DNA from: Ignavibacteria bacterium
GTDB taxonomy: Bacteria; Bacteroidota; Ignavibacteria; Ignavibacteriales; SURF-24
DNA: 64,000 nucleotides
Direction of reading: 5' to 3'
Assembly (NCBI GenBank): GCA_025612375.1
Contig: JAAXKN010000002.1
Span: 62,001 to 126,000, forward strand
Below, piece by piece: positions 1-64,000 of this stretch. The translations under genes were made by a program, and so were the position numbers. The first letter of the stretch is position 1, and each line of letters starts with the position of its first letter. Under the pieces are notes generated by a model, which worked only from the letters and a program-made list of their open reading frames with translations, was not told where the DNA came from and ran no database searches.

Positions 1-1098
1 GTAATAGGGCAGCTTCTGGTATCAAACTACGCCGTTGTGCTCTGCAGTCCTGAAGGTCTGCAGGTTCTGGAGGCCAATTTCCCAAAGAAGCTTCTTGAAA
101 CGCTTAAAGTCTGCAATGCTAATGAAGTGACAAGCGCCTTAAGGAAATCTGAATTTACAGAAGAGCTTCTGCCGCTTGCCACGCTTGGCGTTGAGCTGAT
201 CATTCCGATGCAGATACAGGGGGAGACCAAGGGGCTCATACTTCTGGGCAAGCGCTTTAACAAGGAAGAGTTTAAGGAGTCTGACATAGAATTTATTTAT
301 GCCACGGGAAGCCTTGCCATAATATCCATTGAAAACGCGAAGCTTTTTAAGGAGGCTCTGGAAAAGCAGAGGATGGAAGAGGACCTGGAAATTGCGCGCG
401 ACATACAGAAAAACCTTTTCCCGCAGAAGATACCCAAACTTAAGAGCTTTGAAATCTCAGCCATAAACGTTTCCTCCAAACAGGTTGGCGGCGACTACTA
501 CGATGTAATTAAACTTGCGGAGAATGACTATCTTATTGCAATTGGCGACGTATCGGGTAAAGGCGTTCCGGCCGCGCTGCTAATGGCTAACCTGCAGGCT
601 TTCTTAAAGTCCATCTGCCGCCAGGGGCTTGAGCTTAACAAGGCCACAGACATGATCAACGACCTCATCTCGGAAAACACGGCCATGGGCAACTTTATTA
701 CTTTTTTCTGGGGTGTGCTTAATGATGAAACAAAAAGCCTGACTTATGTTAATGCCGGGCATAACCCTCCTTTACTTGTGCGCAACGGAGAGATAAGGAA
801 ACTGACAAAGGGAGGAATGATACTTGGGGTCTTAAAGACCGTGGTTCCTTACATCTCCGAGACAGTAAGCCTTGAGGCCGGGGACACACTGATACTTTTT
901 ACCGACGGCGTAACAGAAGCTATGAATAAGAACATGGAAGAGTTTACAGATGAAAAACTGGAGCATCTGGCAGCAGGATTGAAAAATGAAACTGCAGGAG
1001 AGATACTGCAGAAAATAAGGGCTGAAGTTGAAACGTTTGTCAACGGGGCAAACCAGTCCGACGATATAACACTTTTGACCGTAAAGGTAAAACCGTAA
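1..1098 (+). CDS. GAF-SpoIIE (RsbU-type) PP2C serine phosphatase, 5'-truncated by window edge
   Basis: The reading frame is open from base 1, so the gene starts outside the window. A GTG at 37 is available but lies inside what reads as a GAF domain, so I treat the gene as partial. The N-terminal ~110 residues look like the end of a GAF sensor domain. A short linker (RMEEDLEIARDIQKNLFP) typical of RsbU phosphatases leads into the PP2C/SpoIIE domain, with metal-binding motifs VGGDYYD, GDVSGKG, FTDGVTEA and QSDDIT. Family members dephosphorylate anti-sigma-factor antagonists (STAS proteins). It ends 12 bases before a second phosphatase with the same catalytic domain, suggesting one operon. The phosphatase family is certain; the partner is unknown. 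Confidence 0.9.
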   Translation, partial: VIGQLLVSNYAVVLCSPEGLQVLEANFPKKLLETLKVCNANEVTSALRKSEFTEELLPLATLGVELIIPMQIQGETKGLILLGKRFNKEEFKESDIEFIYATGSLAIISIENAKLFKEALEKQRMEEDLEIARDIQKNLFPQKIPKLKSFEISAINVSSKQVGGDYYDVIKLAENDYLIAIGDVSGKGVPAALLMANLQAFLKSICRQGLELNKATDMINDLISENTAMGNFITFFWGVLNDETKSLTYVNAGHNPPLLVRNGEIRKLTKGGMILGVLKTVVPYISETVSLEAGDTLILFTDGVTEAMNKNMEEFTDEKLEHLAAGLKNETAGEILQKIRAEVETFVNGANQSDDITLLTVKVKP

Positions 1099-1110
1099 AG
1101 GCAATAACCG

Positions 1111-3666
1111 ATGAAAAATATAAAAGCTTTCATTCAGAAATACAGGCAGAAACTCATCATTTTCTCTACTGTTGTGCTGGCCATAATAGGGGTTACCAAC
1201 CTGTACTATAATCTGAAGATAAATCCCATATCAAATGACGAATGCCTCTGGGTTCCCCATATAGAGGGGCAGGATACACTCATCTATTTTGACAAGGTGA
1301 AAAATGGCGGCGTGGCCTGGAATGCCGGAATCAGAAACGGCGACCGCCTGATTGCAATTAATAACGTAAAGCTTACTAATGTAATGCTCGCCTCGCTCAC
1401 GCTGAACAAATTTCATGAAGGGGAATATGCGCCTTATACTTATGAGAGAAAGGGAGAGAAATTTAATACAACAGTATATGTAAAGAAACTGATAAATTTC
1501 AGCAATCTGGGTTTTAACCTGCTCGGCATAATCTGGCTTTTTGTGGGTTTTGTTGTTATTATGGCAAAACCGAACGGCTACGTTCAGCGCCTGTTCTACA
1601 GGGTGGGCGTACTCTTTGTGCTTTCGTTTACCTATACTTTTCTTTCCTCTGAAAATATACCCAACTCGCTGAGGAATGCGGCTTTGGTGCCGGCAATTAT
1701 AGATTTTGTCTGGACATTTTCGGCCTATCTGCTTCCCTTTATGATTATATACTTTTTCTGGCATTTCCCGAAGCCCTTTAAGGGTGTGGATAAGGTCTGG
1801 GTCCGCCGCATGTTCTTTATAATTCCGGGGATCTTCTTTGTCATATCTTATATATACAGGGTTTTCTTTGTTTACATACCGGGTACGACAGAAAATTACA
1901 AGTACGTCATGCTGTCGGTAAGTCTACTGATAGGGGTGGGGCTTTTGTCCGGGCTTATTTCTCTTATTGTAAGCTACAAACGCCTGAAGACAAGAAGCGA
2001 AAAGAAGCCGGTATTTATAATCCTTGCGGGATTTATACTTGGAACTGCATCAATAGTCTATACTACAACAATTGCAAACGTAATTGCCGATTCAATTTTT
2101 AATTCACCCGAATATTTCACGCCTATTATTCTTGTTATTCTTATTCCTGTTTCCTTCGGGTATTCAATATTCAAGTACCAGCTGATGGATGTCAGCATTG
2201 TTGTTAAAAATACTATAATTTATGGAACGGCAACGGCTGCCCTGGCTGCCATTTATTTTCTTACTGTTTACGGCCTGGGACAGGGAATTGGCGAAGTAAT
2301 TGGAACAGAAAACAGGAGCTTTATTGCGGCTGCGGCCTTTGTAGTCTTTGCACTGATATTCCAGTCGACGCGCGACCGCTTTCAGGACCTTTTGACGAGG
2401 AAATTTTATCCTGAGCAGTTTGCATATCAGAAAGTAATACTGAAGTTTGGAAAGGATGTTGTTTCAATTGTAGGGCTGGGAAATATACTGGACTCCATGC
2501 TGGACACATTCGTCAACTCTTTGAGGCTGGAGCACTTTGCAATACTCTTAAACGACAGCGACCTTCACCGCTTTGACATGAAAAGAGGCAAGGGCCTGTC
2601 GGGTGCCGGAGCCTTAAGTATTTCGGACAAGGACATGAGGCTAACGCATTACATAAGAGAGCAGATTGTTCTTCAGGGGCCGCTTTCGGTTGAACGCCAG
2701 CAGTTCATGGAAATATTCCCGGGCGACTATACGCTTCTTGAGGCTGCACAGATCTATACAGTACTTCCGATGGTAATAAAGTCCAAGTCTATAGGGCTTC
2801 TGGCCTTTGGCCTTAAGCATTCAGGCTCGCAGTTTGCCGGAAAGGACCTGGAGCTTTTATGTGCCGCGGCCAATCAGGCGGCAGTTGCAATTGAAAACGC
2901 AAGGCTTTATGAATCCGAAGCCCAGAGGCTTGCCGTTCAAAGGGATCTTGAGAATGCAAGAAAAATTCAGGAAAGCCTGCTTCCCAAAACTTTCCCCCAG
3001 ATCCCCTGCTTTGACATAAGCGGCAAGATGATCTCGGCAATGCAGGTGGGAGGGGATTATTATGATTTTATACAGGTCTCACCCTTAAAGATGTTTGCCG
3101 TTGTAGGGGACGTATCGGGCAAGGGCCTTTCGGCTTCGCTTTACATGTCGAAGCTGCAGACGATGATGAGGCTTTACTGTGTGGACGGCAGGAGCCCGAG
3201 AGAGATACTTGTTGAGGTCAATAAAAAGATCTACGAGGGAATTGAAAGGAACTGGTTTATTACGGCTACACTGGTGCTTTTTGACGCCGGTGAGGGCACG
3301 GTAAAATTCTGCCGCGCGGGCCACAGCCAGCTTCTGGACGTCAGCGGAAATAACGTCAATGTTTACCAGCCAAAAGGCATAGGCCTGGGGCTGGAGGAAG
3401 GGCGTGTTTTTGCCGATACGCTTGAAGAAGTGACGCTGAGGCTTGAGGCGGGGCACATATACGCCATTTATTCAGACGGCATAAGCGAGGCGATGGATGA
3501 AAGCAATGAGATGTTCGGAACCGAGCAGCTCGTAAGGTCCATTATGATGAATAAGGACAAAGCTTCCGAAAGTATAATCTCAGGCGTACTGGAAGAGGTA
3601 GCGCAGTTCCGGGGATCACGCGAGCAAAGTGACGATATTACGCTCGTTCTTGTAAAAAGCAGGTAA
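1111..3666 (+). CDS. Membrane PDZ-like / multi-TM / GAF / SpoIIE-type PP2C phosphatase
   Basis: 851 residues. An N-terminal membrane helix (about residues 14-34) is followed by a periplasmic PDZ-like segment (VAWNAGIRNGDRLIAIN), about seven or eight hydrophobic segments (roughly 130-410), a GAF domain (~440-600), the linker LENARKIQESLLP, and a C-terminal PP2C domain with VGGDYYDFI, GDVSGKGLSAS, YSDGISEAMDE and QSDDITLV. It should be an inner-membrane signalling phosphatase whose cytoplasmic output domain acts on a phosphorylated STAS-type anti-anti-sigma factor; that target is inferred from the family. It lies 12 bases after the preceding PP2C gene, its likely paralogue and operon partner. 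Confidence 0.9.
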   Translation: MKNIKAFIQKYRQKLIIFSTVVLAIIGVTNLYYNLKINPISNDECLWVPHIEGQDTLIYFDKVKNGGVAWNAGIRNGDRLIAINNVKLTNVMLASLTLNKFHEGEYAPYTYERKGEKFNTTVYVKKLINFSNLGFNLLGIIWLFVGFVVIMAKPNGYVQRLFYRVGVLFVLSFTYTFLSSENIPNSLRNAALVPAIIDFVWTFSAYLLPFMIIYFFWHFPKPFKGVDKVWVRRMFFIIPGIFFVISYIYRVFFVYIPGTTENYKYVMLSVSLLIGVGLLSGLISLIVSYKRLKTRSEKKPVFIILAGFILGTASIVYTTTIANVIADSIFNSPEYFTPIILVILIPVSFGYSIFKYQLMDVSIVVKNTIIYGTATAALAAIYFLTVYGLGQGIGEVIGTENRSFIAAAAFVVFALIFQSTRDRFQDLLTRKFYPEQFAYQKVILKFGKDVVSIVGLGNILDSMLDTFVNSLRLEHFAILLNDSDLHRFDMKRGKGLSGAGALSISDKDMRLTHYIREQIVLQGPLSVERQQFMEIFPGDYTLLEAAQIYTVLPMVIKSKSIGLLAFGLKHSGSQFAGKDLELLCAAANQAAVAIENARLYESEAQRLAVQRDLENARKIQESLLPKTFPQIPCFDISGKMISAMQVGGDYYDFIQVSPLKMFAVVGDVSGKGLSASLYMSKLQTMMRLYCVDGRSPREILVEVNKKIYEGIERNWFITATLVLFDAGEGTVKFCRAGHSQLLDVSGNNVNVYQPKGIGLGLEEGRVFADTLEEVTLRLEAGHIYAIYSDGISEAMDESNEMFGTEQLVRSIMMNKDKASESIISGVLEEVAQFRGSREQSDDITLVLVKSR

Positions 3667-3739
3667 CTAAAACCTCATTTTGCCCGGCAAGGGTTAATAA
3701 ATTTTCCTGTTTCTACGATAATACTATCAGGGAAATTCC

Positions 3740-4417
3740 ATGCTGGACAAAATAATAAATATAAAAGCCACACTGCCGTATCAGAAAGAATTAGGCGTTT
3801 ACAATAACCTTGAAACCGCCAACCTTGAAAGGATTCTTGCCGGTACGGTAAAAACCACACAGGGGTCGAAGGATTCTATTAAGTTTTCTCCTGCGGCGCA
3901 TTTCCTTGCCCGGATCAACTGGCGGCTTAAAGATCTTGCCATAGATAACGAGGGGGGTAAACTGCTAATAGCCTTTTCTGCCGGAGGCTACGAGATCCAC
4001 ACGGAAATTGATTTCCTGAAATTCCATCTTACAGCACGGCAGTTCTATGAAATTACAGGCATCAGAGTTTCAGGCGGTAAAACTGCCCGGGCCAGGATCA
4101 GGATTTCTGCGGCTAAAAAAGGGAGGCTCCCGCAGGACGAAAAGGCATTACTCAGCTTTCCCGGCCTCGACGAGCTGTTTAAGAGGGTTTTTTCACTTGA
4201 ACTCAGCGGGGAAATTGACAAGTATTACAGCTCCGCGCTCCCGGAGCTGATGGATGGAATTAGAGAGACTTTAATTACAGAATTTGATTATATTAATGGC
4301 GCTCTTTTTACTTTAATAGACAGGATTTCTCCCGGCAAGATGGCGCCTAATTACGTCTATAGCGACGAGAGAAATGAAACGCTAATAATCGAGAAAATAA
4401 AAGTATTAAATGACTGA
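3740..4417 (+). CDS. Hypothetical protein, possible partner of the downstream histidine kinase
   Basis: 225 residues; I do not recognise the family. No signal peptide or membrane segment is visible, so it is probably cytoplasmic. The N-terminal half is mixed alpha/beta (KLLIAFSAGGYEIHTEIDFLKF); the C-terminal half is acidic and probably helical. The stop overlaps the start of the next gene, a PAS histidine kinase, by 8 bases, so the two are very likely translationally coupled. It sits between phosphatases and a kinase, so a role as signalling adaptor or ligand-binding partner is possible, but nothing in the sequence proves it. Confidence 0.7.
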   Translation: MLDKIINIKATLPYQKELGVYNNLETANLERILAGTVKTTQGSKDSIKFSPAAHFLARINWRLKDLAIDNEGGKLLIAFSAGGYEIHTEIDFLKFHLTARQFYEITGIRVSGGKTARARIRISAAKKGRLPQDEKALLSFPGLDELFKRVFSLELSGEIDKYYSSALPELMDGIRETLITEFDYINGALFTLIDRISPGKMAPNYVYSDERNETLIIEKIKVLND

Positions 4418-6290
4418 CAGATTTCCCGGCAGTATGGATTCACCGGACAATACCCAGAAAAGATTCGAGTCACTGGAGGACTTTAAGCTACTGGAGGAGT
4501 TCCCGGATACAAAGTCTCTTGTGATAGTGAATATCGGGGGGACTATTGTATACAGCAATCATTCATTTGAAAATGCTTTTTCTCTCAAAGAGCACGACAG
4601 CATTTCAGGAGTAGAGTCTGAACCCAAGCTTGCCCAGATGATTCAGGGGCTGGCCGGCAGCAATTACAGCAGCTGCCACCTGGAGCTTTTCTTCCCGGGA
4701 GGTGACAGGGACATTCCCTTAAACTTTCTTGCCGAAATTGAAAGAATATTTGTCAGGGATCAGGAGCTCTTTGTAATTGTCCTTAGCTCACTTGAGGACA
4801 AATATAAGATTGAGAACAAAATAAACTCACTGCACAATGCCCTGGAGTTTGGAAACGTTCCGGTTATAATTACAGACGAATGGGGCAAAGTAACATTTTC
4901 CACGAGGTCGTTTGAGGAAATTCTGGGCACAAACATAGAATTTCTTTATAATCAGCCGATTCAGAAGGTGCTGGAGGATTTTCTTGAGGCTCCTGCACTC
5001 GAAGAGGTAAAAAGCAAAATTCAGCTGCATGAGAAGTGCACAAAAATAATCTCTGGAATACACGAGGAAGGCTCGCTCTGGTACCAGGAAATCAGCATTA
5101 CGCCTGTCAGGAAAGAGGAGTCGGAGTCTGTAAACTTCATAGTAACGGCCAACGACATAACCAATTACGTCCTCAAAAACCGCATTATTAAGCGTTCAGA
5201 GGAAAGGCAGAAGCTCATTATCAATAACATCTCGGATCTGCTTTTAATTGTGCGCAACGAAAAAGAATCGCTTTTCTTTGAGAATGCAAACGACAACTTT
5301 TACGAGACATTCTCCATAAAAAGGGAAAAGGCGCTGGAAAGGAAGATTGAAGAGGTCTTTGACGAGCATTTCCTGATGGTGCTTTCTCAGGCTACTACGA
5401 CCTTGCTCAGGACAAAGAGCGATTTTCATGAATTCCGCTATAAGAACTATGTGCTTGACAGGGAGTACCTGGGCTCGATTACCTTTACAGAGGATCTTTA
5501 CGAGTCGCAGAGGATTTTCATCATAAGCCTCAAGGACATAACCGAGCAGCTCTTAAACGAAGAGCGCCTGAGGAAGGCATACCAGAAAGAAACCCACATA
5601 AACAAGCTCAAAAGCTCGTTTCTGGCAAATATGTCGCATGAGATCAGGACGCCCTTAAATGCAATTGTAGGCTATTCGGAGCTGATTGAAGATGACGTGA
5701 TTGCAGGCAATGTGGAGTCGGCAGCGGAACTGTTCCCGTATCTGAAGGAAGGATACAACAGGCTCCTTAAGCTGGTGGATAACATTCTGGAGGTTTCGCT
5801 CATACAGTCGGGTGAGACGGAGTTTGAGATAGGCCGTACGAGGATCAGCGAGATACTGAGGGCAGTCTACCAGGATCTGATGAATGCCGCAATTGAGAAG
5901 ACGCTGGCTTTTGACCTGGATATTGAGGACGAAAACCTCTCAATTAACGCCGACAGCCGCAAACTGGAGAAAATTATATCGGCCCTTGCCGATAACGCCA
6001 TAAAATACACAGAAGCACGCGGCCGTGTAAGCTTAAGTTCCAGAATGGAAGGCAGTTACGCCAAAATTATCATATCTGACACCGGAATAGGAATTAAAAA
6101 AGAAAACCTTGCCCGCATGTTTGAAGCTTTCACGCAGGAAGATGAGGGCCATAAGCGCCAGTTTGAAGGTGCGGGCTTAGGTCTTACCATAGCCTACAAC
6201 CTGACAAAAATGATGGGCGGCGAGCTTACAGTCGACAGCATCTTAACCGAGGGTACCACAATAACGCTTTCATTCCCAATTCCCTGCTGA
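4410..6290 (+). CDS. PAS-domain sensor histidine kinase
   Basis: 626 residues with no obvious membrane segment, so a soluble kinase. Two or three PAS-like regions occupy about residues 20-390 (for example VPVIITDEWGKVTFSTRSFEE, with a PAC-like end FIVTANDITNY). A HisKA domain follows with H-box MSHEIRTPLNA (phospho-acceptor His about residue 410). The HATPase_c domain has N-box DNAIKYTE, G1 ISDTGIGI and G2 GAGLGLTIA. No receiver or output domain is attached and no response regulator is adjacent, making it an orphan kinase. It overlaps the upstream unknown gene by 8 bases. Confidence 0.92.
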   Translation: MTDRFPGSMDSPDNTQKRFESLEDFKLLEEFPDTKSLVIVNIGGTIVYSNHSFENAFSLKEHDSISGVESEPKLAQMIQGLAGSNYSSCHLELFFPGGDRDIPLNFLAEIERIFVRDQELFVIVLSSLEDKYKIENKINSLHNALEFGNVPVIITDEWGKVTFSTRSFEEILGTNIEFLYNQPIQKVLEDFLEAPALEEVKSKIQLHEKCTKIISGIHEEGSLWYQEISITPVRKEESESVNFIVTANDITNYVLKNRIIKRSEERQKLIINNISDLLLIVRNEKESLFFENANDNFYETFSIKREKALERKIEEVFDEHFLMVLSQATTTLLRTKSDFHEFRYKNYVLDREYLGSITFTEDLYESQRIFIISLKDITEQLLNEERLRKAYQKETHINKLKSSFLANMSHEIRTPLNAIVGYSELIEDDVIAGNVESAAELFPYLKEGYNRLLKLVDNILEVSLIQSGETEFEIGRTRISEILRAVYQDLMNAAIEKTLAFDLDIEDENLSINADSRKLEKIISALADNAIKYTEARGRVSLSSRMEGSYAKIIISDTGIGIKKENLARMFEAFTQEDEGHKRQFEGAGLGLTIAYNLTKMMGGELTVDSILTEGTTITLSFPIPC

Positions 6291-6425
6291 ACAGGGATAT
6301 TGCCTTTCCTGTCAGCCCTTTTATCCGGCTCAAAAATCTTGGAAGTGACTCCATTTAATTCTTTTCTTTAAGGCCTTATTTACTTAACTTTTCGAATTAA
6401 AAAAACGGACTAATTATTTATAGTT

Positions 6426-9242
6426 ATGAAACTTAGAAACCTTTTACCCCTGCTTTTTCTCTGTGTGCAGCCACTTAATGCACAGGATACTTCGCAGACA
6501 TTTCTGTCGCTGAAGCCGACAGGAGTTGAAAATTTTCTTTTGTCCCACCCTAAATATGACGGGCGGGGGACGATAATTTTTGTGCTTGATACGGGCGTCG
6601 ATATGGGAATTGACGGCCTTAAGAATACTTCTGAGGGGAAAACTAAAGTAATTGACGTGAGGGATTTTACAGGGCAGGGGGACGTAAAAATATATGATGC
6701 CCGCCTGGATGAGGCAACACTGAGCCTTGTAAATGAAGAACACGGGCTTTCGGTAAAAGGTATAGATAAACTTAAGTTAAAGCCTTCCGACGGGAAATAT
6801 TACATCGGGAACTTTGACGAGGAAAGATTTAAGAATTCCAACTCCGGCGTAAAGGACCTCAACGGAAACGGCAAAACAGACGACAAATTTATTGTTGTTA
6901 CTTTTAAGACTGTGCAGAACGGAGAAGAGTTCTGGGCGGCTTATTTCGACACAAACGCTGACGGCAGCCTCTCAGATGAAAAGCCTATGAGGAGCTACCA
7001 CGAAAAGTTTGATACTTTCCAGATCCAGGCTGCGGATAAACTTCCCTATTTTACGTTCGCATTCAACATTTTCCCTGAGGCAAAGACCATCAGTGTTTTT
7101 TATGACGACGGCGCCCACGGCACTCACTGTTCAGGCATCGCTTCGGGTTACGGGATCGGGCGTGAAAAGCATTTTAACGGCGTTGCACCGGGTTCAAACA
7201 TTGTGGGGCTCAAGATCGGGCAGAACACAATGTCGGGCGGAGCAACCGTTACAGAAAGCATGAAAAGAGCCTACCTCTTTGCCGATTCAGTCTCCAGGGT
7301 CTGGAAAGAGCCCTGCATAATAAACATGAGTTTCGGCATAGGGAGTGTTATTGAGGGAAGTGCCGACATGGAGCTTTTCCTGCAGGACCTCTTAAGAAAA
7401 AACCCTTATCTTTATATCTGCACTTCAAACGGCAATAACGGCCCCGGTATTTCGAGCTCGGGACTGCCGGCTTCATCGAAATATGTATTTTCCTCCGGTG
7501 CCGTTTTGACTAAAGAAGTGGGCCGCGACGTTTACGGCGCATCACTTTCTGAAGACATTGTTCTTCATTTCAGCGCAAGAGGAGGCGAGGTTTCAAAGCC
7601 TGACGTGGTTTCTCCGGGAGCCTGCGTTTCCACGGTTCCGAACTGGAAAGAAAGCGACCGCATGTGGGGCACCAGTATGGCCTCCCCGTATACGGCAGGC
7701 GTAATGTCTTTACTTTTAAGCGCTGTAAGCCACGAGTATCCGGGGCTTAAAATACCCTCGCAGGTGCTCTTCCGTGCCGTAAGAAACGGCGCAGTGCATA
7801 TGGCGGGCTATAACGCGCTTGACGAAGGAGCAGGATACATAAACGTTGAAAACGCTTACAGTGTGCTGGAAAAAATGATAAAGAATAAGGATTATGAGGA
7901 TACAGAGGACTTTAACGTTACGGCTTATGTACCCAGCATGCCGACTGACCGCGCTCCGAACTTATACTTCCGCGACGGCAATATAATTAAAGACGGCGAC
8001 ACATTCAGGTATAATATTTCAAGAGTAAAGGCAGGCGAAGGGAAGAGGTTTTACAGCATATTTAACCTTGAGAGCAGTTCACAATGGCTTATTCCGGTGC
8101 AGAAGAAAATTTATTTCAGGAACGGGCAGGGCACTTATGTCAGTGTCCGCTTTGACAAGAGCCAGATGAAAGAGCCCGGCATATACACGGGCAGAATATC
8201 GGCCTTTGCCGATGGAAGGAAAGATGTTTCTGAATTCAGCATGCTGGCAACGGTTATTATTCCTTATGAATTCAGCAGTCAGAACCGCTACACCCAGTCA
8301 TTTGAAAAAGAAAGCCTTGAGCCGGGGCGCCACAAGAGGTATTTTCTTAATATCCCGGCCGGAACGGGCAACGTTACAATTAAGATCAGCTCCGACGGGA
8401 AGAATTATGCTCAGGCAGTCTACCGCCTGTTTGATCCTGACGGCGTAAATATTTATTCTTCGCAGCTGCTGAACTCAGAGCTTAAGGATGCGGAGTTTAC
8501 ATCCAATCATGAGAACCTGAAGCCCGGCGTCTATGAGCTCGTTGTACACGGCAACTATATGGCAAAGAAGGCTTCTGTATACAACCTTAAAATTGAATGC
8601 TCAGGCGTTAATTCAATTGCGCGTGAGATCGTGCTGGATACAAAGGACAGGAACATTTCAGTAATGAACTCCTTCAGCCAGGTAAAGCAGTATGAGCTTA
8701 CAGGAAGGCTTTTAGGATATGAGAAGGACTTTAAGGCCGAGTTCAATGGTGTTGACAGGTATGTTTATCCTTTTGTAATAAGAAAGAATGAAAGTTCAAA
8801 AGACTTTGATTTTTCCATCAGCAAAGAAGATTTTAACAAGTTTACCGATTTTTCAGTAATTATCTATGATGAATCCGGTAAAGCATTAATAAAAGACGGG
8901 CTTAATTATCAAAACGGGGAAATCAGTGTAGCCAACACGTTCGGGGAGAAAGACTCGACGAAGCTCCTGCTAACGCTGGTTCCGGCCTTTGCAAACAAGG
9001 CGGGCTATGCCGTTGTAAGTATCAAGGAGCTTACAAAGATATCCTCCCCCGTGGAATTCCCGGTTCAGTACGGAGAATCAAGCCGCATTGAACTTTACCC
9101 GAATGTTGAAAAGAAGCTGAAGTGTTCATTTGCCCCTCCGGCATATTATTATCCTTCGGATGCAAAGCCTTACGGCAAAGTTTACTTCAGATCGTTAGAG
9201 ACAGACAAAGTAGAATTAGAGTTACCTTTTTTATTCAAATAA
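6426..9242 (+). CDS. Secreted S8 subtilisin-family peptidase, TPP-II-like arrangement
   Basis: 938 residues with signal peptide MKLRNLLPLLFLCVQPLNAQ. The S8 triad is complete: Asp55 in VLDTGVD, His231 in AHGTHCSG, Ser417 in GTSMASP, with oxyanion Asn337 in SNGNNGPG. The ~175-residue insertion between Asp and His resembles tripeptidyl-peptidase II rather than classical subtilisins; the insertion carries a possible Asp-rich Ca-binding stretch (DLNGNGKTDD). The C-terminal ~450 residues look like beta-sandwich domains. No T9SS sorting motif is present, so it is probably periplasmic or exported some other way. It lies 18 bases upstream of an OPT-type transporter, suggesting extracytoplasmic peptide cleavage and uptake. 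Confidence 0.9.
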   Translation: MKLRNLLPLLFLCVQPLNAQDTSQTFLSLKPTGVENFLLSHPKYDGRGTIIFVLDTGVDMGIDGLKNTSEGKTKVIDVRDFTGQGDVKIYDARLDEATLSLVNEEHGLSVKGIDKLKLKPSDGKYYIGNFDEERFKNSNSGVKDLNGNGKTDDKFIVVTFKTVQNGEEFWAAYFDTNADGSLSDEKPMRSYHEKFDTFQIQAADKLPYFTFAFNIFPEAKTISVFYDDGAHGTHCSGIASGYGIGREKHFNGVAPGSNIVGLKIGQNTMSGGATVTESMKRAYLFADSVSRVWKEPCIINMSFGIGSVIEGSADMELFLQDLLRKNPYLYICTSNGNNGPGISSSGLPASSKYVFSSGAVLTKEVGRDVYGASLSEDIVLHFSARGGEVSKPDVVSPGACVSTVPNWKESDRMWGTSMASPYTAGVMSLLLSAVSHEYPGLKIPSQVLFRAVRNGAVHMAGYNALDEGAGYINVENAYSVLEKMIKNKDYEDTEDFNVTAYVPSMPTDRAPNLYFRDGNIIKDGDTFRYNISRVKAGEGKRFYSIFNLESSSQWLIPVQKKIYFRNGQGTYVSVRFDKSQMKEPGIYTGRISAFADGRKDVSEFSMLATVIIPYEFSSQNRYTQSFEKESLEPGRHKRYFLNIPAGTGNVTIKISSDGKNYAQAVYRLFDPDGVNIYSSQLLNSELKDAEFTSNHENLKPGVYELVVHGNYMAKKASVYNLKIECSGVNSIAREIVLDTKDRNISVMNSFSQVKQYELTGRLLGYEKDFKAEFNGVDRYVYPFVIRKNESSKDFDFSISKEDFNKFTDFSVIIYDESGKALIKDGLNYQNGEISVANTFGEKDSTKLLLTLVPAFANKAGYAVVSIKELTKISSPVEFPVQYGESSRIELYPNVEKKLKCSFAPPAYYYPSDAKPYGKVYFRSLETDKVELELPFLFK

Positions 9243-9260
9243 CGAAGGAGTATTTGTTTT

Positions 9261-11243
9261 ATGAGTGATCAAGTTGCCATTACAAACGGCGGATTGCCCG
9301 AGAATGCCTATACGGAGTTAAAGCCGGGTGAGGAGTATACGCCGGTAATGTCGCCCAAGGCGGCGCATCCGGAAGTTACCCCGTGGTCGGTTACCTGGGG
9401 CCTCGTTATGGCTGTAATATTTTCGGCTGCCGCGGCTTATCTTGGACTAAAGATCGGGCAGGTTTTTGAGGCCGCAATTCCTATTGCAATTATTGCAGTG
9501 GGGCTTTCAACGGCTACGAGAAGGAAAAACGCCCTTGGTGAAAACGTAATTATCCAGTCGATAGGCGCAAGTTCAGGCGTAATTGTTGCAGGTGCAATAT
9601 TTACAATTCCTGCTCTTTACATATTAAATCTGCACGTTCAGTTTATGCAGATCTTCCTGGCTTCACTATTCGGCGGCTTTCTGGGTATACTTTTCCTTAT
9701 TCCCTTCAGGAAGTATTTTGTGGGCGAGATGCACGGTAAGTTCCCCTTCCCCGAGGCAACTGCGACAACTGAAGTTCTGGTTGCAGGAGAAAAGGGGGGC
9801 GGGCAGGCGCTCGTTCTGGTTGTAAGCGGTATAATCGGCGGTGTTTACGACTTCATTGTTGCCACCTTCGGCTGGTGGAGCGAAGTCTTCTCAACCCGCG
9901 TCATAGATTTAGGACAGAAGCTGGCAGACAACTACAAGATAGTTTTCAGAATGAACATAGGCGCTGCCGTTATGGGCCTCGGCTACATAACAGGCCTTAA
10001 GTATACAGCAATTATTGCAGCAGGATCGTTTGTTTCGTGGTATGTTCTTATTCCGATAGTCTCCTACATTGGAGGTGCCCTTACGCAGCCATTGGGAGTT
10101 AATGTTACGCTGCTTGTAAAGGATATGTCGGCCGAGCAGATATTTTCAACCTACGTCCGCCACATCGGCATCGGCGGCATTGCAATGGCAGGTATAATCG
10201 GAATTATCCGTTCCTCAAAGATTATCGTTTCGGCTTTTTCTTTGGCCGTAAAGGAGATCTTTGGCGGCAAGGGTGAGCATACCTCAAAGCTGAGGACGCA
10301 GAGGGACATACCGATGGCAGTTATAGTAATCGGCATTCTGGTTACAGCCGTCCTGGTATTCATCTTCTTCATGTCGGGCGTTGTTACAAACCTTACGCAC
10401 GCGGTAGTAGGACTTTTAATTGTGCTCATAATTTCATTCCTCTTTACCACTGTAGCCGCAAACGCAATTGCAATTGTAGGTACCAACCCGGTTTCAGGCA
10501 TGACGCTTATGACGCTCATACTATCAAGCATAGTTTTAGTTTCAGTTGGCCTTACAGGTGAAGCCGGCATGATATCGGCTCTTATTATCGGCGGCACGGT
10601 CTGCACGGCTTTATCAATGGCAGGCGGCTTTATAACAGATCTTAAGATAGGCTACTGGCTGGGATCATCGCCTTACAAACAGGAGTCATTTAAGTTCTTA
10701 GGCACCGTAGTTGCCTCGGCAACCGTGGGCTGGGTAATACTTATATTAAACCAGACATACGGATTTACAGGCGAAGGCGCACTGGTAGCCCCGCAGGCCA
10801 ATGCAATGGCCGCCGTAATTAAGCCTCTTATGTCCAATCAGCCTGCTCCCTGGATGCTTTATGTTGCGGGTGCTTTTATGGCATTAATACTTACGATGCT
10901 TGGTGTTCCGGCTTTAGCATTTGCGCTTGGAATGTATATTCCTCTTGAACTGAACACACCGCTTTTAGTAGGCGGACTCATCTCATACTTTGTTTCCACA
11001 AGGAGCAAGGATGAGAAAGTTAACAATGCAAGAAGGGAGCGCGGAACGCTTATAGCTTCAGGCTTTATTGCAGGAGGAGCCTTAATGGGTGTGGTAAGCG
11101 CGATGATGCGGTTCTGGAACCTGAACTTTGTCAACGCCGAATGGCAGGAATCGCACTCGGCTGAGCTGATAGCAATTACGATGTTCGCGCTTATCTGTGC
11201 TTACATGATATGGGATTCATTGAGAGCAAAGGTTCAGGACTAA
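9261..11243 (+). CDS. OPT-family oligopeptide transporter
   Basis: 660 residues, strongly hydrophobic with about 14-16 predicted membrane helices. The N-terminal PEVTPWSVTWGLVMAVIFSAAA and the internal GKFPFPEATATTEVL are characteristic of the OPT superfamily (prokaryotic oligopeptide/YSL-like branch). Members import peptides or metal chelates by cation symport; the actual substrate cannot be read from the sequence. The start at 9261 has a clear ribosome site (GAAGGAG) about 8 bases upstream. It follows a secreted subtilase by 18 bases, so the two are likely co-transcribed and used together in peptide acquisition (inference). Confidence 0.92.
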   Translation: MSDQVAITNGGLPENAYTELKPGEEYTPVMSPKAAHPEVTPWSVTWGLVMAVIFSAAAAYLGLKIGQVFEAAIPIAIIAVGLSTATRRKNALGENVIIQSIGASSGVIVAGAIFTIPALYILNLHVQFMQIFLASLFGGFLGILFLIPFRKYFVGEMHGKFPFPEATATTEVLVAGEKGGGQALVLVVSGIIGGVYDFIVATFGWWSEVFSTRVIDLGQKLADNYKIVFRMNIGAAVMGLGYITGLKYTAIIAAGSFVSWYVLIPIVSYIGGALTQPLGVNVTLLVKDMSAEQIFSTYVRHIGIGGIAMAGIIGIIRSSKIIVSAFSLAVKEIFGGKGEHTSKLRTQRDIPMAVIVIGILVTAVLVFIFFMSGVVTNLTHAVVGLLIVLIISFLFTTVAANAIAIVGTNPVSGMTLMTLILSSIVLVSVGLTGEAGMISALIIGGTVCTALSMAGGFITDLKIGYWLGSSPYKQESFKFLGTVVASATVGWVILILNQTYGFTGEGALVAPQANAMAAVIKPLMSNQPAPWMLYVAGAFMALILTMLGVPALAFALGMYIPLELNTPLLVGGLISYFVSTRSKDEKVNNARRERGTLIASGFIAGGALMGVVSAMMRFWNLNFVNAEWQESHSAELIAITMFALICAYMIWDSLRAKVQD

Positions 11244-11276
11244 AATTTCCTAACCCATTTCATCTTTACAAAATGA

Positions 11277-11314
11277 AAAGGCAGAAGCCCAAAAGAGGGT
11301 TTCTGCCTTTTTTT
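11277..11314. terminator. Rho-independent terminator, probably bidirectional
   Basis: Stem GGCAGAAGCCC / GGGTTTCTGCC (11280-11290 with 11297-11307, one G-T pair) followed by seven T on the + strand and an A-rich flank that gives T's on the - strand. It separates convergent genes: the OPT transporter (+) and the large T9SS protein (-). Confidence 0.85.
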
Positions 11315-11329
11315 ATTTCCCTAATAAAG

Positions 11330-14300
11330 TTACTTGAGAAGTATCATCTTGCCGCTTTTAACGAAGTCATTAGCCCTAAGTTCATAGATATAGGTTCCTG
11401 ATGGGAGGTTTGAAGCATTAAGCTCAACCGAATACCTTCCCATTTCCTTATATTCATTTACAAGAGTTTTAACTTCCTTTCCCAGCAGGTCATAGATCTT
11501 AAGTAGTACCTTTGAAGCCTTCGGAATCTGATAGTTTATGACTGTTGTTGGGTTAAATGGATTCGGGTAATTCTGGCTTAAAGCATACTCTGTTACAGGT
11601 TTTACTTCACTGTATGTGAGATCGACATAGCCTTCTTTCTTCATTTTGCCGTCAGGCTTGTAGTAGTTCATTAGTCTATATTCAACATTCAGGGAATCAT
11701 TTGCCTTTATGTCGTATGAAACTCTAAGCTTTAGGGTGCGGCTGCCGATTCCATTTAAGTCAAGCCTGAAGGCCTGAGGTTTCCCTGTGGAAAGGGATTT
11801 GGAGTTAAATGTTCTGGAGGTGAGCCTTTTTAGGACCTCATTGCTTTTTGCCTCAACTAACTCCAGGGAAAAAGTCAAAGATTCAAGACCTTGCTGAAAA
11901 AGTGAGGCTGCCATTGCTGAATCATTTATGGTGAATTCAGAGCTATAGCTTAGAACGGTCTTATCAGAGGCAGTAAATTCCCTCGATTCAAGTGCCTGAG
12001 AGAAGTTTTCTTTTTCAGGTGTAAAATCATTCTCTATATCTTTGAATGTGACATAGCTCTCCCCGGCTTTTATTTCTCCCAGAGTTGCCCTGAAGGAAGC
12101 CTCATTGATCTTTATTATGCCTGTACGGCTTTCAACGGTCCTGGAGGTGTTCTGCCCCTCTTTTTCTTTGGAAAGTGTTTCTTTGGAAAGTGTTCCCTTG
12201 GCCAGGGTTCCATTTGACATAGGATCTGATATCGTAAAATAGTAAGGAACTGCATCATTTGTAAAAGACATAAGCCTCGTATTGGTAAAGTCAGTCCCGT
12301 TTGCAACCTGAATATCACGCCCGGAGGTGTTTGTAATGTAAGGGGTTGCCATCGAAGTGCTTTTAACGAACTCGTTTCCATAGCCATCAACGTTCCAGGC
12401 AAGAACGAAGTTATTTACCCCGACATTATTCATGTGGACTGATGTGATGTCGTCTTCTTTTCCGTACCTGTCGAATAAGTTCCAGGATCCTCCGGTACTC
12501 CTTGCCAGAGCGGCCTCATGCAGGTAGGTCAAGTCGCTGTAGTGAAGCCAGCTAATGTAAGGTGTTCCATTTACAACCGTAACCAGGGGCTTTTCGTTCA
12601 GGTCTGAATATGCCGGGAAAATGTAGGAGGAAATGTCCAGAGGAGTTGAAACTGAAACTGCACCCGAGGGGTTTATGTTCAGTAATGAGTATTTAACAGA
12701 GCTTCCTGTTGAGAGCTGTTCAAAGGCAATGTGGAACTTTAGATCGGCGTTGTACTTGGAAATGGTGGCGCTGTAATATGGGGACTTTATTGACGGGTTA
12801 ACTGAGTACATGCCAGTCCCGCTTAACCTTGCGGCACTGCCTTTCCACTCGTAGTGCATCCCGGTCCCGTCAAGACCTGCCAGTCGGTAGAAGATTCCGG
12901 GAAGAGATTCAGAGTTATCCTGGAAAACTACAGCAATTCTGTTATAAAGGTACTGGTTAAAGTCAAATGCAACTACAGGATTGGCATTGTAGCTGTAGGG
13001 GTATGACTGCCAGACAGGGAGTATGTCCTGAGGAGAGTCAACATCAACATTATATACCATGAGCTCAATTAAGTACAAGTCTGGAGGAAAGCCGTTTTCA
13101 AGCCTTTTCTGATAGGTAAAGATTATTCTTGAATCCGTGTCATAGGCCTCAATTGACGGGAGCTTTGCGTCCTCACTTACCAGGGGCTTGCCACCGTTCA
13201 TTATTCTCCACGTAGTCCCGTTATCCGTGCTCTTTTCATACCAGACTTTTCCCATGCTTTCATAGACCAGGTGCAGGCTGCCGTTTGGTGTACGTGCCAG
13301 CTTTCTCTGGCTTGAGTTGGTGAATGCTGCTGAAGTGTTTGATTTGTTGGGAATTTTATAAATGGCAGTATAGGTTGTATTGTCAGTCGGTGTTCTTAAT
13401 GAACCTTCCCCGTCTTCCCAGCCTACGAAGCTGTAAGTTCCTGCCGGTTTTACCAGGGTTGCTGAGTACGGAATGTTTAGACTATTTTTCTCAACAACAC
13501 GGGTTACGTCATTTGTCTGGAAGTTGCCGTCGAATTCAGTCTTATCGGTCCTGTTTATTATAAATTTCTTCCTTATGCCTGCCGTAAAGGATGAAAAAAG
13601 GTTATTGGCTTTTGCTGTATCGGTATAAATTCTACCAGGAAAGAATTCAAAGAATTTTTCCTTTTTAATTTTCCAGTTGCTTATTGTATTTCCCAAAGTA
13701 CTTGGATCCTGATTCCATACCCAGAAGTACGATCCATCAAACTGCTCTTCTTTTGCCCTTAGCTGAACTACTGAGCCTTTACTTAATATTAGTACCTCCC
13801 CGCTGTTCGCTTCGTAGAAAGGCTGGTTATTAACACTTACGTCAATTTTCCCATTCCCGCTGACGTTTTTAATTGTATCCCTTACCACGATTTCGTAGGT
13901 ATATCTTAACTTGGCATATTGAAAACCGTTCGTATTTACCGTAGTTGCGCCCCATTCAGGATAAGCTCTAAAGCCAAGGTAAAGTTTGGTCTTCCTTTCG
14001 TCCAAAGCATTATTTGCTATCCATTCAAGGAGGGAAGCCCGTACAGTAATTTCCTGATTGGAAACTCCCCAATTGCCTTCGTAAGTGCCCATATCTGTTA
14101 CATTCCAGATCTGAGAATTAGTCCATGTATCATCATATGAAGAAATTGGGATATTGTATAAAGAGAAGCTTTCACCTGGATTATAAGCACTACTATTGTA
14201 AATGAATTCAATTTTCGTAATATAAGCTCCCACAGGTAATGCAGAGGGCAGATCCACCTCATAAACAGATCTGTATTTGCTTTCAGAAGAAAGACCATTT

Positions 14301-14494
14301 AAGGGATAATAACCGAAGGATGCTCCGGGTGAATTGTTGTAGGTAATATTTGAGTCCTTATCCATCTGCCTAAATAGCATTGATTTTAATCTCAAGGAGC
14401 ATGTTTGTGAACCTGTCTGAGGCAATAAAACAGAACTAAATAGCATCAGCAGGACCAATGCTTTAACCAGTACCTGAACTTTACTACTTCTCAT
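11330..14494 (-). CDS. Large secreted T9SS cargo protein with N-terminal DNRLRE-like domain
   Basis: 1054 residues with a signal peptide (KALVLLMLFSSVLLPQTG). The N-terminal ~200 residues resemble a DNRLRE/CBM96-type beta-sandwich (YRSVYEVDLPSALPVGAYIT). The middle has sialidase-like propeller segments (WYEKSTDNGTTWRIMNGG). The last ~80 residues are a T9SS sorting domain (QNYPNPFNPTTVINY ... LLK), so the product should be exported and attached to the cell surface or released. The enzymatic function is unknown. It lies 181 bases downstream of a lipoprotein gene on the same strand. The same gene pair recurs near 41.5-43.5 kb, where this gene's homologue is truncated. Confidence 0.88.
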   Translation of the reverse strand: MRSSKVQVLVKALVLLMLFSSVLLPQTGSQTCSLRLKSMLFRQMDKDSNITYNNSPGASFGYYPLNGLSSESKYRSVYEVDLPSALPVGAYITKIEFIYNSSAYNPGESFSLYNIPISSYDDTWTNSQIWNVTDMGTYEGNWGVSNQEITVRASLLEWIANNALDERKTKLYLGFRAYPEWGATTVNTNGFQYAKLRYTYEIVVRDTIKNVSGNGKIDVSVNNQPFYEANSGEVLILSKGSVVQLRAKEEQFDGSYFWVWNQDPSTLGNTISNWKIKKEKFFEFFPGRIYTDTAKANNLFSSFTAGIRKKFIINRTDKTEFDGNFQTNDVTRVVEKNSLNIPYSATLVKPAGTYSFVGWEDGEGSLRTPTDNTTYTAIYKIPNKSNTSAAFTNSSQRKLARTPNGSLHLVYESMGKVWYEKSTDNGTTWRIMNGGKPLVSEDAKLPSIEAYDTDSRIIFTYQKRLENGFPPDLYLIELMVYNVDVDSPQDILPVWQSYPYSYNANPVVAFDFNQYLYNRIAVVFQDNSESLPGIFYRLAGLDGTGMHYEWKGSAARLSGTGMYSVNPSIKSPYYSATISKYNADLKFHIAFEQLSTGSSVKYSLLNINPSGAVSVSTPLDISSYIFPAYSDLNEKPLVTVVNGTPYISWLHYSDLTYLHEAALARSTGGSWNLFDRYGKEDDITSVHMNNVGVNNFVLAWNVDGYGNEFVKSTSMATPYITNTSGRDIQVANGTDFTNTRLMSFTNDAVPYYFTISDPMSNGTLAKGTLSKETLSKEKEGQNTSRTVESRTGIIKINEASFRATLGEIKAGESYVTFKDIENDFTPEKENFSQALESREFTASDKTVLSYSSEFTINDSAMAASLFQQGLESLTFSLELVEAKSNEVLKRLTSRTFNSKSLSTGKPQAFRLDLNGIGSRTLKLRVSYDIKANDSLNVEYRLMNYYKPDGKMKKEGYVDLTYSEVKPVTEYALSQNYPNPFNPTTVINYQIPKASKVLLKIYDLLGKEVKTLVNEYKEMGRYSVELNASNLPSGTYIYELRANDFVKSGKMILLK

Positions 14495-14546
14495 GAGAGC
14501 CTCCTTTTGGTTAAATAAATTAATTTTATTATTTTAAACATAAATA

Positions 14547-14640
14547 GCCCCCGGTCCTGCCGAGATAGCAGGGTTATTAAGGTAGTGAGCCTTTAGGTGG
14601 ACTATTTAACCCAGGGGGCAGTGTTACCGCACTGTCCCTT
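14547..14640 (-). ncRNA. Candidate structured leader RNA or cis element (unassigned family)
   Basis: The 181-base gap between the lipoprotein gene and the T9SS gene can fold into a branched structure on the - strand. A closing stem pairs GCCCCC with GGGGGC (14614-14619 with 14547-14552). Inside it are a GGTTA/TAACC arm and a CCTGC/GCAGG hairpin. A further hairpin, CAGTG/CACTG, lies just 5'. I could not match it to GEMM, cobalamin or other riboswitch consensus sequences I know. It may be a leader element or an intercistronic processing site. The pairing is visible; the function is inference. Confidence 0.35.
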
Positions 14641-14675
14641 GAATTCCTTCTGACCTATAGTTTCTCATATGTTTT

Positions 14676-15722
14676 TTACTCCTTCAGTTTTCCTTTCACC
14701 AGGTAGTGATCTCCTGTTACATTATCCTGTGCAAAGAAAAATATCTCCTTTTCAAAAGCAATTACATCGTCTAAGAGCCAAACATCATTTTTAAGCCTGA
14801 AAATGGTCTTCAGGTCGCTTCCATTGAAGTGCTGCAGTTCACCGGGCTGCCAGACGAAGAAGTCACTTCTACTTCTTCCTCCCATTATTTCTCCACCATT
14901 CAGGGTTTTGGCTGACATGAATCTCCTGTACTGCCCATAAGAATATTCATAGATCATATTCTTCATTTCAACAAATAGGTCTCCATTTATGGTATAAATC
15001 ATAGTCTGATTCTCCATTTCCCAGAAGGGACCCGTTGCAATCTCCTTCAGGGTGGAATTCCCGTCATATTCATAGATTACAGTACTGTCGGGGAAAGTGT
15101 CAGCTCTGTTTTTTACTGCATAAATCAGGCACTTATTCCCCTCACCCGTGGGAAAGACACGGTAGAGGTCTATGTTCTTCTTTTTCATTACCATGCTTTG
15201 TTGCCACCTTTTCCCATCGAAGTGGTATATTACTCCATAGCTCGTATGTTGATCCCTGTAGCCAAACCCCACGGCCCAGATGTTATCAGGACTAATACCC
15301 CGGATATCCGGAAGGAGAATACTCCAATAAGATAAACTATCCACCTTTGGAATAAACATTTCTTTCCATGAGGAGCCTGAATAGTGGAATATGCTGAAGC
15401 CACCTGTATAGATGTCGGCTCTGGAGAAGCCGAAGATGCAGTATGGAGCAAGTCCCCACAATCCTGCTGCCTGCCAGGAATGCCCGTCATAATGCCAGAG
15501 CATTTTATCATAGTCCCCGTCTTCTCCACTCACCCATACATCACTTGGACTGCTTGCCCAGATTCTACTTAGAGATAGCATTTGACTTTTTATGGTATCA
15601 ACACTCCACTCGTAGTCACGCCTGCCCGGAGTGTCTTCAATGGGGGATACTGGATCCTGATGACATGAGAATGCCTGGAAAATAAATATGAGGAAAGAAA
15701 TGCTGATGACTATTCTTTTCAT
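14676..15722 (-). CDS. Secreted lipoprotein, beta-propeller-like, unknown function
   Basis: 348 residues with a lipoprotein signal (LIFIFQAFSC, Cys about residue 20). The mature part has repeated W-rich segments such as RIWASSPSDVWVSG, WHYDGHSWQ, DNIWAVG and YHFDGKRWQQ, suggesting a propeller-like fold similar to other Ignavibacteria surface lipoproteins. No catalytic motif is recognised. It heads a probable two-gene unit with the downstream T9SS cargo gene. A paralogue at 41470-42525 shares the lipobox and the IWASS and HFDG-W motifs and also precedes a T9SS-cargo homologue. A joint surface role is possible but unproven. Confidence 0.8.
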   Translation of the reverse strand: MKRIVISISFLIFIFQAFSCHQDPVSPIEDTPGRRDYEWSVDTIKSQMLSLSRIWASSPSDVWVSGEDGDYDKMLWHYDGHSWQAAGLWGLAPYCIFGFSRADIYTGGFSIFHYSGSSWKEMFIPKVDSLSYWSILLPDIRGISPDNIWAVGFGYRDQHTSYGVIYHFDGKRWQQSMVMKKKNIDLYRVFPTGEGNKCLIYAVKNRADTFPDSTVIYEYDGNSTLKEIATGPFWEMENQTMIYTINGDLFVEMKNMIYEYSYGQYRRFMSAKTLNGGEIMGGRSRSDFFVWQPGELQHFNGSDLKTIFRLKNDVWLLDDVIAFEKEIFFFAQDNVTGDHYLVKGKLKE

Positions 15723-16253
15723 GTCTAAGCCCTGAATGATTGCAGGAAAAAAAGAATCTGATTATTAATGGCTTAACTCTCTGAATTTATAATCTTCTTA
15801 GCTTAATGTAAATACGTATGGATGCGTATTTTTCAAAGGGATCTGGTGATTCAGTTGTTAAAGCACAGTTATTCCAAGGCAGATCATGCCTTTTCCAAAA
15901 GAATGCTCTTTTTCTTTGTCATTAATGTCTAAAGCTGTTCTGTTCACATTCTCTTTATGAATGCGGACTGTGTTTCCTGACCTGGACTTACTTAGAAATG
16001 AATGTAGGTATTGGGACGCTTTGGAGAGTGGAATAAGTATCGCAGTATGTAAGGGTTCTTTATTCATCTGTCATTCAGAAATAAAACTCTTTATATGACT
16101 TGAATGAAAGTAAGTTACAGTATTGGAAATTTAATGTCAAGTCTTCAACGTTTTAACTGAATTAATTTTATTGCTTTTATTTTTTCTATATATTTTACGG
16201 GAAGGACAATAGTATAATTGCAAATTATTTTCAAATATGCAAACAGGATTGGG

Positions 16254-16286
16254 AAAATATAGAACAGCTACGCTGTTCTATATTTT
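16254..16286. repeat. Perfect 15-bp-stem palindrome with TAC loop
   Basis: Bases 16254-16268 and 16272-16286 are perfect inverted repeats around the loop TAC; the core reads GAACAGC-TAC-GCTGTTC. The central GC-TAC-GC is shared with the hairpins at 26651-26667 and 52449-52465, suggesting one family of REP-like hairpins with variable stems. Confidence 0.8.
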
Positions 16287-16299
16287 ATTTATGCTTTTT

Positions 16300-16396
16300 C
16301 TACAAATAGGTATCCGCTAGCGCGGATAGAAAGAAAAAACTTTGCCATGAATTAAAAGGATAATTCCTAACTGCGTTAGCAGTTGCCTATTTGTAG
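16300..16396. repeat. REP/REPIN-like element, copy 1
   Basis: A 97-bp unit bounded by perfect 11-bp inverted ends, CTACAAATAGG and CCTATTTGTAG. Just inside each end is a hairpin: TATCCGC-TAGC-GCGGATA on the left and AACTGC-GTTA-GCAGTT on the right. Each half is therefore a short conserved head followed by a palindrome, arranged tail to tail as in REPIN doublets mobilised by RAYT transposases. No transposase is encoded here. Confidence 0.8.
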
Positions 16397-16411
16397 CAAT
16401 ATGGAATAAAA

Positions 16412-16506
16412 CTACAAATAGGTATCCGCTAGCGCGGATAGAAAGGAAAAATACTTTGAATAAAAAGGGGATTGCTTTAACTGCGTTAGCAGTTACCTAT
16501 TTGTAG
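16412..16506. repeat. REP/REPIN-like element, copy 2
   Basis: A 95-bp second copy, 15 bases after the first, in the same orientation. Ends and both internal hairpins are the same as in copy 1; the central spacer is similar in length but diverged. Conservation restricted to ends and hairpins is what selection for a recognised structure would leave. Confidence 0.8.
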
Positions 16507-16614
16507 GATGAATAAAGGTGGGAAAATCGCTATATTTAAATATTATAAACATGCAGGTGACCTTGAGGAGAGTTCCTCAGGGTCTTTTTATTTTATAAAA
16601 ATTGAAGAATTAAA

Positions 16615-17751
16615 ATGATGCAGATCAGTGAAGCTAGAAAATTTTACCCTTATCTGAATTCGGGGCGTATCTATATGAATCACGCCGCAATAAGCCCTCT
16701 GTCTGAACCGGTTGTAAATGAGCTTAATGACTATATTTACGTTAGAAGCCGGACGGAAATTGAAAACTTCCCGGAATACCAGAAAATGCTTGTGGATACT
16801 AAAACCAAGCTGGCAGAGATGATTAACTGCGACGCCTCCAGGATCGCTTTTATGGACAACACATCCAACAGCCTTAACCTTTTAGCACAGGGGCTCGAAT
16901 GGAAAACAGGCGACAGGATTGTCTTAAATGACATTGAATTCCCTTCAAATATCTACCCTTTTCTTAACCTGAAAAGCCAGGGCGTGGAAATGGATATTGT
17001 AAAAAGCCACGACGGGATAGTCTCTTTTGAGGATATTGAAAAGGCAATTACTGAAAAAACAAGGCTCGTTTCTATAAGTCACGTGCAGTTCCTCTCAGGC
17101 TACAGGGCCGACATTGAAAAAATAGGAGCGCTCTGCCGCAGTAAAGGCATTATATTTTCTGTTGATGCAATACAGTCAATGGGAGCCTTAAGGGTGGACG
17201 TTAAAAAGATGAACATTGACTTTCTGGCCTCGGGAACGCAGAAATGGATGATGGCGCTGCAGGGGCTTTCATTTGCTTTTGTAACTGAGGAGCTGCAGGA
17301 GAAAATAAGCCCTAAGTATGTGGGCTGGACGTCTGTTGCAGATGCATGGAACCTTCTGGACTATAACCTTAAGCTGAGGACGTCGGCTGAGCGCTTCCAA
17401 AACGGTACAATTTCGGCAATCGGCGTTGTGGCGCTGCACGCTTCAATTGACTTTATGAGGCGGTTCGGGCACGATAAAATTGAAGAGGCAATCCTGGGTA
17501 ATACGGAGTACTTCATGGAGCGCCTGAGGGATTGCGGAATTAGTCCGGTGCTTCAGAATGTGGACAGAAATAACCTGTCTGGAATTGTGAGCTTTTCTTC
17601 CCCAAAGGCCGAGGAAGTATTTACGGAACTTGGGAAAAGGGATATAACTGCAGCCGTAAGAGAAGGTATAGTAAGGTTTTCCCCCCATTTTTACAATACA
17701 CGGGAAGAAATAGACAGGGTTGTAAGTGTCCTTAAAGAGATTCTGTTCTGA
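16615..17751 (+). CDS. Aminotransferase class V family protein (cysteine desulfurase / isopenicillin-N-epimerase-like)
   Basis: 378 residues, PLP fold type I. Recognisable elements are YMNHAAISPLS at the N-terminus, the cofactor region DNTSNSLNLLAQGL, SHVQFLSGYRADIEKIG, the Asp motif FSVDAIQSMGALRVDV, and the PLP-lysine segment SGTQKWMMALQG (Lys210). Class-V members include cysteine desulfurases, kynureninases and epimerases; the lack of neighbouring Fe-S assembly genes and of a clear catalytic Cys loop makes SufS/IscS unlikely, and the exact reaction is unknown. The start could be the first or second ATG of the tandem ATGATG. Confidence 0.88.
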   Translation: MMQISEARKFYPYLNSGRIYMNHAAISPLSEPVVNELNDYIYVRSRTEIENFPEYQKMLVDTKTKLAEMINCDASRIAFMDNTSNSLNLLAQGLEWKTGDRIVLNDIEFPSNIYPFLNLKSQGVEMDIVKSHDGIVSFEDIEKAITEKTRLVSISHVQFLSGYRADIEKIGALCRSKGIIFSVDAIQSMGALRVDVKKMNIDFLASGTQKWMMALQGLSFAFVTEELQEKISPKYVGWTSVADAWNLLDYNLKLRTSAERFQNGTISAIGVVALHASIDFMRRFGHDKIEEAILGNTEYFMERLRDCGISPVLQNVDRNNLSGIVSFSSPKAEEVFTELGKRDITAAVREGIVRFSPHFYNTREEIDRVVSVLKEILF

Positions 17752-17759
17752 AAAATAAT

Positions 17760-17786
17760 CAGCAGGCGGACACATTCCGCCTGCTG
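17760..17786. terminator. Strong hairpin between convergent genes
   Basis: A perfect 11-bp stem, CAGCAGGCGGA / TCCGCCTGCTG, with loop CACAT lies between the + strand aminotransferase and a - strand small gene. On the - strand it is followed by a T-rich run (ATTATTTTTC), so it can end the - strand unit and probably stops both transcripts. Confidence 0.7.
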
Positions 17787-17797
17787 TGACCATAGCA

Positions 17798-18025
17798 TTA
17801 AAGCTGAGTGTCTTCCGATTTTAACGAAAGTTCAACCTTAAGGTTAAATTCAGCACCGCTGAAAAGAGTATATTTAATATTACCGATACTGCACTTATAA
17901 TCCTCACCCACGAGATCACTAACAACCTTAGAAATGCCTGCTTCCAGAGAATCCGTAGATATGGATTTTAGTTTGTTGTGCAGAATTCTGTTGATATCGA
18001 TGTCTTTTTCGTTTTCCTGATTCAT
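17798..18025 (-). CDS. Small hypothetical protein
   Basis: 75 residues, acidic, with no signal peptide or membrane segment; family not recognised. The sequence looks like an alpha/beta mini-domain (KVVSDLVGEDYKCSIGNIKY). The start has a purine-rich stretch (AAAGAGAG) 6-10 bases upstream. It lies 61 bases downstream of the phosphohexomutase on the same strand and ends at a hairpin, so it is probably the last gene of that unit. Coding status is supported by position, length and ribosome site only. Confidence 0.6.
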   Translation of the reverse strand: MNQENEKDIDINRILHNKLKSISTDSLEAGISKVVSDLVGEDYKCSIGNIKYTLFSGAEFNLKVELSLKSEDTQL

Positions 18026-18086
18026 TGTTTTCTCTCTTTATTGGAGGTTTTTATTAATTAGACGCATCCAATTTAAAAAGGTTCTG

Positions 18087-19433
18087 TTATTTTGCCCTTA
18101 TAATGCCTAAAAGTTCCTCCGTTTTTTCCTTCATCAGGCTTTCATCGTTCCGGCTTTCGACGTTCAGGCGCAAAATGGGTTCCGTATTGGACATTCTGAC
18201 GTTAAAGCGCCAGTCGGGGAATTCCACGCTAAGGCCGTCCAGGCGTTCTTTTTTACCGTTATACTTTGCATCCAGCTCTTTTATCTTTTCTGCGGGTTTA
18301 TCTATAGTGGTATTAATTTCACCCGAGCATGGATAGTTCTTCACCATTTCTTCAACAAGGCTTGAAAGAGGCTTGTTTTCCTCAGAAATAAGCTGCAGCA
18401 CGAGCAGGAAGGGTATCATTCCGCTGTCTGAATAGGAATTATCCCTGAAATAGTGATGAGCCGACATTTCGCCGCCATAGACTGCATTAGCCTCGCGCAT
18501 CTTTTCTTTTATATATGCGTGACCGCTCTTGGATTCAACCGGGACGCCGCCATATTTTTTTACAACTTCAACCGTGTTCCAGACAAGTCTGGGGTCGTGA
18601 ACGATTTTTTCGCCGGGGTGAGTCTTCAGTATGGATTTTGCCAGAAGGCCTACGATATAGTATCCTTCTATGAAATTCCCCTTTTCATCAAAGAAGAAGC
18701 AGCGGTCGTAGTCGCCGTCCCATGCCACGCCCAGGTCGGCCTTGTTTTTTAACACGGCGTCTATGGTAGGCTGCCTGTTTTCGGGCAATAAAGGGTTCGG
18801 AACGCCGTTCGGGAAGCTGGAATCGGGCTCGGTAAAAACCTTGATCATTTTAATCGGGAGGTCACCTTCAATAGCATCGAGCGCCAGTCCGACGCAGCCG
18901 TTACCCCCGTTAACCACTACATTAAGAGGCTTAATTTTATCTTTGCTGTAGAATCTCTTAAGATTATTGATAAAATCAGGCATTACATCCTTACGGGCAA
19001 CACTTCCCTTTTTCTGGCTTACGGGATCAAATTCGTCATTTACTATCATTCTTTCTACTTCATTGAGCCCTGAGTCGTAACCGACCGGAACAGAACCTTT
19101 TTTTACAAATTTCATTCCGTTATATTCTGGCGGGTTATGGCTTGCCGTAATCATAATTCCCCCGTCGGCATTCAGGAAAGGGGTGGCAAAATAGATCATT
19201 TCCGTGCCGCAAAGTCCTATATCTGTAACGTCGACGCCGCTGTCTGTAATACCCTTTATAAGGCTTTCCGACAGCTGAACAGATGATTTTCTGACGTCAT
19301 GGCCTACGACAATAGTTTTTGCACCGGTGAGCTTGCTGTAAGCCCTTCCGATCTTATAGGCCAGGTCCTCATTTAATTCCCCGGGCACCTTGCCGCGTAT
19401 GTCATAAGCCTTAAATCCGTTGATTTTTTCCAT
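18087..19433 (-). CDS. manB: Phosphomannomutase / phosphoglucomutase
   Basis: 448 residues, a typical length for alpha-D-phosphohexomutases. The phosphoserine loop is TASHNPPEYNG (Ser98), the metal loop is WDGDYDRCFF, the sugar-binding loop is GGEMSAHHYF and the phosphate loop is RMSNTEPILRL. It interconverts hexose 1- and 6-phosphates (mannose or glucose) in the cytoplasm for nucleotide-sugar synthesis. The loop GEMSAHH matches bifunctional PMM/PGM enzymes, but the preferred sugar cannot be fixed from sequence. A small unknown gene follows on the same strand. Confidence 0.93.
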   Translation of the reverse strand: MEKINGFKAYDIRGKVPGELNEDLAYKIGRAYSKLTGAKTIVVGHDVRKSSVQLSESLIKGITDSGVDVTDIGLCGTEMIYFATPFLNADGGIMITASHNPPEYNGMKFVKKGSVPVGYDSGLNEVERMIVNDEFDPVSQKKGSVARKDVMPDFINNLKRFYSKDKIKPLNVVVNGGNGCVGLALDAIEGDLPIKMIKVFTEPDSSFPNGVPNPLLPENRQPTIDAVLKNKADLGVAWDGDYDRCFFFDEKGNFIEGYYIVGLLAKSILKTHPGEKIVHDPRLVWNTVEVVKKYGGVPVESKSGHAYIKEKMREANAVYGGEMSAHHYFRDNSYSDSGMIPFLLVLQLISEENKPLSSLVEEMVKNYPCSGEINTTIDKPAEKIKELDAKYNGKKERLDGLSVEFPDWRFNVRMSNTEPILRLNVESRNDESLMKEKTEELLGIIRAK

Positions 19434-19501
19434 TTTCTCTCCTTCAGTGACTAGATTTCGTTATAAATAAAAATAATATTTTTTATCCAGACAAAAAACC
19501 T

Positions 19502-19565
19502 GAAGTTAAAATAAAGGCATGGGGAAATTAGTGGAAGCTAAAATAAAGGCATGGGGAAATTAGTG
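19502..19565. repeat. 32-bp tandem duplication
   Basis: Two adjacent 32-bp copies (19502-19533 and 19534-19565) differ by one base (GAAGTTAAAA vs GAAGCTAAAA). They lie in the divergent intergenic region between the phosphohexomutase (-) and the zinc-ribbon gene (+), close to where promoters would be. It looks like a recent slippage or duplication event. Confidence 0.9.
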
Positions 19566-19589
19566 GTAGACTTAATTTTTACATAGAAT

Positions 19590-19949
19590 TTGTATACTCA
19601 ACTCTTTACTTTTGATACAAAAAAAATAGTGGAGGCTGCAATCGAACCCAAGAATACGGTACAGTTACATTTTGTTAAATGCAATAATACCAGATGTAAT
19701 TCAATTTATTTAGTAGATCCCGAGAAAACTCCTGGTGATTTGGGTTATCTGTGTCCAATCTGCCGTGCAAGAGTAAAGACCTCCCATGTGGTACAATGCG
19801 CAAGCTGCCAGACTGTTATCAACTTCGTTCATGCCTCGCCTCAGGAAGAAAAAACAGTTTATTATGTGGAAAAGTGTTCCCATTGCATTGGTACAGTGGA
19901 AGACGAATGGGAGATTGAGCCTTTATATACCCCGGAATCCTATATCTGA
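19590..19949 (+). CDS. Zinc-ribbon protein of unknown function
   Basis: 119 residues, probably cytoplasmic. Four Cys pairs are visible: CNNTRC, CPIC, CASC and CSHC, enough for two zinc ribbons. The C-terminal tail is acidic (VEDEWEIEPLY). The family is not recognised; such proteins may bind nucleic acid or act as small adaptors. The start is uncertain: a TTG at 19590 gives the full length, no in-frame ATG exists before the first ribbon, and a GTG at codon 14 preserves all Cys pairs. Confidence 0.7.
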   Translation: MYTQLFTFDTKKIVEAAIEPKNTVQLHFVKCNNTRCNSIYLVDPEKTPGDLGYLCPICRARVKTSHVVQCASCQTVINFVHASPQEEKTVYYVEKCSHCIGTVEDEWEIEPLYTPESYI

Positions 19950-20035
19950 ACCAGGGAATTATAAGTAAGACATCCGGCGGGATTTTCCTTCTCAAGGGGA
20001 TTGCCTGATCCTCTTTCTCAGAGCTGCTTTTAGAG

Positions 20036-20066
20036 GGAATTAAAGGCTTTGAAGCCTTTTAGTTCC
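20036..20066. other. Hairpin downstream of the zinc-ribbon gene
   Basis: An imperfect stem of about 14 bp with core AAAGGCTT-TG-AAGCCTTT at 20042-20059, extended by GGAA/TTCC. No T-run follows. It is either a weak terminator of the zinc-ribbon transcript or part of the leader of the next gene. Confidence 0.5.
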
Positions 20067-20071
20067 TGAAT

Positions 20072-20162
20072 CCGTATTTTATTTGTAAATTAGTAATTGT
20101 AATGGTATGAGAATTATATTAATTTTCATCAGAACAGTTCATTAATTACAAATAAAATACGG
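20072..20162 (+). promoter_or_regulatory. 17-bp inverted repeat in the leader of the S46 peptidase gene
   Basis: A perfect 17-bp inverted repeat: CCGTATTTTATTTGTAA at 20072-20088 and its complement at 20146-20162, separated by 57 bases. The right arm ends 7 bases before the ATG at 20170 and includes the GG of the likely ribosome site. If both arms are transcribed, the stem would mask translation initiation. If only the right arm is transcribed, this may instead be a bipartite protein-binding site. Confidence 0.6.
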
Positions 20163-20169
20163 AATCAAT

Positions 20170-22365
20170 ATGCTAAAAAACCTACGACAAGCTTTCCTTA
20201 GCTTGAGTGTTGCATTCTCAGTCGCCTTTATGGCAGGCTGCTCAGGAAGTACAGCAACAACACAGCAGGAAACAGCCGTAACATCAAACGTTGCCGGCGG
20301 TATCAATCTCGATACTGTTAAGGCACAGAGGTTTGATACCGGCAAAATGTGGACATTTGACAACCCTCCTGTTAAATACTTCCAGGAAGCTTACGGCTTT
20401 ACTGCAACGCCTGAATGGCTTGAAAAGGCCAGAAAATCAGCGTTGAGATTTGCCAGCTACTGCTCGGCTTCCTTTGTCTCGGCCGACGGCCTGGTTATGA
20501 CAAACCACCACTGCGGCCGTGAAAGCGTTACACAGGTTAACAAGGAAGGTGAAGACCTTCATAAAACAGGCTTCTATGCACAGACACTGCAGGATGAAAG
20601 ACCCGTCCCGGGCCTTTATGTGGACCAGCTCGTCCTGATGAAGGACGTTACAAAAGAGGTGCAGGATGCCATAAATGCAGCAACAACAGACGCAGAAAAA
20701 GTCCAGGCCAGGAAGGACAAAATCAGTGAAATTGAGGCCCGCACAAGAAAAGAGACAGGCCTTGAGGCTTCAGTTGTAACATTATACAGCGGCGGAGAAT
20801 ATTCTCTCTATGGATACAAGAGATATAACGACGTGCGTCTTGTATTTGCCCCTGAAAACCAGATAGGATTCTTTGGCGGCGATTACGATAACTTTACATA
20901 TCCCCGCTACAACCTCGACTGTACATTCTTCCGCGTTTATGATGAGACGGGAAAACCGTTAAAAACAGACAACTATTTCAAATGGAGCCCGCAGGGCGCA
21001 AGTGAAGGCGAGGCCATTTTTGTTATTGGCAACCCGGGAAGAACCAACCGCCTTAACACAATGGCACAGCTGGAATATTTCCGTGATGTACAGTACCCTG
21101 TAACACTCAACATGCTTAACGATTTAATTGACGTTTATTCACAGACACTGAAAGAGCATCCAGACCAGTCATTAAAGTATGAAGATATGCTCTTCGGCCT
21201 TGCAAACTCACAGAAGGTTTATGTGGGAATGATCAAAGGATTAAACGATCCGGTGCTCATGGCAAGAAAAAGAGATTTTGAAAAGAAGTTCAAGGCTGCA
21301 GTCGACTCAAAGCCCGAACTGAAGTCAAAATACGGAAATATCTGGGATAATATTGCACAGACAAGAAGTGAAATGAGGCAGTACTCAAAAGATCTTTCTG
21401 CATATTCAGTAAACCCGAGATTTTCTGCTTCTTATTTTTCAATTGCAAGGGACATCATTCAGTACGCAAACCAGATGCAGCTGCCGGAAAATGAAAGAAG
21501 CAAAAAGTTTAAGGGCGATGAGCTTGATTCCACAAAGGCAAAGATATTCCCGGATGATATGGATAAGGACTTCGATTACAAACTCGTACAGGTTTTCGCT
21601 AAAAACCTCATTAACACGCTTGGCGAAGGCAACGAGCTTGTACAGAAGCTTTTTGACGCTAAAAAGGGAAAGGACGCTGCCGACTATATGCTGAGCCACT
21701 CACAGCTTACTTCAAAAGAGTCTGTTATGGCCCTGCTTAACAAGTCACCCAAGGACATACTATCTTCAGATGATCCTTTTATCTATTTCCTGCAGAATAC
21801 ATCCGGCAAACTGGATGCCATCAGGCAGAAAGCCAGGGACATTCAGGACAAGGAAGCTGTTAACAATCAGCTCTTAGGGCAGGCTCTTTTTGCAGTTTAC
21901 GGCACCTCAATTCCGCCTGATGCAACATTTACGCTCAGAATTGCTGACGGTGTTGTAAAGGGTTACGATTATAACGGAACCAAGGCTCCGGCAAAGACTA
22001 CCTATTACGGATTATATGACAGGTACTATTCTTTCAACAAGCAGTATCCCTGGGATCTGCCTGAAAGGTGGAAGACTATTCCTCCGGAATTCAATCTTGA
22101 AACCCCGATGAACTTTATCTCTACAAACGACATTATCGGCGGCAACTCGGGAAGCCCGGTTATCAACAAAAACCTTGAAATTGTTGGTCTTGCTTTTGAC
22201 GGCAACATCGAAAGCCTCCCCGGCGACTTCATCTTTACAACAGAATCTAACCGCTGCCTGAGCGTTGATTCTGAAGGTATGGTTGAGGCAATCAAGGATA
22301 TGTACAAGGCTACAAGACTCGGTGAAGAGTTAAGAGCCGGAAAAATGGCTGAAGCCACAAAGTAA
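20170..22365 (+). CDS. S46 dipeptidyl-peptidase (DPP7/DPP11 family), lipoprotein
   Basis: 731 residues, the usual length for S46. The signal ends in a lipobox (FMAGC, Cys about residue 24), so it is probably a periplasm-facing lipoprotein. The catalytic His region is VMTNHHCGRES (His113/114) and the serine region is IGGNSGSPV (Ser660). Gly678 in AFDGN falls where I believe DPP11-type enzymes carry the Arg that selects acidic residues, which would favour DPP7-like cleavage after hydrophobic residues; this is tentative. The family releases dipeptides from exported peptides for uptake. It is monocistronic, with an unusual inverted repeat in the leader and a terminator behind. Confidence 0.92.
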   Translation: MLKNLRQAFLSLSVAFSVAFMAGCSGSTATTQQETAVTSNVAGGINLDTVKAQRFDTGKMWTFDNPPVKYFQEAYGFTATPEWLEKARKSALRFASYCSASFVSADGLVMTNHHCGRESVTQVNKEGEDLHKTGFYAQTLQDERPVPGLYVDQLVLMKDVTKEVQDAINAATTDAEKVQARKDKISEIEARTRKETGLEASVVTLYSGGEYSLYGYKRYNDVRLVFAPENQIGFFGGDYDNFTYPRYNLDCTFFRVYDETGKPLKTDNYFKWSPQGASEGEAIFVIGNPGRTNRLNTMAQLEYFRDVQYPVTLNMLNDLIDVYSQTLKEHPDQSLKYEDMLFGLANSQKVYVGMIKGLNDPVLMARKRDFEKKFKAAVDSKPELKSKYGNIWDNIAQTRSEMRQYSKDLSAYSVNPRFSASYFSIARDIIQYANQMQLPENERSKKFKGDELDSTKAKIFPDDMDKDFDYKLVQVFAKNLINTLGEGNELVQKLFDAKKGKDAADYMLSHSQLTSKESVMALLNKSPKDILSSDDPFIYFLQNTSGKLDAIRQKARDIQDKEAVNNQLLGQALFAVYGTSIPPDATFTLRIADGVVKGYDYNGTKAPAKTTYYGLYDRYYSFNKQYPWDLPERWKTIPPEFNLETPMNFISTNDIIGGNSGSPVINKNLEIVGLAFDGNIESLPGDFIFTTESNRCLSVDSEGMVEAIKDMYKATRLGEELRAGKMAEATK

Positions 22366-22368
22366 GTT

Positions 22369-22405
22369 AAAAAAGCCGCCCCCAAAAAGGCGGCTTTCTT
22401 TTTTT
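22369..22405. terminator. Rho-independent terminator (bidirectional)
   Basis: Stem AAGCCGCC / GGCGGCTT with loop CCCAAAAA, followed by a T-rich run (TCTTTTTTT) on + and preceded by an A-run that reads as T's on -. It ends the S46 peptidase gene and overlaps the stop of the convergent - strand gene. Confidence 0.9.
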
Positions 22406-22955
22406 AGTCACTTCCCAGAAAATAATACTGTGCCTGAAGGTAGATAGAGAAATAAGAAGCCAGCGTGTTTGTAAATGTCATCCCGTACTCTGTACCCAGT
22501 CCAAAAGCCATCCCTTTGGGGCTAGTCCTGAAATCCAGCCCTGCCATAAAAGAAAAACATAAGCCAAGGTCGATTGAATTAACGTCGCTGAAGGTCCTGT
22601 CGTTAAGGAGCAAAGGTCCGATAGACTCTTCTGTATAGAAGAAGTTCTGGAATGTCTGGCTAGTTACGGCTTTTAAGGAAATGCCCTTTACGAAGGGGAA
22701 ATACCTATCATAGACGCCCTGGGGCAGGAGGGCCTCAATTTTGCGTCCGTAAAGGAGTGAGAGCCTCAGGGATGAGTTTCCCATGAAGGCGGGGGAGGCA
22801 TCAAGAAATATACTGGTATTAAAGCTGGTCTGTGAGGGGGAATTCCCCTTTATTGAGCCTATGCCGAAATTTCCTCCCACGCTCATGGAGTTTATCTGGG
22901 GCAGAAGCTCCGTGCTGGAAAGAAGCAAGAACAGAAAGGTTAAGATCCGGCCCAT
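22404..22955 (-). CDS. Probable outer-membrane beta-barrel protein
   Basis: 183 residues with a signal peptide (ILTFLFLLLSSTELLPQ). The mature part alternates hydrophobic and polar residues and is rich in Gly and aromatics (MSVGGNFGIGSIKG, SLRLSLLYGRKIE), ending in YLQAQYYFLGSD, a pattern typical of small 8-10-strand barrels. No specific family is recognised. It is followed at the 5' side by pspC on the same strand 66 bases upstream, so they may be co-transcribed. Confidence 0.7.
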   Translation of the reverse strand: MGRILTFLFLLLSSTELLPQINSMSVGGNFGIGSIKGNSPSQTSFNTSIFLDASPAFMGNSSLRLSLLYGRKIEALLPQGVYDRYFPFVKGISLKAVTSQTFQNFFYTEESIGPLLLNDRTFSDVNSIDLGLCFSFMAGLDFRTSPKGMAFGLGTEYGMTFTNTLASYFSIYLQAQYYFLGSD

Positions 22956-23021
22956 ATTGTTTTCTGCTTTCGGTTATTTTTTGAGGGATTTCTCCCCGAT
23001 TATACACAGGACAAACCTGCC

Positions 23022-23204
23022 TTAATCCGCCGGGGGCATTACAATCCAGAGGATTATATAAACCAGTATTCCTGGAAATGCTGCGCTGAGCACTGAAATG
23101 AGCACATAGGCGATTCTGACGATGGTGGGATCCCAGCCCAGCCATTCTGCTATGCCGCCGCAGACGCCTGCAATAATTTTGTTTCTGGATCTTCTTAAAG
23201 GCAT
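23022..23204 (-). CDS. pspC: PspC-domain small membrane protein
   Basis: 60 residues covering a single PspC domain: RSRNKIIAGVCGGIAEWLGWD followed by one hydrophobic helix and the typical ending ILWIVMPPAD. PspC proteins are inner-membrane components linked to envelope stress (phage shock) responses; stand-alone short forms are common in Bacteroidota. No pspA or pspB homologue is nearby, so the partner is unknown. A strong hairpin lies just upstream of the start. Confidence 0.9.
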   Translation of the reverse strand: MPLRRSRNKIIAGVCGGIAEWLGWDPTIVRIAYVLISVLSAAFPGILVYIILWIVMPPAD

Positions 23205-23229
23205 TTTGTCCCCGATTTATATACTTCTT

Positions 23230-23252
23230 TGGCCGCCTTACAAAGGCGGCCA
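23230..23252 (-). other. Hairpin between cupin and pspC genes
   Basis: A perfect 9-bp stem, TGGCCGCCT / AGGCGGCCA, with loop TACAA. No T-run follows on either strand, so it is not a textbook terminator. It lies 61 bases downstream of the cupin stop and 25 bases upstream of the pspC start and may affect read-through or mRNA ends. Confidence 0.55.
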
Positions 23253-23313
23253 TAAAAAACATTGCAAAATATATCGTAAAGCAGACTGAAAAGGCCGCTC
23301 ACTGAAAATATGT

Positions 23314-23640
23314 TTAATCCATATAATGCAGTGCAAGCCAGACTGTTTTCTGTTTACGGTCAGTCCATTCTATACGATGCTTTGTATTGGCTGGAATCAA
23401 AAGATAGTCACCGGGATAGAGAACTTTTTCATCGCTTTCCCCTTCAAATAACAGGCCTGCCGAACCTCCCAAAAGTATAACCCATTCGTTTGTCTCCTGT
23501 TCATACCATTCCCCCTCGGGAGAAGCCTGTCCGCACGATACAATTCTTTCTAAAGTCAGATTATGATTATGAACTAATATATCAAAAATTTCTTTCTGGA
23601 AATTATCGGGTATTTCCGAAAAGAGATTATTTACTTCCAT
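23314..23640 (-). CDS. Small cupin-domain protein
   Basis: 108 residues forming one cupin barrel. Motif 1 reads SPEGEWYEQETNEWVILLGG and motif 2 PGDYLLIPANTKHRI. Motif 1 lacks the usual HxH and keeps Glu residues plus one His in motif 2, so metal binding may be altered. Proteins like this are often annotated as cupin or sugar-isomerase-like of unknown substrate. It is probably cytoplasmic, with no signal peptide. It lies upstream of pspC on the same strand with 109 bases between. Confidence 0.85.
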   Translation of the reverse strand: MEVNNLFSEIPDNFQKEIFDILVHNHNLTLERIVSCGQASPEGEWYEQETNEWVILLGGSAGLLFEGESDEKVLYPGDYLLIPANTKHRIEWTDRKQKTVWLALHYMD

Positions 23641-23768
23641 TGCCTGTTTTTACTCCAATTAAAAAATTTCATAAGGAAATATAAACTATTTAAGGCAATT
23701 TTGCTTGTTTTTGTCCCTTAAATGCCATCTTCTTACAAAGATGGATTATTATTTATCCAAAAAACAGG

Positions 23769-23797
23769 GAGGCATGGCGCCATTGGCGCCATGCCTC
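23769..23797 (-). terminator. Terminator of the ybaK-type gene
   Basis: A perfect 13-bp stem, GAGGCATGGCGCC / GGCGCCATGCCTC, with loop ATT. On the - strand it is followed by CCTGTTTTTTGG. It starts 9 bases after the stop of the gene at 23806-24270. Confidence 0.88.
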
Positions 23798-23805
23798 AGA
23801 GAAAC

Positions 23806-24270
23806 TTAAGCCAGTGAGAATTTTACAACTTTCGGCTTAACAAGCCTTTCGAAGTCCTCATACGACAATTTAATGAGTTCGGAATGTGTACCCGCATTAA
23901 AGGCAATTTCCTTGTCCCTGGTCAAAGGTTCGGCAACAAAGACCTGCATATTGTACAGGTTACCAAAAGGCGGCATGGCTCCGATTTCGCAGTCGGGGAA
24001 CTGGTTTTTGAATTCTTTTTCACTGGCCAGCTCAACGTTCTCATTTCCGGTGACTTCCCTCAGCAAATCCAGATCCACCAGGTTTTTAGCCGGCAGAACG
24101 GCCATTGCCATATCATTGCCGATTTTAACTATTACTGTCTTGGCCAGGTCTTTGCCTCTGATATGGGCGGTATGAGCTACCTCCTGGGCCGTAAAGGCGG
24201 GTGAATGTTTGATGCTTATGTATTTAATGTTGTTAGCATCCAGGAACTGTTTTAATTTTCTGGCAGGCAT
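23806..24270 (-). CDS. YbaK/ProX-type aminoacyl-tRNA deacylase
   Basis: 154 residues of the YbaK/aminoacyl-tRNA editing fold. Seen are FTAQEVAHTAHIRGKDLAKTVIVK (the Lys in AKTVIVK is the family catalytic-type lysine), MAVLPAKNLVDLDLL, IGAMPPFGNL and FNAGTHSELIKLSYEDF. Free-standing members hydrolyse mischarged tRNA (Cys or Ala on tRNA-Pro and similar); which error is corrected is unclear. A monocistronic gene with its own terminator. Confidence 0.9.
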   Translation of the reverse strand: MPARKLKQFLDANNIKYISIKHSPAFTAQEVAHTAHIRGKDLAKTVIVKIGNDMAMAVLPAKNLVDLDLLREVTGNENVELASEKEFKNQFPDCEIGAMPPFGNLYNMQVFVAEPLTRDKEIAFNAGTHSELIKLSYEDFERLVKPKVVKFSLA

Positions 24271-24473
24271 AGTATCCTCCTTTAATTAAGTTATTAATCC
24301 GGAATGCGTTTTAATGTACCTAAAGGAAATATAATAAACAATTCCACAATAATAGTATATCTAAATTTGTCCTTGATGATAAAATGTGACCTGTGAAATT
24401 TTATTTTTTCAGGTTTTTATGTAATTTAGCAGATATGCAGAAATATAACTACTAACAATAAGAGGAGTCGAAC

Positions 24474-24704
24474 ATGAAAATTAAAATATTTGCCATGATC
24501 ATTGCTGCTGCTTTCTTAATGACAGGTGTTAGTTCTTCTTTTGCGCAGGAAAAGGTTGCACCAAAGACCAAGACCGAGCAGAAGGTTGTAAAAGTTACAA
24601 AGAAAGAAACCGTAAAGGTTAAGAAGACAAAGACAAAGGTTAAAGAGCACAAGTGCACAGATAAGGAAAAAGAAAGCTGCACAAAGGCATGCGAACAGGA
24701 ATAA
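24474..24704 (+). CDS. Small Lys-rich secreted protein
   Basis: 76 residues. A clear signal peptide (IFAMIIAAAFLMTGVSSSFAQ) precedes a short, very basic mature region with alternating Lys, Val and Thr (VKVTKKETVKVKKTKTKVK) and a C-terminal three-Cys tail (KCTDKEKESCTKACEQE). The ribosome site AGAGGAG lies 6 bases before ATG, and a strong terminator follows, so it is a real gene. The function is unknown; an envelope-associated or metal/polyanion-binding peptide is possible. Confidence 0.8.
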   Translation: MKIKIFAMIIAAAFLMTGVSSSFAQEKVAPKTKTEQKVVKVTKKETVKVKKTKTKVKEHKCTDKEKESCTKACEQE

Positions 24705-24730
24705 ACTGTTCTCAATGATCTGAATATATT

Positions 24731-24761
24731 AAAGGAGAGCCGTATGGCTCTCCTTTTTTTT
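24731..24761 (+). terminator. Rho-independent terminator
   Basis: Stem AAAGGAGAGCC / GGCTCTCCTTT with loop GTAT, ending in a run of eight T. It ends the small secreted-protein gene. Confidence 0.93.
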
Positions 24762-24830
24762 GCCCCGGAAGACTGAATTAACTTCTAAAACCCCATTTAA
24801 CTATTTTCTAAGAGAGAGAGAAGGATGGAT

Positions 24831-26612
24831 ATGAAAAAAGTACTATTCCTGGTTCTTTTATCGGGCTTATGTTCTGCACAATACAATGTACGTTCCCCTT
24901 ACCTGCTTCAGCCGGAAAAAGCTATAGGCTACGTGGACAGCTGCGCCAGGTTCTGGAATAAGGCATATGACAATTCTCTTGGAGGGTTTTATACAAACGT
25001 CGACAAGTACGGCAATGTTACAGGTACAAACAAAAATACTCTCTCGCAGTCGCGCGATACCTACGGCTATGTGAGAGCCTTTATGCTTACGGGTAATGAG
25101 GCTTACCTCGGCTATGCGCGTGGTGCCCTCAACTTTATGTACAGTCACGCGTGGGATAAATCCTACGGCGGTTGGTTTACAAACCTGGACAAAAACGGAA
25201 ACCCCGTAAACTCAAAAGAAACTAAAGACGCCTTTAACCAGCATTATGCCCTTCTTGGAATTACAGCTTATTTCGAGGCTACGGGCGACACAATGGACTG
25301 GAGCCGGCTGATGAAAGGCTACGTAAACAATGAACAGAAGCTCTGGGACAGAAGACCGGGTTACGAGGGCTATTATGACAACGCGAGCTATAACTGGACA
25401 TCAAAAAGCGGGAAGAGCTTTAATGCGACCGTAGACGCCATAACGACACATACCTTATACCTTTATCTTCTAACAGGTGACGCGCAGTATAAAGATAAAC
25501 TCCTTAAGATAACAGATAACATGACAGAGCATCTTGCAGGAAGCATGGACAGCCAGAAGATAGGTTTTGTGGAGGAGTTTGACAGCGACTGGAATCCGGA
25601 CAATAATGAAACGATGACCATAATGGGGCACGTTCTTAAAACCGCCTGGTGCCTGGGAAGAGTTTACCAGATAAGTCCCGACACCATGTTTATTACAACC
25701 GCTAAAAAGCTAATAAAAAGCGTACTGGATAAAGGCTACGACCACCAGTATGGCGGGCCCTACAAGGACTTTGACCGCACCACAGGCCAGATGCTGATGT
25801 GGGGAGTAAGTGACACGGCAAAGGCCTGGTGGCAGATGGAACAGGCTGTAACGGCAGGCCTTGAACTCTACGACATTACAAAAAGTGATGAGTACCTTAA
25901 AATGGCTGACGAATCGCTGGACTTTTTCATGAAGTACTTTGTTGACCATGAGAACGGCGAAGTGTATTCGGACAGGACGCGAGACGGACGAAAAGTGCCG
26001 CAGTGGGGAGAAGAGAAGGGTAATAGCGGCAAGGCCGCCTATCATTCAACCGAACTGGGCTACTACACTTATCTTTATGGGAATCTTTTTTACAAAAAGG
26101 CACCCGTAAGCCTCTACTACTACTTTAAGGCAGATTCCGCGGATAGAAGCGTTTTTCTATATCCTCTTGCAATTAAGGACAACAGGCTTAAAATAAAAGA
26201 TGTAACGCTTAATGGCGAAGCGTTTAATAGTTTTAATTCCTCAACAAGAACCATCAGAATACCCGCGGGGAAAGGGGGCAAGTTCAGGGTTACATTTGAA
26301 TTAAATGACGTTACTTCTGCAGCATCAAACAATGGGCAGAAGCCTGAAAATTTCAGCCTCGGGCAGAATTATCCTAATCCCTTCAACCCGATAACGAGGA
26401 TCAGGTATTCGGTAGGTGAAGCAGGATCGCATGTTTTACTTAAGGTATACGACGTGCTTGGAAGTGTTGCGGCAACACTGGTAGATGAGGTTAAGGATAA
26501 AGGATCATATGAGGTGGCGTTTGATGCGTCCAGGCTTTCAAGCGGGATTTATTTTTACAGGCTGCAGTCGGGAAAGAATGTAATCAGCAGGAAGATGACA
26601 TTGTTGAAGTAG
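24831..26612 (+). CDS. Secreted AGE-family (N-acylglucosamine 2-epimerase-like) protein with T9SS domain
   Basis: About 593 residues. A signal peptide (KKVLFLVLLSGLCSAQ) is followed by an (alpha/alpha)6 barrel of the AGE superfamily: WNKAYDNSLGGFYTNVDKYG, SRDTYGYVRAFMLTG, the His motif DAFNQHYALLGI, NNETMTIMGHVLKTAW and HSTELGYYTYLYG. The last ~80 residues are a T9SS sorting domain (LGQNYPNPFNPITRI). AGE relatives isomerise or epimerise sugars (GlcNAc, mannose, cellobiose) and are usually cytoplasmic, so surface export is unusual. ATG at 24825 is also possible, but the AGAAGG ribosome site is better spaced for 24831. Confidence 0.88.
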   Translation: MKKVLFLVLLSGLCSAQYNVRSPYLLQPEKAIGYVDSCARFWNKAYDNSLGGFYTNVDKYGNVTGTNKNTLSQSRDTYGYVRAFMLTGNEAYLGYARGALNFMYSHAWDKSYGGWFTNLDKNGNPVNSKETKDAFNQHYALLGITAYFEATGDTMDWSRLMKGYVNNEQKLWDRRPGYEGYYDNASYNWTSKSGKSFNATVDAITTHTLYLYLLTGDAQYKDKLLKITDNMTEHLAGSMDSQKIGFVEEFDSDWNPDNNETMTIMGHVLKTAWCLGRVYQISPDTMFITTAKKLIKSVLDKGYDHQYGGPYKDFDRTTGQMLMWGVSDTAKAWWQMEQAVTAGLELYDITKSDEYLKMADESLDFFMKYFVDHENGEVYSDRTRDGRKVPQWGEEKGNSGKAAYHSTELGYYTYLYGNLFYKKAPVSLYYYFKADSADRSVFLYPLAIKDNRLKIKDVTLNGEAFNSFNSSTRTIRIPAGKGGKFRVTFELNDVTSAASNNGQKPENFSLGQNYPNPFNPITRIRYSVGEAGSHVLLKVYDVLGSVAATLVDEVKDKGSYEVAFDASRLSSGIYFYRLQSGKNVISRKMTLLK

Positions 26613-26638
26613 GGATTTTTTTAACGTTTCACGCGCAG

Positions 26639-26728
26639 GTAACAGATATAAAACCGCTACGCGGTTTTTGGGGTTTGGGGATATCTTCCCCAGGGTTACA
26701 AATATGAAACCGCTATCGCGGTATTTTT
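26639..26728. repeat. Compound palindromic dispersed repeat, copy A
   Basis: Three hairpins in a row: AAACCGC-TAC-GCGGTTT (26651-26667), TGGGGA/TCCCCA (26676-26692) and ACCGC-TATC-GCGGT (26709-26722), the outer two each preceded by a conserved head (GTAACAGATATA, TTACAAATATG). The same layout recurs at 52437-52560. It sits after a T9SS gene; the last hairpin is followed by ATTTTTA and might end transcription. Confidence 0.85.
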
Positions 26729-26844
26729 ATGTGTCTGTCTGCGGGCAGGCGCAGCTTAATTAAGGTGAGCCATATTTGCTAGTAAGCTGCAATCTGTTTA
26801 GTTTTACCCCGGAATTTTTCCCGATTAAATTAATGGATGCTCAA

Positions 26845-27714
26845 ATGATTAAAAAAATTCAATTTGTAATTTTTCTTTTACTTCTTCTGGTGCCGGCGCT
26901 TCAGGCACAGGATCAGAAAACACTTCTTATAAGGTGTGATGACATCGGTATGTCGCATTCGGTCAATATGGCGGCCAAAGAGCTCATTGAATCAGGCATT
27001 CCTTTTTCGGCCTCTGTTATGTTTACGTGCCCATGGTACCAGGAGGCGGTGGACCTGTTAAAAAATCACCCTGAAATAGCCGTCGGTGTGCACCTTACGC
27101 TTAATGCCGAATGGAAAAACTACAGGTGGGGTCCCGTTACGGGTAAAGACGCCGTACCGAGCCTGGTGGACAGTGCGGGATACTTCACCCCTTCGAGGGC
27201 ATTATTTAAGGCAAACAAGCCCAAACTTAAGGAGATTGAAAAGGAGCTGCGGGCACAGGTGGAACGTGCCATGAAGTCGGGCCTTAAGATAACATATCTT
27301 GACCACCACATGAGCACGGCAGTAGACAGGCCGGAGTACAGGAAAATTGTTGAAAAGCTTGCTCGTGAATATCACCTGGGAATATCAAATTATTTCCAGG
27401 AGAATTATCTAAACACAATGTACAACGATCCCGTGGACAAGAAGCAGGACAGCCTTAAGGTGATACTGAGCGACCTGAGCCCTGAACGCGTGAATCTTCT
27501 TGTGTGCCACATCGGAATGGATACGCCGGAACTTCAGGCGATGATTGATTTGAACTCTTTCGGGATGAAGGAGATGAGCAGGCACCGCCAGGCTGAGCTG
27601 AATGCGCTCCTGTCACTAAAAAAAGAAATTTTAAGCGGCAGTCTGAGGCTGATCAATTATGAAAAGCTGATTTCTGAACGGGGATTAAAAAGCATGACAA
27701 GACCTGTTGATTAG
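26845..27714 (+). CDS. Secreted YdjC/ChbG/HpnK-family carbohydrate deacetylase
   Basis: 289 residues from the chosen start, which places a signal peptide (KKIQFVIFLLLLLVPALQAQ) at the N-terminus; an upstream in-frame extension to 26776 would bury it. Family motifs are LLIRCDDIGMSHSVN (the metal Asp pair), VGVHLTLN, YLDHHMS (metal His) and NLLVCHIGMDTPEL. ChbG removes acetyl groups from chitobiose and HpnK acts in hopanoid synthesis. An exported version next to a secreted AGE-type epimerase suggests extracytoplasmic handling of N-acetylated sugars (inference). Confidence 0.88.
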   Translation: MIKKIQFVIFLLLLLVPALQAQDQKTLLIRCDDIGMSHSVNMAAKELIESGIPFSASVMFTCPWYQEAVDLLKNHPEIAVGVHLTLNAEWKNYRWGPVTGKDAVPSLVDSAGYFTPSRALFKANKPKLKEIEKELRAQVERAMKSGLKITYLDHHMSTAVDRPEYRKIVEKLAREYHLGISNYFQENYLNTMYNDPVDKKQDSLKVILSDLSPERVNLLVCHIGMDTPELQAMIDLNSFGMKEMSRHRQAELNALLSLKKEILSGSLRLINYEKLISERGLKSMTRPVD

Positions 27715-27716
27715 AA

Positions 27717-27754
27717 TAAAAAAGGCCGGGCGCGTAAATACCCGGCCTTTTTTA
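27717..27754. terminator. Rho-independent terminator (bidirectional)
   Basis: Stem AAAGGCCGGG / CCCGGCCTTT with a 10-base loop, T-run on + and A-run upstream. It lies between the convergent deacetylase gene and the Rieske gene. Confidence 0.92.
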
Positions 27755-27756
27755 TG

Positions 27757-28182
27757 TCAGCTGAAAACTCTCAGCATGGTTCCGTTTAAGGAAGTTTTAT
27801 ATTTCTGAAGGGGGCTTCCGGCAGGCCCGTTTATTACGTTTCCGTTTACGTCAAAGTTAGAGCCGTGCCTCGGGCAGTGAAAGCGCGTGGCAGAGGCCTC
27901 GTAATCAACCGTAGCTCCCTGATGTGTGCAGGTCTGTGAAAGAGCTGTGAAAGTGCTGTCGTTTATTTTAGCTATTATTAAGCCTCCCTGGTATACATAT
28001 CCCCCGACGCTGTTCAGGGCTGCATTTTCCTGCTTTGAGAGGTCCAGTGTAAAGTCAACGTTCTGAGGTGCAGTCGGGATACCGCTGTCTGAAGAGTTTG
28101 ATGAGCAGCTTTGAAAGCATGAACCTAATATGAGTACTGCCGCGGACTGCCCGGCTTTAAGAAGAAATTCTTTTCTATCCAT
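27757..28182 (-). CDS. Rieske [2Fe-2S] lipoprotein
   Basis: 141 residues. The Rieske cluster ligands are intact: CTHQG (Cys85, His87) and CPRHGS (Cys103, His106). The N-terminus resembles a Tat-type signal (DRKEFLLKAG, with RK instead of RR) ending in a lipobox-like LGSC, so it is probably a membrane-anchored periplasmic electron carrier. Such single-domain Rieske proteins are common in Bacteroidota. No cytochrome b gene is adjacent, so it is not an obvious bc1/b6f subunit. It lies downstream of rex on the same strand but beyond a terminator. Confidence 0.9.
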   Translation of the reverse strand: MDRKEFLLKAGQSAAVLILGSCFQSCSSNSSDSGIPTAPQNVDFTLDLSKQENAALNSVGGYVYQGGLIIAKINDSTFTALSQTCTHQGATVDYEASATRFHCPRHGSNFDVNGNVINGPAGSPLQKYKTSLNGTMLRVFS

Positions 28183-28302
28183 TTATGGCTCCCTGTTCTT
28201 GAATTCTGAAGAAATAATTAGAATTGTGCCCTATAAGTTTAATATAGAACTGCAGCCGATAAAAACAAGATGGACAGATAAGGTAAGTTAAGTATTGGAT
28301 AA

Positions 28303-28336
28303 TAAAAAAGGCGGGCACAAGGCGCCCGCCTTTTTA
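28303..28336 (-). terminator. Terminator of rex copy 1
   Basis: Stem GGCGGGC / GCCCGCC with loop ACAAGGC, flanked by A's and T's on both sides; on the - strand it is followed by TTTTTTATT. It starts 8 bases after the rex stop. Confidence 0.9.
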
Positions 28337-28343
28337 AGAAGAT

Positions 28344-28976
28344 TCAGGAGGTAATGCGGCTTTCGGCGGATTTAACAAAGTATATTACTTTTTCCAGCTC
28401 CCCCAGGAGGTCAACGTTGCTTATAAACACGTCATCGGGACCTTTAAGCTTAATTGGCGCAAAGTTCAGGACTCCCTTTATTCCGGCCTCAACCATGGTA
28501 TCGAGCACATGCTGAGCAAACATTTCGGTAACTGAGATAATGCCGATTTTTATATTGTTATTTTTAACATAGTCCTTCAGCTCTTCGAACGGGTATACGG
28601 GAATGCTTCCTTCTCTTTGGATTTTTTCGGGATCGATATCGAAGCCGGCAGTAATCTGAATTCCCTCTTTGTCAAAGCCTTTATATCTCATAAGGGCGCT
28701 GCCTATGTGTCCGGCTCCGACAATGATTACCTTCTGAAGAACATCCTTACCGAGCAGGCTGTTAAGCCTTGAAAGGAGCTCGTCAATCTGATATCCGCCG
28801 CGGCGGTTGCCCGGAATTCCGAACAATGAAAAATCTTTCCTTACCTGTGCGGCAGTTACGTCAGCTGCATCTGCAAGGTTATCCGAAAATACCCTCTTAA
28901 AGCCCAGTATCCGGAACCGCAGCAAGGAACTCTTGTATTTCAAGAGCCTTATAATGGAGTGCTTGTTCCCGACCAT
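28344..28976 (-). CDS. rex: Redox-sensing transcriptional repressor Rex, copy 1
   Basis: 210 residues, normal for Rex. The N-terminal winged helix holds AADVTAAQVRKDFSLFGIPG; the Rossmann fold has the dinucleotide loop IIVGAGHIGSALM; the C-terminus has KGVLNFAPIKL. Rex dimers bind DNA when NAD+ is high and release it when NADH binds. This copy is very similar to rex copy 2 (32398-33024) but far from copy 3 (37676-38326). It lies 184 bases downstream of the phosphatase gene and has its own terminator, so it may be separately transcribed. Confidence 0.93.
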   Translation of the reverse strand: MVGNKHSIIRLLKYKSSLLRFRILGFKRVFSDNLADAADVTAAQVRKDFSLFGIPGNRRGGYQIDELLSRLNSLLGKDVLQKVIIVGAGHIGSALMRYKGFDKEGIQITAGFDIDPEKIQREGSIPVYPFEELKDYVKNNNIKIGIISVTEMFAQHVLDTMVEAGIKGVLNFAPIKLKGPDDVFISNVDLLGELEKVIYFVKSAESRITS

Positions 28977-29160
28977 TTTCCTCCAGTAATGTTATTAAAC
29001 CAAATAACTTTAGAAAGTTAATAAATATATTCATGAAAACAACGCCTGGCAAGAATAATTATTCTCCACAAGCTGCTTTTTCATAAACTAATATAAGGGC
29101 TTTTAAGACAATCCTCCACTGCCTTTGCATTTTCACCATGCCAGTGAACGTGAGGATAAT

Positions 29161-30363
29161 TTATATAAACTGAAGTTTGGTCTCCTTCAGGTATTTTTCT
29201 TCAAGCAGCCTTACTATGTTTTTAATTAGTGTTCTTCTGAGGCCGAGTTCAACGGGTATATTGGGATCCTGATGGGCTTCATTGATTTTTGTGCCTACTA
29301 CAAAATGTATAATGTCGCTGTTCATAAGGGCGTTCAATAATTTTGAAACGGCGTTATCGCGCCGGTACTCGTTTACTGTACCCGACTCGAGCACCTCAAG
29401 GAGTTTCCCGATTGTTATTGTTCCTTCTGTCACAAGGTCAATTCCCGGCATCTGGCAGCAGGGTGGTATCTCGGGGTCGCGTTCATCCAGATTGATGGTA
29501 ACTTTACGTGCAAGCTCGCGTGAAATGATCTTGGCCGTTGTGCCGCCGCAGATTACTTTCTCGCCGCTGAACTTATCGATCATCAGGGCCATTTCGCTGT
29601 CTTTTTCCTTCAAGACAGGAGGCCCCGTTACGATCATAAGCCTGCGTGGTTTTCTGAAGTAGATTACTCCGCAGGTAATGTCGTCTTTGGACTTATAGTT
29701 GTCGTTATAGTGCGCCCTGTCGACTATATTTCTTGCCAGTTCGCGTGCCGAGATGTCGGCTTCGTTTCTGATTGCCTTTAGAATATGCTCAACAATCTTA
29801 TCCCTCGTCCAGCCGAGGGGCATATCCTTTGAGCCCATGGCAGACTGGCTGACGCCGTCGGAAAAGAATATGATCCTGTCGCCCATCTGCACGGAAAACT
29901 CCGAATAGTTCAGGACATTTTCCTTATACCTGTTAAATGAAAGCTTGATCGGGGTTGGGGTGATTTCAAGCAGCCGGTTTTTGCGTATAAGTATGAAGGG
30001 GGGATTGTCGTATTCAATTATTCTGGCTTTGCCCGATTCCTCTATATCTGCTATTGTGAATGTGGAATAGCTGATCTTGCGCACCTTGCAGACCGGGAGA
30101 GTCCTCATTATTGTCTCTGCGGTCTGGCGTATATCTTTTTTATTTGAAATAAAGCTAATGGCCATTGTTGAAGTAAGAGCCGCAAGCACGTTTGCCTTGA
30201 CTCCGCTGCCCAGTCCGTCGGACAGGACAGAAATGATCCTGTTTTCCTCTTTAATCTTGTGCAGAAGAAACACGTCGCCGCCAACGATCTGATTATGCTT
30301 GAAGTTCTGGTAGTAGTCGACCTCAATAAAACACTTTTCTTTTTCTTTACCCGTCAATGTCAT
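29161..30363 (-). CDS. SpoIIE-type PP2C phosphatase associated with sensory hydrogenase
   Basis: 400 residues from the chosen ATG at 30363, which overlaps the HydS gene end by 17 bases; a TTG 27 bases further upstream is also possible. The N-terminal ~235 residues are a divergent SpoIIE/PP2C domain with VGGDVFLLH, SDGLGSGVKAN, FFSDGVSQSA and DDITCGVIYF. The C-terminal ~160 residues (MIDKFSGEKVICGGTTAKI onwards) form a domain I recognise from phosphatases sited next to HydS-type [FeFe] hydrogenases. It probably provides output for the sensor encoded just upstream; the phosphoprotein target is unknown. Confidence 0.88.
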   Translation of the reverse strand: MTLTGKEKEKCFIEVDYYQNFKHNQIVGGDVFLLHKIKEENRIISVLSDGLGSGVKANVLAALTSTMAISFISNKKDIRQTAETIMRTLPVCKVRKISYSTFTIADIEESGKARIIEYDNPPFILIRKNRLLEITPTPIKLSFNRYKENVLNYSEFSVQMGDRIIFFSDGVSQSAMGSKDMPLGWTRDKIVEHILKAIRNEADISARELARNIVDRAHYNDNYKSKDDITCGVIYFRKPRRLMIVTGPPVLKEKDSEMALMIDKFSGEKVICGGTTAKIISRELARKVTINLDERDPEIPPCCQMPGIDLVTEGTITIGKLLEVLESGTVNEYRRDNAVSKLLNALMNSDIIHFVVGTKINEAHQDPNIPVELGLRRTLIKNIVRLLEEKYLKETKLQFI

Positions 30364-32074
30364 CAATCTTATCCGTAGAGAAGGATTCAATAATTCCGTT
30401 TAATATAACTTCAGTTTCAGCGGCATTTTCGCCCAGGAGGTAGGCTATCTTCTGTACCGTCGATAAATTCTTGCGTATAACCTGTTTGGCCTTTGTAATT
30501 ATCTGTTCCTTGCGCACCCAGGGTTCGGTAATATCCCTGAATATGCCTCCCACATAGCGGTTCTTCTCAATTGTGAAGATTGAGAACAAAAGTACAGAGC
30601 CGTTATGGTTAATTTCCTTGCCCACTATATCGGTACCGCTTTCAAGCACATTCTGGAAGAGTTTATAGAACGGGGCGATTTTATTTAAGAACGCGCCTTC
30701 AAGGCCCGGCTTAACCTCGAAGAGAAATTCGGTTTCCTCTCCCATTAGGTGTGCGAAGTTCTGGTTGCTTTCAACAATCTTAAGCTTATCGTCGACGATC
30801 ACGATTCCCGAAGGCATCGTTTTAATGAGGGCGTTTGCCTTTTTCTGCGCGAGCTGCCTCATGTATGAAACGCACATTGTCTTCTCTGACTTTCCGTCAA
30901 GAAACGAGACGGCAAAGTCGCGGCATGAATTATAGCCGCACCCGGCGCAGTTAAGTTCATCCTTATGGTTAATTTTGCCGATATCGTCGAGCACGGCCCT
31001 GATTTCCCGTTCGCTGTACTGTTTTCTTTCGACAGCCGGCACATTAAAGTTTTCTTCAATTGTTATTGAAGGCTTTCTCGGGATCTCTTGTTCCGGATAT
31101 TCGGCCTGGCTTATAACATTGTACCTCTTAAGCAAGGTTGAGCACCTGTTCTGTGCCTTGGGGCCGTTGATGCAACCGCCATTGCAGGCCAGGAGTTCAA
31201 GGAAAAGGTTGTCTTTAAGTTCAAGTTTCTCCGCGTCCCTGAGGGCATTGGAAATATTGCTTATGCCGGAGAAGCTCATAAAGCGGCAGTCCGTTACGGG
31301 AAGGCTGGCCTTAAGGCCTGCAATCATGCCGCCGTCAACCGGGTAGAGCGCGCCTTCTTTTGCCTTCTCAGGAATAAACGTGTCACTTTCAGAGCAGGCG
31401 AGTTCCTCGAGTGAGAGGTTTTCCTCTTTCAGCCAGCGCCTTAAGTCCTCATATGTAATTGCGGCATCCAGCAGTTCCGGGTGAAGGTCGGCCTCTTTTT
31501 TCTTTGCAATGCAGGGCCCGATAAACACTATGCCTATATCGCTGCCGTAAATACTTTTAAGGAGCCTGCACTGTGAAAGAAGCGGGGAAAGCAGGTTTGT
31601 AAGGTATCCTGACACCTGTGGTTTGTATTTTTTAAGGTATTCAACTACAGAGGGGCAGGCCGAAGAGATCAGGAGTTTCCCCTCGTTTTTCTGCAGGAGC
31701 TCTGCAACGTTAGCCGAAACCTCCTGTGCTCCGATGGCGGTTTCAGAAACGCCATAGAAGCCGAGCCTTTTTAAGGCTGCAATCATGCGCGCCGGTTTAA
31801 GTCCGGGGAATTCACTTACAAATGAGGGAGCAAGGGAAGCTATTACGCGGTCTTTAAGCCTCAGAAGCTGGCGCACGCGTCCCAGGTCATCTCTTACTTT
31901 TTTTGCTCCTGCGGGGCAGACTTCCACGCAGGTGCCGCACATGATACATAGTTCGTACATGACGGTGGCGCTTCCGTCTTCAACTTTAATGGCTTTAACA
32001 GGGCAGGCGCGTACACATTTGTAGCAGTCCTGGCAATTTGCTTTTTCTGTATAAACAGGCTTTAAGTAATTCAT
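30347..32074 (-). CDS. hydS: HydS-type sensory [FeFe] hydrogenase with PAS domain
   Basis: 575 residues. Domains in order: two [4Fe-4S] ferredoxin motifs (CQDCYKCVRACP, CIMCGTCVEVCP); an H-cluster domain with SSACPSV (Cys140), GPCIAKKKE (Cys188) and ELLACNGGCING (Cys297, Cys301); a further Fe-S motif CAGCGYNSC (Cys376-384, with Cys401); and a C-terminal PAS domain (~414-520) plus helical tail. The proton-transfer Cys of catalytic enzymes is Ala139 here, and two active-site Met are replaced, as in group C sensory hydrogenases. It should sense H2 or redox state rather than turn over H2 rapidly. It is coupled to TrxL (9 bases upstream) and the phosphatase (overlap). Confidence 0.92.
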   Translation of the reverse strand: MNYLKPVYTEKANCQDCYKCVRACPVKAIKVEDGSATVMYELCIMCGTCVEVCPAGAKKVRDDLGRVRQLLRLKDRVIASLAPSFVSEFPGLKPARMIAALKRLGFYGVSETAIGAQEVSANVAELLQKNEGKLLISSACPSVVEYLKKYKPQVSGYLTNLLSPLLSQCRLLKSIYGSDIGIVFIGPCIAKKKEADLHPELLDAAITYEDLRRWLKEENLSLEELACSESDTFIPEKAKEGALYPVDGGMIAGLKASLPVTDCRFMSFSGISNISNALRDAEKLELKDNLFLELLACNGGCINGPKAQNRCSTLLKRYNVISQAEYPEQEIPRKPSITIEENFNVPAVERKQYSEREIRAVLDDIGKINHKDELNCAGCGYNSCRDFAVSFLDGKSEKTMCVSYMRQLAQKKANALIKTMPSGIVIVDDKLKIVESNQNFAHLMGEETEFLFEVKPGLEGAFLNKIAPFYKLFQNVLESGTDIVGKEINHNGSVLLFSIFTIEKNRYVGGIFRDITEPWVRKEQIITKAKQVIRKNLSTVQKIAYLLGENAAETEVILNGIIESFSTDKIDDIDG

Positions 32075-32083
32075 AATTTTCAG

Positions 32084-32344
32084 CTATTTAATAAGCACAT
32101 AGTTCAGCAGTTCAACAAGTGTGGAAGGATCCACGAAATTATATAATTTCCCGTTTATCCTTACGTTAGGACCCTTGTTGCACATATCCTCGCAAAGGTT
32201 ACCTGAAACCTCTACTTTTAATTTCAGGTTATTAGCCCGTATAAATTCCCTGATTACTTCCAGGTTCTTGTTATTTCCTCTTGAAAAGCAGGAGCTGCCC
32301 ATACAGATTACGATACTGTTTTGAATATTTTCCTCTTGCATCAC
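32084..32344 (-). CDS. Thioredoxin-like [2Fe-2S] ferredoxin
   Basis: 86 residues forming one thioredoxin-like [2Fe-2S] domain, as in NuoE C-termini and HndB. The four ligands are in CMGSSCFSRG and NLCEDMCNKGP. Such small TrxL proteins accompany HydS-type hydrogenases and probably pass electrons between the H-cluster protein and partners. It lies 53 bases downstream of rex copy 2 and 9 bases upstream of hydS on the same strand. The start could be either ATG of the tandem pair. Confidence 0.88.
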   Translation of the reverse strand: MMQEENIQNSIVICMGSSCFSRGNNKNLEVIREFIRANNLKLKVEVSGNLCEDMCNKGPNVRINGKLYNFVDPSTLVELLNYVLIK

Positions 32345-32397
32345 AGATTACTCCATTTATTCAAGGCTGCAGGAGAAACGGGAATTTCATTCTCTTT

Positions 32398-33024
32398 TCA
32401 GCTTGTCTTTTCAGCTGACCTGACGAAATAAATTACCTTTTCCAGTTCGCCCAGCAGGTCCACGTTATTAATAAATGTCTCCGAGGTGCCTTTAAGCTTA
32501 AAGGGAGCAAAATTCAAGACTCCCTTAATTCCTGCGGAAATCATTGCATCGAATGCTTCCTGTGCAAAGGCTTCTGTAACAGCCAGAATGCCGATCTTAA
32601 TGCCGTTGTTAATAACAAAATCCTTCAGCTCATCAAAAGGGTATACGGGAATAATTCCTTCCCGGTTTATCTTCTCCGGATCGACATCAAAAGCCGCAGT
32701 GATCTGTATGCCTTCGCTTTCAAATCCCTTATATTTCAGAAGCGCACTGCCGATATGCCCGGCGCCCAGAATAACGGCTTTCTGAACCACGTCCTTGCCG
32801 AGTATACTGTTAAGTTTGGCCAGGAGCTCATCGATCTGATAGCCGCCCCTGCGGTAGCCTGAAATTCCAAATACTGAGAAATCTTTTCTAACCTGAGCCG
32901 AAGTAAAACCAGCTGCGTCAGCGAGGTTTTCAGAGAAGACCCTCTTAAAACCTAATATTCTAAAGCGCAGTAATATAGATTTATATTTCAAAAGCCTGAT
33001 AACTGAATGATTACTTCCAAGCAT
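32398..33024 (-). CDS. rex: Redox-sensing transcriptional repressor Rex, copy 2
   Basis: 208 residues. The winged helix contains AAGFTSAQVRKDFSVFGISG and the NAD(H) loop is VILGAGHIGSALL. The N-terminal 60 residues are almost identical to copy 1 (both HS-IRLLKYKS-LLRFRILGFKRVFS), so copies 1 and 2 come from a recent duplication. Placed between hydA and the TrxL-hydS-phosphatase genes, on the same strand. A 12-bp-stem hairpin lies between hydA and this gene, so partial transcriptional separation is possible. Normal Rex length, no damage seen. Confidence 0.93.
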   Translation of the reverse strand: MLGSNHSVIRLLKYKSILLRFRILGFKRVFSENLADAAGFTSAQVRKDFSVFGISGYRRGGYQIDELLAKLNSILGKDVVQKAVILGAGHIGSALLKYKGFESEGIQITAAFDVDPEKINREGIIPVYPFDELKDFVINNGIKIGILAVTEAFAQEAFDAMISAGIKGVLNFAPFKLKGTSETFINNVDLLGELEKVIYFVRSAEKTS

Positions 33025-33054
33025 ATCTGGATTCCGGAGTTAATAAAGTAGAAA

Positions 33055-33082
33055 ATGTGTCCGCATTAAAATGCGGACACAT
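33055..33082 (-). terminator. Hairpin between hydA and rex copy 2
   Basis: A perfect 12-bp stem, ATGTGTCCGCAT / ATGCGGACACAT, with loop TAAA. On the - strand it is followed by TTTCTACTTTATT, a weak T-rich tail. It is either a terminator of the hydCBA transcript or an attenuator allowing partial read-through into rex and hydS. Confidence 0.65.
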
Positions 33083-33143
33083 GGAATAAGGATTATCTAT
33101 CCGGCTGATGAATCAATTATCATGCCTGTAATGTTAATACATA

Positions 33144-35147
33144 TCAGTACTTCTTCAGTTCAGAGTCCATTACCTGGCAGGCTTTCTCCAGAGTGCACTT
33201 TTCAAGTGTATTCCCATTTATAGTAACCGATGGGCCGCGGTCGCACTGCTCGAGGCAGAAAGTAGCCTTAATGTCAACTTTCTCCTGAAGATTATTGTCA
33301 TCGACGTGATCGATGAGCTTATGCAGGAGGTCCTGCGATCCCTTAAGATAGCAGCTCGTTCCGACGCAGACGCTGATCTCGAGCTTGTTTTTCTCAGAGC
33401 CTTTAAGGAGTTCTATGTCAACGTCCGAAACCCTGCGCCTGCTGCTATAAGTTGTATGCAGGAGGCTGTGGGCCTTAGGGCTGCCGGCATATTCGAGCGT
33501 TGTGTTATAGGCTTCCTGAACAAACGGGTTATCCTGTGATTTATGAATCTGAAGGTTCTTGTCGGCCGAATACAGGCCTGCTGTTCTTTTTTCCTTAACG
33601 CTCATTTCAAAAGTGACCGGCTGACCCGCGCCGCCGATGCAGCCGTTGGGGCATGACATTACTTCAATAAAGTCGTACTTGCACTCTCCCCTTTTTACTT
33701 TTTCCGCCATAGCGCGTGCGTTCTTAAGTCCGTGCACTACTGCAACGCTGATATTTGTGCCTGCGATATCGAGATTTACCTCTCTGAGGCCTTCTGTGCC
33801 GCGTACTTCATGGAAGTCCACGTGTTCGAGCTTTTTCTGCGTCAGCTTTTCGTAGACAAACCTGAGAGCCGCTTCCATAACGCCGCCGGAATTTCCGAAA
33901 ATGACTCCTGCCCCGGTCTTAAAGCCAAAGGGCATGTCGAGCGATTCGGGCTCCAGGCTGTTAAAGATAATGCCTGCCTGGTCTATCATGCGTCCTAATT
34001 CCTGTGTTGTCAGTACATAGTCCACATCCGGCGAGCCGTCTTTTGAAAATTCAGGGCGCCTTGCCTCAAATTTCTTTGCCGTGCAGGGCATAATTGAAAC
34101 GACTATTAGATCTTTCCTGTCGCGGTTTAATTCTTTTGTAAGGGTTTCCTTTGCCAGAGATCCGAACATCTGCTGCGGTGAGCGGCAGGATGAAAGGTTC
34201 GGCAGGAGGTCAGGGAAATACTGTTCTGCAAATTTAACCCAGCCCGGGCAGCAGGAGGTAAACTGCGGGAGTTTTTCTCCTGTTTCAATTCTTTTAATGA
34301 GCTCATTAGCTTCTTCAATAATGGTGAGGTCAGCTGAAAATGAGGTATCAAAGATTTTGTCGAAGCCGATTATCTTAAGAGCCGCGGCGATCTGACCGGT
34401 AGCATCAACGCCGGGAGCCATGTTGAACATTTCGCCAATTGCCACTCTTACTGCAGGGGCGATCTGTGCAATTACGGTTTTGGACGGGTCGCTAATTGCT
34501 TTCCAGACATCATCGATTTCAGATTTAGGAGTAATGGCGCCCGTAGGGCATACTCTTGAGCACTGGCCGCAGTCGATGCATTCAACCATTTCGAGGTCCT
34601 TGCCGAAGGCAGGAAGCACGGCGGCGTTGGAGCCGCGGAATGCAAAATCAATGGCACCGATAGACTGAATTTCGCTGCAGGCGCGCACGCAGTCGCCGCA
34701 TAAAATACATTTATTAGGGTCTCTTACCAGTGAGTGTGTAGAAGTATCCAGAGGAACGGTCTGCTTCATCCTTTTGAATCTGACCTCTTCCACGCCGTGG
34801 CGCTTTGCAATGTCCTGCAGTTTGCAGTTAGAGCTCTTGGCGCATGTGGGGCAGTGGTGCTCGCCGTTGGCAAGGAGGAGTTCCAGCGTTATTTTCCTGA
34901 TTTCGCGGATTTCCTGCGTTGTGGTTTTAATTTTCATGCCTGCTTCGGGCTTTGTTGAGCAGGCGCCTATAATTCCCCTTCCTTCAAGTTCAACCAGGCA
35001 GAGCCTGCAGGCTCCGTAGACGCTGAGCTCCGAGTGGTAGCAGAAAGTAGGCAGATCTATGCCTGCTTTTCTGATTATCTCTAAAAGGTTTTTCTCGCCG
35101 TTAATCGGAATTTTTCTTCCATCTATAGTTAAAAAGTTATTTTCCAT
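33144..35147 (-). CDS. hydA: Catalytic subunit of trimeric NAD(P)-linked [FeFe] hydrogenase
   Basis: 667 residues. N-terminal [2Fe-2S] domain (Cys36, 47, 50, 63), His-ligated [4Fe-4S] motif (HHCPTCAKSSNC, 97-108), two [4Fe-4S] motifs (CILCGDCVRAC, CIDCGQCSRVCP), then the H-cluster domain. Catalytic motifs are complete: TSCCPGW (Cys299, Cys300), MPCTAKKFE (Met353, Cys355, Lys358, Glu361) and EVMSCPNGCIGG (Met497, Cys499, Cys503). An extra C-terminal thioredoxin-like [2Fe-2S] domain (~590-667) matches Thermotoga-type HydA. With HydB and HydC it should form a cytoplasmic electron-bifurcating or NAD(P)-dependent hydrogenase. The start is 1 base after the hydB stop. Confidence 0.95.
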   Translation of the reverse strand: MENNFLTIDGRKIPINGEKNLLEIIRKAGIDLPTFCYHSELSVYGACRLCLVELEGRGIIGACSTKPEAGMKIKTTTQEIREIRKITLELLLANGEHHCPTCAKSSNCKLQDIAKRHGVEEVRFKRMKQTVPLDTSTHSLVRDPNKCILCGDCVRACSEIQSIGAIDFAFRGSNAAVLPAFGKDLEMVECIDCGQCSRVCPTGAITPKSEIDDVWKAISDPSKTVIAQIAPAVRVAIGEMFNMAPGVDATGQIAAALKIIGFDKIFDTSFSADLTIIEEANELIKRIETGEKLPQFTSCCPGWVKFAEQYFPDLLPNLSSCRSPQQMFGSLAKETLTKELNRDRKDLIVVSIMPCTAKKFEARRPEFSKDGSPDVDYVLTTQELGRMIDQAGIIFNSLEPESLDMPFGFKTGAGVIFGNSGGVMEAALRFVYEKLTQKKLEHVDFHEVRGTEGLREVNLDIAGTNISVAVVHGLKNARAMAEKVKRGECKYDFIEVMSCPNGCIGGAGQPVTFEMSVKEKRTAGLYSADKNLQIHKSQDNPFVQEAYNTTLEYAGSPKAHSLLHTTYSSRRRVSDVDIELLKGSEKNKLEISVCVGTSCYLKGSQDLLHKLIDHVDDNNLQEKVDIKATFCLEQCDRGPSVTINGNTLEKCTLEKACQVMDSELKKY

Positions 35148-35148
35148 G

Positions 35149-37044
35149 TTAAACTCCAGTTATAGCATTTAATTTGCAAGCCTGAGCGCAGGCGCCGCAC
35201 TTAATACAGATTGATACGTTGATCTTGTGGGGCATTTTCCTTTCACCGGAAATTGCACCGACAGGGCATTTCTTTGTGCACACGGTGCAGCCCTTGCATA
35301 GTTCGGGATTGATTTCGGGGGCAACAAGGCTTTTGCAGTTCTTTGTAGAGCACCATTTTGAAACAACGTGTTCGGTATATTCCTTCCTGAAATGCTTCAT
35401 AGTTGAGAGCACGGGATTTGGAGCCGTTTTGCCGAGTCCGCAGAGTGAGCCTTTTTTAACCGCCAGAGCAAGCTTTTCCAGAAGTTCCAGAGTTTCAACT
35501 GTAGCCCTGCCTTCAATGATATCGTCAAGGAGTGCAAGCATCTGCTTTGTGCCCTCGCGGCAGAGTACGCATTTGCCGCAGGATTCATTCTGTGTAAACT
35601 GCATGAAGAACCTGGCAATTTTTACCATGCATGTCTGGCGGTTCATTACAACGAGGCCGCCGGAGCCGATCATGGCGCCGATTCCGGTAAGAGAATCAAA
35701 GTCGAGCGGCAGGTCGAGGTGCTCTTCTGTAAGGCATCCGCCTGAGGGCCCGCCAATCTGGACCGACTTAAAGCCGTCTTCAGCGAGTGTGCCGTCGTTG
35801 TTTGTTACGCCGCCGCCAATATTATATACTATTTCCCTGAGTGTTGTGCCGAATGGTACTTCAATAAGTCCGGTGTTTCTGACGTGTCCAGTAAGTGCAA
35901 AGGTTTTTGTGCCCGGGGACTTGGCGTTTCCGATTTTCCTGAATTCACCGGCGCCCATTTTAATGATAAGAGGTACCGTAGCCAGTGTCTCGACGTTATT
36001 TATAACTGTTGGTTTTTCCCACAGGCCCGACTGTGCCGGAAACGGAGGCTTTGGTGAAGGCATTCCTCTTTTGCCTTCAATTGAGGCGATGAGGGCTGTT
36101 TCCTCTCCGCAGACGAAAGCTCCGGCTCCTTCCATAACATGGACGCGCAGGCTTTTGCCGGATGCAAAGACATCATCTCCAAGAATGCCTGCATTTTCGG
36201 CGTCTTCGACCGCTCTTCTAATACGTTTAACTGCAAGCGGGTATTCAGCCCTGACGTATACATAAGCCTCATCGGCGCCGATAGCACGGGAGGCGATCAT
36301 AATTCCTTCAATTACGCTGTGAGGGTTGCCTTCCATAACGCTTCTGTCCATGAATGCTCCGGGGTCACCCTCGTCGCCGTTGCAGATGACGTACTTTTTC
36401 TTTTCCTGCTGGATGCGCGTAAGATCCCATTTTCTTCCCGTGGGGAATCCGCCGCCGCCGCGCCCGCGGAGTCCGGAGGCCAGGATCTCCTTGCAGATAT
36501 CTTCAGGAGATAAAGTTGTAAATGCCTTTCTTGCCGCAGCGTAGCCGCCGATTGAGATGTATTCATTTATGTCTTCGGGATTGATATGTCCGCACTGTTT
36601 TAAGACAAACCGGCTCTGCCTGGTATAGAAAGGGATGTCGCCGATGCCCTTGCACTTCTCTCCGCTTGAAGGATCCTCATAAAGGAGTCTTTCAACGGCC
36701 TTGTTTTCCTTTATTGTCCTGTCAACTATTTCTTTAACGTCTTCGGGTCTTACCTTGACATAAAGGAGTCCCAGGGGCTCAATTGTAACGAGGGGTCCCA
36801 TCTGGCAGAATCCCTGGCAGCCGCTTTCGGAGAGGAAGATGCCCTTGTGGTTTTCTTCAGGCTTAAGTTCAACTTTTACGTGCAGGCCGCTTTCGCGGAT
36901 ATAGTTAAGGAACGCGTTACGGACCTTCTCGGAGCCGTTTGCCATGCAGCCCGTACCGGCGCAGATAACGATCCTGAAATCGTTATACTTCAGGCTTTCT
37001 TTATATTGAGCGGCAACAGATTCCAGATTAATTGTTTCTTGCAT
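35149..37044 (-). CDS. hydB: NADH-oxidising flavoprotein subunit of hydrogenase (NuoF-like)
   Basis: 631 residues from the preferred start at 37044, which has GGAG 7 bases upstream; a longer frame to 37074 overlaps hydC more. Order: N-terminal thioredoxin-like [2Fe-2S] domain (CAGTGCMANGS, CQGFCQMGP), NuoF-type FMN/NADH domain (GLRGRGGGGFPTGRKW, NGDEGDPGAFMDR), the [4Fe-4S] motif SCGKCVLCREGT, and a C-terminal pair of ferredoxin clusters (CKGCTVCTKKCP, CIKCGACAQACK). This architecture is that of HydB in bifurcating hydrogenases, which exchanges electrons between NAD(H), ferredoxin and HydA. Overlaps hydC by 17 bases. Confidence 0.94.
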   Translation of the reverse strand: MQETINLESVAAQYKESLKYNDFRIVICAGTGCMANGSEKVRNAFLNYIRESGLHVKVELKPEENHKGIFLSESGCQGFCQMGPLVTIEPLGLLYVKVRPEDVKEIVDRTIKENKAVERLLYEDPSSGEKCKGIGDIPFYTRQSRFVLKQCGHINPEDINEYISIGGYAAARKAFTTLSPEDICKEILASGLRGRGGGGFPTGRKWDLTRIQQEKKKYVICNGDEGDPGAFMDRSVMEGNPHSVIEGIMIASRAIGADEAYVYVRAEYPLAVKRIRRAVEDAENAGILGDDVFASGKSLRVHVMEGAGAFVCGEETALIASIEGKRGMPSPKPPFPAQSGLWEKPTVINNVETLATVPLIIKMGAGEFRKIGNAKSPGTKTFALTGHVRNTGLIEVPFGTTLREIVYNIGGGVTNNDGTLAEDGFKSVQIGGPSGGCLTEEHLDLPLDFDSLTGIGAMIGSGGLVVMNRQTCMVKIARFFMQFTQNESCGKCVLCREGTKQMLALLDDIIEGRATVETLELLEKLALAVKKGSLCGLGKTAPNPVLSTMKHFRKEYTEHVVSKWCSTKNCKSLVAPEINPELCKGCTVCTKKCPVGAISGERKMPHKINVSICIKCGACAQACKLNAITGV

Positions 37045-37546
37045 AACTTTTCTCCATCTCAATAATTTGGTCAATCAAAGTTCCGGTTTTCTCGGGTGTC
37101 ATCTGTCCGTGAACCTCGTCATTTATCACCATAACCGGTGCAAGTCCGCATGCGCCGAGGCATGAGACAGTCTCAAGTGTAAAGAGCATATCGGGGGTTG
37201 TTCGGCGTTTTTCGTCGAGGTTGAGCTTTTCCATTACAACTTCGGCCAAAGACATTGAGCCTTTTACGTGGCAAGCCGTACCGTCGCAGACGCGGATTAC
37301 ATATTTACCTTTAGGTTCCAGGGCAAAGTGGGAGTAGAAAGTAGCTACGCCGTAAACCCTGGCAGGTGAAAGATTTAAGGAAGTGGCAACAAAGGTAAGT
37401 ACTTCTTCCGGCAGGTAGCGGTATTCCTCCTGCACTGCCTGCAGAATAGGTATCAGCTTTGCCGAGTCATTGGAATAACGGTCAAGAATCTCACAAACTT
37501 TCCCGAATTTCCTTGTCCGGCTGAGAATTTGCTTTTCGGCAATCAT
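37028..37546 (-). CDS. hydC: NuoE-like [2Fe-2S] subunit of hydrogenase
   Basis: 172 residues, NuoE/HndA family. An N-terminal helical bundle (LIPILQAVQEEYRYLPEEVLTFVA) precedes the thioredoxin-like [2Fe-2S] domain with ligands in CDGTACHVKG and SCLGACGLAPV. It is the small electron-transfer subunit of the hydCBA complex. It is first in the operon; the 129-base upstream region holds palindromes that could be operators. Its last codons overlap the hydB start, implying translational coupling. Confidence 0.94.
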   Translation of the reverse strand: MIAEKQILSRTRKFGKVCEILDRYSNDSAKLIPILQAVQEEYRYLPEEVLTFVATSLNLSPARVYGVATFYSHFALEPKGKYVIRVCDGTACHVKGSMSLAEVVMEKLNLDEKRRTTPDMLFTLETVSCLGACGLAPVMVINDEVHGQMTPEKTGTLIDQIIEMEKSYARNN

Positions 37547-37575
37547 TATTAAGTTATCTCCTTGTTATCTATATA

Positions 37576-37604
37576 TTATGCTTTGCATAACATGTTACTG
37601 TTAT
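37576..37604 (-). promoter_or_regulatory. Overlapping palindromes upstream of hydC, candidate operator
   Basis: Two overlapping inverted repeats: TTATGC-TTT-GCATAA (37576-37590) and ATAACA-TGTTAC-TGTTAT (37587-37604, 18 bp). They lie 30-58 bases upstream of hydC between rex copy 3 and the hydrogenase operon. The second has the size of a Rex box, but the half-site differs from the usual TTGTTAA or TTGTGAA. It could bind one of the Rex paralogues or another dimeric regulator; this is inferred from position only. Confidence 0.5.
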
Positions 37605-37675
37605 ACGTGATTAATTCCTGCTATTAAAGGACCCGATTATCCGGTTATAGTGCAGCCGCGGGGCCTGTAAAATGG

Positions 37676-38326
37676 TCATTCACCCTGTTTTATGGATTCA
37701 GCCAGTTTGCGTGTCAGAACGGCAAGGCTCGTGGCAAACTGTGCATTTTCAACTATTATATCCTCTGGCAGCCTGAGCATAACCGGTGCAAAGTTCCATA
37801 TGGCTTTAATTCCTCCTTCCACCATCATTTCTGCCACCGTTTGAGCTGCAGAGGCGGGGACTGTAATTATGCCTATATGTATGTGCATTCTTTCTGCCAG
37901 GCCGGTCATTTTTTCAACGGGCAGAACAGGTACCCCGCTTACCTCGGTGCCGATTTTACGCTCATCGTTGTCAAAAAGGGCAACTATCCTGATGCCGTAC
38001 TTTGTAAATTGTTCAAAACCGAGCATTGCAAGGCCCAGGTTTCCAACCCCGGCAAGAAAAGCGTCGCTGAGGTTATTCCAGTTGAGGTAGTCTTCAATTC
38101 CCTTGATCAGAGTATCTACGTTATATCCGACCTTGGGTTTGCCGATTATGCCGGTATATGCCAGGTCTTTTCTTACCTGTGTGGGATCCAGCTTAAGGTC
38201 CCCGGCAATCAGTGTAGTGGAAATCTCGTTTTTTCCCGCCTGGCGGGCGTGTTTAAGATATTGCAAATAAATAGGAAGCCTTCTAAGTGAAGGTTCCGGA
38301 ATGGGTTTTAATTCTTCTGTTGCCAT
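37676..38326 (-). CDS. rex: Redox-sensing transcriptional repressor Rex, canonical-type copy 3
   Basis: 216 residues, closest to typical Rex: winged helix with IAGDLKLDPTQVRKDLAYTG followed by KVGYNVDTLI, the NAD(H) loop AGVGNLGLAML, and IWNFAPVML. It diverges clearly from copies 1 and 2. Located 129 bases upstream of the hydCBA operon on the same strand. A 40-bp perfect palindrome covers the start codon and a Rex-box-like site lies 60 bases upstream, so autorepression is likely. This copy is the best candidate for direct hydrogenase control. Confidence 0.94.
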   Translation of the reverse strand: MATEELKPIPEPSLRRLPIYLQYLKHARQAGKNEISTTLIAGDLKLDPTQVRKDLAYTGIIGKPKVGYNVDTLIKGIEDYLNWNNLSDAFLAGVGNLGLAMLGFEQFTKYGIRIVALFDNDERKIGTEVSGVPVLPVEKMTGLAERMHIHIGIITVPASAAQTVAEMMVEGGIKAIWNFAPVMLRLPEDIIVENAQFATSLAVLTRKLAESIKQGE

Positions 38327-38362
38327 ATTTTAATCGAGAAATATTTCTCGATTAAAATATGG
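38323..38362. promoter_or_regulatory. 40-bp perfect palindrome covering the rex start codon
   Basis: Bases 38323-38342 are the exact reverse complement of 38343-38362, centred on AAAT/ATTT. The left arm contains the start codon of rex copy 3 (CAT at 38324-38326 on the + strand), so in mRNA the start and ribosome site would be inside a 20-bp stem if the whole palindrome is transcribed. It may be a dimer operator, a cruciform or a translation-blocking hairpin. Confidence 0.85.
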
Positions 38363-38364
38363 AA

Positions 38365-38405
38365 TTGTGAAGTGGTTGTCAATATATTGTGAAAGGGATT
38401 CACAA
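38365..38405 (-). promoter_or_regulatory. Candidate Rex operator(s) upstream of rex copy 3
   Basis: TTGTGAAAGGGATTCACAA at 38387-38405 has exact inverted half-sites TTGTGAA and TTCACAA, which match the published Rex-box half-sites, with 5 instead of the usual 4 central bases. A weaker match, TTGTGAAGTGGTTGTCAA, sits at 38365-38382. Both lie in the promoter region of rex copy 3, consistent with autoregulation. Confidence 0.6.
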
Positions 38406-38426
38406 AATATTTTCTTAAAATATGAG

Positions 38427-38456
38427 CCTTTACCGGGCAGAGGTGACCGGTAAAGG
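38427..38456 (-). terminator. Terminator of the CoA-binding protein gene
   Basis: A perfect 10-bp stem, CCTTTACCGG / CCGGTAAAGG, with a 10-base loop lies 46 bases after the stop of the gene at 38502-38969. On the - strand it is followed by CTCATATTTTAAG, an imperfect T-rich tail. Confidence 0.65.
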
Positions 38457-38501
38457 GGTAAAAATCCGTAATGTATGAGGATAGCGCTCTTTTTATGAAG
38501 A

Positions 38502-38969
38502 TTAACTGACCGGGTAGCTGCCGCTTAGTCTGGCAAAAAATCCGTGGAATCTGTGTATGAAAGCGCTGTCTTTAAGGAACATAAAGGGGCAGTAGCCAGA
38601 AATAAAGTTAATGCCATGGGTTCTGCTGAAATCCTCCACCTGCTCAACTTCTTTTCCCTTGTCCCTCCCGTTATAGACCCAGACGTTTTTAACGCCAGTA
38701 GAATTGCACTCGTCCATAATAGTCTGAAGGGGAACAGCTGTGGTAAAGACCAGAGCGGCTTCAGGCTGAGGGGTAATTTCACTTACCTGGCCAAAGCACT
38801 TCAGGCCCTCGATTTCGGAAGCCATGGGGTTAACAGGAATAACGTCGTATCCTCTTGACTGAAACTCCCTGAAAAGATTACGTGTATAGTCTTTTTCACC
38901 TCTGGAGACGCCGATAAAAGCTATCCTTTTAAGGGAAAGAAAACGCTGGATTTGATTTATTGAGGTCAT
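38502..38969 (-). CDS. CoA-binding domain protein (YccU-like)
   Basis: 155 residues forming one Rossmann-type CoA-binding domain: RIAFIGVSRGEKDYTRNLFREF, YDVIPVNPMASEIEGLKCF and VKNVWVYNGRDKGKEVEQ. Related domains occur in acyl-CoA synthetases and in small stand-alone proteins of unknown role. No catalytic partner is nearby. It lies upstream of rex copy 3 on the same strand but is separated by a terminator-like hairpin and 175 bases. Confidence 0.85.
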   Translation of the reverse strand: MTSINQIQRFLSLKRIAFIGVSRGEKDYTRNLFREFQSRGYDVIPVNPMASEIEGLKCFGQVSEITPQPEAALVFTTAVPLQTIMDECNSTGVKNVWVYNGRDKGKEVEQVEDFSRTHGINFISGYCPFMFLKDSAFIHRFHGFFARLSGSYPVS

Positions 38970-39048
38970 ATAATTCCTCCCGGAACTGATTTGCTGTATA
39001 AATATAACAAATTGCGGAATAAAAACTTCAGGATTTTTATTTCCGGGT

Positions 39049-40626
39049 TCATTTAAATAAGATCATTTTTTTCGAACCGGAAAATTTACCTGTTATAAGC
39101 CGGTAATAATAAAGGCCTGAAGAAAGCCCTTTTGCGCTGAACTGCACCGAATGCCTGCCTTTGTCCTGAAAGCCCTCTGAGACCACGGAAATTACTTTGC
39201 CAAGTGTATCGTAAACAATAATTTTAGCGTAGCCGGCTTCGGCAAGTGAATAATCAATTGTTGTAGAAGGATTAAAAGGGTTAGGGTAGTTCTGTGACAG
39301 GTAGTACTGCCCGGGTAAAGAGCTTCCGCCTGATTTAACGCCTACAGGGCCCTCGTCAATAAGGGCAGTCCAGATGCTGAGCTGACTTTTATCCATTCTC
39401 ATCCATATTGGGTATACCTTGCCGTCGTAGGCTGCAATGTTTATATAGTCGCCGAAAAACTCTGCTGAATCGGGGACAAATGAGCTTTCACTGATTTTAG
39501 TTGATGTAAAGGTTTCACCCCCGTCGGTGGATTTAGAGACAAAGACGTCAGTTGCAGTGCCTTCGGTCTGGCTCCTGTCGTAATAGACAATCCAGATGTG
39601 TCCCCGAACGGGGTCGACCGCAGCCCATGAGAAGAACTGGTCGCGGTCCAGTACATTTGTGCCGTTAACCTTCCGGGTCCCGGACCACGTTTTGCCGCCG
39701 TCGGTGGAGCGGGTAAAGAATACGTCGGTATTGCCGTAGCCGTTACGCTGGTCGGACCAGTTAATATAAATATTGCCCCTGTATTTGGAGTTACTGTTGT
39801 CGCAGAGTGTTATGGGCATTCCGTTGCAGCGGCTTATGCCCCGGACCTGGAAATCCCATCCTCCGGGCTGAGCGGCGGCATAGATATCCTGCCCGAAGGT
39901 GAGGCCTCCGTCAAGTGATTTATCGAACTTAATTCCTGTTGGGCCGGACCAGCTGATGTATACCTCGCCATTGGGGCCGATAGCAGGAACAGCGCCCTCG
40001 ACTGTATTACTGCTGTCGCGGCAGTCGCCGCTGGAGTCGCTTATTACGATTGGATTGCTCCAGTTTTGTCCCCCGTCTGTGGAGCGTGAGAAAAGGATGC
40101 GTGAGCTGTCGGTGGGGAGAGTGGAGCCGTACTTATCAAACTGCGTCCAGGAGATATAGAGATTATTTCTGAAAATTGAATTAGTCAGGTCGGAAGTAAT
40201 CCAACCCTTATCCTGGTTTTTCCTGGGAGGGTTATATCCGATGCCGGTCCCCTGGTCGTAGCTTTTGCCCCCGTCGGAAGATTTATTTACCACCATGCGG
40301 TCTATCCAGAAGCCGATGTTTGCCGGAGGTGCCGAAAGGTGCAGGAAGTAGAGGTTTCCCGAGGCATCGAAGGCAAGCGAGGGGTCGCCCCAGACGCCGT
40401 AGGTGGAAGTCAGTGTCCCTTCGTTCCAGCTTTTGCCGCCGTCAAAAGAATAGTAGTAATTATTTAAATTTGCCCCGGCAGCAATGTTGAGGGGGTTGGC
40501 GGGATTGATTGTAATGGAGACTTCTTCGGGCTGGTTATTAGTCTTATTGATTTTGACATTTGTACTCTGGGCGTCTGCCTCAAAGAAGGTAAAAAGAAAA
40601 AATACCAGTAGAATTACGGCCTTCAT
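39049..40626 (-). CDS. Secreted Asp-box (sialidase-like) protein with T9SS domain
   Basis: 525 residues. A signal peptide (KAVILLVFFLFTFFEADAQ) precedes a propeller with six Asp-box/BNR motifs: SFDGGKSW, SSDGGKSY, STDGGQNW, SLDGGLTF, STDGGKTW and STDGGETF. The C-terminus is a T9SS sorting domain (LSQNYPNPFNPSTTI ... LFK). The fold is that of exo-sialidases, but the conserved Arg triad cannot be confirmed by eye, so it may be a non-enzymatic propeller. Probably exported to the cell surface. Monocistronic. Confidence 0.88.
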   Translation of the reverse strand: MKAVILLVFFLFTFFEADAQSTNVKINKTNNQPEEVSITINPANPLNIAAGANLNNYYYSFDGGKSWNEGTLTSTYGVWGDPSLAFDASGNLYFLHLSAPPANIGFWIDRMVVNKSSDGGKSYDQGTGIGYNPPRKNQDKGWITSDLTNSIFRNNLYISWTQFDKYGSTLPTDSSRILFSRSTDGGQNWSNPIVISDSSGDCRDSSNTVEGAVPAIGPNGEVYISWSGPTGIKFDKSLDGGLTFGQDIYAAAQPGGWDFQVRGISRCNGMPITLCDNSNSKYRGNIYINWSDQRNGYGNTDVFFTRSTDGGKTWSGTRKVNGTNVLDRDQFFSWAAVDPVRGHIWIVYYDRSQTEGTATDVFVSKSTDGGETFTSTKISESSFVPDSAEFFGDYINIAAYDGKVYPIWMRMDKSQLSIWTALIDEGPVGVKSGGSSLPGQYYLSQNYPNPFNPSTTIDYSLAEAGYAKIIVYDTLGKVISVVSEGFQDKGRHSVQFSAKGLSSGLYYYRLITGKFSGSKKMILFK

Positions 40627-40945
40627 CTTATAGCCTCCTGCGGTTTACATTAAACAATGTATAAGGAGTAAAAATCAAAATAAATGAATAATTCAGTCCT
40701 AAATAAAAAAATGTGTCACGCAGGAGATCAGCCTGGGTAAATCTCCGGCGTCAACCTGCTCCCCGGAGAGATTGTCCGCGGCCAATTTGAAGAAAAACGG
40801 CGCAGATAAATGATTCAGAGTCCTCCGGAATTCTATAAATATCAGCTGCATTTGCTTTCGCTTTATTGGCTTTATTCAATGAAAAGAAATCTACTTGAAA
40901 TGAGAAAAGAGTGAAAAAAGTGAGAAAATCTTTTCCGGACAGGGT

Positions 40946-40967
40946 GACTCAGTAAAAATACTGAGTC
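40946..40967. repeat. Hairpin repeat, copy 1
   Basis: Stem GACTCAGTA / TACTGAGTC with loop AAAA, perfect 9 bp. The core recurs at 41039-41058. No T-run follows. Confidence 0.8.
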
Positions 40968-41038
40968 GATGAAAAAGATGCGAAAATGAGCTGAATTCCA
41001 AGGGGAATTCTCATTATGAGGCGGGTGTATAATTTTAA

Positions 41039-41058
41039 ACTCAGTAAAAATACTGAGT
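41039..41058. repeat. Hairpin repeat, copy 2
   Basis: Stem ACTCAGTA / TACTGAGT with loop AAAA, 93 bases after copy 1 and in the same context of intergenic DNA. The shared sequence includes the following CG. Their purpose is unknown. Confidence 0.8.
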
Positions 41059-41469
41059 CGGGCCCTTTAAGGATCAGCAATTCTACTGATTGACAGAAAA
41101 TAAAATTTTCTCTAATTTCAGCGGACGCAAATTGAAACCCATAGTCTTATCATGAATGCAGGGCGATCACTCCATCTATGGATAAGGTGTCTTAATCTAT
41201 TGAATGTGCAAAAGATTCCTGTATTTCTCCTAATAACAAAGCTCCCTTTCAGAACAAGGCTTTTTTACCATAAATATACGGTCAGTAGTAAATATCCTGA
41301 AATTAAAAAGGTTCTGAATTCATGAAACATAATCTGCTCCTTAAGTAAAATATTCTGTTTGGAGTAGGCACATGAATATATAAACCCGGTCAGGCAACAT
41401 ACTTATAAGAGCAATATCAGACAAAAACAAAGCAATAAATTTCTGAAAATAAATATGGAGTTAAAATAT

Positions 41470-42525
41470 ATGAGAATAAAGCTGTTACTCGAAGTAATTT
41501 TTCTTTGCATATCTTTCAGTGCATTTAGCTGTAAAAGCTCCACAGAGCCTGAGAGTAAGAATGCTCCTCCAGACTCCACATCACAGGACTTTACATTCGA
41601 AGTAAAAAGATTCGGTCTTTCTAACCTGTCATCGAGTATTTTTTTTGATGTATGGCTTTTTGATGAAAATAATATCTGGGCTGTGGGGGATGTCACTCTT
41701 CAAGATACTTCAGAACCTGTAAACGGAAAAGAATACAACATCATGCAGTGGAACGGAAAAGAATGGAAAGGCAGGGGGAAGCTTTTTAATTCCGCTGGCA
41801 TTCATGGCATCTGGGCTCTGGATACAGGAAGAGTTTATATGTCCCCGGGCATTGCACTTGTTTATAAGAGGGGAGAATACAAGTGGGCAGACTTCAGCAA
41901 AATGGGATTTGAGAACTGGCAGTCGATGGATAGGATCTGGGCCAGCTCTGAAGACAATGTCTGGGGAGTGGGTAGAGGAGGCATTGTGATGCATTTCGAT
42001 GGACAAGAATGGAAGAGGATAAATTTTGATCAGCAATGGTATTTCTACAGCATTACAGGTTCCAAGACAACAGGTGTTTCCTACGCACTGGCATTAAACA
42101 CCCAGTATCAGACCAAAATAGTAAAGCTTCAGAACTCAAAGGCGGAAGTAATCTACACGAGTCAGTCACAGAATACAGAATTCAATGGTTGGACTCTTAC
42201 GCTTGCAAATGAGAAGGAGCTTTTCATCGGAAATGGTCCCATATGGAAGTTCAATGTGGAGACAAAGGCTATGCAGGTGGTTTTTACCCCTTCACCCACA
42301 ATAGGTTTTGTATCCTCTTTTGCAGTCAGTCCAAAAGACATATACTTCTATGGGTTTAATGAAATCTCCGATGTATTAGTCCACTACAACGGAAAAAGAT
42401 TCAAAGAGTTTGCTCTACCGGGCAGGAGTGATAATCCGGAAGGGATCAAGGCAGCTACAAACATTGCAGCAGCCGTAAGTTTTGCGGGCAATCAGGCCCA
42501 AATAATCACAATCAAAAGGAGATGA
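41470..42525 (+). CDS. Secreted lipoprotein, paralogue of the 14676-15722 protein
   Basis: 351 residues from the ATG at 41470, which has GGAG 9 bases upstream; the ATG at 41455 would overlap that site. Lipobox SFSAFSC (Cys about residue 21). The mature part has W-rich propeller-like segments: NNIWAVGDV, DRIWASSEDNVWGVG, MHFDGQEWKRIN. The same motifs and gene order as the lipoprotein at 14.7-15.7 kb show that the two loci are duplicates. The cargo gene directly behind it is a truncated remnant. Function unknown. Confidence 0.82.
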   Translation: MRIKLLLEVIFLCISFSAFSCKSSTEPESKNAPPDSTSQDFTFEVKRFGLSNLSSSIFFDVWLFDENNIWAVGDVTLQDTSEPVNGKEYNIMQWNGKEWKGRGKLFNSAGIHGIWALDTGRVYMSPGIALVYKRGEYKWADFSKMGFENWQSMDRIWASSEDNVWGVGRGGIVMHFDGQEWKRINFDQQWYFYSITGSKTTGVSYALALNTQYQTKIVKLQNSKAEVIYTSQSQNTEFNGWTLTLANEKELFIGNGPIWKFNVETKAMQVVFTPSPTIGFVSSFAVSPKDIYFYGFNEISDVLVHYNGKRFKEFALPGRSDNPEGIKAATNIAAAVSFAGNQAQIITIKRR

Positions 42526-42532
42526 AAAATGA

Positions 42533-43522
42533 AATGGTGACATCAGATACGTCAAAAGCACCAGCCTTTCCACAGTACGCTTTGCCGATAACTCCGGAAG
42601 TTACGTACAGGTAAAAGGTGGCCCCGACTTTAACAACAGTTTTATTACAGGTTTTCATAACGAGAGCCTCCCATACTACTTTACAAGCTCAAATGCCATT
42701 TCGGTTCTCGGTAAAACCAATACCGAGACCGTTTCAGGAAGAGGACTAAACATTACAGAAGATGGCATGGGATACAGTTTTAATCTTAAGGACGTAAGAC
42801 TGGATGGAAACCAGGTGGATTTCACTGAAGAAAGCGATTCAGCAATGGCATTAAAGAATTCCATAGAGACCAAAGCTTTCAACGTGGGTGATAATTCAGA
42901 ACTAACCTACTCATATTCGTATTTTACAAGCGATTCAGCCAAGGTTCTCATGAGCCTTAAAGACGGTGAAGTAGTAAACTACTCGCTTGACCTTGTTGAT
43001 GCCGCATCCAAAGAAGTCCTGAAGAATCTTGCTAGCGTAAGCTATTCCAATAAGGACGTAAATAAGAAAAGGCCTGAATACTACAAGCTTCTCTTAAAGG
43101 GGATAGGAAACAGGACAGTTAAACTGAGAATAAGTTCGGATGTGTCTCTTACTGACGCTTCAGGTGTGGTAAGCACGATTGCAAAGATTTATTCAAACGG
43201 CAGTAGTCTTAAAAAGAACAGCTTTATTGAGGTAAATTATTCTGACGTGAAGCCTGTTGTGGAATACGGCTTAAGCCAGAATTACCCTAATCCTTTTAAC
43301 CCCTCAACCGTCATAAACTATCAGATTCCGAAGGCTTCAAAGGTGACCCTCAAGATCTATGACATGCTGGGAAAGGAAGTTACAACTCTTGTAAATGAGT
43401 ATAAGGAACAGGGAAGATATTCAGTTGAATTCAACGCTTCAAGTCTTCCTAGCGGAACCTATATCTATGAAATAAGAGCTAATGGCTTTGAAAAGAGCGG
43501 AAAGATGATGCTTCTTAAGTAA
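42533..43522 (+). pseudogene. 5'-truncated homologue of the 1054-residue T9SS cargo gene
   Basis: The frame opens 7 bases after the lipoprotein stop, immediately after an in-frame TGA, and matches only the C-terminal third of the protein at 11330-14494 (VKSTSLSTVRFADNSG here, VKSTSMATPYITNTSG there), through the T9SS sorting domain. The first in-frame ATG is at 42767, giving 251 residues without signal peptide, so export via Sec and T9SS would fail. A deletion removing the promoter-proximal two thirds is the simplest explanation. The T9SS domain itself looks undamaged, so decay is recent or it serves as a recombination reservoir. Confidence 0.8.
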
Positions 43523-43544
43523 TTTGTCTGATAATGCTAAAATT

Positions 43545-43577
43545 AAGGCAGAGGTTCTTTCCAGGACTTCTGCCTTT
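43545..43577 (+). terminator. Terminator of the truncated T9SS locus
   Basis: Stem AAGGCAGAGGTTC with GGACTTCTGCCTT (two G-T pairs) and a short T-run (TTTATC). Its core GGCAGA/TCTGCC is also that of the terminator at 11277-11314 behind the intact homologue, supporting duplication of the whole locus. Confidence 0.75.
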
Positions 43578-43672
43578 ATCTTGTGCAATTCAATATTGCA
43601 CCTTCATAAAACATCTGCTGCGATTTTTCGATTAAACAACCATCAACGAACCTGACACACTTATCTCAGCAT

Positions 43673-44377
43673 CTAAAAATGAAATAGCCCGATGTCTTCA
43701 TATTTAATGTGCCTGGGCTGCTTTAAGAGAAACATTACGGTTGAAGCCAGGTCTTCGGTCTGAAGCACTCCGGGAAGGATGTCTTTTTTATCCTTTGGCG
43801 CCGGTACCTGTACCAGCGCCGGGCAGAGGCAGTTGACGTGCACGCCGAAGTCCCTTACTTCTGTCTGCAGGGCCTCGGAAAACCCCATAATGCCGAATTT
43901 TGAGGCGCAGTAGGGGGCGGCCTGGGGGTAGCCGTGCTTGCCTGCCTGCGAAGATATGTTTATGATGTAACCGCTTTTCTGCTTTTTCATTAACGGCAAA
44001 ACTTCCTTTGTCATAAGAAAAGTGCCTTTAAGGTTCGTATCAAGGACCAGGTCCCACTCCTCTTCCGGGCAGTCGATTACATACTTATCCACCCCAAGGC
44101 CTGAATTATTGACAAGAATATCAACCGTTCCGAAAAGATCCTTTGTAAATTTAACGGCACGGGCGATGTCGCTTTGTTTTCTTACGTCACAGGCTACATA
44201 AGCTGCTTTCCCCTTGCTGAGGCCATTGAGTTCTTCTGTGGTATTATTAAGCACGTCTTCTCGTCTGGATGCAATAACGACGTTAATCCCCTCCTGCACG
44301 CATGCCGAAGCAATTGCCTTTCCTATACCGCTTCCGCCTCCGGTTATAAGCGCGGTTTTTCCTGCGAGTTCAGTCAT
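43673..44377 (-). CDS. Short-chain dehydrogenase/reductase
   Basis: 234 residues, a classical SDR. Cofactor motif TGGGSGIGKA, structural motif NNSG (NNAG variant), catalytic Ser in INISSQAG and the Tyr-Lys motif YCASK. The Arg pair after beta-2 (ASRREDV) suggests NADP(H). The substrate is unknown; sequence style is close to 3-oxoacyl-ACP reductase-like enzymes. It lies 12 bases downstream of a PAP2 phosphatase gene on the same strand, probably one operon. Confidence 0.92.
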   Translation of the reverse strand: MTELAGKTALITGGGSGIGKAIASACVQEGINVVIASRREDVLNNTTEELNGLSKGKAAYVACDVRKQSDIARAVKFTKDLFGTVDILVNNSGLGVDKYVIDCPEEEWDLVLDTNLKGTFLMTKEVLPLMKKQKSGYIINISSQAGKHGYPQAAPYCASKFGIMGFSEALQTEVRDFGVHVNCLCPALVQVPAPKDKKDILPGVLQTEDLASTVMFLLKQPRHIKYEDIGLFHF

Positions 44378-44389
44378 TTTCCCTGTCCT

Positions 44390-44971
44390 TTATTTTGCGT
44401 CTTCAGTTAATGTTTTATTATATCTTTCTTTAATGTAACTATCAAGCCTTAATGCCGCCAGGGAGAATATGTAGCCCAAAGCGCTCCCGATTATGGCGCC
44501 TCCAATTATATCCGACGGGTAATGGCGGCCTACGTAGACTCTGGATAAAGCAACCAGGAATGCCGAAATAAAAAGGACCCATTTTAGGTTCGGGTATATC
44601 CTGTAGAAGAAAACTGCCGCGGCAAAATTGTTTACGGCGTGTGAGGATGGGAAGGAATAGGACCCAGAACATTCAATGAGCTTCCTCGCATCGGGTAGAG
44701 CGTTGCAGGGGCGGATGCGTGCAACCCAGTGCTTTATAAAAAAGCTGCTCAGCTGGTCCGATGCCGCAATGAGCACCAGGGCTCCCACGGCCGCGATCTT
44801 GCCAGTCCTGCCTCCTTTTACAAAGGCGATTCCCAAAAGTATAAGATAAGCTATATACCAGTGGTTGACGTCCGTTATAAAAACAAAAAAACGGTCGAAT
44901 GCCGGATTGGCAATGCTGTGATTGAAAAAATAAAAAACGGCTAAGTCTATGGAGTATAAAAATTCTGTCAT
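44390..44971 (-). CDS. PAP2-family membrane phosphatase
   Basis: 193 residues with about five or six membrane helices. All three PAP2 motifs are intact: KHWVARIRP (K-x6-RP), SFPSSHAV (SGH-type, here SSH) and SRVYVGRHYPSDI (SR-x5-H-x3-D). Likely acts on undecaprenyl-diphosphate, phosphatidylglycerol-phosphate or phosphatidic acid in the inner membrane; the substrate cannot be set. Contrasts with the two tandem PAP2-like proteins near 57 kb that lack the motif arginines. Same operon as the SDR. Confidence 0.9.
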   Translation of the reverse strand: MTEFLYSIDLAVFYFFNHSIANPAFDRFFVFITDVNHWYIAYLILLGIAFVKGGRTGKIAAVGALVLIAASDQLSSFFIKHWVARIRPCNALPDARKLIECSGSYSFPSSHAVNNFAAAVFFYRIYPNLKWVLFISAFLVALSRVYVGRHYPSDIIGGAIIGSALGYIFSLAALRLDSYIKERYNKTLTEDAK

Positions 44972-45129
44972 GTCAGTTGATGATAATTTACACGGAAATA
45001 TATGATTATTATGGATATTTTCCCACAGCGCCCGATTATTGTATTATGCACTTTTACAAAAATTTCTTAACTTGCCGTCAATTATTTTTATGTGACAGCT
45101 CGTTGAGAAGCAAAAGGAGAGTAAACGCT

Positions 45130-45990
45130 GTGGAAGAAACAGTTTTCGATCTGAAAAAAAAGCTGGCTGAAAAGGAACAGGAAATAAAAAGGCTTATAGA
45201 GGAATTGGAAAAATCCAATCAGGCGGCTTCGGAGGCTGAACAGGCAAGTGAAGCCAAAAGCCGTTTCCTTGCGAGCATGAGCCATGAGATCCGTACGCCA
45301 ATGAACGGGGTGCTGGGATTTCTGGAGCTTATGGAACAGGAAGTCTATGAAAGTAAAGAGGAGCTGAAGGGTTTTATAAGCAAGGCGCGTTCGGCTGCTG
45401 AATCTCTTCTGGACATAATAAACAACATCCTTGACATTTCCAAGATTGAAGCAGGCAGAATGGAACTGGAGACGGTGGACTTTTCTTTGAGGGAAGTGCT
45501 GGAGGAAACAGTTTCCATGGTCTACGCGCTGGCCAATGAAAAGGGGCTGGTAATAAACTGCCATCTTGCAAGCGACGTTCCCCTCATACTGCTTGGCGAC
45601 CCGGTAAGGCTGCGCCAGGTGTTTTCAAACCTGATCGGAAATGCAATAAAGTTTACAAACCGCGGTGAAATTGAGGTTATTGTTGAGCTGAAGGAAATTA
45701 CCGACTCAACGGCAGTTATTCTTTCTACAATTAAAGATGAAGGAATGGGGATACCGAAGGAAAAAACGGACCTTCTCTTTAAGCCTTACGCACAGATTTC
45801 AAACACATATACAAGAACCCATTCCGGAACGGGCCTGGGGCTCAGGATCTGCAAGGAGTTCATCAATATGATGGGAGGTGAAATCTGGGTGGAAAGTGAA
45901 GAAGGCAAGGGGAGCAGTTTCTTCTTTACTGCAAAGCTTAAGATAAATGAGAATTCCCCGGACTGGCCGGGGAAATCAATTAAAAATTAA
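45130..45990 (+). CDS. Soluble histidine kinase (HisKA-HATPase)
   Basis: 286 residues from GTG 45130, which has AAGGAG 11 bases upstream; the frame is open back to an ATG at 44977, but that extension (MMIIYTEIYDYYGYFPTA) lacks a ribosome site and resembles no domain. A short coiled coil (FDLKKKLAEKEQEIKRLIEE) leads into the H-box MSHEIRTPMNG, then N-box NLIGNAIKFTN, G1 IKDEGMGIP and G2 HSGTGLGLRI. It has no input domain, so it is likely controlled by a partner protein through the coiled coil. No response regulator is adjacent. Confidence 0.88.
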   Translation: MEETVFDLKKKLAEKEQEIKRLIEELEKSNQAASEAEQASEAKSRFLASMSHEIRTPMNGVLGFLELMEQEVYESKEELKGFISKARSAAESLLDIINNILDISKIEAGRMELETVDFSLREVLEETVSMVYALANEKGLVINCHLASDVPLILLGDPVRLRQVFSNLIGNAIKFTNRGEIEVIVELKEITDSTAVILSTIKDEGMGIPKEKTDLLFKPYAQISNTYTRTHSGTGLGLRICKEFINMMGGEIWVESEEGKGSSFFFTAKLKINENSPDWPGKSIKN

Positions 45991-46004
45991 AAAGTAAGGA
46001 AAGA

Positions 46005-46034
46005 GAGATGAGCATATTAAGATTTGCTCATCTC
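46005..46034. terminator. Hairpin at the convergent kinase/rocD junction
   Basis: Stem GAGATGAGCA / TGCTCATCTC with a 10-base loop. It includes the last codons and stop of rocD. On the - strand it is followed by TCTTTCCTTACTTTTTAATT, a T-rich tail. Confidence 0.55.
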
Positions 46035-47264
46035 GAGGATCGACTTTTTAATTATATCCACAGATTCCATAATCTGCTCTTTTGTAATAACCAAAGGAGG
46101 GGCAAAGCGGATTATGTGCTGATGGGTAGGCTTTGCAAGCAGTCCGTTATCCCTCATTTTAAGGCATACGTCCCAGGCTTCCTTACCATTCATAGGTTTT
46201 ATAACAATCGCATTTAAGAGTCCCTTGCCGCGTACGAGTTCAATCATATCGCTTGGGATCTTTCTGATTTCTTCCCTGAAAAGTTCTCCCAGTTCAGAGG
46301 CTCTCTGGGCCAGGTTTTCATCTTTTACAACTTTCAGAGAGGCTATTGCGACTTTTGCCGCCAGCGGGTTGCCGCCGAAGGTGGAGCCATGCTCGCCGGG
46401 CTTAATTGTAAGCATAATGTCGTCATCGGCCAGAACGGCTGAGATAGGCATAGTGCCGCCTGAGAGCGCCTTGCCAAGGATCAGAACGTCGGGCCTTACA
46501 TTTTCATGGTCGCACGCCAGAAGCCTTCCGGTTCTTGCAATGCCGGTCTGGACTTCATCTGCAATAAAAAGGACGTTTTTCTCTTTGCAGAGCCTGTAGG
46601 CCTCTGAGAGGTAGCCTTCATCGGGCACAAAGACGCCGGCTTCACCCTGAATAGGCTCAACGAGGAATCCCGCCACATTCGGGTCCCCGAGCGCGGTTTT
46701 AAGTGCGTTAAGGTCATTGTAAGGTATTTTTATGAATCCCGGAGTATATGGGCCGAAACCCTTGTAAGAGTCGGGGTCGGTGGACATTGAGATAATTGTG
46801 ATAGTCCTGCCGTGAAAGTTTCCTTCGCAGACTATAATTTTGGCTTCATTTTCCTTAATCCCCTTTTTGTCGTATGCCCATCTGCGGCAAAGCTTCAAGG
46901 CTGTCTCATCGGCTTCGGCTCCTGAATTCATAGGAAGCACCTTGTCGTATCCGAAGTATTCAGTTATATATTTTTCATATTCACCGAGGCAGTTATTAAA
47001 AAACGCCCTTGAGGTAAGGGTAAGGGTCTTTGCCTGCTCTGTAAGAGCTTCAATGATCTTCGGATGGCAGTGTCCCTGGTTGACAGCCGAATAAGCAGAA
47101 AGGAAATCATAATATCTTTTGCCTTCGACATCCCACAAATACACACCTTCACCGCGCTGAAGAACAACAGGAAGCGGATGATAATTATGAGCACCGTACT
47201 TTTCTTCCAGTTCCATATAATCCTGCGAGGTCATATCTGCCTGAACTAAATCTCTTGGAGCCAT
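46017..47264 (-). CDS. rocD: Ornithine aminotransferase
   Basis: 415 residues, fold type I class-III aminotransferase. Diagnostic segments include [61 protein letters not shown] and the PLP lysine in [10 protein letters not shown] (Lys265). It converts ornithine and 2-oxoglutarate to glutamate-5-semialdehyde and glutamate in arginine/proline metabolism. The match in length and motifs to OAT rather than acetylornithine aminotransferase is good. Monocistronic, convergent with the kinase gene. Confidence 0.93.
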
Positions 47265-47529
47265 AAAAAACCTTCAATTTGTGTATAATTATTTTGTTTC
47301 TTTGTAAATTTATAAAAAATCATCTTCATTTCCGAGTGATTATTAGGTAATTCCCCCTTTCTAAAGAAGCTGTTTTATCTTGTTTATACAATCAGGTTTT
47401 AATAATTTGCAAAAGTAAAAAATTGAGCGGAAGGCTAATTCCGGGTACCTTGCAGCAGGTAATTCTTGCGGATTTTGATAAAACAGGCCAAGGGACAGAA
47501 AAATTATTGTACAATTAACAGGAAAACAG

Positions 47530-48372
47530 ATGAAACTAAAATACGCTACTGTATTACTCATATCAGCTCTTAACTTCATTCCTACTTCAAACGTTCTTCC
47601 CTGGGGGGACAAAGGCCACAAGCTTACGGCTTCAAAAGCATTTGAATGCCTGCCAAGTGAGCTCTCGTTTATGCTGCGATGGAAAAAAGACATTGTGGAG
47701 CATGCACCCGACCCTGATCACAGGAAAAAAGGAGACAAGACGGAAGCTCCGAAGCACTTTATAGATATAGACTATTACCAGGAATTCCAGAAAGGGACTC
47801 TTATTCTTAATCAGGATTCGCTGAAAAGCAAGTATGGCGAGAAGGTTTTCCTGGAGCAGGGGATTCTTCCATGGGCTACAGAGGCGACACTTGAAAATTT
47901 AACCAAAGCTTTCAGGCAGATGGATACAAGCGCAATTAAGCTCTACGCTTCGGATCTCGCGCACTATGTGGCCGACGGATTTCAGCCCCAGCACGCAACG
48001 GTAAATTACGACGGGAAGCTTACAGGGCAGAAAGGGATCCATTTCCGCTATGAAATAACGATGCTTGACAGCAATCTGACCGAGCTGGAAAAGGAAGTAA
48101 GGCCTGAGGATGCATACTTTGTAAGTGAACCTGAAAAATATATATTTTCTTATATAGACGGCGCGGACATGTATGCCGAGACCATACTTTCTGCCGACAG
48201 GTTTGCCTTTAAGGCCTCGGGTGAAAAGTATGACGGCAATTATTACAAGCTGATGTGGTTCAGGACCAAACACATGACCGTTCAGCAGATTGATTCAGCC
48301 GCCCGCGCTCTTGCTTCACTTTACTACACTGCATGGGTTAACGCCGGAAAACCGGTTGCACACAATAATTAA
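47530..48372 (+). CDS. Secreted S1/P1-nuclease-like (zinc-dependent) protein
   Basis: 280 residues with a signal peptide (ATVLLISALNFIPTSNVLP). The mature end begins with the tryptophan characteristic of S1/P1 nucleases and zinc phospholipase C (WGDKGHKL), whose N-terminus is a metal ligand. Further ligands are seen in EHAPDPDHRK, HFIDID, LAHYVADGFQPQHA and GIHFRYE. Likely hydrolyses nucleic acids or phosphodiesters outside the cytoplasm. No T9SS domain. The next gene, 20 bases downstream, is a paralogue with a T9SS domain, so one operon. Confidence 0.85.
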   Translation: MKLKYATVLLISALNFIPTSNVLPWGDKGHKLTASKAFECLPSELSFMLRWKKDIVEHAPDPDHRKKGDKTEAPKHFIDIDYYQEFQKGTLILNQDSLKSKYGEKVFLEQGILPWATEATLENLTKAFRQMDTSAIKLYASDLAHYVADGFQPQHATVNYDGKLTGQKGIHFRYEITMLDSNLTELEKEVRPEDAYFVSEPEKYIFSYIDGADMYAETILSADRFAFKASGEKYDGNYYKLMWFRTKHMTVQQIDSAARALASLYYTAWVNAGKPVAHNN

Positions 48373-48392
48373 CCCATAGAAAAAGTGAGTAT

Positions 48393-49508
48393 ATGAATAA
48401 AATCAAGAAATTTTTAGCCGTTACCTGTTCCCTGGCCTTTTTAACGGGCTGGGGAGGCGCGGGCCACAGCAAGATAAACTATAATACCGTCCTTTATTTC
48501 CCGAAAGAGATCTCGCAGTTTAATTCCTGGAATACAATCCTTCAGCAGCATGCCTCGGATGCCGATAACAGGAAAGGTTCCGATCCTACTGAAAGCAAAA
48601 AGCATTTTATTGATATTGACAGCTACAGTGAGTTCAACTCAACGGGCAGAATACCGGAAGATTACCAGACAATGGTAAGAACTTACGGCTCTTCTTATGT
48701 GGATGCACAGGGAACACTTCCCTGGGCGACTGTTACTGCGGTCGATTCACTGAAAAGCGCATTCCAAAGAAAAGACTGGGCAAAGGCTCAGCTCTTTGCA
48801 GCAGACTTAGGTCACTACGTGGGTGACGGGCATATGCCTCTGCATATTACAAAAGATTACAACGGAAGAAACGGTACACAAAAAGGCATACATGGCCGGT
48901 ACGATGACATAGCCAAATATCTCCCGGATCAGATAGTGTTCCTGCCGGATACAGCGCAATATGTAGGTGATGTTTCAAGGTTTGTTTTTGATTATCTGTA
49001 TGCAAACAACCGCTACGTGGATTCAGTCTATTATGCCGATAGTATAGCAATAAAGAAAACCAACGGGCAGGCAAACAGCGCCTATTACAATTACTTCTGG
49101 GAGAATGGTAAAGGCTACACAAATATGCTCTTTAACAGAGCGGCCAAAAGTCTGGCTAGTCTGATCTACACGGCCTGGGTTAACGCAGGCAAGCCGCAGT
49201 TGAGCAGCACGCTTGTTGAAAAGGAGAATAACGCCCCTGAGAGTTTTGAGCTCATGCAGAACTACCCGAATCCCTTTAATCCTGAGACTGTTATTAAGTA
49301 CCGCATTAATACCCCGGGACACGTGAGGCTAAGCCTTTTTAACGTGCTGGGAAAAGAAGTTGCCACACTTTTTGAGGGTGAGAGGCCCTCGGGAGAATTC
49401 AGTTTGAAAGTAAATGCCAATAGTCTTAATATTGAAAGCGGAATTTATTTCTACAGACTTGAGGCCGGAAGCCTTATTGAGACGAGAAAAATGACTGTTC
49501 TTAAATAG
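48393..49508 (+). CDS. S1/P1-nuclease-like protein with T9SS sorting domain
   Basis: 371 residues. Signal peptide (FLAVTCSLAFLTG) followed by WGGAGHSKINYN, the S1/P1-type N-terminal Trp and metal His. Other probable zinc ligands are in QHASDADNRK, HFIDID, LGHYVGDGHMPLH and GIHGRYD. The C-terminal ~80 residues are a T9SS sorting domain (MQNYPNPFNPETV). Paralogue of the preceding gene but with a surface-export tail, so the pair could act on both sides of the outer membrane (inference). The substrate (DNA, RNA or phospholipid) is not determined. Confidence 0.87.
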   Translation: MNKIKKFLAVTCSLAFLTGWGGAGHSKINYNTVLYFPKEISQFNSWNTILQQHASDADNRKGSDPTESKKHFIDIDSYSEFNSTGRIPEDYQTMVRTYGSSYVDAQGTLPWATVTAVDSLKSAFQRKDWAKAQLFAADLGHYVGDGHMPLHITKDYNGRNGTQKGIHGRYDDIAKYLPDQIVFLPDTAQYVGDVSRFVFDYLYANNRYVDSVYYADSIAIKKTNGQANSAYYNYFWENGKGYTNMLFNRAAKSLASLIYTAWVNAGKPQLSSTLVEKENNAPESFELMQNYPNPFNPETVIKYRINTPGHVRLSLFNVLGKEVATLFEGERPSGEFSLKVNANSLNIESGIYFYRLEAGSLIETRKMTVLK

Positions 49509-49556
49509 ATATATAACATTCTTAACGCTTAAAAGTATTCTGTTAAAAGGAAAAGT

Positions 49557-52340
49557 ATGAAAGTTAAACTTATACTGTTTGCCATTTTTATTTTTGCGCA
49601 GACCCTGGCCGCTCAGGTTGTGACACTCTATCCATCCTTTGCCACTGAAAATGATTCGATCAGGGTTGTATTTAATATTCAGCAGGCCACAAGAAAAGAC
49701 CTGGTTGGATACACGGGTGATGTTTATACGCATACCGGTGTAACAGTAGGAACATCGAGATGGCAGCACGTTATCGGAACCTGGGGCAGTAATACCACAC
49801 AGCCAAAATTAAAAAGAATAGGTGTGGACCAGTATGAACTTGTAATCGGAAAGCCGCACGATTTCTACAAAGCCGGTTCTTCGGAAAAAATTACGGAGCT
49901 GGACTTTGTTCTCAGGAGTGCCGAAACCACGAACGGGACCTGGAAACAGACAGAAGACATATTTATCAAACTTTTTGAGCCTGGGCTGAGTCTGACCATT
50001 CTTTCCCCGAAACAGTTCCCAGTGTTTCTTATGCCGGGTGAATCCGCAGACATAAAGGCCTCAGCCTCAAAGGCTTCAACAAAAACCGTGTTCGTAAATA
50101 ATGTGCAGCTATTCCAGACCTCAAATGATACTTTAGTATACAGCTATAAGCCGGCAGATACGGGAAAGAAAACCGTCAAAATTGTGGCTCAGGACGCTCA
50201 GGGAGGCACAAAGGCGGATTCTTTTTATATTTATGCCAATTCTTCAGTTGTACAGCAGGAGCTTCCAGCCGGTGTGAAAGACGGCATTAACTATATAGAT
50301 GCAAATACCGTTACGCTTGTTCTTTATGCGCCGTATAAGAAGTTTGTCTATGTTACGGGTGATTTTAACAACTGGGATATAGATCCGGCATATTACATGA
50401 AACGCACCTCCGACGGTAAAAGATTCTGGGTTACAATCCCGAACCTGGCTTCCGGGAATGAATATGCATTCCAGTACTACGTGGACGGGCAGCTTAAGAT
50501 TGCGGATCCTTATACCGATAAAGTGCTCGACCCATGGAATGATAAATATATTACTTCCGATATCTACCCCAATCTTAAAGCTTATCCGACAGGCAAGGGG
50601 GACAATGTCGTTTCTGTGCTACAGACCGCCCAGACCGCTTTCAACTGGACTGCTGCGGGCTATAAGCGTCCTGACAAGGAAAACCTGGTAATATATGAGC
50701 TCCTGGTAAGGGATTTTGTTTCAACACACAGCTTTAAGACTCTGAGCGATACCATAAGCTATTTTAAGCGCCTTGGTGTTAACGCTATTGAACTTATGCC
50801 TGTCTCGGAATTTGAGGGCAATGAAAGCTGGGGATATAACCCAAGTTTTTACTTTGCTCCCGACAAATACTACGGGCCAAAAGATGAATTTAAGAAATTT
50901 GTTGATGTGTGCCACGCTAACGGCATAGCTGTTATAATGGATATTGTCCTTAACCACAGCTTCGGCACTAACCCGATGGTAAGGCTTTACTGGGATGATA
51001 CAAAAAGCGCCCCGTCAGCTCTTAACCCCTGGTTTAACCAGGTATCTCCAAACACAGCTTATTCATGGGGCTATGATTTTAATCATGAAAGCCAGGCGAC
51101 AAAGGATTTTGTTGACCGTGTGACATCGTACTGGATTAGCGAATACAAAATTGACGGCTACAGGTTCGATTTTACAAAGGGTTTTACAAACACTCCCGGC
51201 GACGGCTCGGCTTATGATTTATCGCGCATTACAATCTTAAAGCGCATGGCTGACAAGATCTGGACTGTGGACCCTTCGGCTTACGTCATACTGGAGCACT
51301 TTACAGACAACAACGAGGAAAAAACGCTCACTGACTACGGTATGATGATATGGGGCAACTTAAATAACAATTACATGCAGGCTTCAATGGGATACCTCCA
51401 GAATTCGGATTTATCCTGGGGCTCGTACAAAAACAGGGGCTGGTCAAAGCCGGGTCTTGTCACATACATGGAAAGTCATGACGAGCAAAGGTTAATGTAT
51501 AAGAATGTAAACTTCGGCGCTCAGTCGGGCAGCTATAACGTTAAGGATACAAGCCAGGCCCTGAACCGTGTGAAGCTTGCTTCTGCATTCTTCTTTACTA
51601 TTCCGGGGCCCAAGATGATCTGGCAGTTTGAAGAGCTTGGCTACGACTATAGTATTGACTTTAATTCCAGAGTGGGCAACAAGCCTATACGCTGGGATTA
51701 CCTGAAGCAGCCCAGGCGTGAAAAGCTATTTAAGGTAATGCAGGCCCTGATCAGTCTGAAAACAAATTATCCGGCATTCAAGAGCAGCAACTACTCAGTG
51801 TCGCTAAGTGACCTGGTAAAGAGGATAACGATCAGTGATCCATCGATGAATGTGGCAGTTATTGGAAACTTTGACGTTATAACAAGGAGTTCCAGCATTG
51901 CATTTCCAACTACAGGAACTTACTATGATTACTTTACCGGCCTCGGCATTGAGGTTACAAATACGCAGACGCCGGTTGAACTTCAGGCGGGTGAATTCCA
52001 TATTTACACGAGCCAGAAGCTCCCTCTTCCCGAGAAGGACATTCTGAATACAGTAAACGATAAGGGTGCCAGGATAGAAAGCTACGGACTGGAGCAGAAT
52101 TATCCAAACCCTTTTAACCCGTCCACGCTCATCAGTTATGAACTTGCCAGGGACTCAAGAGTTTCGCTGAAGGTTTACGACATAATGGGGCGTGAGGTTG
52201 CAGCGCTCGTAGACGGATTCCAGAGCAAGGGTAAATACAGCAGGGAGTTCACGGGGAAGAATCTTTCAAGCGGGATTTACTTTTATGAATTAAGGGCAGA
52301 CAATTTTACCGCAATCCGCAAGATGATGCTTCTCAAGTAG
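49557..52340 (+). CDS. Secreted GH13 alpha-amylase-family enzyme with T9SS domain
   Basis: 927 residues with signal peptide (LILFAIFIFAQTLAAQ). Order: N-terminal beta domains (~20-230), a CBM48-like module (~250-330; FVYVTGDFNNWDI), the GH13 barrel (~375-800) and a T9SS domain (LEQNYPNPFNPSTL). GH13 regions: I DIVLNHSFG, II YRFDFTKG (nucleophile Asp538), III VILEHFTD (acid/base Glu580), IV ESHDEQR (Asp642). Likely cleaves alpha-glucans such as starch or glycogen at the cell surface; exact specificity is open. It lies 48 bases after the S1/P1 nuclease pair and may belong to that operon. Confidence 0.92.
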   Translation: MKVKLILFAIFIFAQTLAAQVVTLYPSFATENDSIRVVFNIQQATRKDLVGYTGDVYTHTGVTVGTSRWQHVIGTWGSNTTQPKLKRIGVDQYELVIGKPHDFYKAGSSEKITELDFVLRSAETTNGTWKQTEDIFIKLFEPGLSLTILSPKQFPVFLMPGESADIKASASKASTKTVFVNNVQLFQTSNDTLVYSYKPADTGKKTVKIVAQDAQGGTKADSFYIYANSSVVQQELPAGVKDGINYIDANTVTLVLYAPYKKFVYVTGDFNNWDIDPAYYMKRTSDGKRFWVTIPNLASGNEYAFQYYVDGQLKIADPYTDKVLDPWNDKYITSDIYPNLKAYPTGKGDNVVSVLQTAQTAFNWTAAGYKRPDKENLVIYELLVRDFVSTHSFKTLSDTISYFKRLGVNAIELMPVSEFEGNESWGYNPSFYFAPDKYYGPKDEFKKFVDVCHANGIAVIMDIVLNHSFGTNPMVRLYWDDTKSAPSALNPWFNQVSPNTAYSWGYDFNHESQATKDFVDRVTSYWISEYKIDGYRFDFTKGFTNTPGDGSAYDLSRITILKRMADKIWTVDPSAYVILEHFTDNNEEKTLTDYGMMIWGNLNNNYMQASMGYLQNSDLSWGSYKNRGWSKPGLVTYMESHDEQRLMYKNVNFGAQSGSYNVKDTSQALNRVKLASAFFFTIPGPKMIWQFEELGYDYSIDFNSRVGNKPIRWDYLKQPRREKLFKVMQALISLKTNYPAFKSSNYSVSLSDLVKRITISDPSMNVAVIGNFDVITRSSSIAFPTTGTYYDYFTGLGIEVTNTQTPVELQAGEFHIYTSQKLPLPEKDILNTVNDKGARIESYGLEQNYPNPFNPSTLISYELARDSRVSLKVYDIMGREVAALVDGFQSKGKYSREFTGKNLSSGIYFYELRADNFTAIRKMMLLK

Positions 52341-52436
52341 CACACACCCAAATAAATTTTACAAAAAACGGGCGCCCGTAAAAAGACGCCTTTTTTTGTA
52401 TCCGGTTGAAATGGTACCAAAATTTCCGGCCGGGCT

Positions 52437-52560
52437 GTAACAGATATAAAACCGCTACGCGGTTTATTTGGGGGGTGATATTTTACCCAGGGTTACGGCA
52501 TTCCCTCCGGGAATTTGTAACCCTGGGCTACAGATATGAAACCGCTATCGCGGTTTTTTT
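52437..52560. repeat. Compound palindromic dispersed repeat, copy B
   Basis: Same layout as 26639-26728: GTAACAGATATAAAACCGC-TAC-GCGGTTT, then a middle palindrome, then ACAGATATG with hairpin AAACCGC-TATC-GCGGTTT. The middle part here is larger: an 11-bp stem CCCAGGGTTAC / GTAACCCTGGG (52486-52496 with 52517-52527) enclosing an inner hairpin ATTCCC/GGGAAT. The final hairpin is followed by seven T. It lies 96 bases after a T9SS gene. Confidence 0.87.
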
Positions 52561-52667
52561 CTCTATAAACCTTGAACTTTGAATCTGGGACCTTGCACCC
52601 CTCTTCCCTCCCTTTCAGTTTAACGTAAAATATATTATGTTTTTATAATAATAGCGGGGAATGCGTT

Positions 52668-53117
52668 ATGAAGGAATATTTTATTAAACTCTTCAGATAT
52701 AACGAATGGGCAAATAACCAGGTGCTTGAGTCCTTTATTCAGCTGGCGGATAACCAGGACGAGGTAGTACGGCTTTTCAGCCATATTATTTCCGCCCAGA
52801 AAATCTGGCTCGACAGGGTTCAGAATAATAAGACTATCTACGAGGTCTGGGACAACTTTTCTGTTGAGGGGTGCATAAAGATATCTAAGGAAAGCTCTTC
52901 GGATTGGCTTAAATTCCTGGAGAATCTTCCGGAAGAAGGCTTCTCTGAAAAGATTTCCTATGTGAATTCCAAAGGGGAAGCTTACCAGAATACGATTGAG
53001 GACATAATGGCCCACGTCATTAACCACTCCACCTACCACCGTGCCCAGATTGCAATGCTGCTTAGGAAAGCTGAGGCCGTTCCGCCGGTTACGGATTATG
53101 TGTTTTATAGAAGATGA
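52668..53117 (+). CDS. DinB-family protein
   Basis: 149 residues, a four-helix bundle of the DinB/YfiT type. Seen are the N-terminal LFRYNEWANNQVLE, a metal His in RLFSHIISAQKIW and the C-terminal HVINHSTYHRAQIAMLL with the His pair that completes the metal site. Members are metal-dependent thiol transferases or of unknown function. Start ATG has a weak purine-rich ribosome site (GCGGGGAATG). Monocistronic. Confidence 0.9.
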   Translation: MKEYFIKLFRYNEWANNQVLESFIQLADNQDEVVRLFSHIISAQKIWLDRVQNNKTIYEVWDNFSVEGCIKISKESSSDWLKFLENLPEEGFSEKISYVNSKGEAYQNTIEDIMAHVINHSTYHRAQIAMLLRKAEAVPPVTDYVFYRR

Positions 53118-53124
53118 AAGGCAG

Positions 53125-53152
53125 GTCCGACGTCCAACGTCCGACGTCCGAC
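53125..53152. repeat. Four tandem 7-bp repeats
   Basis: GTCCGAC, GTCCAAC, GTCCGAC, GTCCGAC in a row just after the DinB stop. Such heptamers contain the GACGTC palindrome at each junction. Likely a slippage array; function unknown. Confidence 0.85.
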
Positions 53153-53167
53153 GGTAAGGAAAAGAAA

Positions 53168-53188
53168 GGGCGGCTTCTTAGGCCGCCC
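53168..53188 (-). terminator. Terminator of the CHRD protein gene
   Basis: Stem GGGCGGC / GCCGCCC with a 7-base loop, followed on the - strand by TTTCTTTTCC. It lies 29 bases after the CHRD gene stop. Confidence 0.75.
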
Positions 53189-53216
53189 TGTAATCTGCTT
53201 GTAGAGGTCTCACTTT

Positions 53217-55778
53217 CTACTTGAGCAGCATCATTTTCCTGACTGAAACGTTTTCTCCGGCACTCAGCCTGTAGATATACATTCCGCTTGGAAGAGCCGA
53301 TGCGTCAAATTTCACTTCGTAGTTTCCTGCATTCATCTGCTGATTCATGAGCATCTGAACCCTTTGTCCAAGCATATTATAAATTGTAAGGTTTACAAAT
53401 CCCGATGCCGGCAGTGTAAACCTGATTGAAGTTGAAGGGTTGAAAGGATTCGGATAGTTCTGCTCAAGAGCGAACTTTTCAGGCCTGTAGGTTTTATTTC
53501 CAGCCGACATTACCGCGTCTTTAACCAGTTTTACAATCTGGCCTCTGATCTCGCCGCTTGGGTTCAGGGCTGTGGAGGCATTCAAATAAAGGCCTTCGGT
53601 TAAGAGAGCGGCAATGTTATCAAAGTCCAGAGAATCCTGTCCCGTTGTAAGCCATACATCTGAGACGGTTTTGGTCTGGAAATTGGAGTTAACGTTATGA
53701 ATAACATTTCCATTCTGTCCCAGCGGACCCCTGTAGATGCCAAGTCCTGCCGGTTCAAGACCCGTCAGTGTTGCATCGAGCACCAGGCCTGCAGGTGTAA
53801 GTGTCATGGAAGCGTTGCCGCGGGCAGTTGTTGTTACAGGCGGGACTTCCTGTACGCCGTTCATATGGGCGCTGAAGCCCCATCCGCCGTTAAGCTGTAT
53901 CTGTCCTCTTATTTCTCCCATCGGGCGGCCGGGTGAATGAATTGAGAAGTAGAGTTTACCCGTCATTAAGGCTGTAATTAAATCGGGAGTCAAGGCCTGG
54001 TTGCCTGTAGTCTTCCAGATGCCTGTAGCAGTATTGCCCACAAAGTCGGTTATAATGTCTTTTACCACATTGCCCGGAACTCCGGGCTCTCCCATGTGGA
54101 AGTGCGCGCCGGAGATGACAATGCTGTCGGCCGTGATCTTATAAGTCAGTCCTTCATTTGTAAGCGTGAAGCTTCCAGTAGCCTTGGCGTTTGTAGCAAC
54201 TTTAGGCACTTCCTGGCTTCCTGTAAGGCTTGCCCTGAAGTTAGTTCCGTTAGCTAAAAGGAGCTGGCCCCTGATGGCGCCAAGAGTATCAACTTTTGTG
54301 CGCACGTTCAGATAAACCTCGCCCTTAAAAAGGCGGCTGATCAGGTCGGGTGTAAGGGCCTGGAGCGAATCGGTGTATTTCCATACGCCGTTTGCGGTAT
54401 AGCGCACGAATTCTTTTATGCTTCTTACTATGTCCCCGTTCTTACCTAATTTTCCGGTGTGGAGGTGAGCTGATTTCAGGGTGTCTGAATTTGCAAGCGT
54501 TATATTAAAAGCGAGTCCTTCATCGGTAAAATAAAAGCTGGCGGTACCTATTCCCTTAGTATTCTGCGGGGCTGCCGTGTGTACCTGGGAAGAAGAAAGG
54601 TTTGCCGTAAACAGGGTTCCGTTAACCATTGTAAGCTGGCCTCTGATTTCCCCGGCGCGGTTTTTATCGGTCATCAAATTGATATAGATGTTGCCTTTCA
54701 TCAGCTCGGCAAGTATATCGTTTGAAAGAGGTTCGGGATCGTCAAATTTCCAGATGCCCGCGGCCTGGCTTCCTTTTAATTCATTTAGCGTTCTTACAAC
54801 TCCTCCAATCATTCCTGCCGGCGCCCTGTAGAACTGTGCGGCAATAATGGAGTCCTTTGAGTTTACCGTAATATTGAAAACGAGTCCCTTGTGTGTAAGG
54901 ACAAAATATCCGGTTGCCTTTGCCGTTGAATTCACAGGGGGTACTTCCTGCGCACCGGTCATATTTGCATAGAAGCCGATGCCTCCCTCAAGGTGAATCT
55001 GTCCCCTGATTTCCCCTTCGGTATGGGCTTTTGTGTGGACGTTTACATAAAGGCTGTCTGTAAGAAGAGCGGTTATCAATCTATCAGTAAGGGGCGCCGT
55101 AGCGTCAGTTCTGGACCAGATGCCGACAATCCTGTTGCTTGAAATTGAGAGCGGTTTTACCACTTCGCCGCTTAAGCCCAGCGCTCCCAGGTGGAAGTGT
55201 GCCTCGGTGGGGTCACTCAGCTGGTTTACAGTAATTGAATATACGAGTCCGGCATCAGTTAAAAGGAATGTTCCTGTGCCCGCTCCTACTGATGTTACGG
55301 CTGGTACTTCCTGGTCGCCTGAGAGGATTGTGCTGAGGCTTGTTCCGGAAGTCACCAGTACCTGTCCTCTTATCTCCCCATTGGGGTGATTTTCGGAATG
55401 TACGTTGACATAAATTTTCCCGGACAGCAGGGCATTGATAATTTCCTCAGTCAGTGGAACTGTATCATTTGATTTCCAGACGCCGTAGGCAACGTTTCCC
55501 CTGAAGGTGGGAAGAATTGATATGAGTGCCCGGCCCGTATCGCCCGGTGCACCGAAATGGAAATGAGCATCTGTAATATTTGAGATGCTGTCCACTGCAA
55601 TTATATAGGTCAGACCTGAGTCTGTGAGCGTGAATGCCGCTGTTCCTGATGCCTTGGACGTATCGGCCGGGACTTCCTGCGAGCCGGTAAGCCTGGCTGT
55701 AAAATGAACCTGAGCTATGACTGCTTGTGAAAGAAAAACAAGCAGAAATAACATGCTGAATAACACGTACTTCTTCAT
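53217..55778 (-). CDS. Secreted protein with six CHRD repeats and T9SS domain
   Basis: 853 residues. Signal peptide (FSMLFLLVFLSQAVIAQ), then six CHRD domains of ~120 residues, each starting with a (T/S)G-QEVP motif and ending with GEIRGQ: starts TGSQEVPADTSK, SGDQEVPAVTSV, TGAQEVPPVNST, SSSQVHTAAPQNT, TGSQEVPKVATN and NGVQEVPPVTTT. The fourth start is degenerate. A T9SS sorting domain closes the protein (LEQNYPNPFNPSTS ... LLK). CHRD domains are beta-sandwiches found in chordin and in bacterial surface proteins; ligands are unknown. Probably a cell-surface structural or binding protein. Confidence 0.92.
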   Translation of the reverse strand: MKKYVLFSMLFLLVFLSQAVIAQVHFTARLTGSQEVPADTSKASGTAAFTLTDSGLTYIIAVDSISNITDAHFHFGAPGDTGRALISILPTFRGNVAYGVWKSNDTVPLTEEIINALLSGKIYVNVHSENHPNGEIRGQVLVTSGTSLSTILSGDQEVPAVTSVGAGTGTFLLTDAGLVYSITVNQLSDPTEAHFHLGALGLSGEVVKPLSISSNRIVGIWSRTDATAPLTDRLITALLTDSLYVNVHTKAHTEGEIRGQIHLEGGIGFYANMTGAQEVPPVNSTAKATGYFVLTHKGLVFNITVNSKDSIIAAQFYRAPAGMIGGVVRTLNELKGSQAAGIWKFDDPEPLSNDILAELMKGNIYINLMTDKNRAGEIRGQLTMVNGTLFTANLSSSQVHTAAPQNTKGIGTASFYFTDEGLAFNITLANSDTLKSAHLHTGKLGKNGDIVRSIKEFVRYTANGVWKYTDSLQALTPDLISRLFKGEVYLNVRTKVDTLGAIRGQLLLANGTNFRASLTGSQEVPKVATNAKATGSFTLTNEGLTYKITADSIVISGAHFHMGEPGVPGNVVKDIITDFVGNTATGIWKTTGNQALTPDLITALMTGKLYFSIHSPGRPMGEIRGQIQLNGGWGFSAHMNGVQEVPPVTTTARGNASMTLTPAGLVLDATLTGLEPAGLGIYRGPLGQNGNVIHNVNSNFQTKTVSDVWLTTGQDSLDFDNIAALLTEGLYLNASTALNPSGEIRGQIVKLVKDAVMSAGNKTYRPEKFALEQNYPNPFNPSTSIRFTLPASGFVNLTIYNMLGQRVQMLMNQQMNAGNYEVKFDASALPSGMYIYRLSAGENVSVRKMMLLK

Positions 55779-56295
55779 CTAGATCCCTCCTTTTGTAATT
55801 AATTTTTTCAAAGTCTATTCACTTAATCTGCTGATGGTTCCATGTCCTGCTTTAGAATGCCGGCTTCAGGTTTTGAAAGTTAACGGGACCTGAAATGGGC
55901 AGAATGATTTTAATAGTCCTGTTTTTAGTATCTGTTTTTCAGCAAATAACATTTCAGATAAAAATACATGGCTAACTTCATCTGGTTATAATTTTGTAAA
56001 ACATAGCTGGAATAGTCATAGAAGATTTGCTGCTGAGGTCTTCCGCGCTCCCTCTTAATAATATTATATTTTAATAAAATCAGAGTGTCAAGTTTTTGTT
56101 GCATCAGGAGTTATGAAATTTTTTATGTGAGGCACGGACTGGGCCAATTGTGATTTATATAAAGTTTTGTGGAAAAATTAATTCACACTCTGGCGGCTCT
56201 GTGCTAAAGATTTATATTAACTAAATGGACCGGACGCAGAGTTCCAGCGTAAACGTGATTAAAGTGCATACTAAAACAGATAATACGGACGCAGA
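55779..56295. other. 517-base divergent intergenic region
   Basis: No gene, clear terminator or notable repeat seen. AT-rich, it separates the CHRD gene (-) and the PAP2-like gene (+), so promoters of both are expected here, but I cannot assign them with confidence. Confidence 0.55.
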
Positions 56296-57318
56296 ATGAG
56301 AACAAGAATTTTATGCCTGATTGCAGCAATACTGTTTATACCGCTTTCATCTTATCCCCTGACATTATCGGCGGGGGATTTTTTCAATATATCAGACAGC
56401 CTGCTAGTAAATGGAGGAGATAAAACTGAAACGGGAGTGGCCGGCTTAAGGTCTGATTCAATTTCCGGCAATTTCAATATAAAAGAAAATCCTTCAGGTG
56501 AAGAAAAGCTTTCTGAAGGGAAGCCTCAGGATTATCTGCCCAAATGGTATGAAATGATATCAAACATTCCGGGCGATTACGTGAGGTATTACAGGACTGA
56601 GCTTACCGAGGAAAACCTTCCCCTTTATGCCGGAATATTTACTCTTACGGCACAGCTTATACTAGCCGATGACATTACCTGGCAGGGGTCTCACGGGATT
56701 TATAAGAGCAGTACATTTGCCAAAAACTGGAGCGACATATTTACCGAGATCGGCGACGGCAGAACACAGTTTGCGCTTGCGGCCGGTTTTGCGGCCTACG
56801 GCTTTATCGGCGGGAATAACCGCGCCCTTAGAACCGCAAGCCAGATAGTTGAAGCTGTGCTTGCCTCAGGCGCCGTTGTACAGGTGCTGAAGCACCTGAC
56901 CGGAAGGCAAAGTCCTTATGTTTCCTCTCAGCCCGGGGGGGTGTGGCGGTTTTTCCCCAACCAGATTTTATATCATAAGCACGTGCCTGAATATGATGCT
57001 TATCCTTCCGGGCACATTGCAACCTCAATGGCTGCATTTGTGGTAATTGCAGAAAATTATCCTGAATATAAATGGATCAAGCCCGCAAGCTATTCACTGG
57101 CCGCTCTGATATGCATAGGCATGGCCAATAAGGGAATCCACTGGTACAGCGATTACCCCCTTGGAATTGCACTGGGATACGCCTTCGGAAAGATGATTGC
57201 TCATCCTGAACTGACACCCCGCAAAGAAACGATGGAGAAAAAGAAAAAAGTTGAAGTAAGCCTGATGCCTTACGTAACTCCTGCTGCAAACGGGCTGAGC
57301 CTGGGCGTGTCATTCTAA
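56296..57318 (+). CDS. PAP2-like protein lacking motif arginines (copy 1)
   Basis: 340 residues with signal peptide (ILCLIAAILFIPLSSYPLTLS) and several hydrophobic segments. PAP2 motifs are recognisable but changed: motif 1 is KHLTGRQSP (Lys199; the usual RP is SP, Ser206), motif 2 YPSGHIATS (His240) is normal, and motif 3 ANKGIHWYSD keeps His282 but has Met276 where Arg is expected. Two phosphate-binding arginines are thus missing, so activity may be altered. Members in Bacteroidota are often envelope proteins. The next gene is a paralogue, 82 bases downstream of this stop. Confidence 0.82.
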   Translation: MRTRILCLIAAILFIPLSSYPLTLSAGDFFNISDSLLVNGGDKTETGVAGLRSDSISGNFNIKENPSGEEKLSEGKPQDYLPKWYEMISNIPGDYVRYYRTELTEENLPLYAGIFTLTAQLILADDITWQGSHGIYKSSTFAKNWSDIFTEIGDGRTQFALAAGFAAYGFIGGNNRALRTASQIVEAVLASGAVVQVLKHLTGRQSPYVSSQPGGVWRFFPNQILYHKHVPEYDAYPSGHIATSMAAFVVIAENYPEYKWIKPASYSLAALICIGMANKGIHWYSDYPLGIALGYAFGKMIAHPELTPRKETMEKKKKVEVSLMPYVTPAANGLSLGVSF

Positions 57319-57400
57319 AAAAATGTTTTGTTTTTTTTTATGGCACTGCTCTGCCATAACAAGGACAGTTTTTCGCATTCAACAACTGACATTTGGGAAT

Positions 57401-58336
57401 ATGAAATATATCTTTTCCGTTCTCTTAATCTTATTGTCTTTTTTCTGCGGGATAAGTGCGGCTGCTTTTAGTGAACCTGACTCACTTATGGCAGCAAGAG
57501 GTGATTCCCTCGTGACAGAAAAAAGGGTCCAGTTAATTGTTCCCCGGGAGGCTGATACCATTCAGGCCATACCCTGGCATCAGATGATTACCCGTATTCC
57601 GGAGGATTACAGCTTATTTTTTAAGACTACTTTTTCCTCCAAAGCCCTTCCTGTTGTAGCAGGGCTTGCGGCCCTGACCGGTATACTTATGACAGTGGAT
57701 GAACCTCTGGGTTCCTGGAGCCATTCGCTTGTCCACAAGTCGGAGGGCTACAATCGTTTTTCCAGGCTGATGGTGGAATTTGGCGACGGGAGGTATCATT
57801 TCCTCTTTGCCGGGGCACTTTCGATCTATGGAATTTCAGCAGGCGACTCAAGGGCCCTTTCCACGGCAAGCAATATAGCAGAAGGGATAATTGCAAGCGG
57901 CATTGTGGTTCAGGTGTTAAAAAGAATAACAGGCCGTCAGAGCCCCGAGGCATCAGGAAACGATGCGGGCGAATGGCGCCTGCTTCCAAATCCGCAAAAG
58001 TACCAGAGGAATCAGCCGAAATATTACGCGTTCCCCTCAGGCCACATAACAACTGCAAGCCTTACAGTTACAGTTCTTGCCAATAACTATCCTGAAATCA
58101 AATGGATCAGGCCCGTTGGGTATGCTCTTGTAGGAGGGCTGGGTATAGGGCTAATGTCAAAAGGGATGCACTGGATCAGCGACCTTCCGCTTGGGATCCT
58201 CCTTGGATATACTTTCGGCAATATAGTTGCGCCTGAAAAAAGGAGCAGCCCGGGGGAAGCCACAAAAGGGGGATTGTCGGTCCTCCCGCTGTTTTCCCCT
58301 GATTCATATTCTTTAATGTTTGCCTACAGGTTTTAG
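57401..58336 (+). CDS. PAP2-like protein lacking motif arginines (copy 2)
   Basis: 311 residues from ATG 57401, which gives the signal peptide KYIFSVLLILLSFFCGISAAA; the frame extends to 57323, but that would bury it. Paralogue of the preceding gene. Motif 1 is KRITGRQSP (Lys174, Ser181 in place of Arg), motif 2 FPSGHITTA is normal, motif 3 MSKGMHWISD lacks the Arg. The same substitutions in both copies indicate a shared, probably functional change rather than random decay. The substrate is unknown. Confidence 0.82.
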   Translation: MKYIFSVLLILLSFFCGISAAAFSEPDSLMAARGDSLVTEKRVQLIVPREADTIQAIPWHQMITRIPEDYSLFFKTTFSSKALPVVAGLAALTGILMTVDEPLGSWSHSLVHKSEGYNRFSRLMVEFGDGRYHFLFAGALSIYGISAGDSRALSTASNIAEGIIASGIVVQVLKRITGRQSPEASGNDAGEWRLLPNPQKYQRNQPKYYAFPSGHITTASLTVTVLANNYPEIKWIRPVGYALVGGLGIGLMSKGMHWISDLPLGILLGYTFGNIVAPEKRSSPGEATKGGLSVLPLFSPDSYSLMFAYRF

Positions 58337-58650
58337 GACCATTTCATGCGAGCATGGGGCGGCTTACCTTTCTCTTTTTTGCATCCGCAGGTGTCTCTGC
58401 TCCCTCTTACCGGCCAAATTCCCATATTGGCCGATATTCCCTTTAAAGGCCTGAAGGATCTCATATTTTTGTACTATAGATAAATTCATTAAATGAAAAA
58501 CCCCTGATTTGGGCGAAATTAGATGGATTTTGTAAAAAGTGAACGGTCGTTCGGAAAATGAATGGTAAAAATAAATACTACAATTGATATTCATCTAGTG
58601 AATACATATTTTAGTATTTGAATTATCATTTATATTATGGTTAAGAAAAA
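58337..58650. other. 314-base intergenic region upstream of the efflux operon
   Basis: Contains a hairpin CGGCCAA / TTGGCCG (58411-58417 with 58427-58433) that may terminate the PAP2 unit, and a TetR-type palindrome annotated separately. The rest is AT-rich; no gene is seen. Confidence 0.55.
58541..58552. promoter_or_regulatory. Candidate TetR operator
   Basis: GAACGGTCGTTC: a 12-bp palindrome with only the central two bases unmatched. It lies 99 bases upstream of the tetR start. TetR-family repressors commonly bind such sites in their own promoters, so it may control the whole efflux operon. Confidence 0.5.
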
Positions 58651-59301
58651 ATGGAAGATATCAGTAAATTGGGCAGAAAAGAAAGAGAACGCCTGCAAAG
58701 AAAGCAGGAAATACTCAAATCTGCCGCAAAACTCTTTGCCGAGAAGGGATTTTCAAATGCTACACTGGAAGATATAGCTACAAGTTCTGAGTTCGGGATC
58801 GGTACGATCTACAACTATTTTCAGAATAAAGAGGAGATCTTCAGGAGTATTATAGAAACCATTCTCAATTCTAACCTGGAGATTGTAAGTGAAACGGACC
58901 GCACCACTACCGGGCTCATTGAATTTTTGAAGTCATACACCAGAAGCACATTTAAAAACTTTATTGATAACAAAGATGAACTGCTTCTGCTTGTAAGTTA
59001 CTTTACCGGCATCGGGGAAAAACCGGTTCACCTCAGCCAGGATTGTTTTAAGGACAAGAATTGTCAGATTGACGAGGTATTCAGGAAAAGAATCCGTGAG
59101 GGAATTGAAAACAGGGAAATCAGGGATCTGAATCCCGAATACTTCTACTACTTTTATCATACGTTAATTTTCCCTTACGTCGTTACGCAGCTTAAAAAGA
59201 AAAGGCTGGATCATTCAAACGTTGATGAGCACTTAAATTTCGTACTGGACATTTTATTTAATGGAATCTTAAACAAGCAGATAGATCGTGAAAGGAGTTA
59301 A
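58651..59301 (+). CDS. TetR/AcrR-family transcriptional regulator
   Basis: 216 residues. The N-terminal helix-turn-helix is typical: KSAAKLFAEKGFSNATLEDIATSSEFGIGTIYNYFQNKEEIF. The C-terminal ligand domain is divergent. It precedes tolC-, adaptor- and RND-type genes on the same strand with a 1-base gap, so it most likely represses this efflux operon and releases it on ligand binding. A palindromic site lies upstream. Confidence 0.92.
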   Translation: MEDISKLGRKERERLQRKQEILKSAAKLFAEKGFSNATLEDIATSSEFGIGTIYNYFQNKEEIFRSIIETILNSNLEIVSETDRTTTGLIEFLKSYTRSTFKNFIDNKDELLLLVSYFTGIGEKPVHLSQDCFKDKNCQIDEVFRKRIREGIENREIRDLNPEYFYYFYHTLIFPYVVTQLKKKRLDHSNVDEHLNFVLDILFNGILNKQIDRERS

Positions 59302-59302
59302 A

Positions 59303-60673
59303 GTGAAAAAAAGCATATTGTTAGTTTTAGTATTGTTTGCAGCTAGTCTGTATGCCCAGACCTCTTCAGAAGGCGTTCTGAAGATATCACTGGGTGACGC
59401 AGTAAATATGGCTCTTCAGAAAAATAAAGATATACTCATTTCCAGGCAGGATCTGGATAAGTCGGAAGCCCAGATAAGCGAAGCATACGGTAATGCTCTG
59501 CCGCAGGTCAATCTGTCGGCCAATTATTCAAGGAATATTGAGCTCCCGGTGCTCTTTCTTCCGGCCGGCGTGTCATTTGGCGCGCCAAAGACTGATTCGC
59601 CGTCCGGCACGGCAGCTTCTGAACATCCTACAGCCTTAAAGCTTGGTTCAAATAACAGCTACACGGCAGGTATTACGTTGAACCAGGTCCTTTTCAGCGC
59701 AAAGGTTAATACTGCAATACAGATTGCAAAGGAGTATCGCAACTATACTCAATACAACACGGATGCAACCCGTGAAAATGTGGTTGATTCTGTAAAGAGA
59801 GCTTATTATAGTGTTCTATTGCTCCAGCAGGTGCTGGAAGTAAGCCGCCAGGGGCTTGATCTTGCAAAGGCTAACTATGATAACGTAAGCCAGCTTTACA
59901 AGCAGGGGATGGCAAGCGAGTTTGATTATCTTCGTTCAGGCGTTCAGGTATCAAATACGGAGCCCGGAGTAAGCAAGGCTGAAAACACGCTCCAGCTGGC
60001 AAAGAACGGACTCAAGTTCCTTCTGGGAGTGGATCTGAAGGAGAATATTGAGCTTACAGGCGCACTTGAACTGGATGAACTGCCGCAGGGTGTAATTGAA
60101 AGCGAGAGCCAGACGGCTGTTGAGAAGAACAGCATGATTCAGGCGCTTGCTTCACAGGAAAACATACTGGAGAAGAACATACAGATACAGAGATCTGATT
60201 ATTTCCCTACTCTGGCAGCATTCGGTTCCTATCAGTACCAGACGCAGGATAACACATTCCAGTTCAGTAATTACAACTGGGCCAAAAATTTTACGGTTGG
60301 CCTTCAGATCAGTTATCCTATATTTAACGGTTTACAGACTAAATACAGGACAGAGCAGGCGGTTATAGACAAGGAAAAGCTTTCTATTACGCGTTCAAAG
60401 CTGGAAGAGGGAATTAAGATTCAGGTTGAGGCCGCGCGCCTTAAGATGATGGAAGCCAAGAAAAGAATTGATGCGCAGCAGAAAAGTGTGGAACAGGCTG
60501 AACGGGCAGTTACAATTGCAGAAGTCCGCTATAAAAACGGCCTTGGCACACAGATAGAGCTCATAGATTCACAGGTGGCGTTGACAAATACAAAGATCAA
60601 TAAGGCTCAGGCGGTATATGATTATCTGACTGCACGCGCCGACTGGGAAAAAATAACAAGTTTTGGAAAATAA
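59303..60673 (+). CDS. TolC-family outer-membrane efflux protein
   Basis: 456 residues from GTG 59303, chosen because AAAGGAG lies 5 bases upstream; a GTG at 59288 is also in frame. Signal peptide KSILLVLVLFAASLYAQ. Two homologous halves of long amphipathic helices (SVKRAYYSVLLLQQVLEVSRQGLDLAKANY; RLKMMEAKKRIDAQQKSVEQAE) are typical of OEP/TolC channels. It forms the outer-membrane duct of the tripartite pump encoded with the next two genes. Confidence 0.92.
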   Translation: MKKSILLVLVLFAASLYAQTSSEGVLKISLGDAVNMALQKNKDILISRQDLDKSEAQISEAYGNALPQVNLSANYSRNIELPVLFLPAGVSFGAPKTDSPSGTAASEHPTALKLGSNNSYTAGITLNQVLFSAKVNTAIQIAKEYRNYTQYNTDATRENVVDSVKRAYYSVLLLQQVLEVSRQGLDLAKANYDNVSQLYKQGMASEFDYLRSGVQVSNTEPGVSKAENTLQLAKNGLKFLLGVDLKENIELTGALELDELPQGVIESESQTAVEKNSMIQALASQENILEKNIQIQRSDYFPTLAAFGSYQYQTQDNTFQFSNYNWAKNFTVGLQISYPIFNGLQTKYRTEQAVIDKEKLSITRSKLEEGIKIQVEAARLKMMEAKKRIDAQQKSVEQAERAVTIAEVRYKNGLGTQIELIDSQVALTNTKINKAQAVYDYLTARADWEKITSFGK

Positions 60674-60759
60674 ATCTTTCGGGGAAAGACTCAAAAGAAA
60701 CAGGGCTTCCGGGACAAAACCCGGTGCGGGATTAAAACAATAAGAGGAGTTTTCAAAAA

Positions 60760-61845
60760 ATGAAAAGAAAGTTTGGATTTTCAGGAGGGACGGCAGTAAT
60801 GCTGCTCTTAGCTTCTTCGCTGGCTTTGACAAGCTGCGGCAAGAAGGATGCAGAGGCGGAAAACAGGACTGCCAAAAAGGAAAAGTCGGACTCGGTTTCT
60901 GTAATTACGGCCAGGGTTGAAACAACCAGCATGTCATTAACCAAGACTTATACAGGTACTCTTGAAGGCGATAAACAGGCTAACATTGTGTCTCAGCTTG
61001 CCGAGAGGATTGTGGATATTCCGGTTAAAGTCGGGGATAACGTGAGGGCCGGGCAGGTTATAGTAAAGCTTGACAAGGGAGGCCTTACCTCGCAGTACTA
61101 TCAGGCGCAGTCGAATCTGCAGAATGTGCAGAAAAGCCTGGAAAGGACAAAGTCGCTCTTTGAAAGCGGGGCTATTGCGCGCCAGGCTTTAGATCAGGCG
61201 CAGACAGCTTTTGATATAGCCAAAGCAAATTTTAACGCCGCAAGAAACGCCGTTGAGATAACCACTCCGATAAGCGGCGTTGTTACAAGTGTAAAGCTTA
61301 ACATTGGCGACTTTACCTCACCCGGCACACCGATTGTAACGGTTGCCACAATAAGCCAGCTTAAGCTTATAATGAGTGTAGGCGAAGGAGACATTCCTTA
61401 TGTGACGGCGGGTAAGAACGTTAAGATTTATTCCGAGCTGAATCCCGATATAACTGCAAAGGGGAAAATTACAGAAATATCGAAGAGTGCGGACCTCAGC
61501 ACGCGTACTTTCCAGATCAAGGCCACGTTCTCAAATGCAAAGAACGCCTGGTTTAAGCCGGGCATGTTTGCCAAGGCCGACCTGGATCTTTCAACTCAGA
61601 AAGCTGTAAACATTATTCCAAGGGAAGCCGTCGTTTACGCTGAAAAAGGCCCGCAGGTCTTTGTTATTTCAGAAGGCAAGGCTTACTCAAGGAACGTTAA
61701 ACTTGGCCTGCAGAATGACAAGTATATTGAAGTTGTTGACGGCTTAAAACCCGGTGAAGCAGTTGCACGCGTGGGCATGAATAACCTGAAAGACGGAATG
61801 CCTGTAGTTGTTTCTACGGACACGAAGCTGCTTTCAGAAAACTAA
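60760..61845 (+). CDS. RND-type periplasmic adaptor (membrane fusion lipoprotein)
   Basis: 361 residues. Lipobox LALTSC (Cys about residue 27) anchors it to the inner membrane. Barrel-sandwich halves (GDKQANIVSQLAERIVDIPVKVGDNV and TTPISGVVTSVKLNIGDF) flank the coiled-coil hairpin (~100-165), followed by beta-barrel and membrane-proximal domains. AcrA/HlyD family. It links the RND pump encoded 20 bases downstream to the TolC-type protein upstream. Confidence 0.93.
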   Translation: MKRKFGFSGGTAVMLLLASSLALTSCGKKDAEAENRTAKKEKSDSVSVITARVETTSMSLTKTYTGTLEGDKQANIVSQLAERIVDIPVKVGDNVRAGQVIVKLDKGGLTSQYYQAQSNLQNVQKSLERTKSLFESGAIARQALDQAQTAFDIAKANFNAARNAVEITTPISGVVTSVKLNIGDFTSPGTPIVTVATISQLKLIMSVGEGDIPYVTAGKNVKIYSELNPDITAKGKITEISKSADLSTRTFQIKATFSNAKNAWFKPGMFAKADLDLSTQKAVNIIPREAVVYAEKGPQVFVISEGKAYSRNVKLGLQNDKYIEVVDGLKPGEAVARVGMNNLKDGMPVVVSTDTKLLSEN

Positions 61846-61865
61846 AAGAAAGGGAAACTAATTGT

Positions 61866-64000
61866 ATGAAACTTGCTGATGTATCAATAAAGCGTCCCGT
61901 ATTTGCTACGATGATGATTTTTGCTCTCGTGGTGCTTGGGCTTTTTGCTCTGACGAGGCTTAATATTGACCTTTATCCGGACGTTGATATACCTGTAGTT
62001 GTTGTAACAACAGTTCTTCCGGGTGCAGGTCCTGAGCAGATAGAGTCGGACGTTACGAAACTTATAGAGGATGCAATAAATCCTGTTGCGGGCGTGGATC
62101 ATATATCATCAACCTCACAGGAAGGTGTGTCAATTATAGTCACGCAGTTCAAACTGGAAGTAGATGGAAAACAGGCCGCACAGGAAGTGCGCGAAAAAAT
62201 AGCTGCAATCAGGAGCACTCTTCCGCAGGACATAAAGGAACCTATTATTCAGAGGTATGACCCTGCAAGCCAGCCGATACTTACCCTTACAGTTGCAGGA
62301 CAGCGTTCTGAAAAAGAGCTTACTACGTTTACAAAAGACGTTATAAAGAAGCGTCTTGAGAACGTGCCGGGCGTAGGTTCTGTCGATCTGATAGGCGGCG
62401 CCGAGAGGGAAATACATATTGATGTTGACCTTGAAAGGCTTAAAGCCTATGCGCTTTCAATTAATGACGTTGTTCAGGCCGTCGGCGCCTCAAACGTGGA
62501 GATCCCGGGTGGTAACCTCGACCAGGGTACGCGCCAGTTACTTTTGCGCACGATGGGAAAATTCCAGAACATTGAAGACTTTGGGAAAATTATCATTGTT
62601 TCGAAGTCGGGCGGTATTGTAAGGCTTAACGAAGTTGCACAGATCAGTGATGCCGCTGTTGAAAGAACGAGCCTCTCCAGGTATAACGGAAAGCCTGCCG
62701 TTGGTCTTAACATCATGAAGCAGTCGGGAGCCAACACGGTACAGGTTGCCGATGAGGTCCAGAAGGAGCTCAAAATACTCCAAGGGGATATTCCGCAGGA
62801 CGTAAAGGTTTCGGTTGCAGAGGATTATTCAACATTCATACGTGACTCTGTAAACGACGTGCTCTTTGACCTTTTCTACGGCGGTCTATTGGCAGTTATA
62901 GTGGTTTACCTCTTCCTTGCCAACATGAGAAGCACGATTATTAGCGCCATAGCGCTTCCGACATCCATCATAACAACGTTTATGGTGATGTACATGCTGA
63001 ACTTTACGCTTAACATGATGTCGCTTCTGGCACTTTCGCTTGCAGTAGGTTTGTTGATCGATGACGCCATAGTGGTTATTGAAAACATATACCGGCATCT
63101 TGATCAGGGCGAGACCCCGATGGAGGCGGCAAAGTCGGCTACAAGTGAAATCGGCCTTGCGGTGCTTGCAACGACGTTCACTATAGTTGCGGTATTCGTG
63201 CCTGTAGCGTTCATGCCTGGAATAGTAGGAAGATTTTTCTACCAGTTCGGTATCACGGTTTCAGTTGCCGTGCTTGTGTCGCTTTTTGTGGCTTTTACGC
63301 TGACGCCTATGCTTTCATCGCGCTGGCTGAAGAAAGAAGACGAGCATTTATCGAAATCGGGCAACCCGCTGCATAAAATGCTTTATTACTTCAATCATTC
63401 ATTTGAATGGCTGAACGGCAAATACCGTTCAACACTGGCCTGGTCGTTAAAGCACCGTCTGATGGTAGTGCTGGGTTCAATTGCGGTATTTATCTTCAGC
63501 ATATTCATGATGCGGTTTTTAGGTACGGCATTCTTCCCTGATACAGACAGGGGTGAATTTACGATACAGGTCAACGCCGCGGCCGGAACATCGATTGAGC
63601 AGACGGACAAAATGTGCCGCATTATTGAGGAGAAGCTTCACGGCGTAAAAGAGGTGACAAACCTTCTTACAACCGTAGGCGGCAACAATATTCCGGTAAA
63701 CAAGGCGTCCATTCTGGTAAAGCTGACCAAGAAAGGCGAGCGCCAGAGGAGCCAGGATGAGATCATAAGCAGCCTGAGAAGCGAGCTGGTAAACTTCCCC
63801 GGAGCAAATCTGAACTTTGCGGTTCAGGGAGGTCCCGGAGGGCAGGAGAAGCCCGTTACATTAAGCGTCAGGGGTGCTGAAATAAATAAAATCAACAGCA
63901 TTGCTGAAAATGTTAAAAGTATTGTTCATTCCACTCCGGGCGCGGTGGATATTGAATCTTCGCTTGAGGCTTCAAAGCCAGAGGTGAGGGTCAGGATTGA
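61866..64000 (+). CDS. RND-family efflux transporter, 3'-truncated by window edge
   Basis: Start ATG 61866, 20 bases after the adaptor gene; the frame stays open to the window end (711 codons). The N-terminus [21 protein letters not shown] and TM1 are typical of AcrB/MdtB-like HAE1 pumps. The TM4 proton-relay pair is present ([14 protein letters not shown], Asp399-Asp400, equivalent to Asp407-408 of AcrB), and the porter domain follows [10 protein letters not shown]. It should use proton motive force to drive drug or lipid export through the adaptor and TolC. Substrate unknown. Confidence 0.94.

Follow-up and report, generated by a model that had tools for sequence, protein, structure and literature searches.

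A 40-bp palindrome over the start codon of a hydrogenase-linked rex gene in Ignavibacteria probably holds a variant Rex operator

Introduction

A perfect palindrome of 40 bp covers the start codon of a rex gene in an Ignavibacteria genome, and the question is what it does there. The window analysed here is a stretch of 64,000 nucleotides within contig C2 of the 5.2-Mb assembly (140 contigs). The initial annotation named three possibilities: the palindrome could hide the rex start in mRNA, extrude as a cruciform, or bind a dimeric regulator that blocks transcription. According to the analyses described below, the palindrome is very probably an operator for Rex, the product of the gene immediately downstream, as judged from sequence.

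The palindrome and the genes behind it

The palindrome and the genes downstream of it are as follows.
38323–38362, no strand: 40-bp perfect palindrome
37676–38326, minus strand: rex, 216 aa, Arg-Lys recognition helix, wing GKPKVGY
37028–37546, minus strand: nuoE/hydC-like subunit
35149–37074, minus strand: nuoF/hydB-like NADH-binding subunit
33144–35147, minus strand: hydA, NADH-dependent [FeFe] hydrogenase group A6 (767.7 bits, cut-off 765)

The two arms (38323–38342 and 38343–38362) are 100% complementary with zero spacer. About 7e-8 palindromes of 20 + 20 bp are expected in 64 kb by base composition, and the next longest perfect palindromes in the window are 16 bp, which bears out the claim that such a loopless exact repeat is rare by chance. 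The start codon of this rex gene, the third copy, is indeed included: the A of the ATG is at 38326 on the minus strand, within one arm and at its outer end. An in-frame TAA two codons upstream means that the frame cannot start before this ATG. In the same-genus relative G001, whose Rex is 83–84% identical, a 26-bp perfect palindrome (TTAATCGAGAAAATTTTCTCGATTAA) is located at the same position near rex, so that an assembly artefact can be excluded for the core. The G001 palindrome stops just before the rex start codon, leaving the ATG outside; the outer 7 + 7 bp are absent, and conservation is limited to the core. The overlap with the start codon, like the outer 7 + 7 bp, is probably incidental. 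Judged from the two genomes available for the genus, the growth of the palindrome from 26 to 40 bp may be a product of chance or of the completion of an inverted repeat by template switching. No second copy of the 20-bp core was found in the 5.2-Mb genome, even when three mismatches were allowed.

The gene product shows the PF06971 (Put_DNA-bind_N winged-helix) and PF02629 (CoA_binding, NAD-binding) domains above cut-off, and is assigned to NCBIfam NF003994 'redox-sensing transcriptional repressor Rex' with 281 bits (cut-off 130). The nuoE-like, nuoF-like and hydA genes follow on the same strand. Four Rex genes are present in the genome. Three are in the window, with the wings GNRRGGY, GYRRGGY and GKPKVGY, and one is on contig C1, where a Rex with the wing GKPRIGY adjoins a second hydrogenase-like cluster. 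In Caldithrix abyssi (Cabys_3675–3679), rex likewise heads an NADH-dependent [FeFe] hydrogenase operon, and a candidate Rex site is located just upstream (PMC5317091). The layout is the same as here, but the site proposed there follows the textbook consensus, whereas the site in the window is of the TCGA type described below.

Between hydA (33144) and rex copy 2 (start at 33024, minus strand), a near-perfect palindrome (GTCCGCATTTTAATGCGGAC) is followed by a T-rich stretch (loci L031 and L030). G001 carries a different stem at this position (GTCCGTAC...GTACGGAC). Judged by sequence, it looks like a terminator retained through paired changes.

Similarity of the core to Rex operators

The following feature was assigned to the core.
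38333–38352, no strand: core operator ATCGAGAAATATTTCTCGAT, putative Rex-binding site of the TCGA dialect

The core is two-fold symmetric, belongs to the 18–20 bp class and has the half-site spacing of Rex operators (G5 to C18). The textbook Rex operator is TTGTGAANNNNTTCACAA, and its clostridial form is TTGTTAANNNNTTAACAA (consensus as quoted in PMC5317091 and PMC8457756). Ten of its 14 fixed bases are matched by the core, and the four mismatches are all at positions 2 and 4 and at the two positions that mirror them, where the outer TTGT is replaced by TCGA. The core was therefore filed as a variant and not as a textbook Rex box. It shares with the textbook operator the two-fold symmetry, the size, the equal half-site spacing, the bases G5 and A8, and the location at promoters of rex, hydrogenase and adhE genes. 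In the group of Rex proteins with Val/Thr48, the outer TTGT is instead replaced by TAAA.

A closer fit is found with the operator of Thermotoga maritima TM0201, whose complex with Rex has been determined (PDB 7WB3; PMC8836258). The half-site AATCGAGAAAT differs from the TM0201 half-site ATTTGAGAAAT solely at positions 2 and 4 (two of 11 bases), and the likeness is also seen between TTGAGAAAT and TCGAGAAAT. In that complex, Arg48 reads Gua5, Lys49 reads Gua7/Ade8, and Arg60 and Gly61 of the wing touch Thy4 and Thy3 in the minor groove (PMC8836258). According to the alignment to 5zz5 and 7wb3, the Arg-Lys recognition pair is conserved in the window Rex, whereas Arg-Gly at wing positions 60–61 is changed to Pro-Lys (Gly58-Lys-Arg60-Gly61 in T. 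maritima, Gly-Lys-Pro-Lys in the window). The window operator retains G5, G7 and A8, and has C instead of T at position 4. In T. maritima, position 4 is contacted by a wing residue that is changed in the window Rex, and the base at position 4 is changed too. The palindrome had been described as unlike a Rex box and much longer. The former is wrong in substance, given the Rex-box geometry and a half-site only two of 11 bases away from the one in the crystal structure; the latter applies to the outer 7 + 7 bp, missing in G001, and not to the core.

A search of 164 genomes of the order for the core pattern ATCGAGAAWWWTTTCTCGAT gave three places only: at the rex gene of the window, at rex of G001, and upstream of a gene for an 878-aa adhE product in G001 (controls gave none). 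The N-terminal part of the 878-aa gene matches bifunctional AdhE (PRK13805) with 708.8 bits over 436 residues. This is below the cut-off of 951, because the cut-off is set for the whole 872-residue protein and the scanned piece is incomplete. The adhE gene is a classic Rex target.

In the genome of the window, allowing up to three mismatches gave 156 matches; this is the background level, as the reversed control gave 163, and a wider regulon based on these matches was rejected. This leaves, in this genome, the exact match at rex and, at the Rex paralogue on contig C1, two one-mismatch sites that overlap each other; no other match is taken seriously. An adhE orthologue carrying the site was also sought in this genome and rejected, the best match reaching only 46%. 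In genome G004 (L098, about position 1500), a one-mismatch site, ATCAATAAATTAATATCGAT, is located upstream of sdhC, of succinate dehydrogenase/fumarate reductase.

The promoter and the predicted transcript start

The promoter elements predicted at the palindrome are as follows.
38377–38382, minus strand: predicted −35 element TTGACA, identical in sequence and spacing in G001
38354–38359, minus strand: predicted −10 element TATTTT, within the upstream arm of the palindrome
38345–38349, minus strand: predicted transcription start region, about 7 nt past the −10 element

The promoter TTGACA-17-TATTTT (38382–38354, minus strand) was predicted with 10 of 12 bases; its counterpart in G001, at an equal distance, is TTGACA-17-TATCTT. 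The transcript is predicted to start about 4 nt before the palindrome centre (within 5 nt), giving a rex leader of about 21 nt. No Shine–Dalgarno motif was seen in this leader; nuoE has AAGGAG. The spacing between the −10 element and the operator was taken from ten rex promoters, two of them from Treponema. The operator centre is located 11 nt past the end of the −10 element in five (L002, L003, L022, L009 and L010), and 13 nt past it in the others (L007, L012, L016 and the Treponema loci L044 and L048). Since the core sits directly behind the promoter and over the predicted start, it probably blocks transcription, and autorepression of rex by Rex bound over the start site is the most likely mode of action.

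In the 129-bp gap before nuoE, no second TCGA-type site is present among the matches listed, and only a weak promoter-like match was detected. The hydrogenase genes are therefore likely transcribed by read-through from the predicted rex promoter.

In genome G003, two rex promoters (L005 and L022) have a second operator in the spacer between the −35 and −10 elements, about 24 bp from the first.

Operator dialects at rex loci

The upstream regions of 131 rex loci were compared, of which 45 belong to the class with Arg48 and Pro60 (R48/P60) and 86 do not. With consensus motifs partly chosen on the same loci as were counted (six of the ten TAAAGA loci below are the exception), TCGAKA-n6-TMTCGA was found at 35 of the 45 R48/P60 loci, where shuffling gives an expectation of 1.3, and at two of the other 86. 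The Fisher p value of 2e-20 overstates independence, because the classes fall on few branches and the correlation amounts to about one event per dialect. Sites of the window type precede rex not only in G001 but also in other genera, families and phyla. In more distant relatives the TCGA half-sites are 14 bp apart (TCGA-n10-TCGA) and position 7 is G or T. When 34 TCGA-class sites are aligned, T3, C4, G5, A6 and A8 are nearly invariant. At ten of the 45 R48/P60 loci, no TCGA site was found upstream of rex; some of these adjoin hydrogenase genes, and they may lack a promoter of their own. Hydrogenase genes are located within about 2 kb of rex in 30 of 47 R48/P60 loci, and adhE in seven of 47.

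Two other dialects were observed. Bacteroidales Rex proteins with Val/Thr48 have TAAAGA-n6-TCTTTA at all ten loci, matching at 12 of 12 bases, with A at position 5. This motif was first noticed in L035, L037 and L038, and by eye in L039; the six loci fetched afterwards all match at 12 of 12. Rex proteins with a canonical-like wing have TTGTKA-n6-TMACAA at 17 of 31 loci (expectation 2.7). For the Bacteroidales Rex proteins with Ala/Thr48-Thr60 (wing GKTRVGY; L139–L168), no clear operator of the three dialects was found upstream of rex.

The operator dialect thus appears to follow the DNA-contacting residues of Rex, on few evolutionary events, and the TCGA dialect would belong to Rex proteins whose wing has Pro-Lys or Pro-Arg instead of Arg-Gly. 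The tree of the C-terminal domain shows three changes of operator class and five of protein class, too few for independent replication of the operator switch. A causal link from residue to base would rest on the T. maritima Rex–DNA structure and not on evolutionary replication.

At 14 of the 45 R48/P60 loci (for example L012, L013, L016 and L019), three half-sites follow each other at exact 14-bp steps. They form two overlapping operators with one half-site in common, on which two dimers could not be seated in the usual way simultaneously.

The same promoter contains another candidate site.
38387–38405, no strand: second inverted repeat TTGTGAATCCCTTTCACAA, just upstream of the −35 element

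This repeat resembles a textbook Rex box or a CRP/FNR box with one extra base, and the corresponding stretch of G001 reads TTGTGATGGATTTCACAA. In the whole genome there are just two exact matches to TTGTGA-n6/7-TCACAA. The repeat could be the real Rex site, with the palindrome serving another dimeric regulator. Its near-consensus sequence and its presence in G001 speak for this, as does the near-consensus box cTGTGAATCAATTCACAt upstream of the hydrogenase-linked rex of Caldithrix abyssi (PMC5317091). The R48/P60 class, however, is tracked over several phyla by TCGA and not by TTGT (35 against 7 of the 45 loci, with an expectation of 2.9 for TTGT). Moreover, the half-site geometry and the contacted bases of the palindrome fit Rex, whereas the TTGTGA box is one base beyond the consensus spacing. 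The upstream repeat could be a site for paralogous Rex proteins, such as copies 1 and 2 of the window, whose wings contain Arg, or for a CRP/FNR-type regulator. We regard a division of labour in which Rex uses the upstream box and another protein the palindrome as quite unlikely.

Action in RNA or as a cruciform

In a transcript from further upstream, the palindrome would form an 18-bp stem that holds the ATG (−26.3 kcal/mol, z −7.8), and read-through is conceivable as the upstream gene (38502–38969) is on the same strand. The predicted rex transcript, however, starts near the palindrome centre and is left without a stable hairpin (z +1.1), so that hiding of the start codon is unlikely. The conserved palindrome of G001 stops short of the rex start codon, its copy at adhE precedes the adhE start codon by about 150–190 nt, and many relatives have the site 30–100 nt ahead of rex. 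An mRNA hairpin as the function of the palindrome is thus highly unlikely; a strong hairpin over the ATG in any read-through transcript is possible as a side effect. It is extremely improbable that the palindrome acts as a cruciform or is a functionless by-product of a mobile element or of assembly: a loopless AT-rich palindrome of 40 bp is of the kind able to extrude and its outer 14 bp lack conservation, but it is single-copy in the genome, an independent genome and distant relatives carry its core at an equivalent place in the promoter, and the core recurs at adhE in G001.

Among the three possibilities named at the outset, the dimeric regulator that blocks transcription is thus retained, while the mRNA hairpin and the cruciform were rejected. 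The initial annotation had also taken a transcription start inside the palindrome, combined with absence from relatives, as grounds against a function. The start is predicted to lie inside; absence from relatives does not apply, since the core is present there.

Proposed mechanism and implications

The Rex family is known to respond to NADH. For the Rex operator proposed here, we infer binding, repression, the NADH response and read-through into the hydrogenase genes. At a low NADH/NAD+ ratio, the Rex dimer would occupy ATCGAGAAATATTTCTCGAT, which adjoins the −10 element of the TTGACA-17-TATTTT promoter and covers its predicted start site. Bound Rex would stop transcription of rex, and probably also of the nuoE-nuoF-hydA hydrogenase genes. 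When NADH releases Rex, the NADH-consuming hydrogenase would be made. The hydrogenase genes behind rex are thus probably under NADH-responsive control.

We are inclined to think, with some reserve, that at least three Rex dialects (TTGT, TCGA and TAAA) are set by helix residue 48 and wing residues 60–61, which would let paralogues in the same cell (four here) run separate NADH-responsive gene sets without cross-talk. In the literature searched, no motif was found described for hydrogenase-linked R48/P60 Rex, and a search for a link between TATCGAT and Rex gave nothing relevant. We propose the TCGA motif for these paralogues. The correlation offers a testable recognition code in which residue 48 of Rex would go with base 5, and wing residues 60–61 with base 4. 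A search for Rex targets that relies on the textbook consensus would overlook the TCGA dialect; in Ignavibacteria, Treponema, Clostridia and Bacteroidales, NADH control of hydrogenases and adhE would then be overlooked as well.
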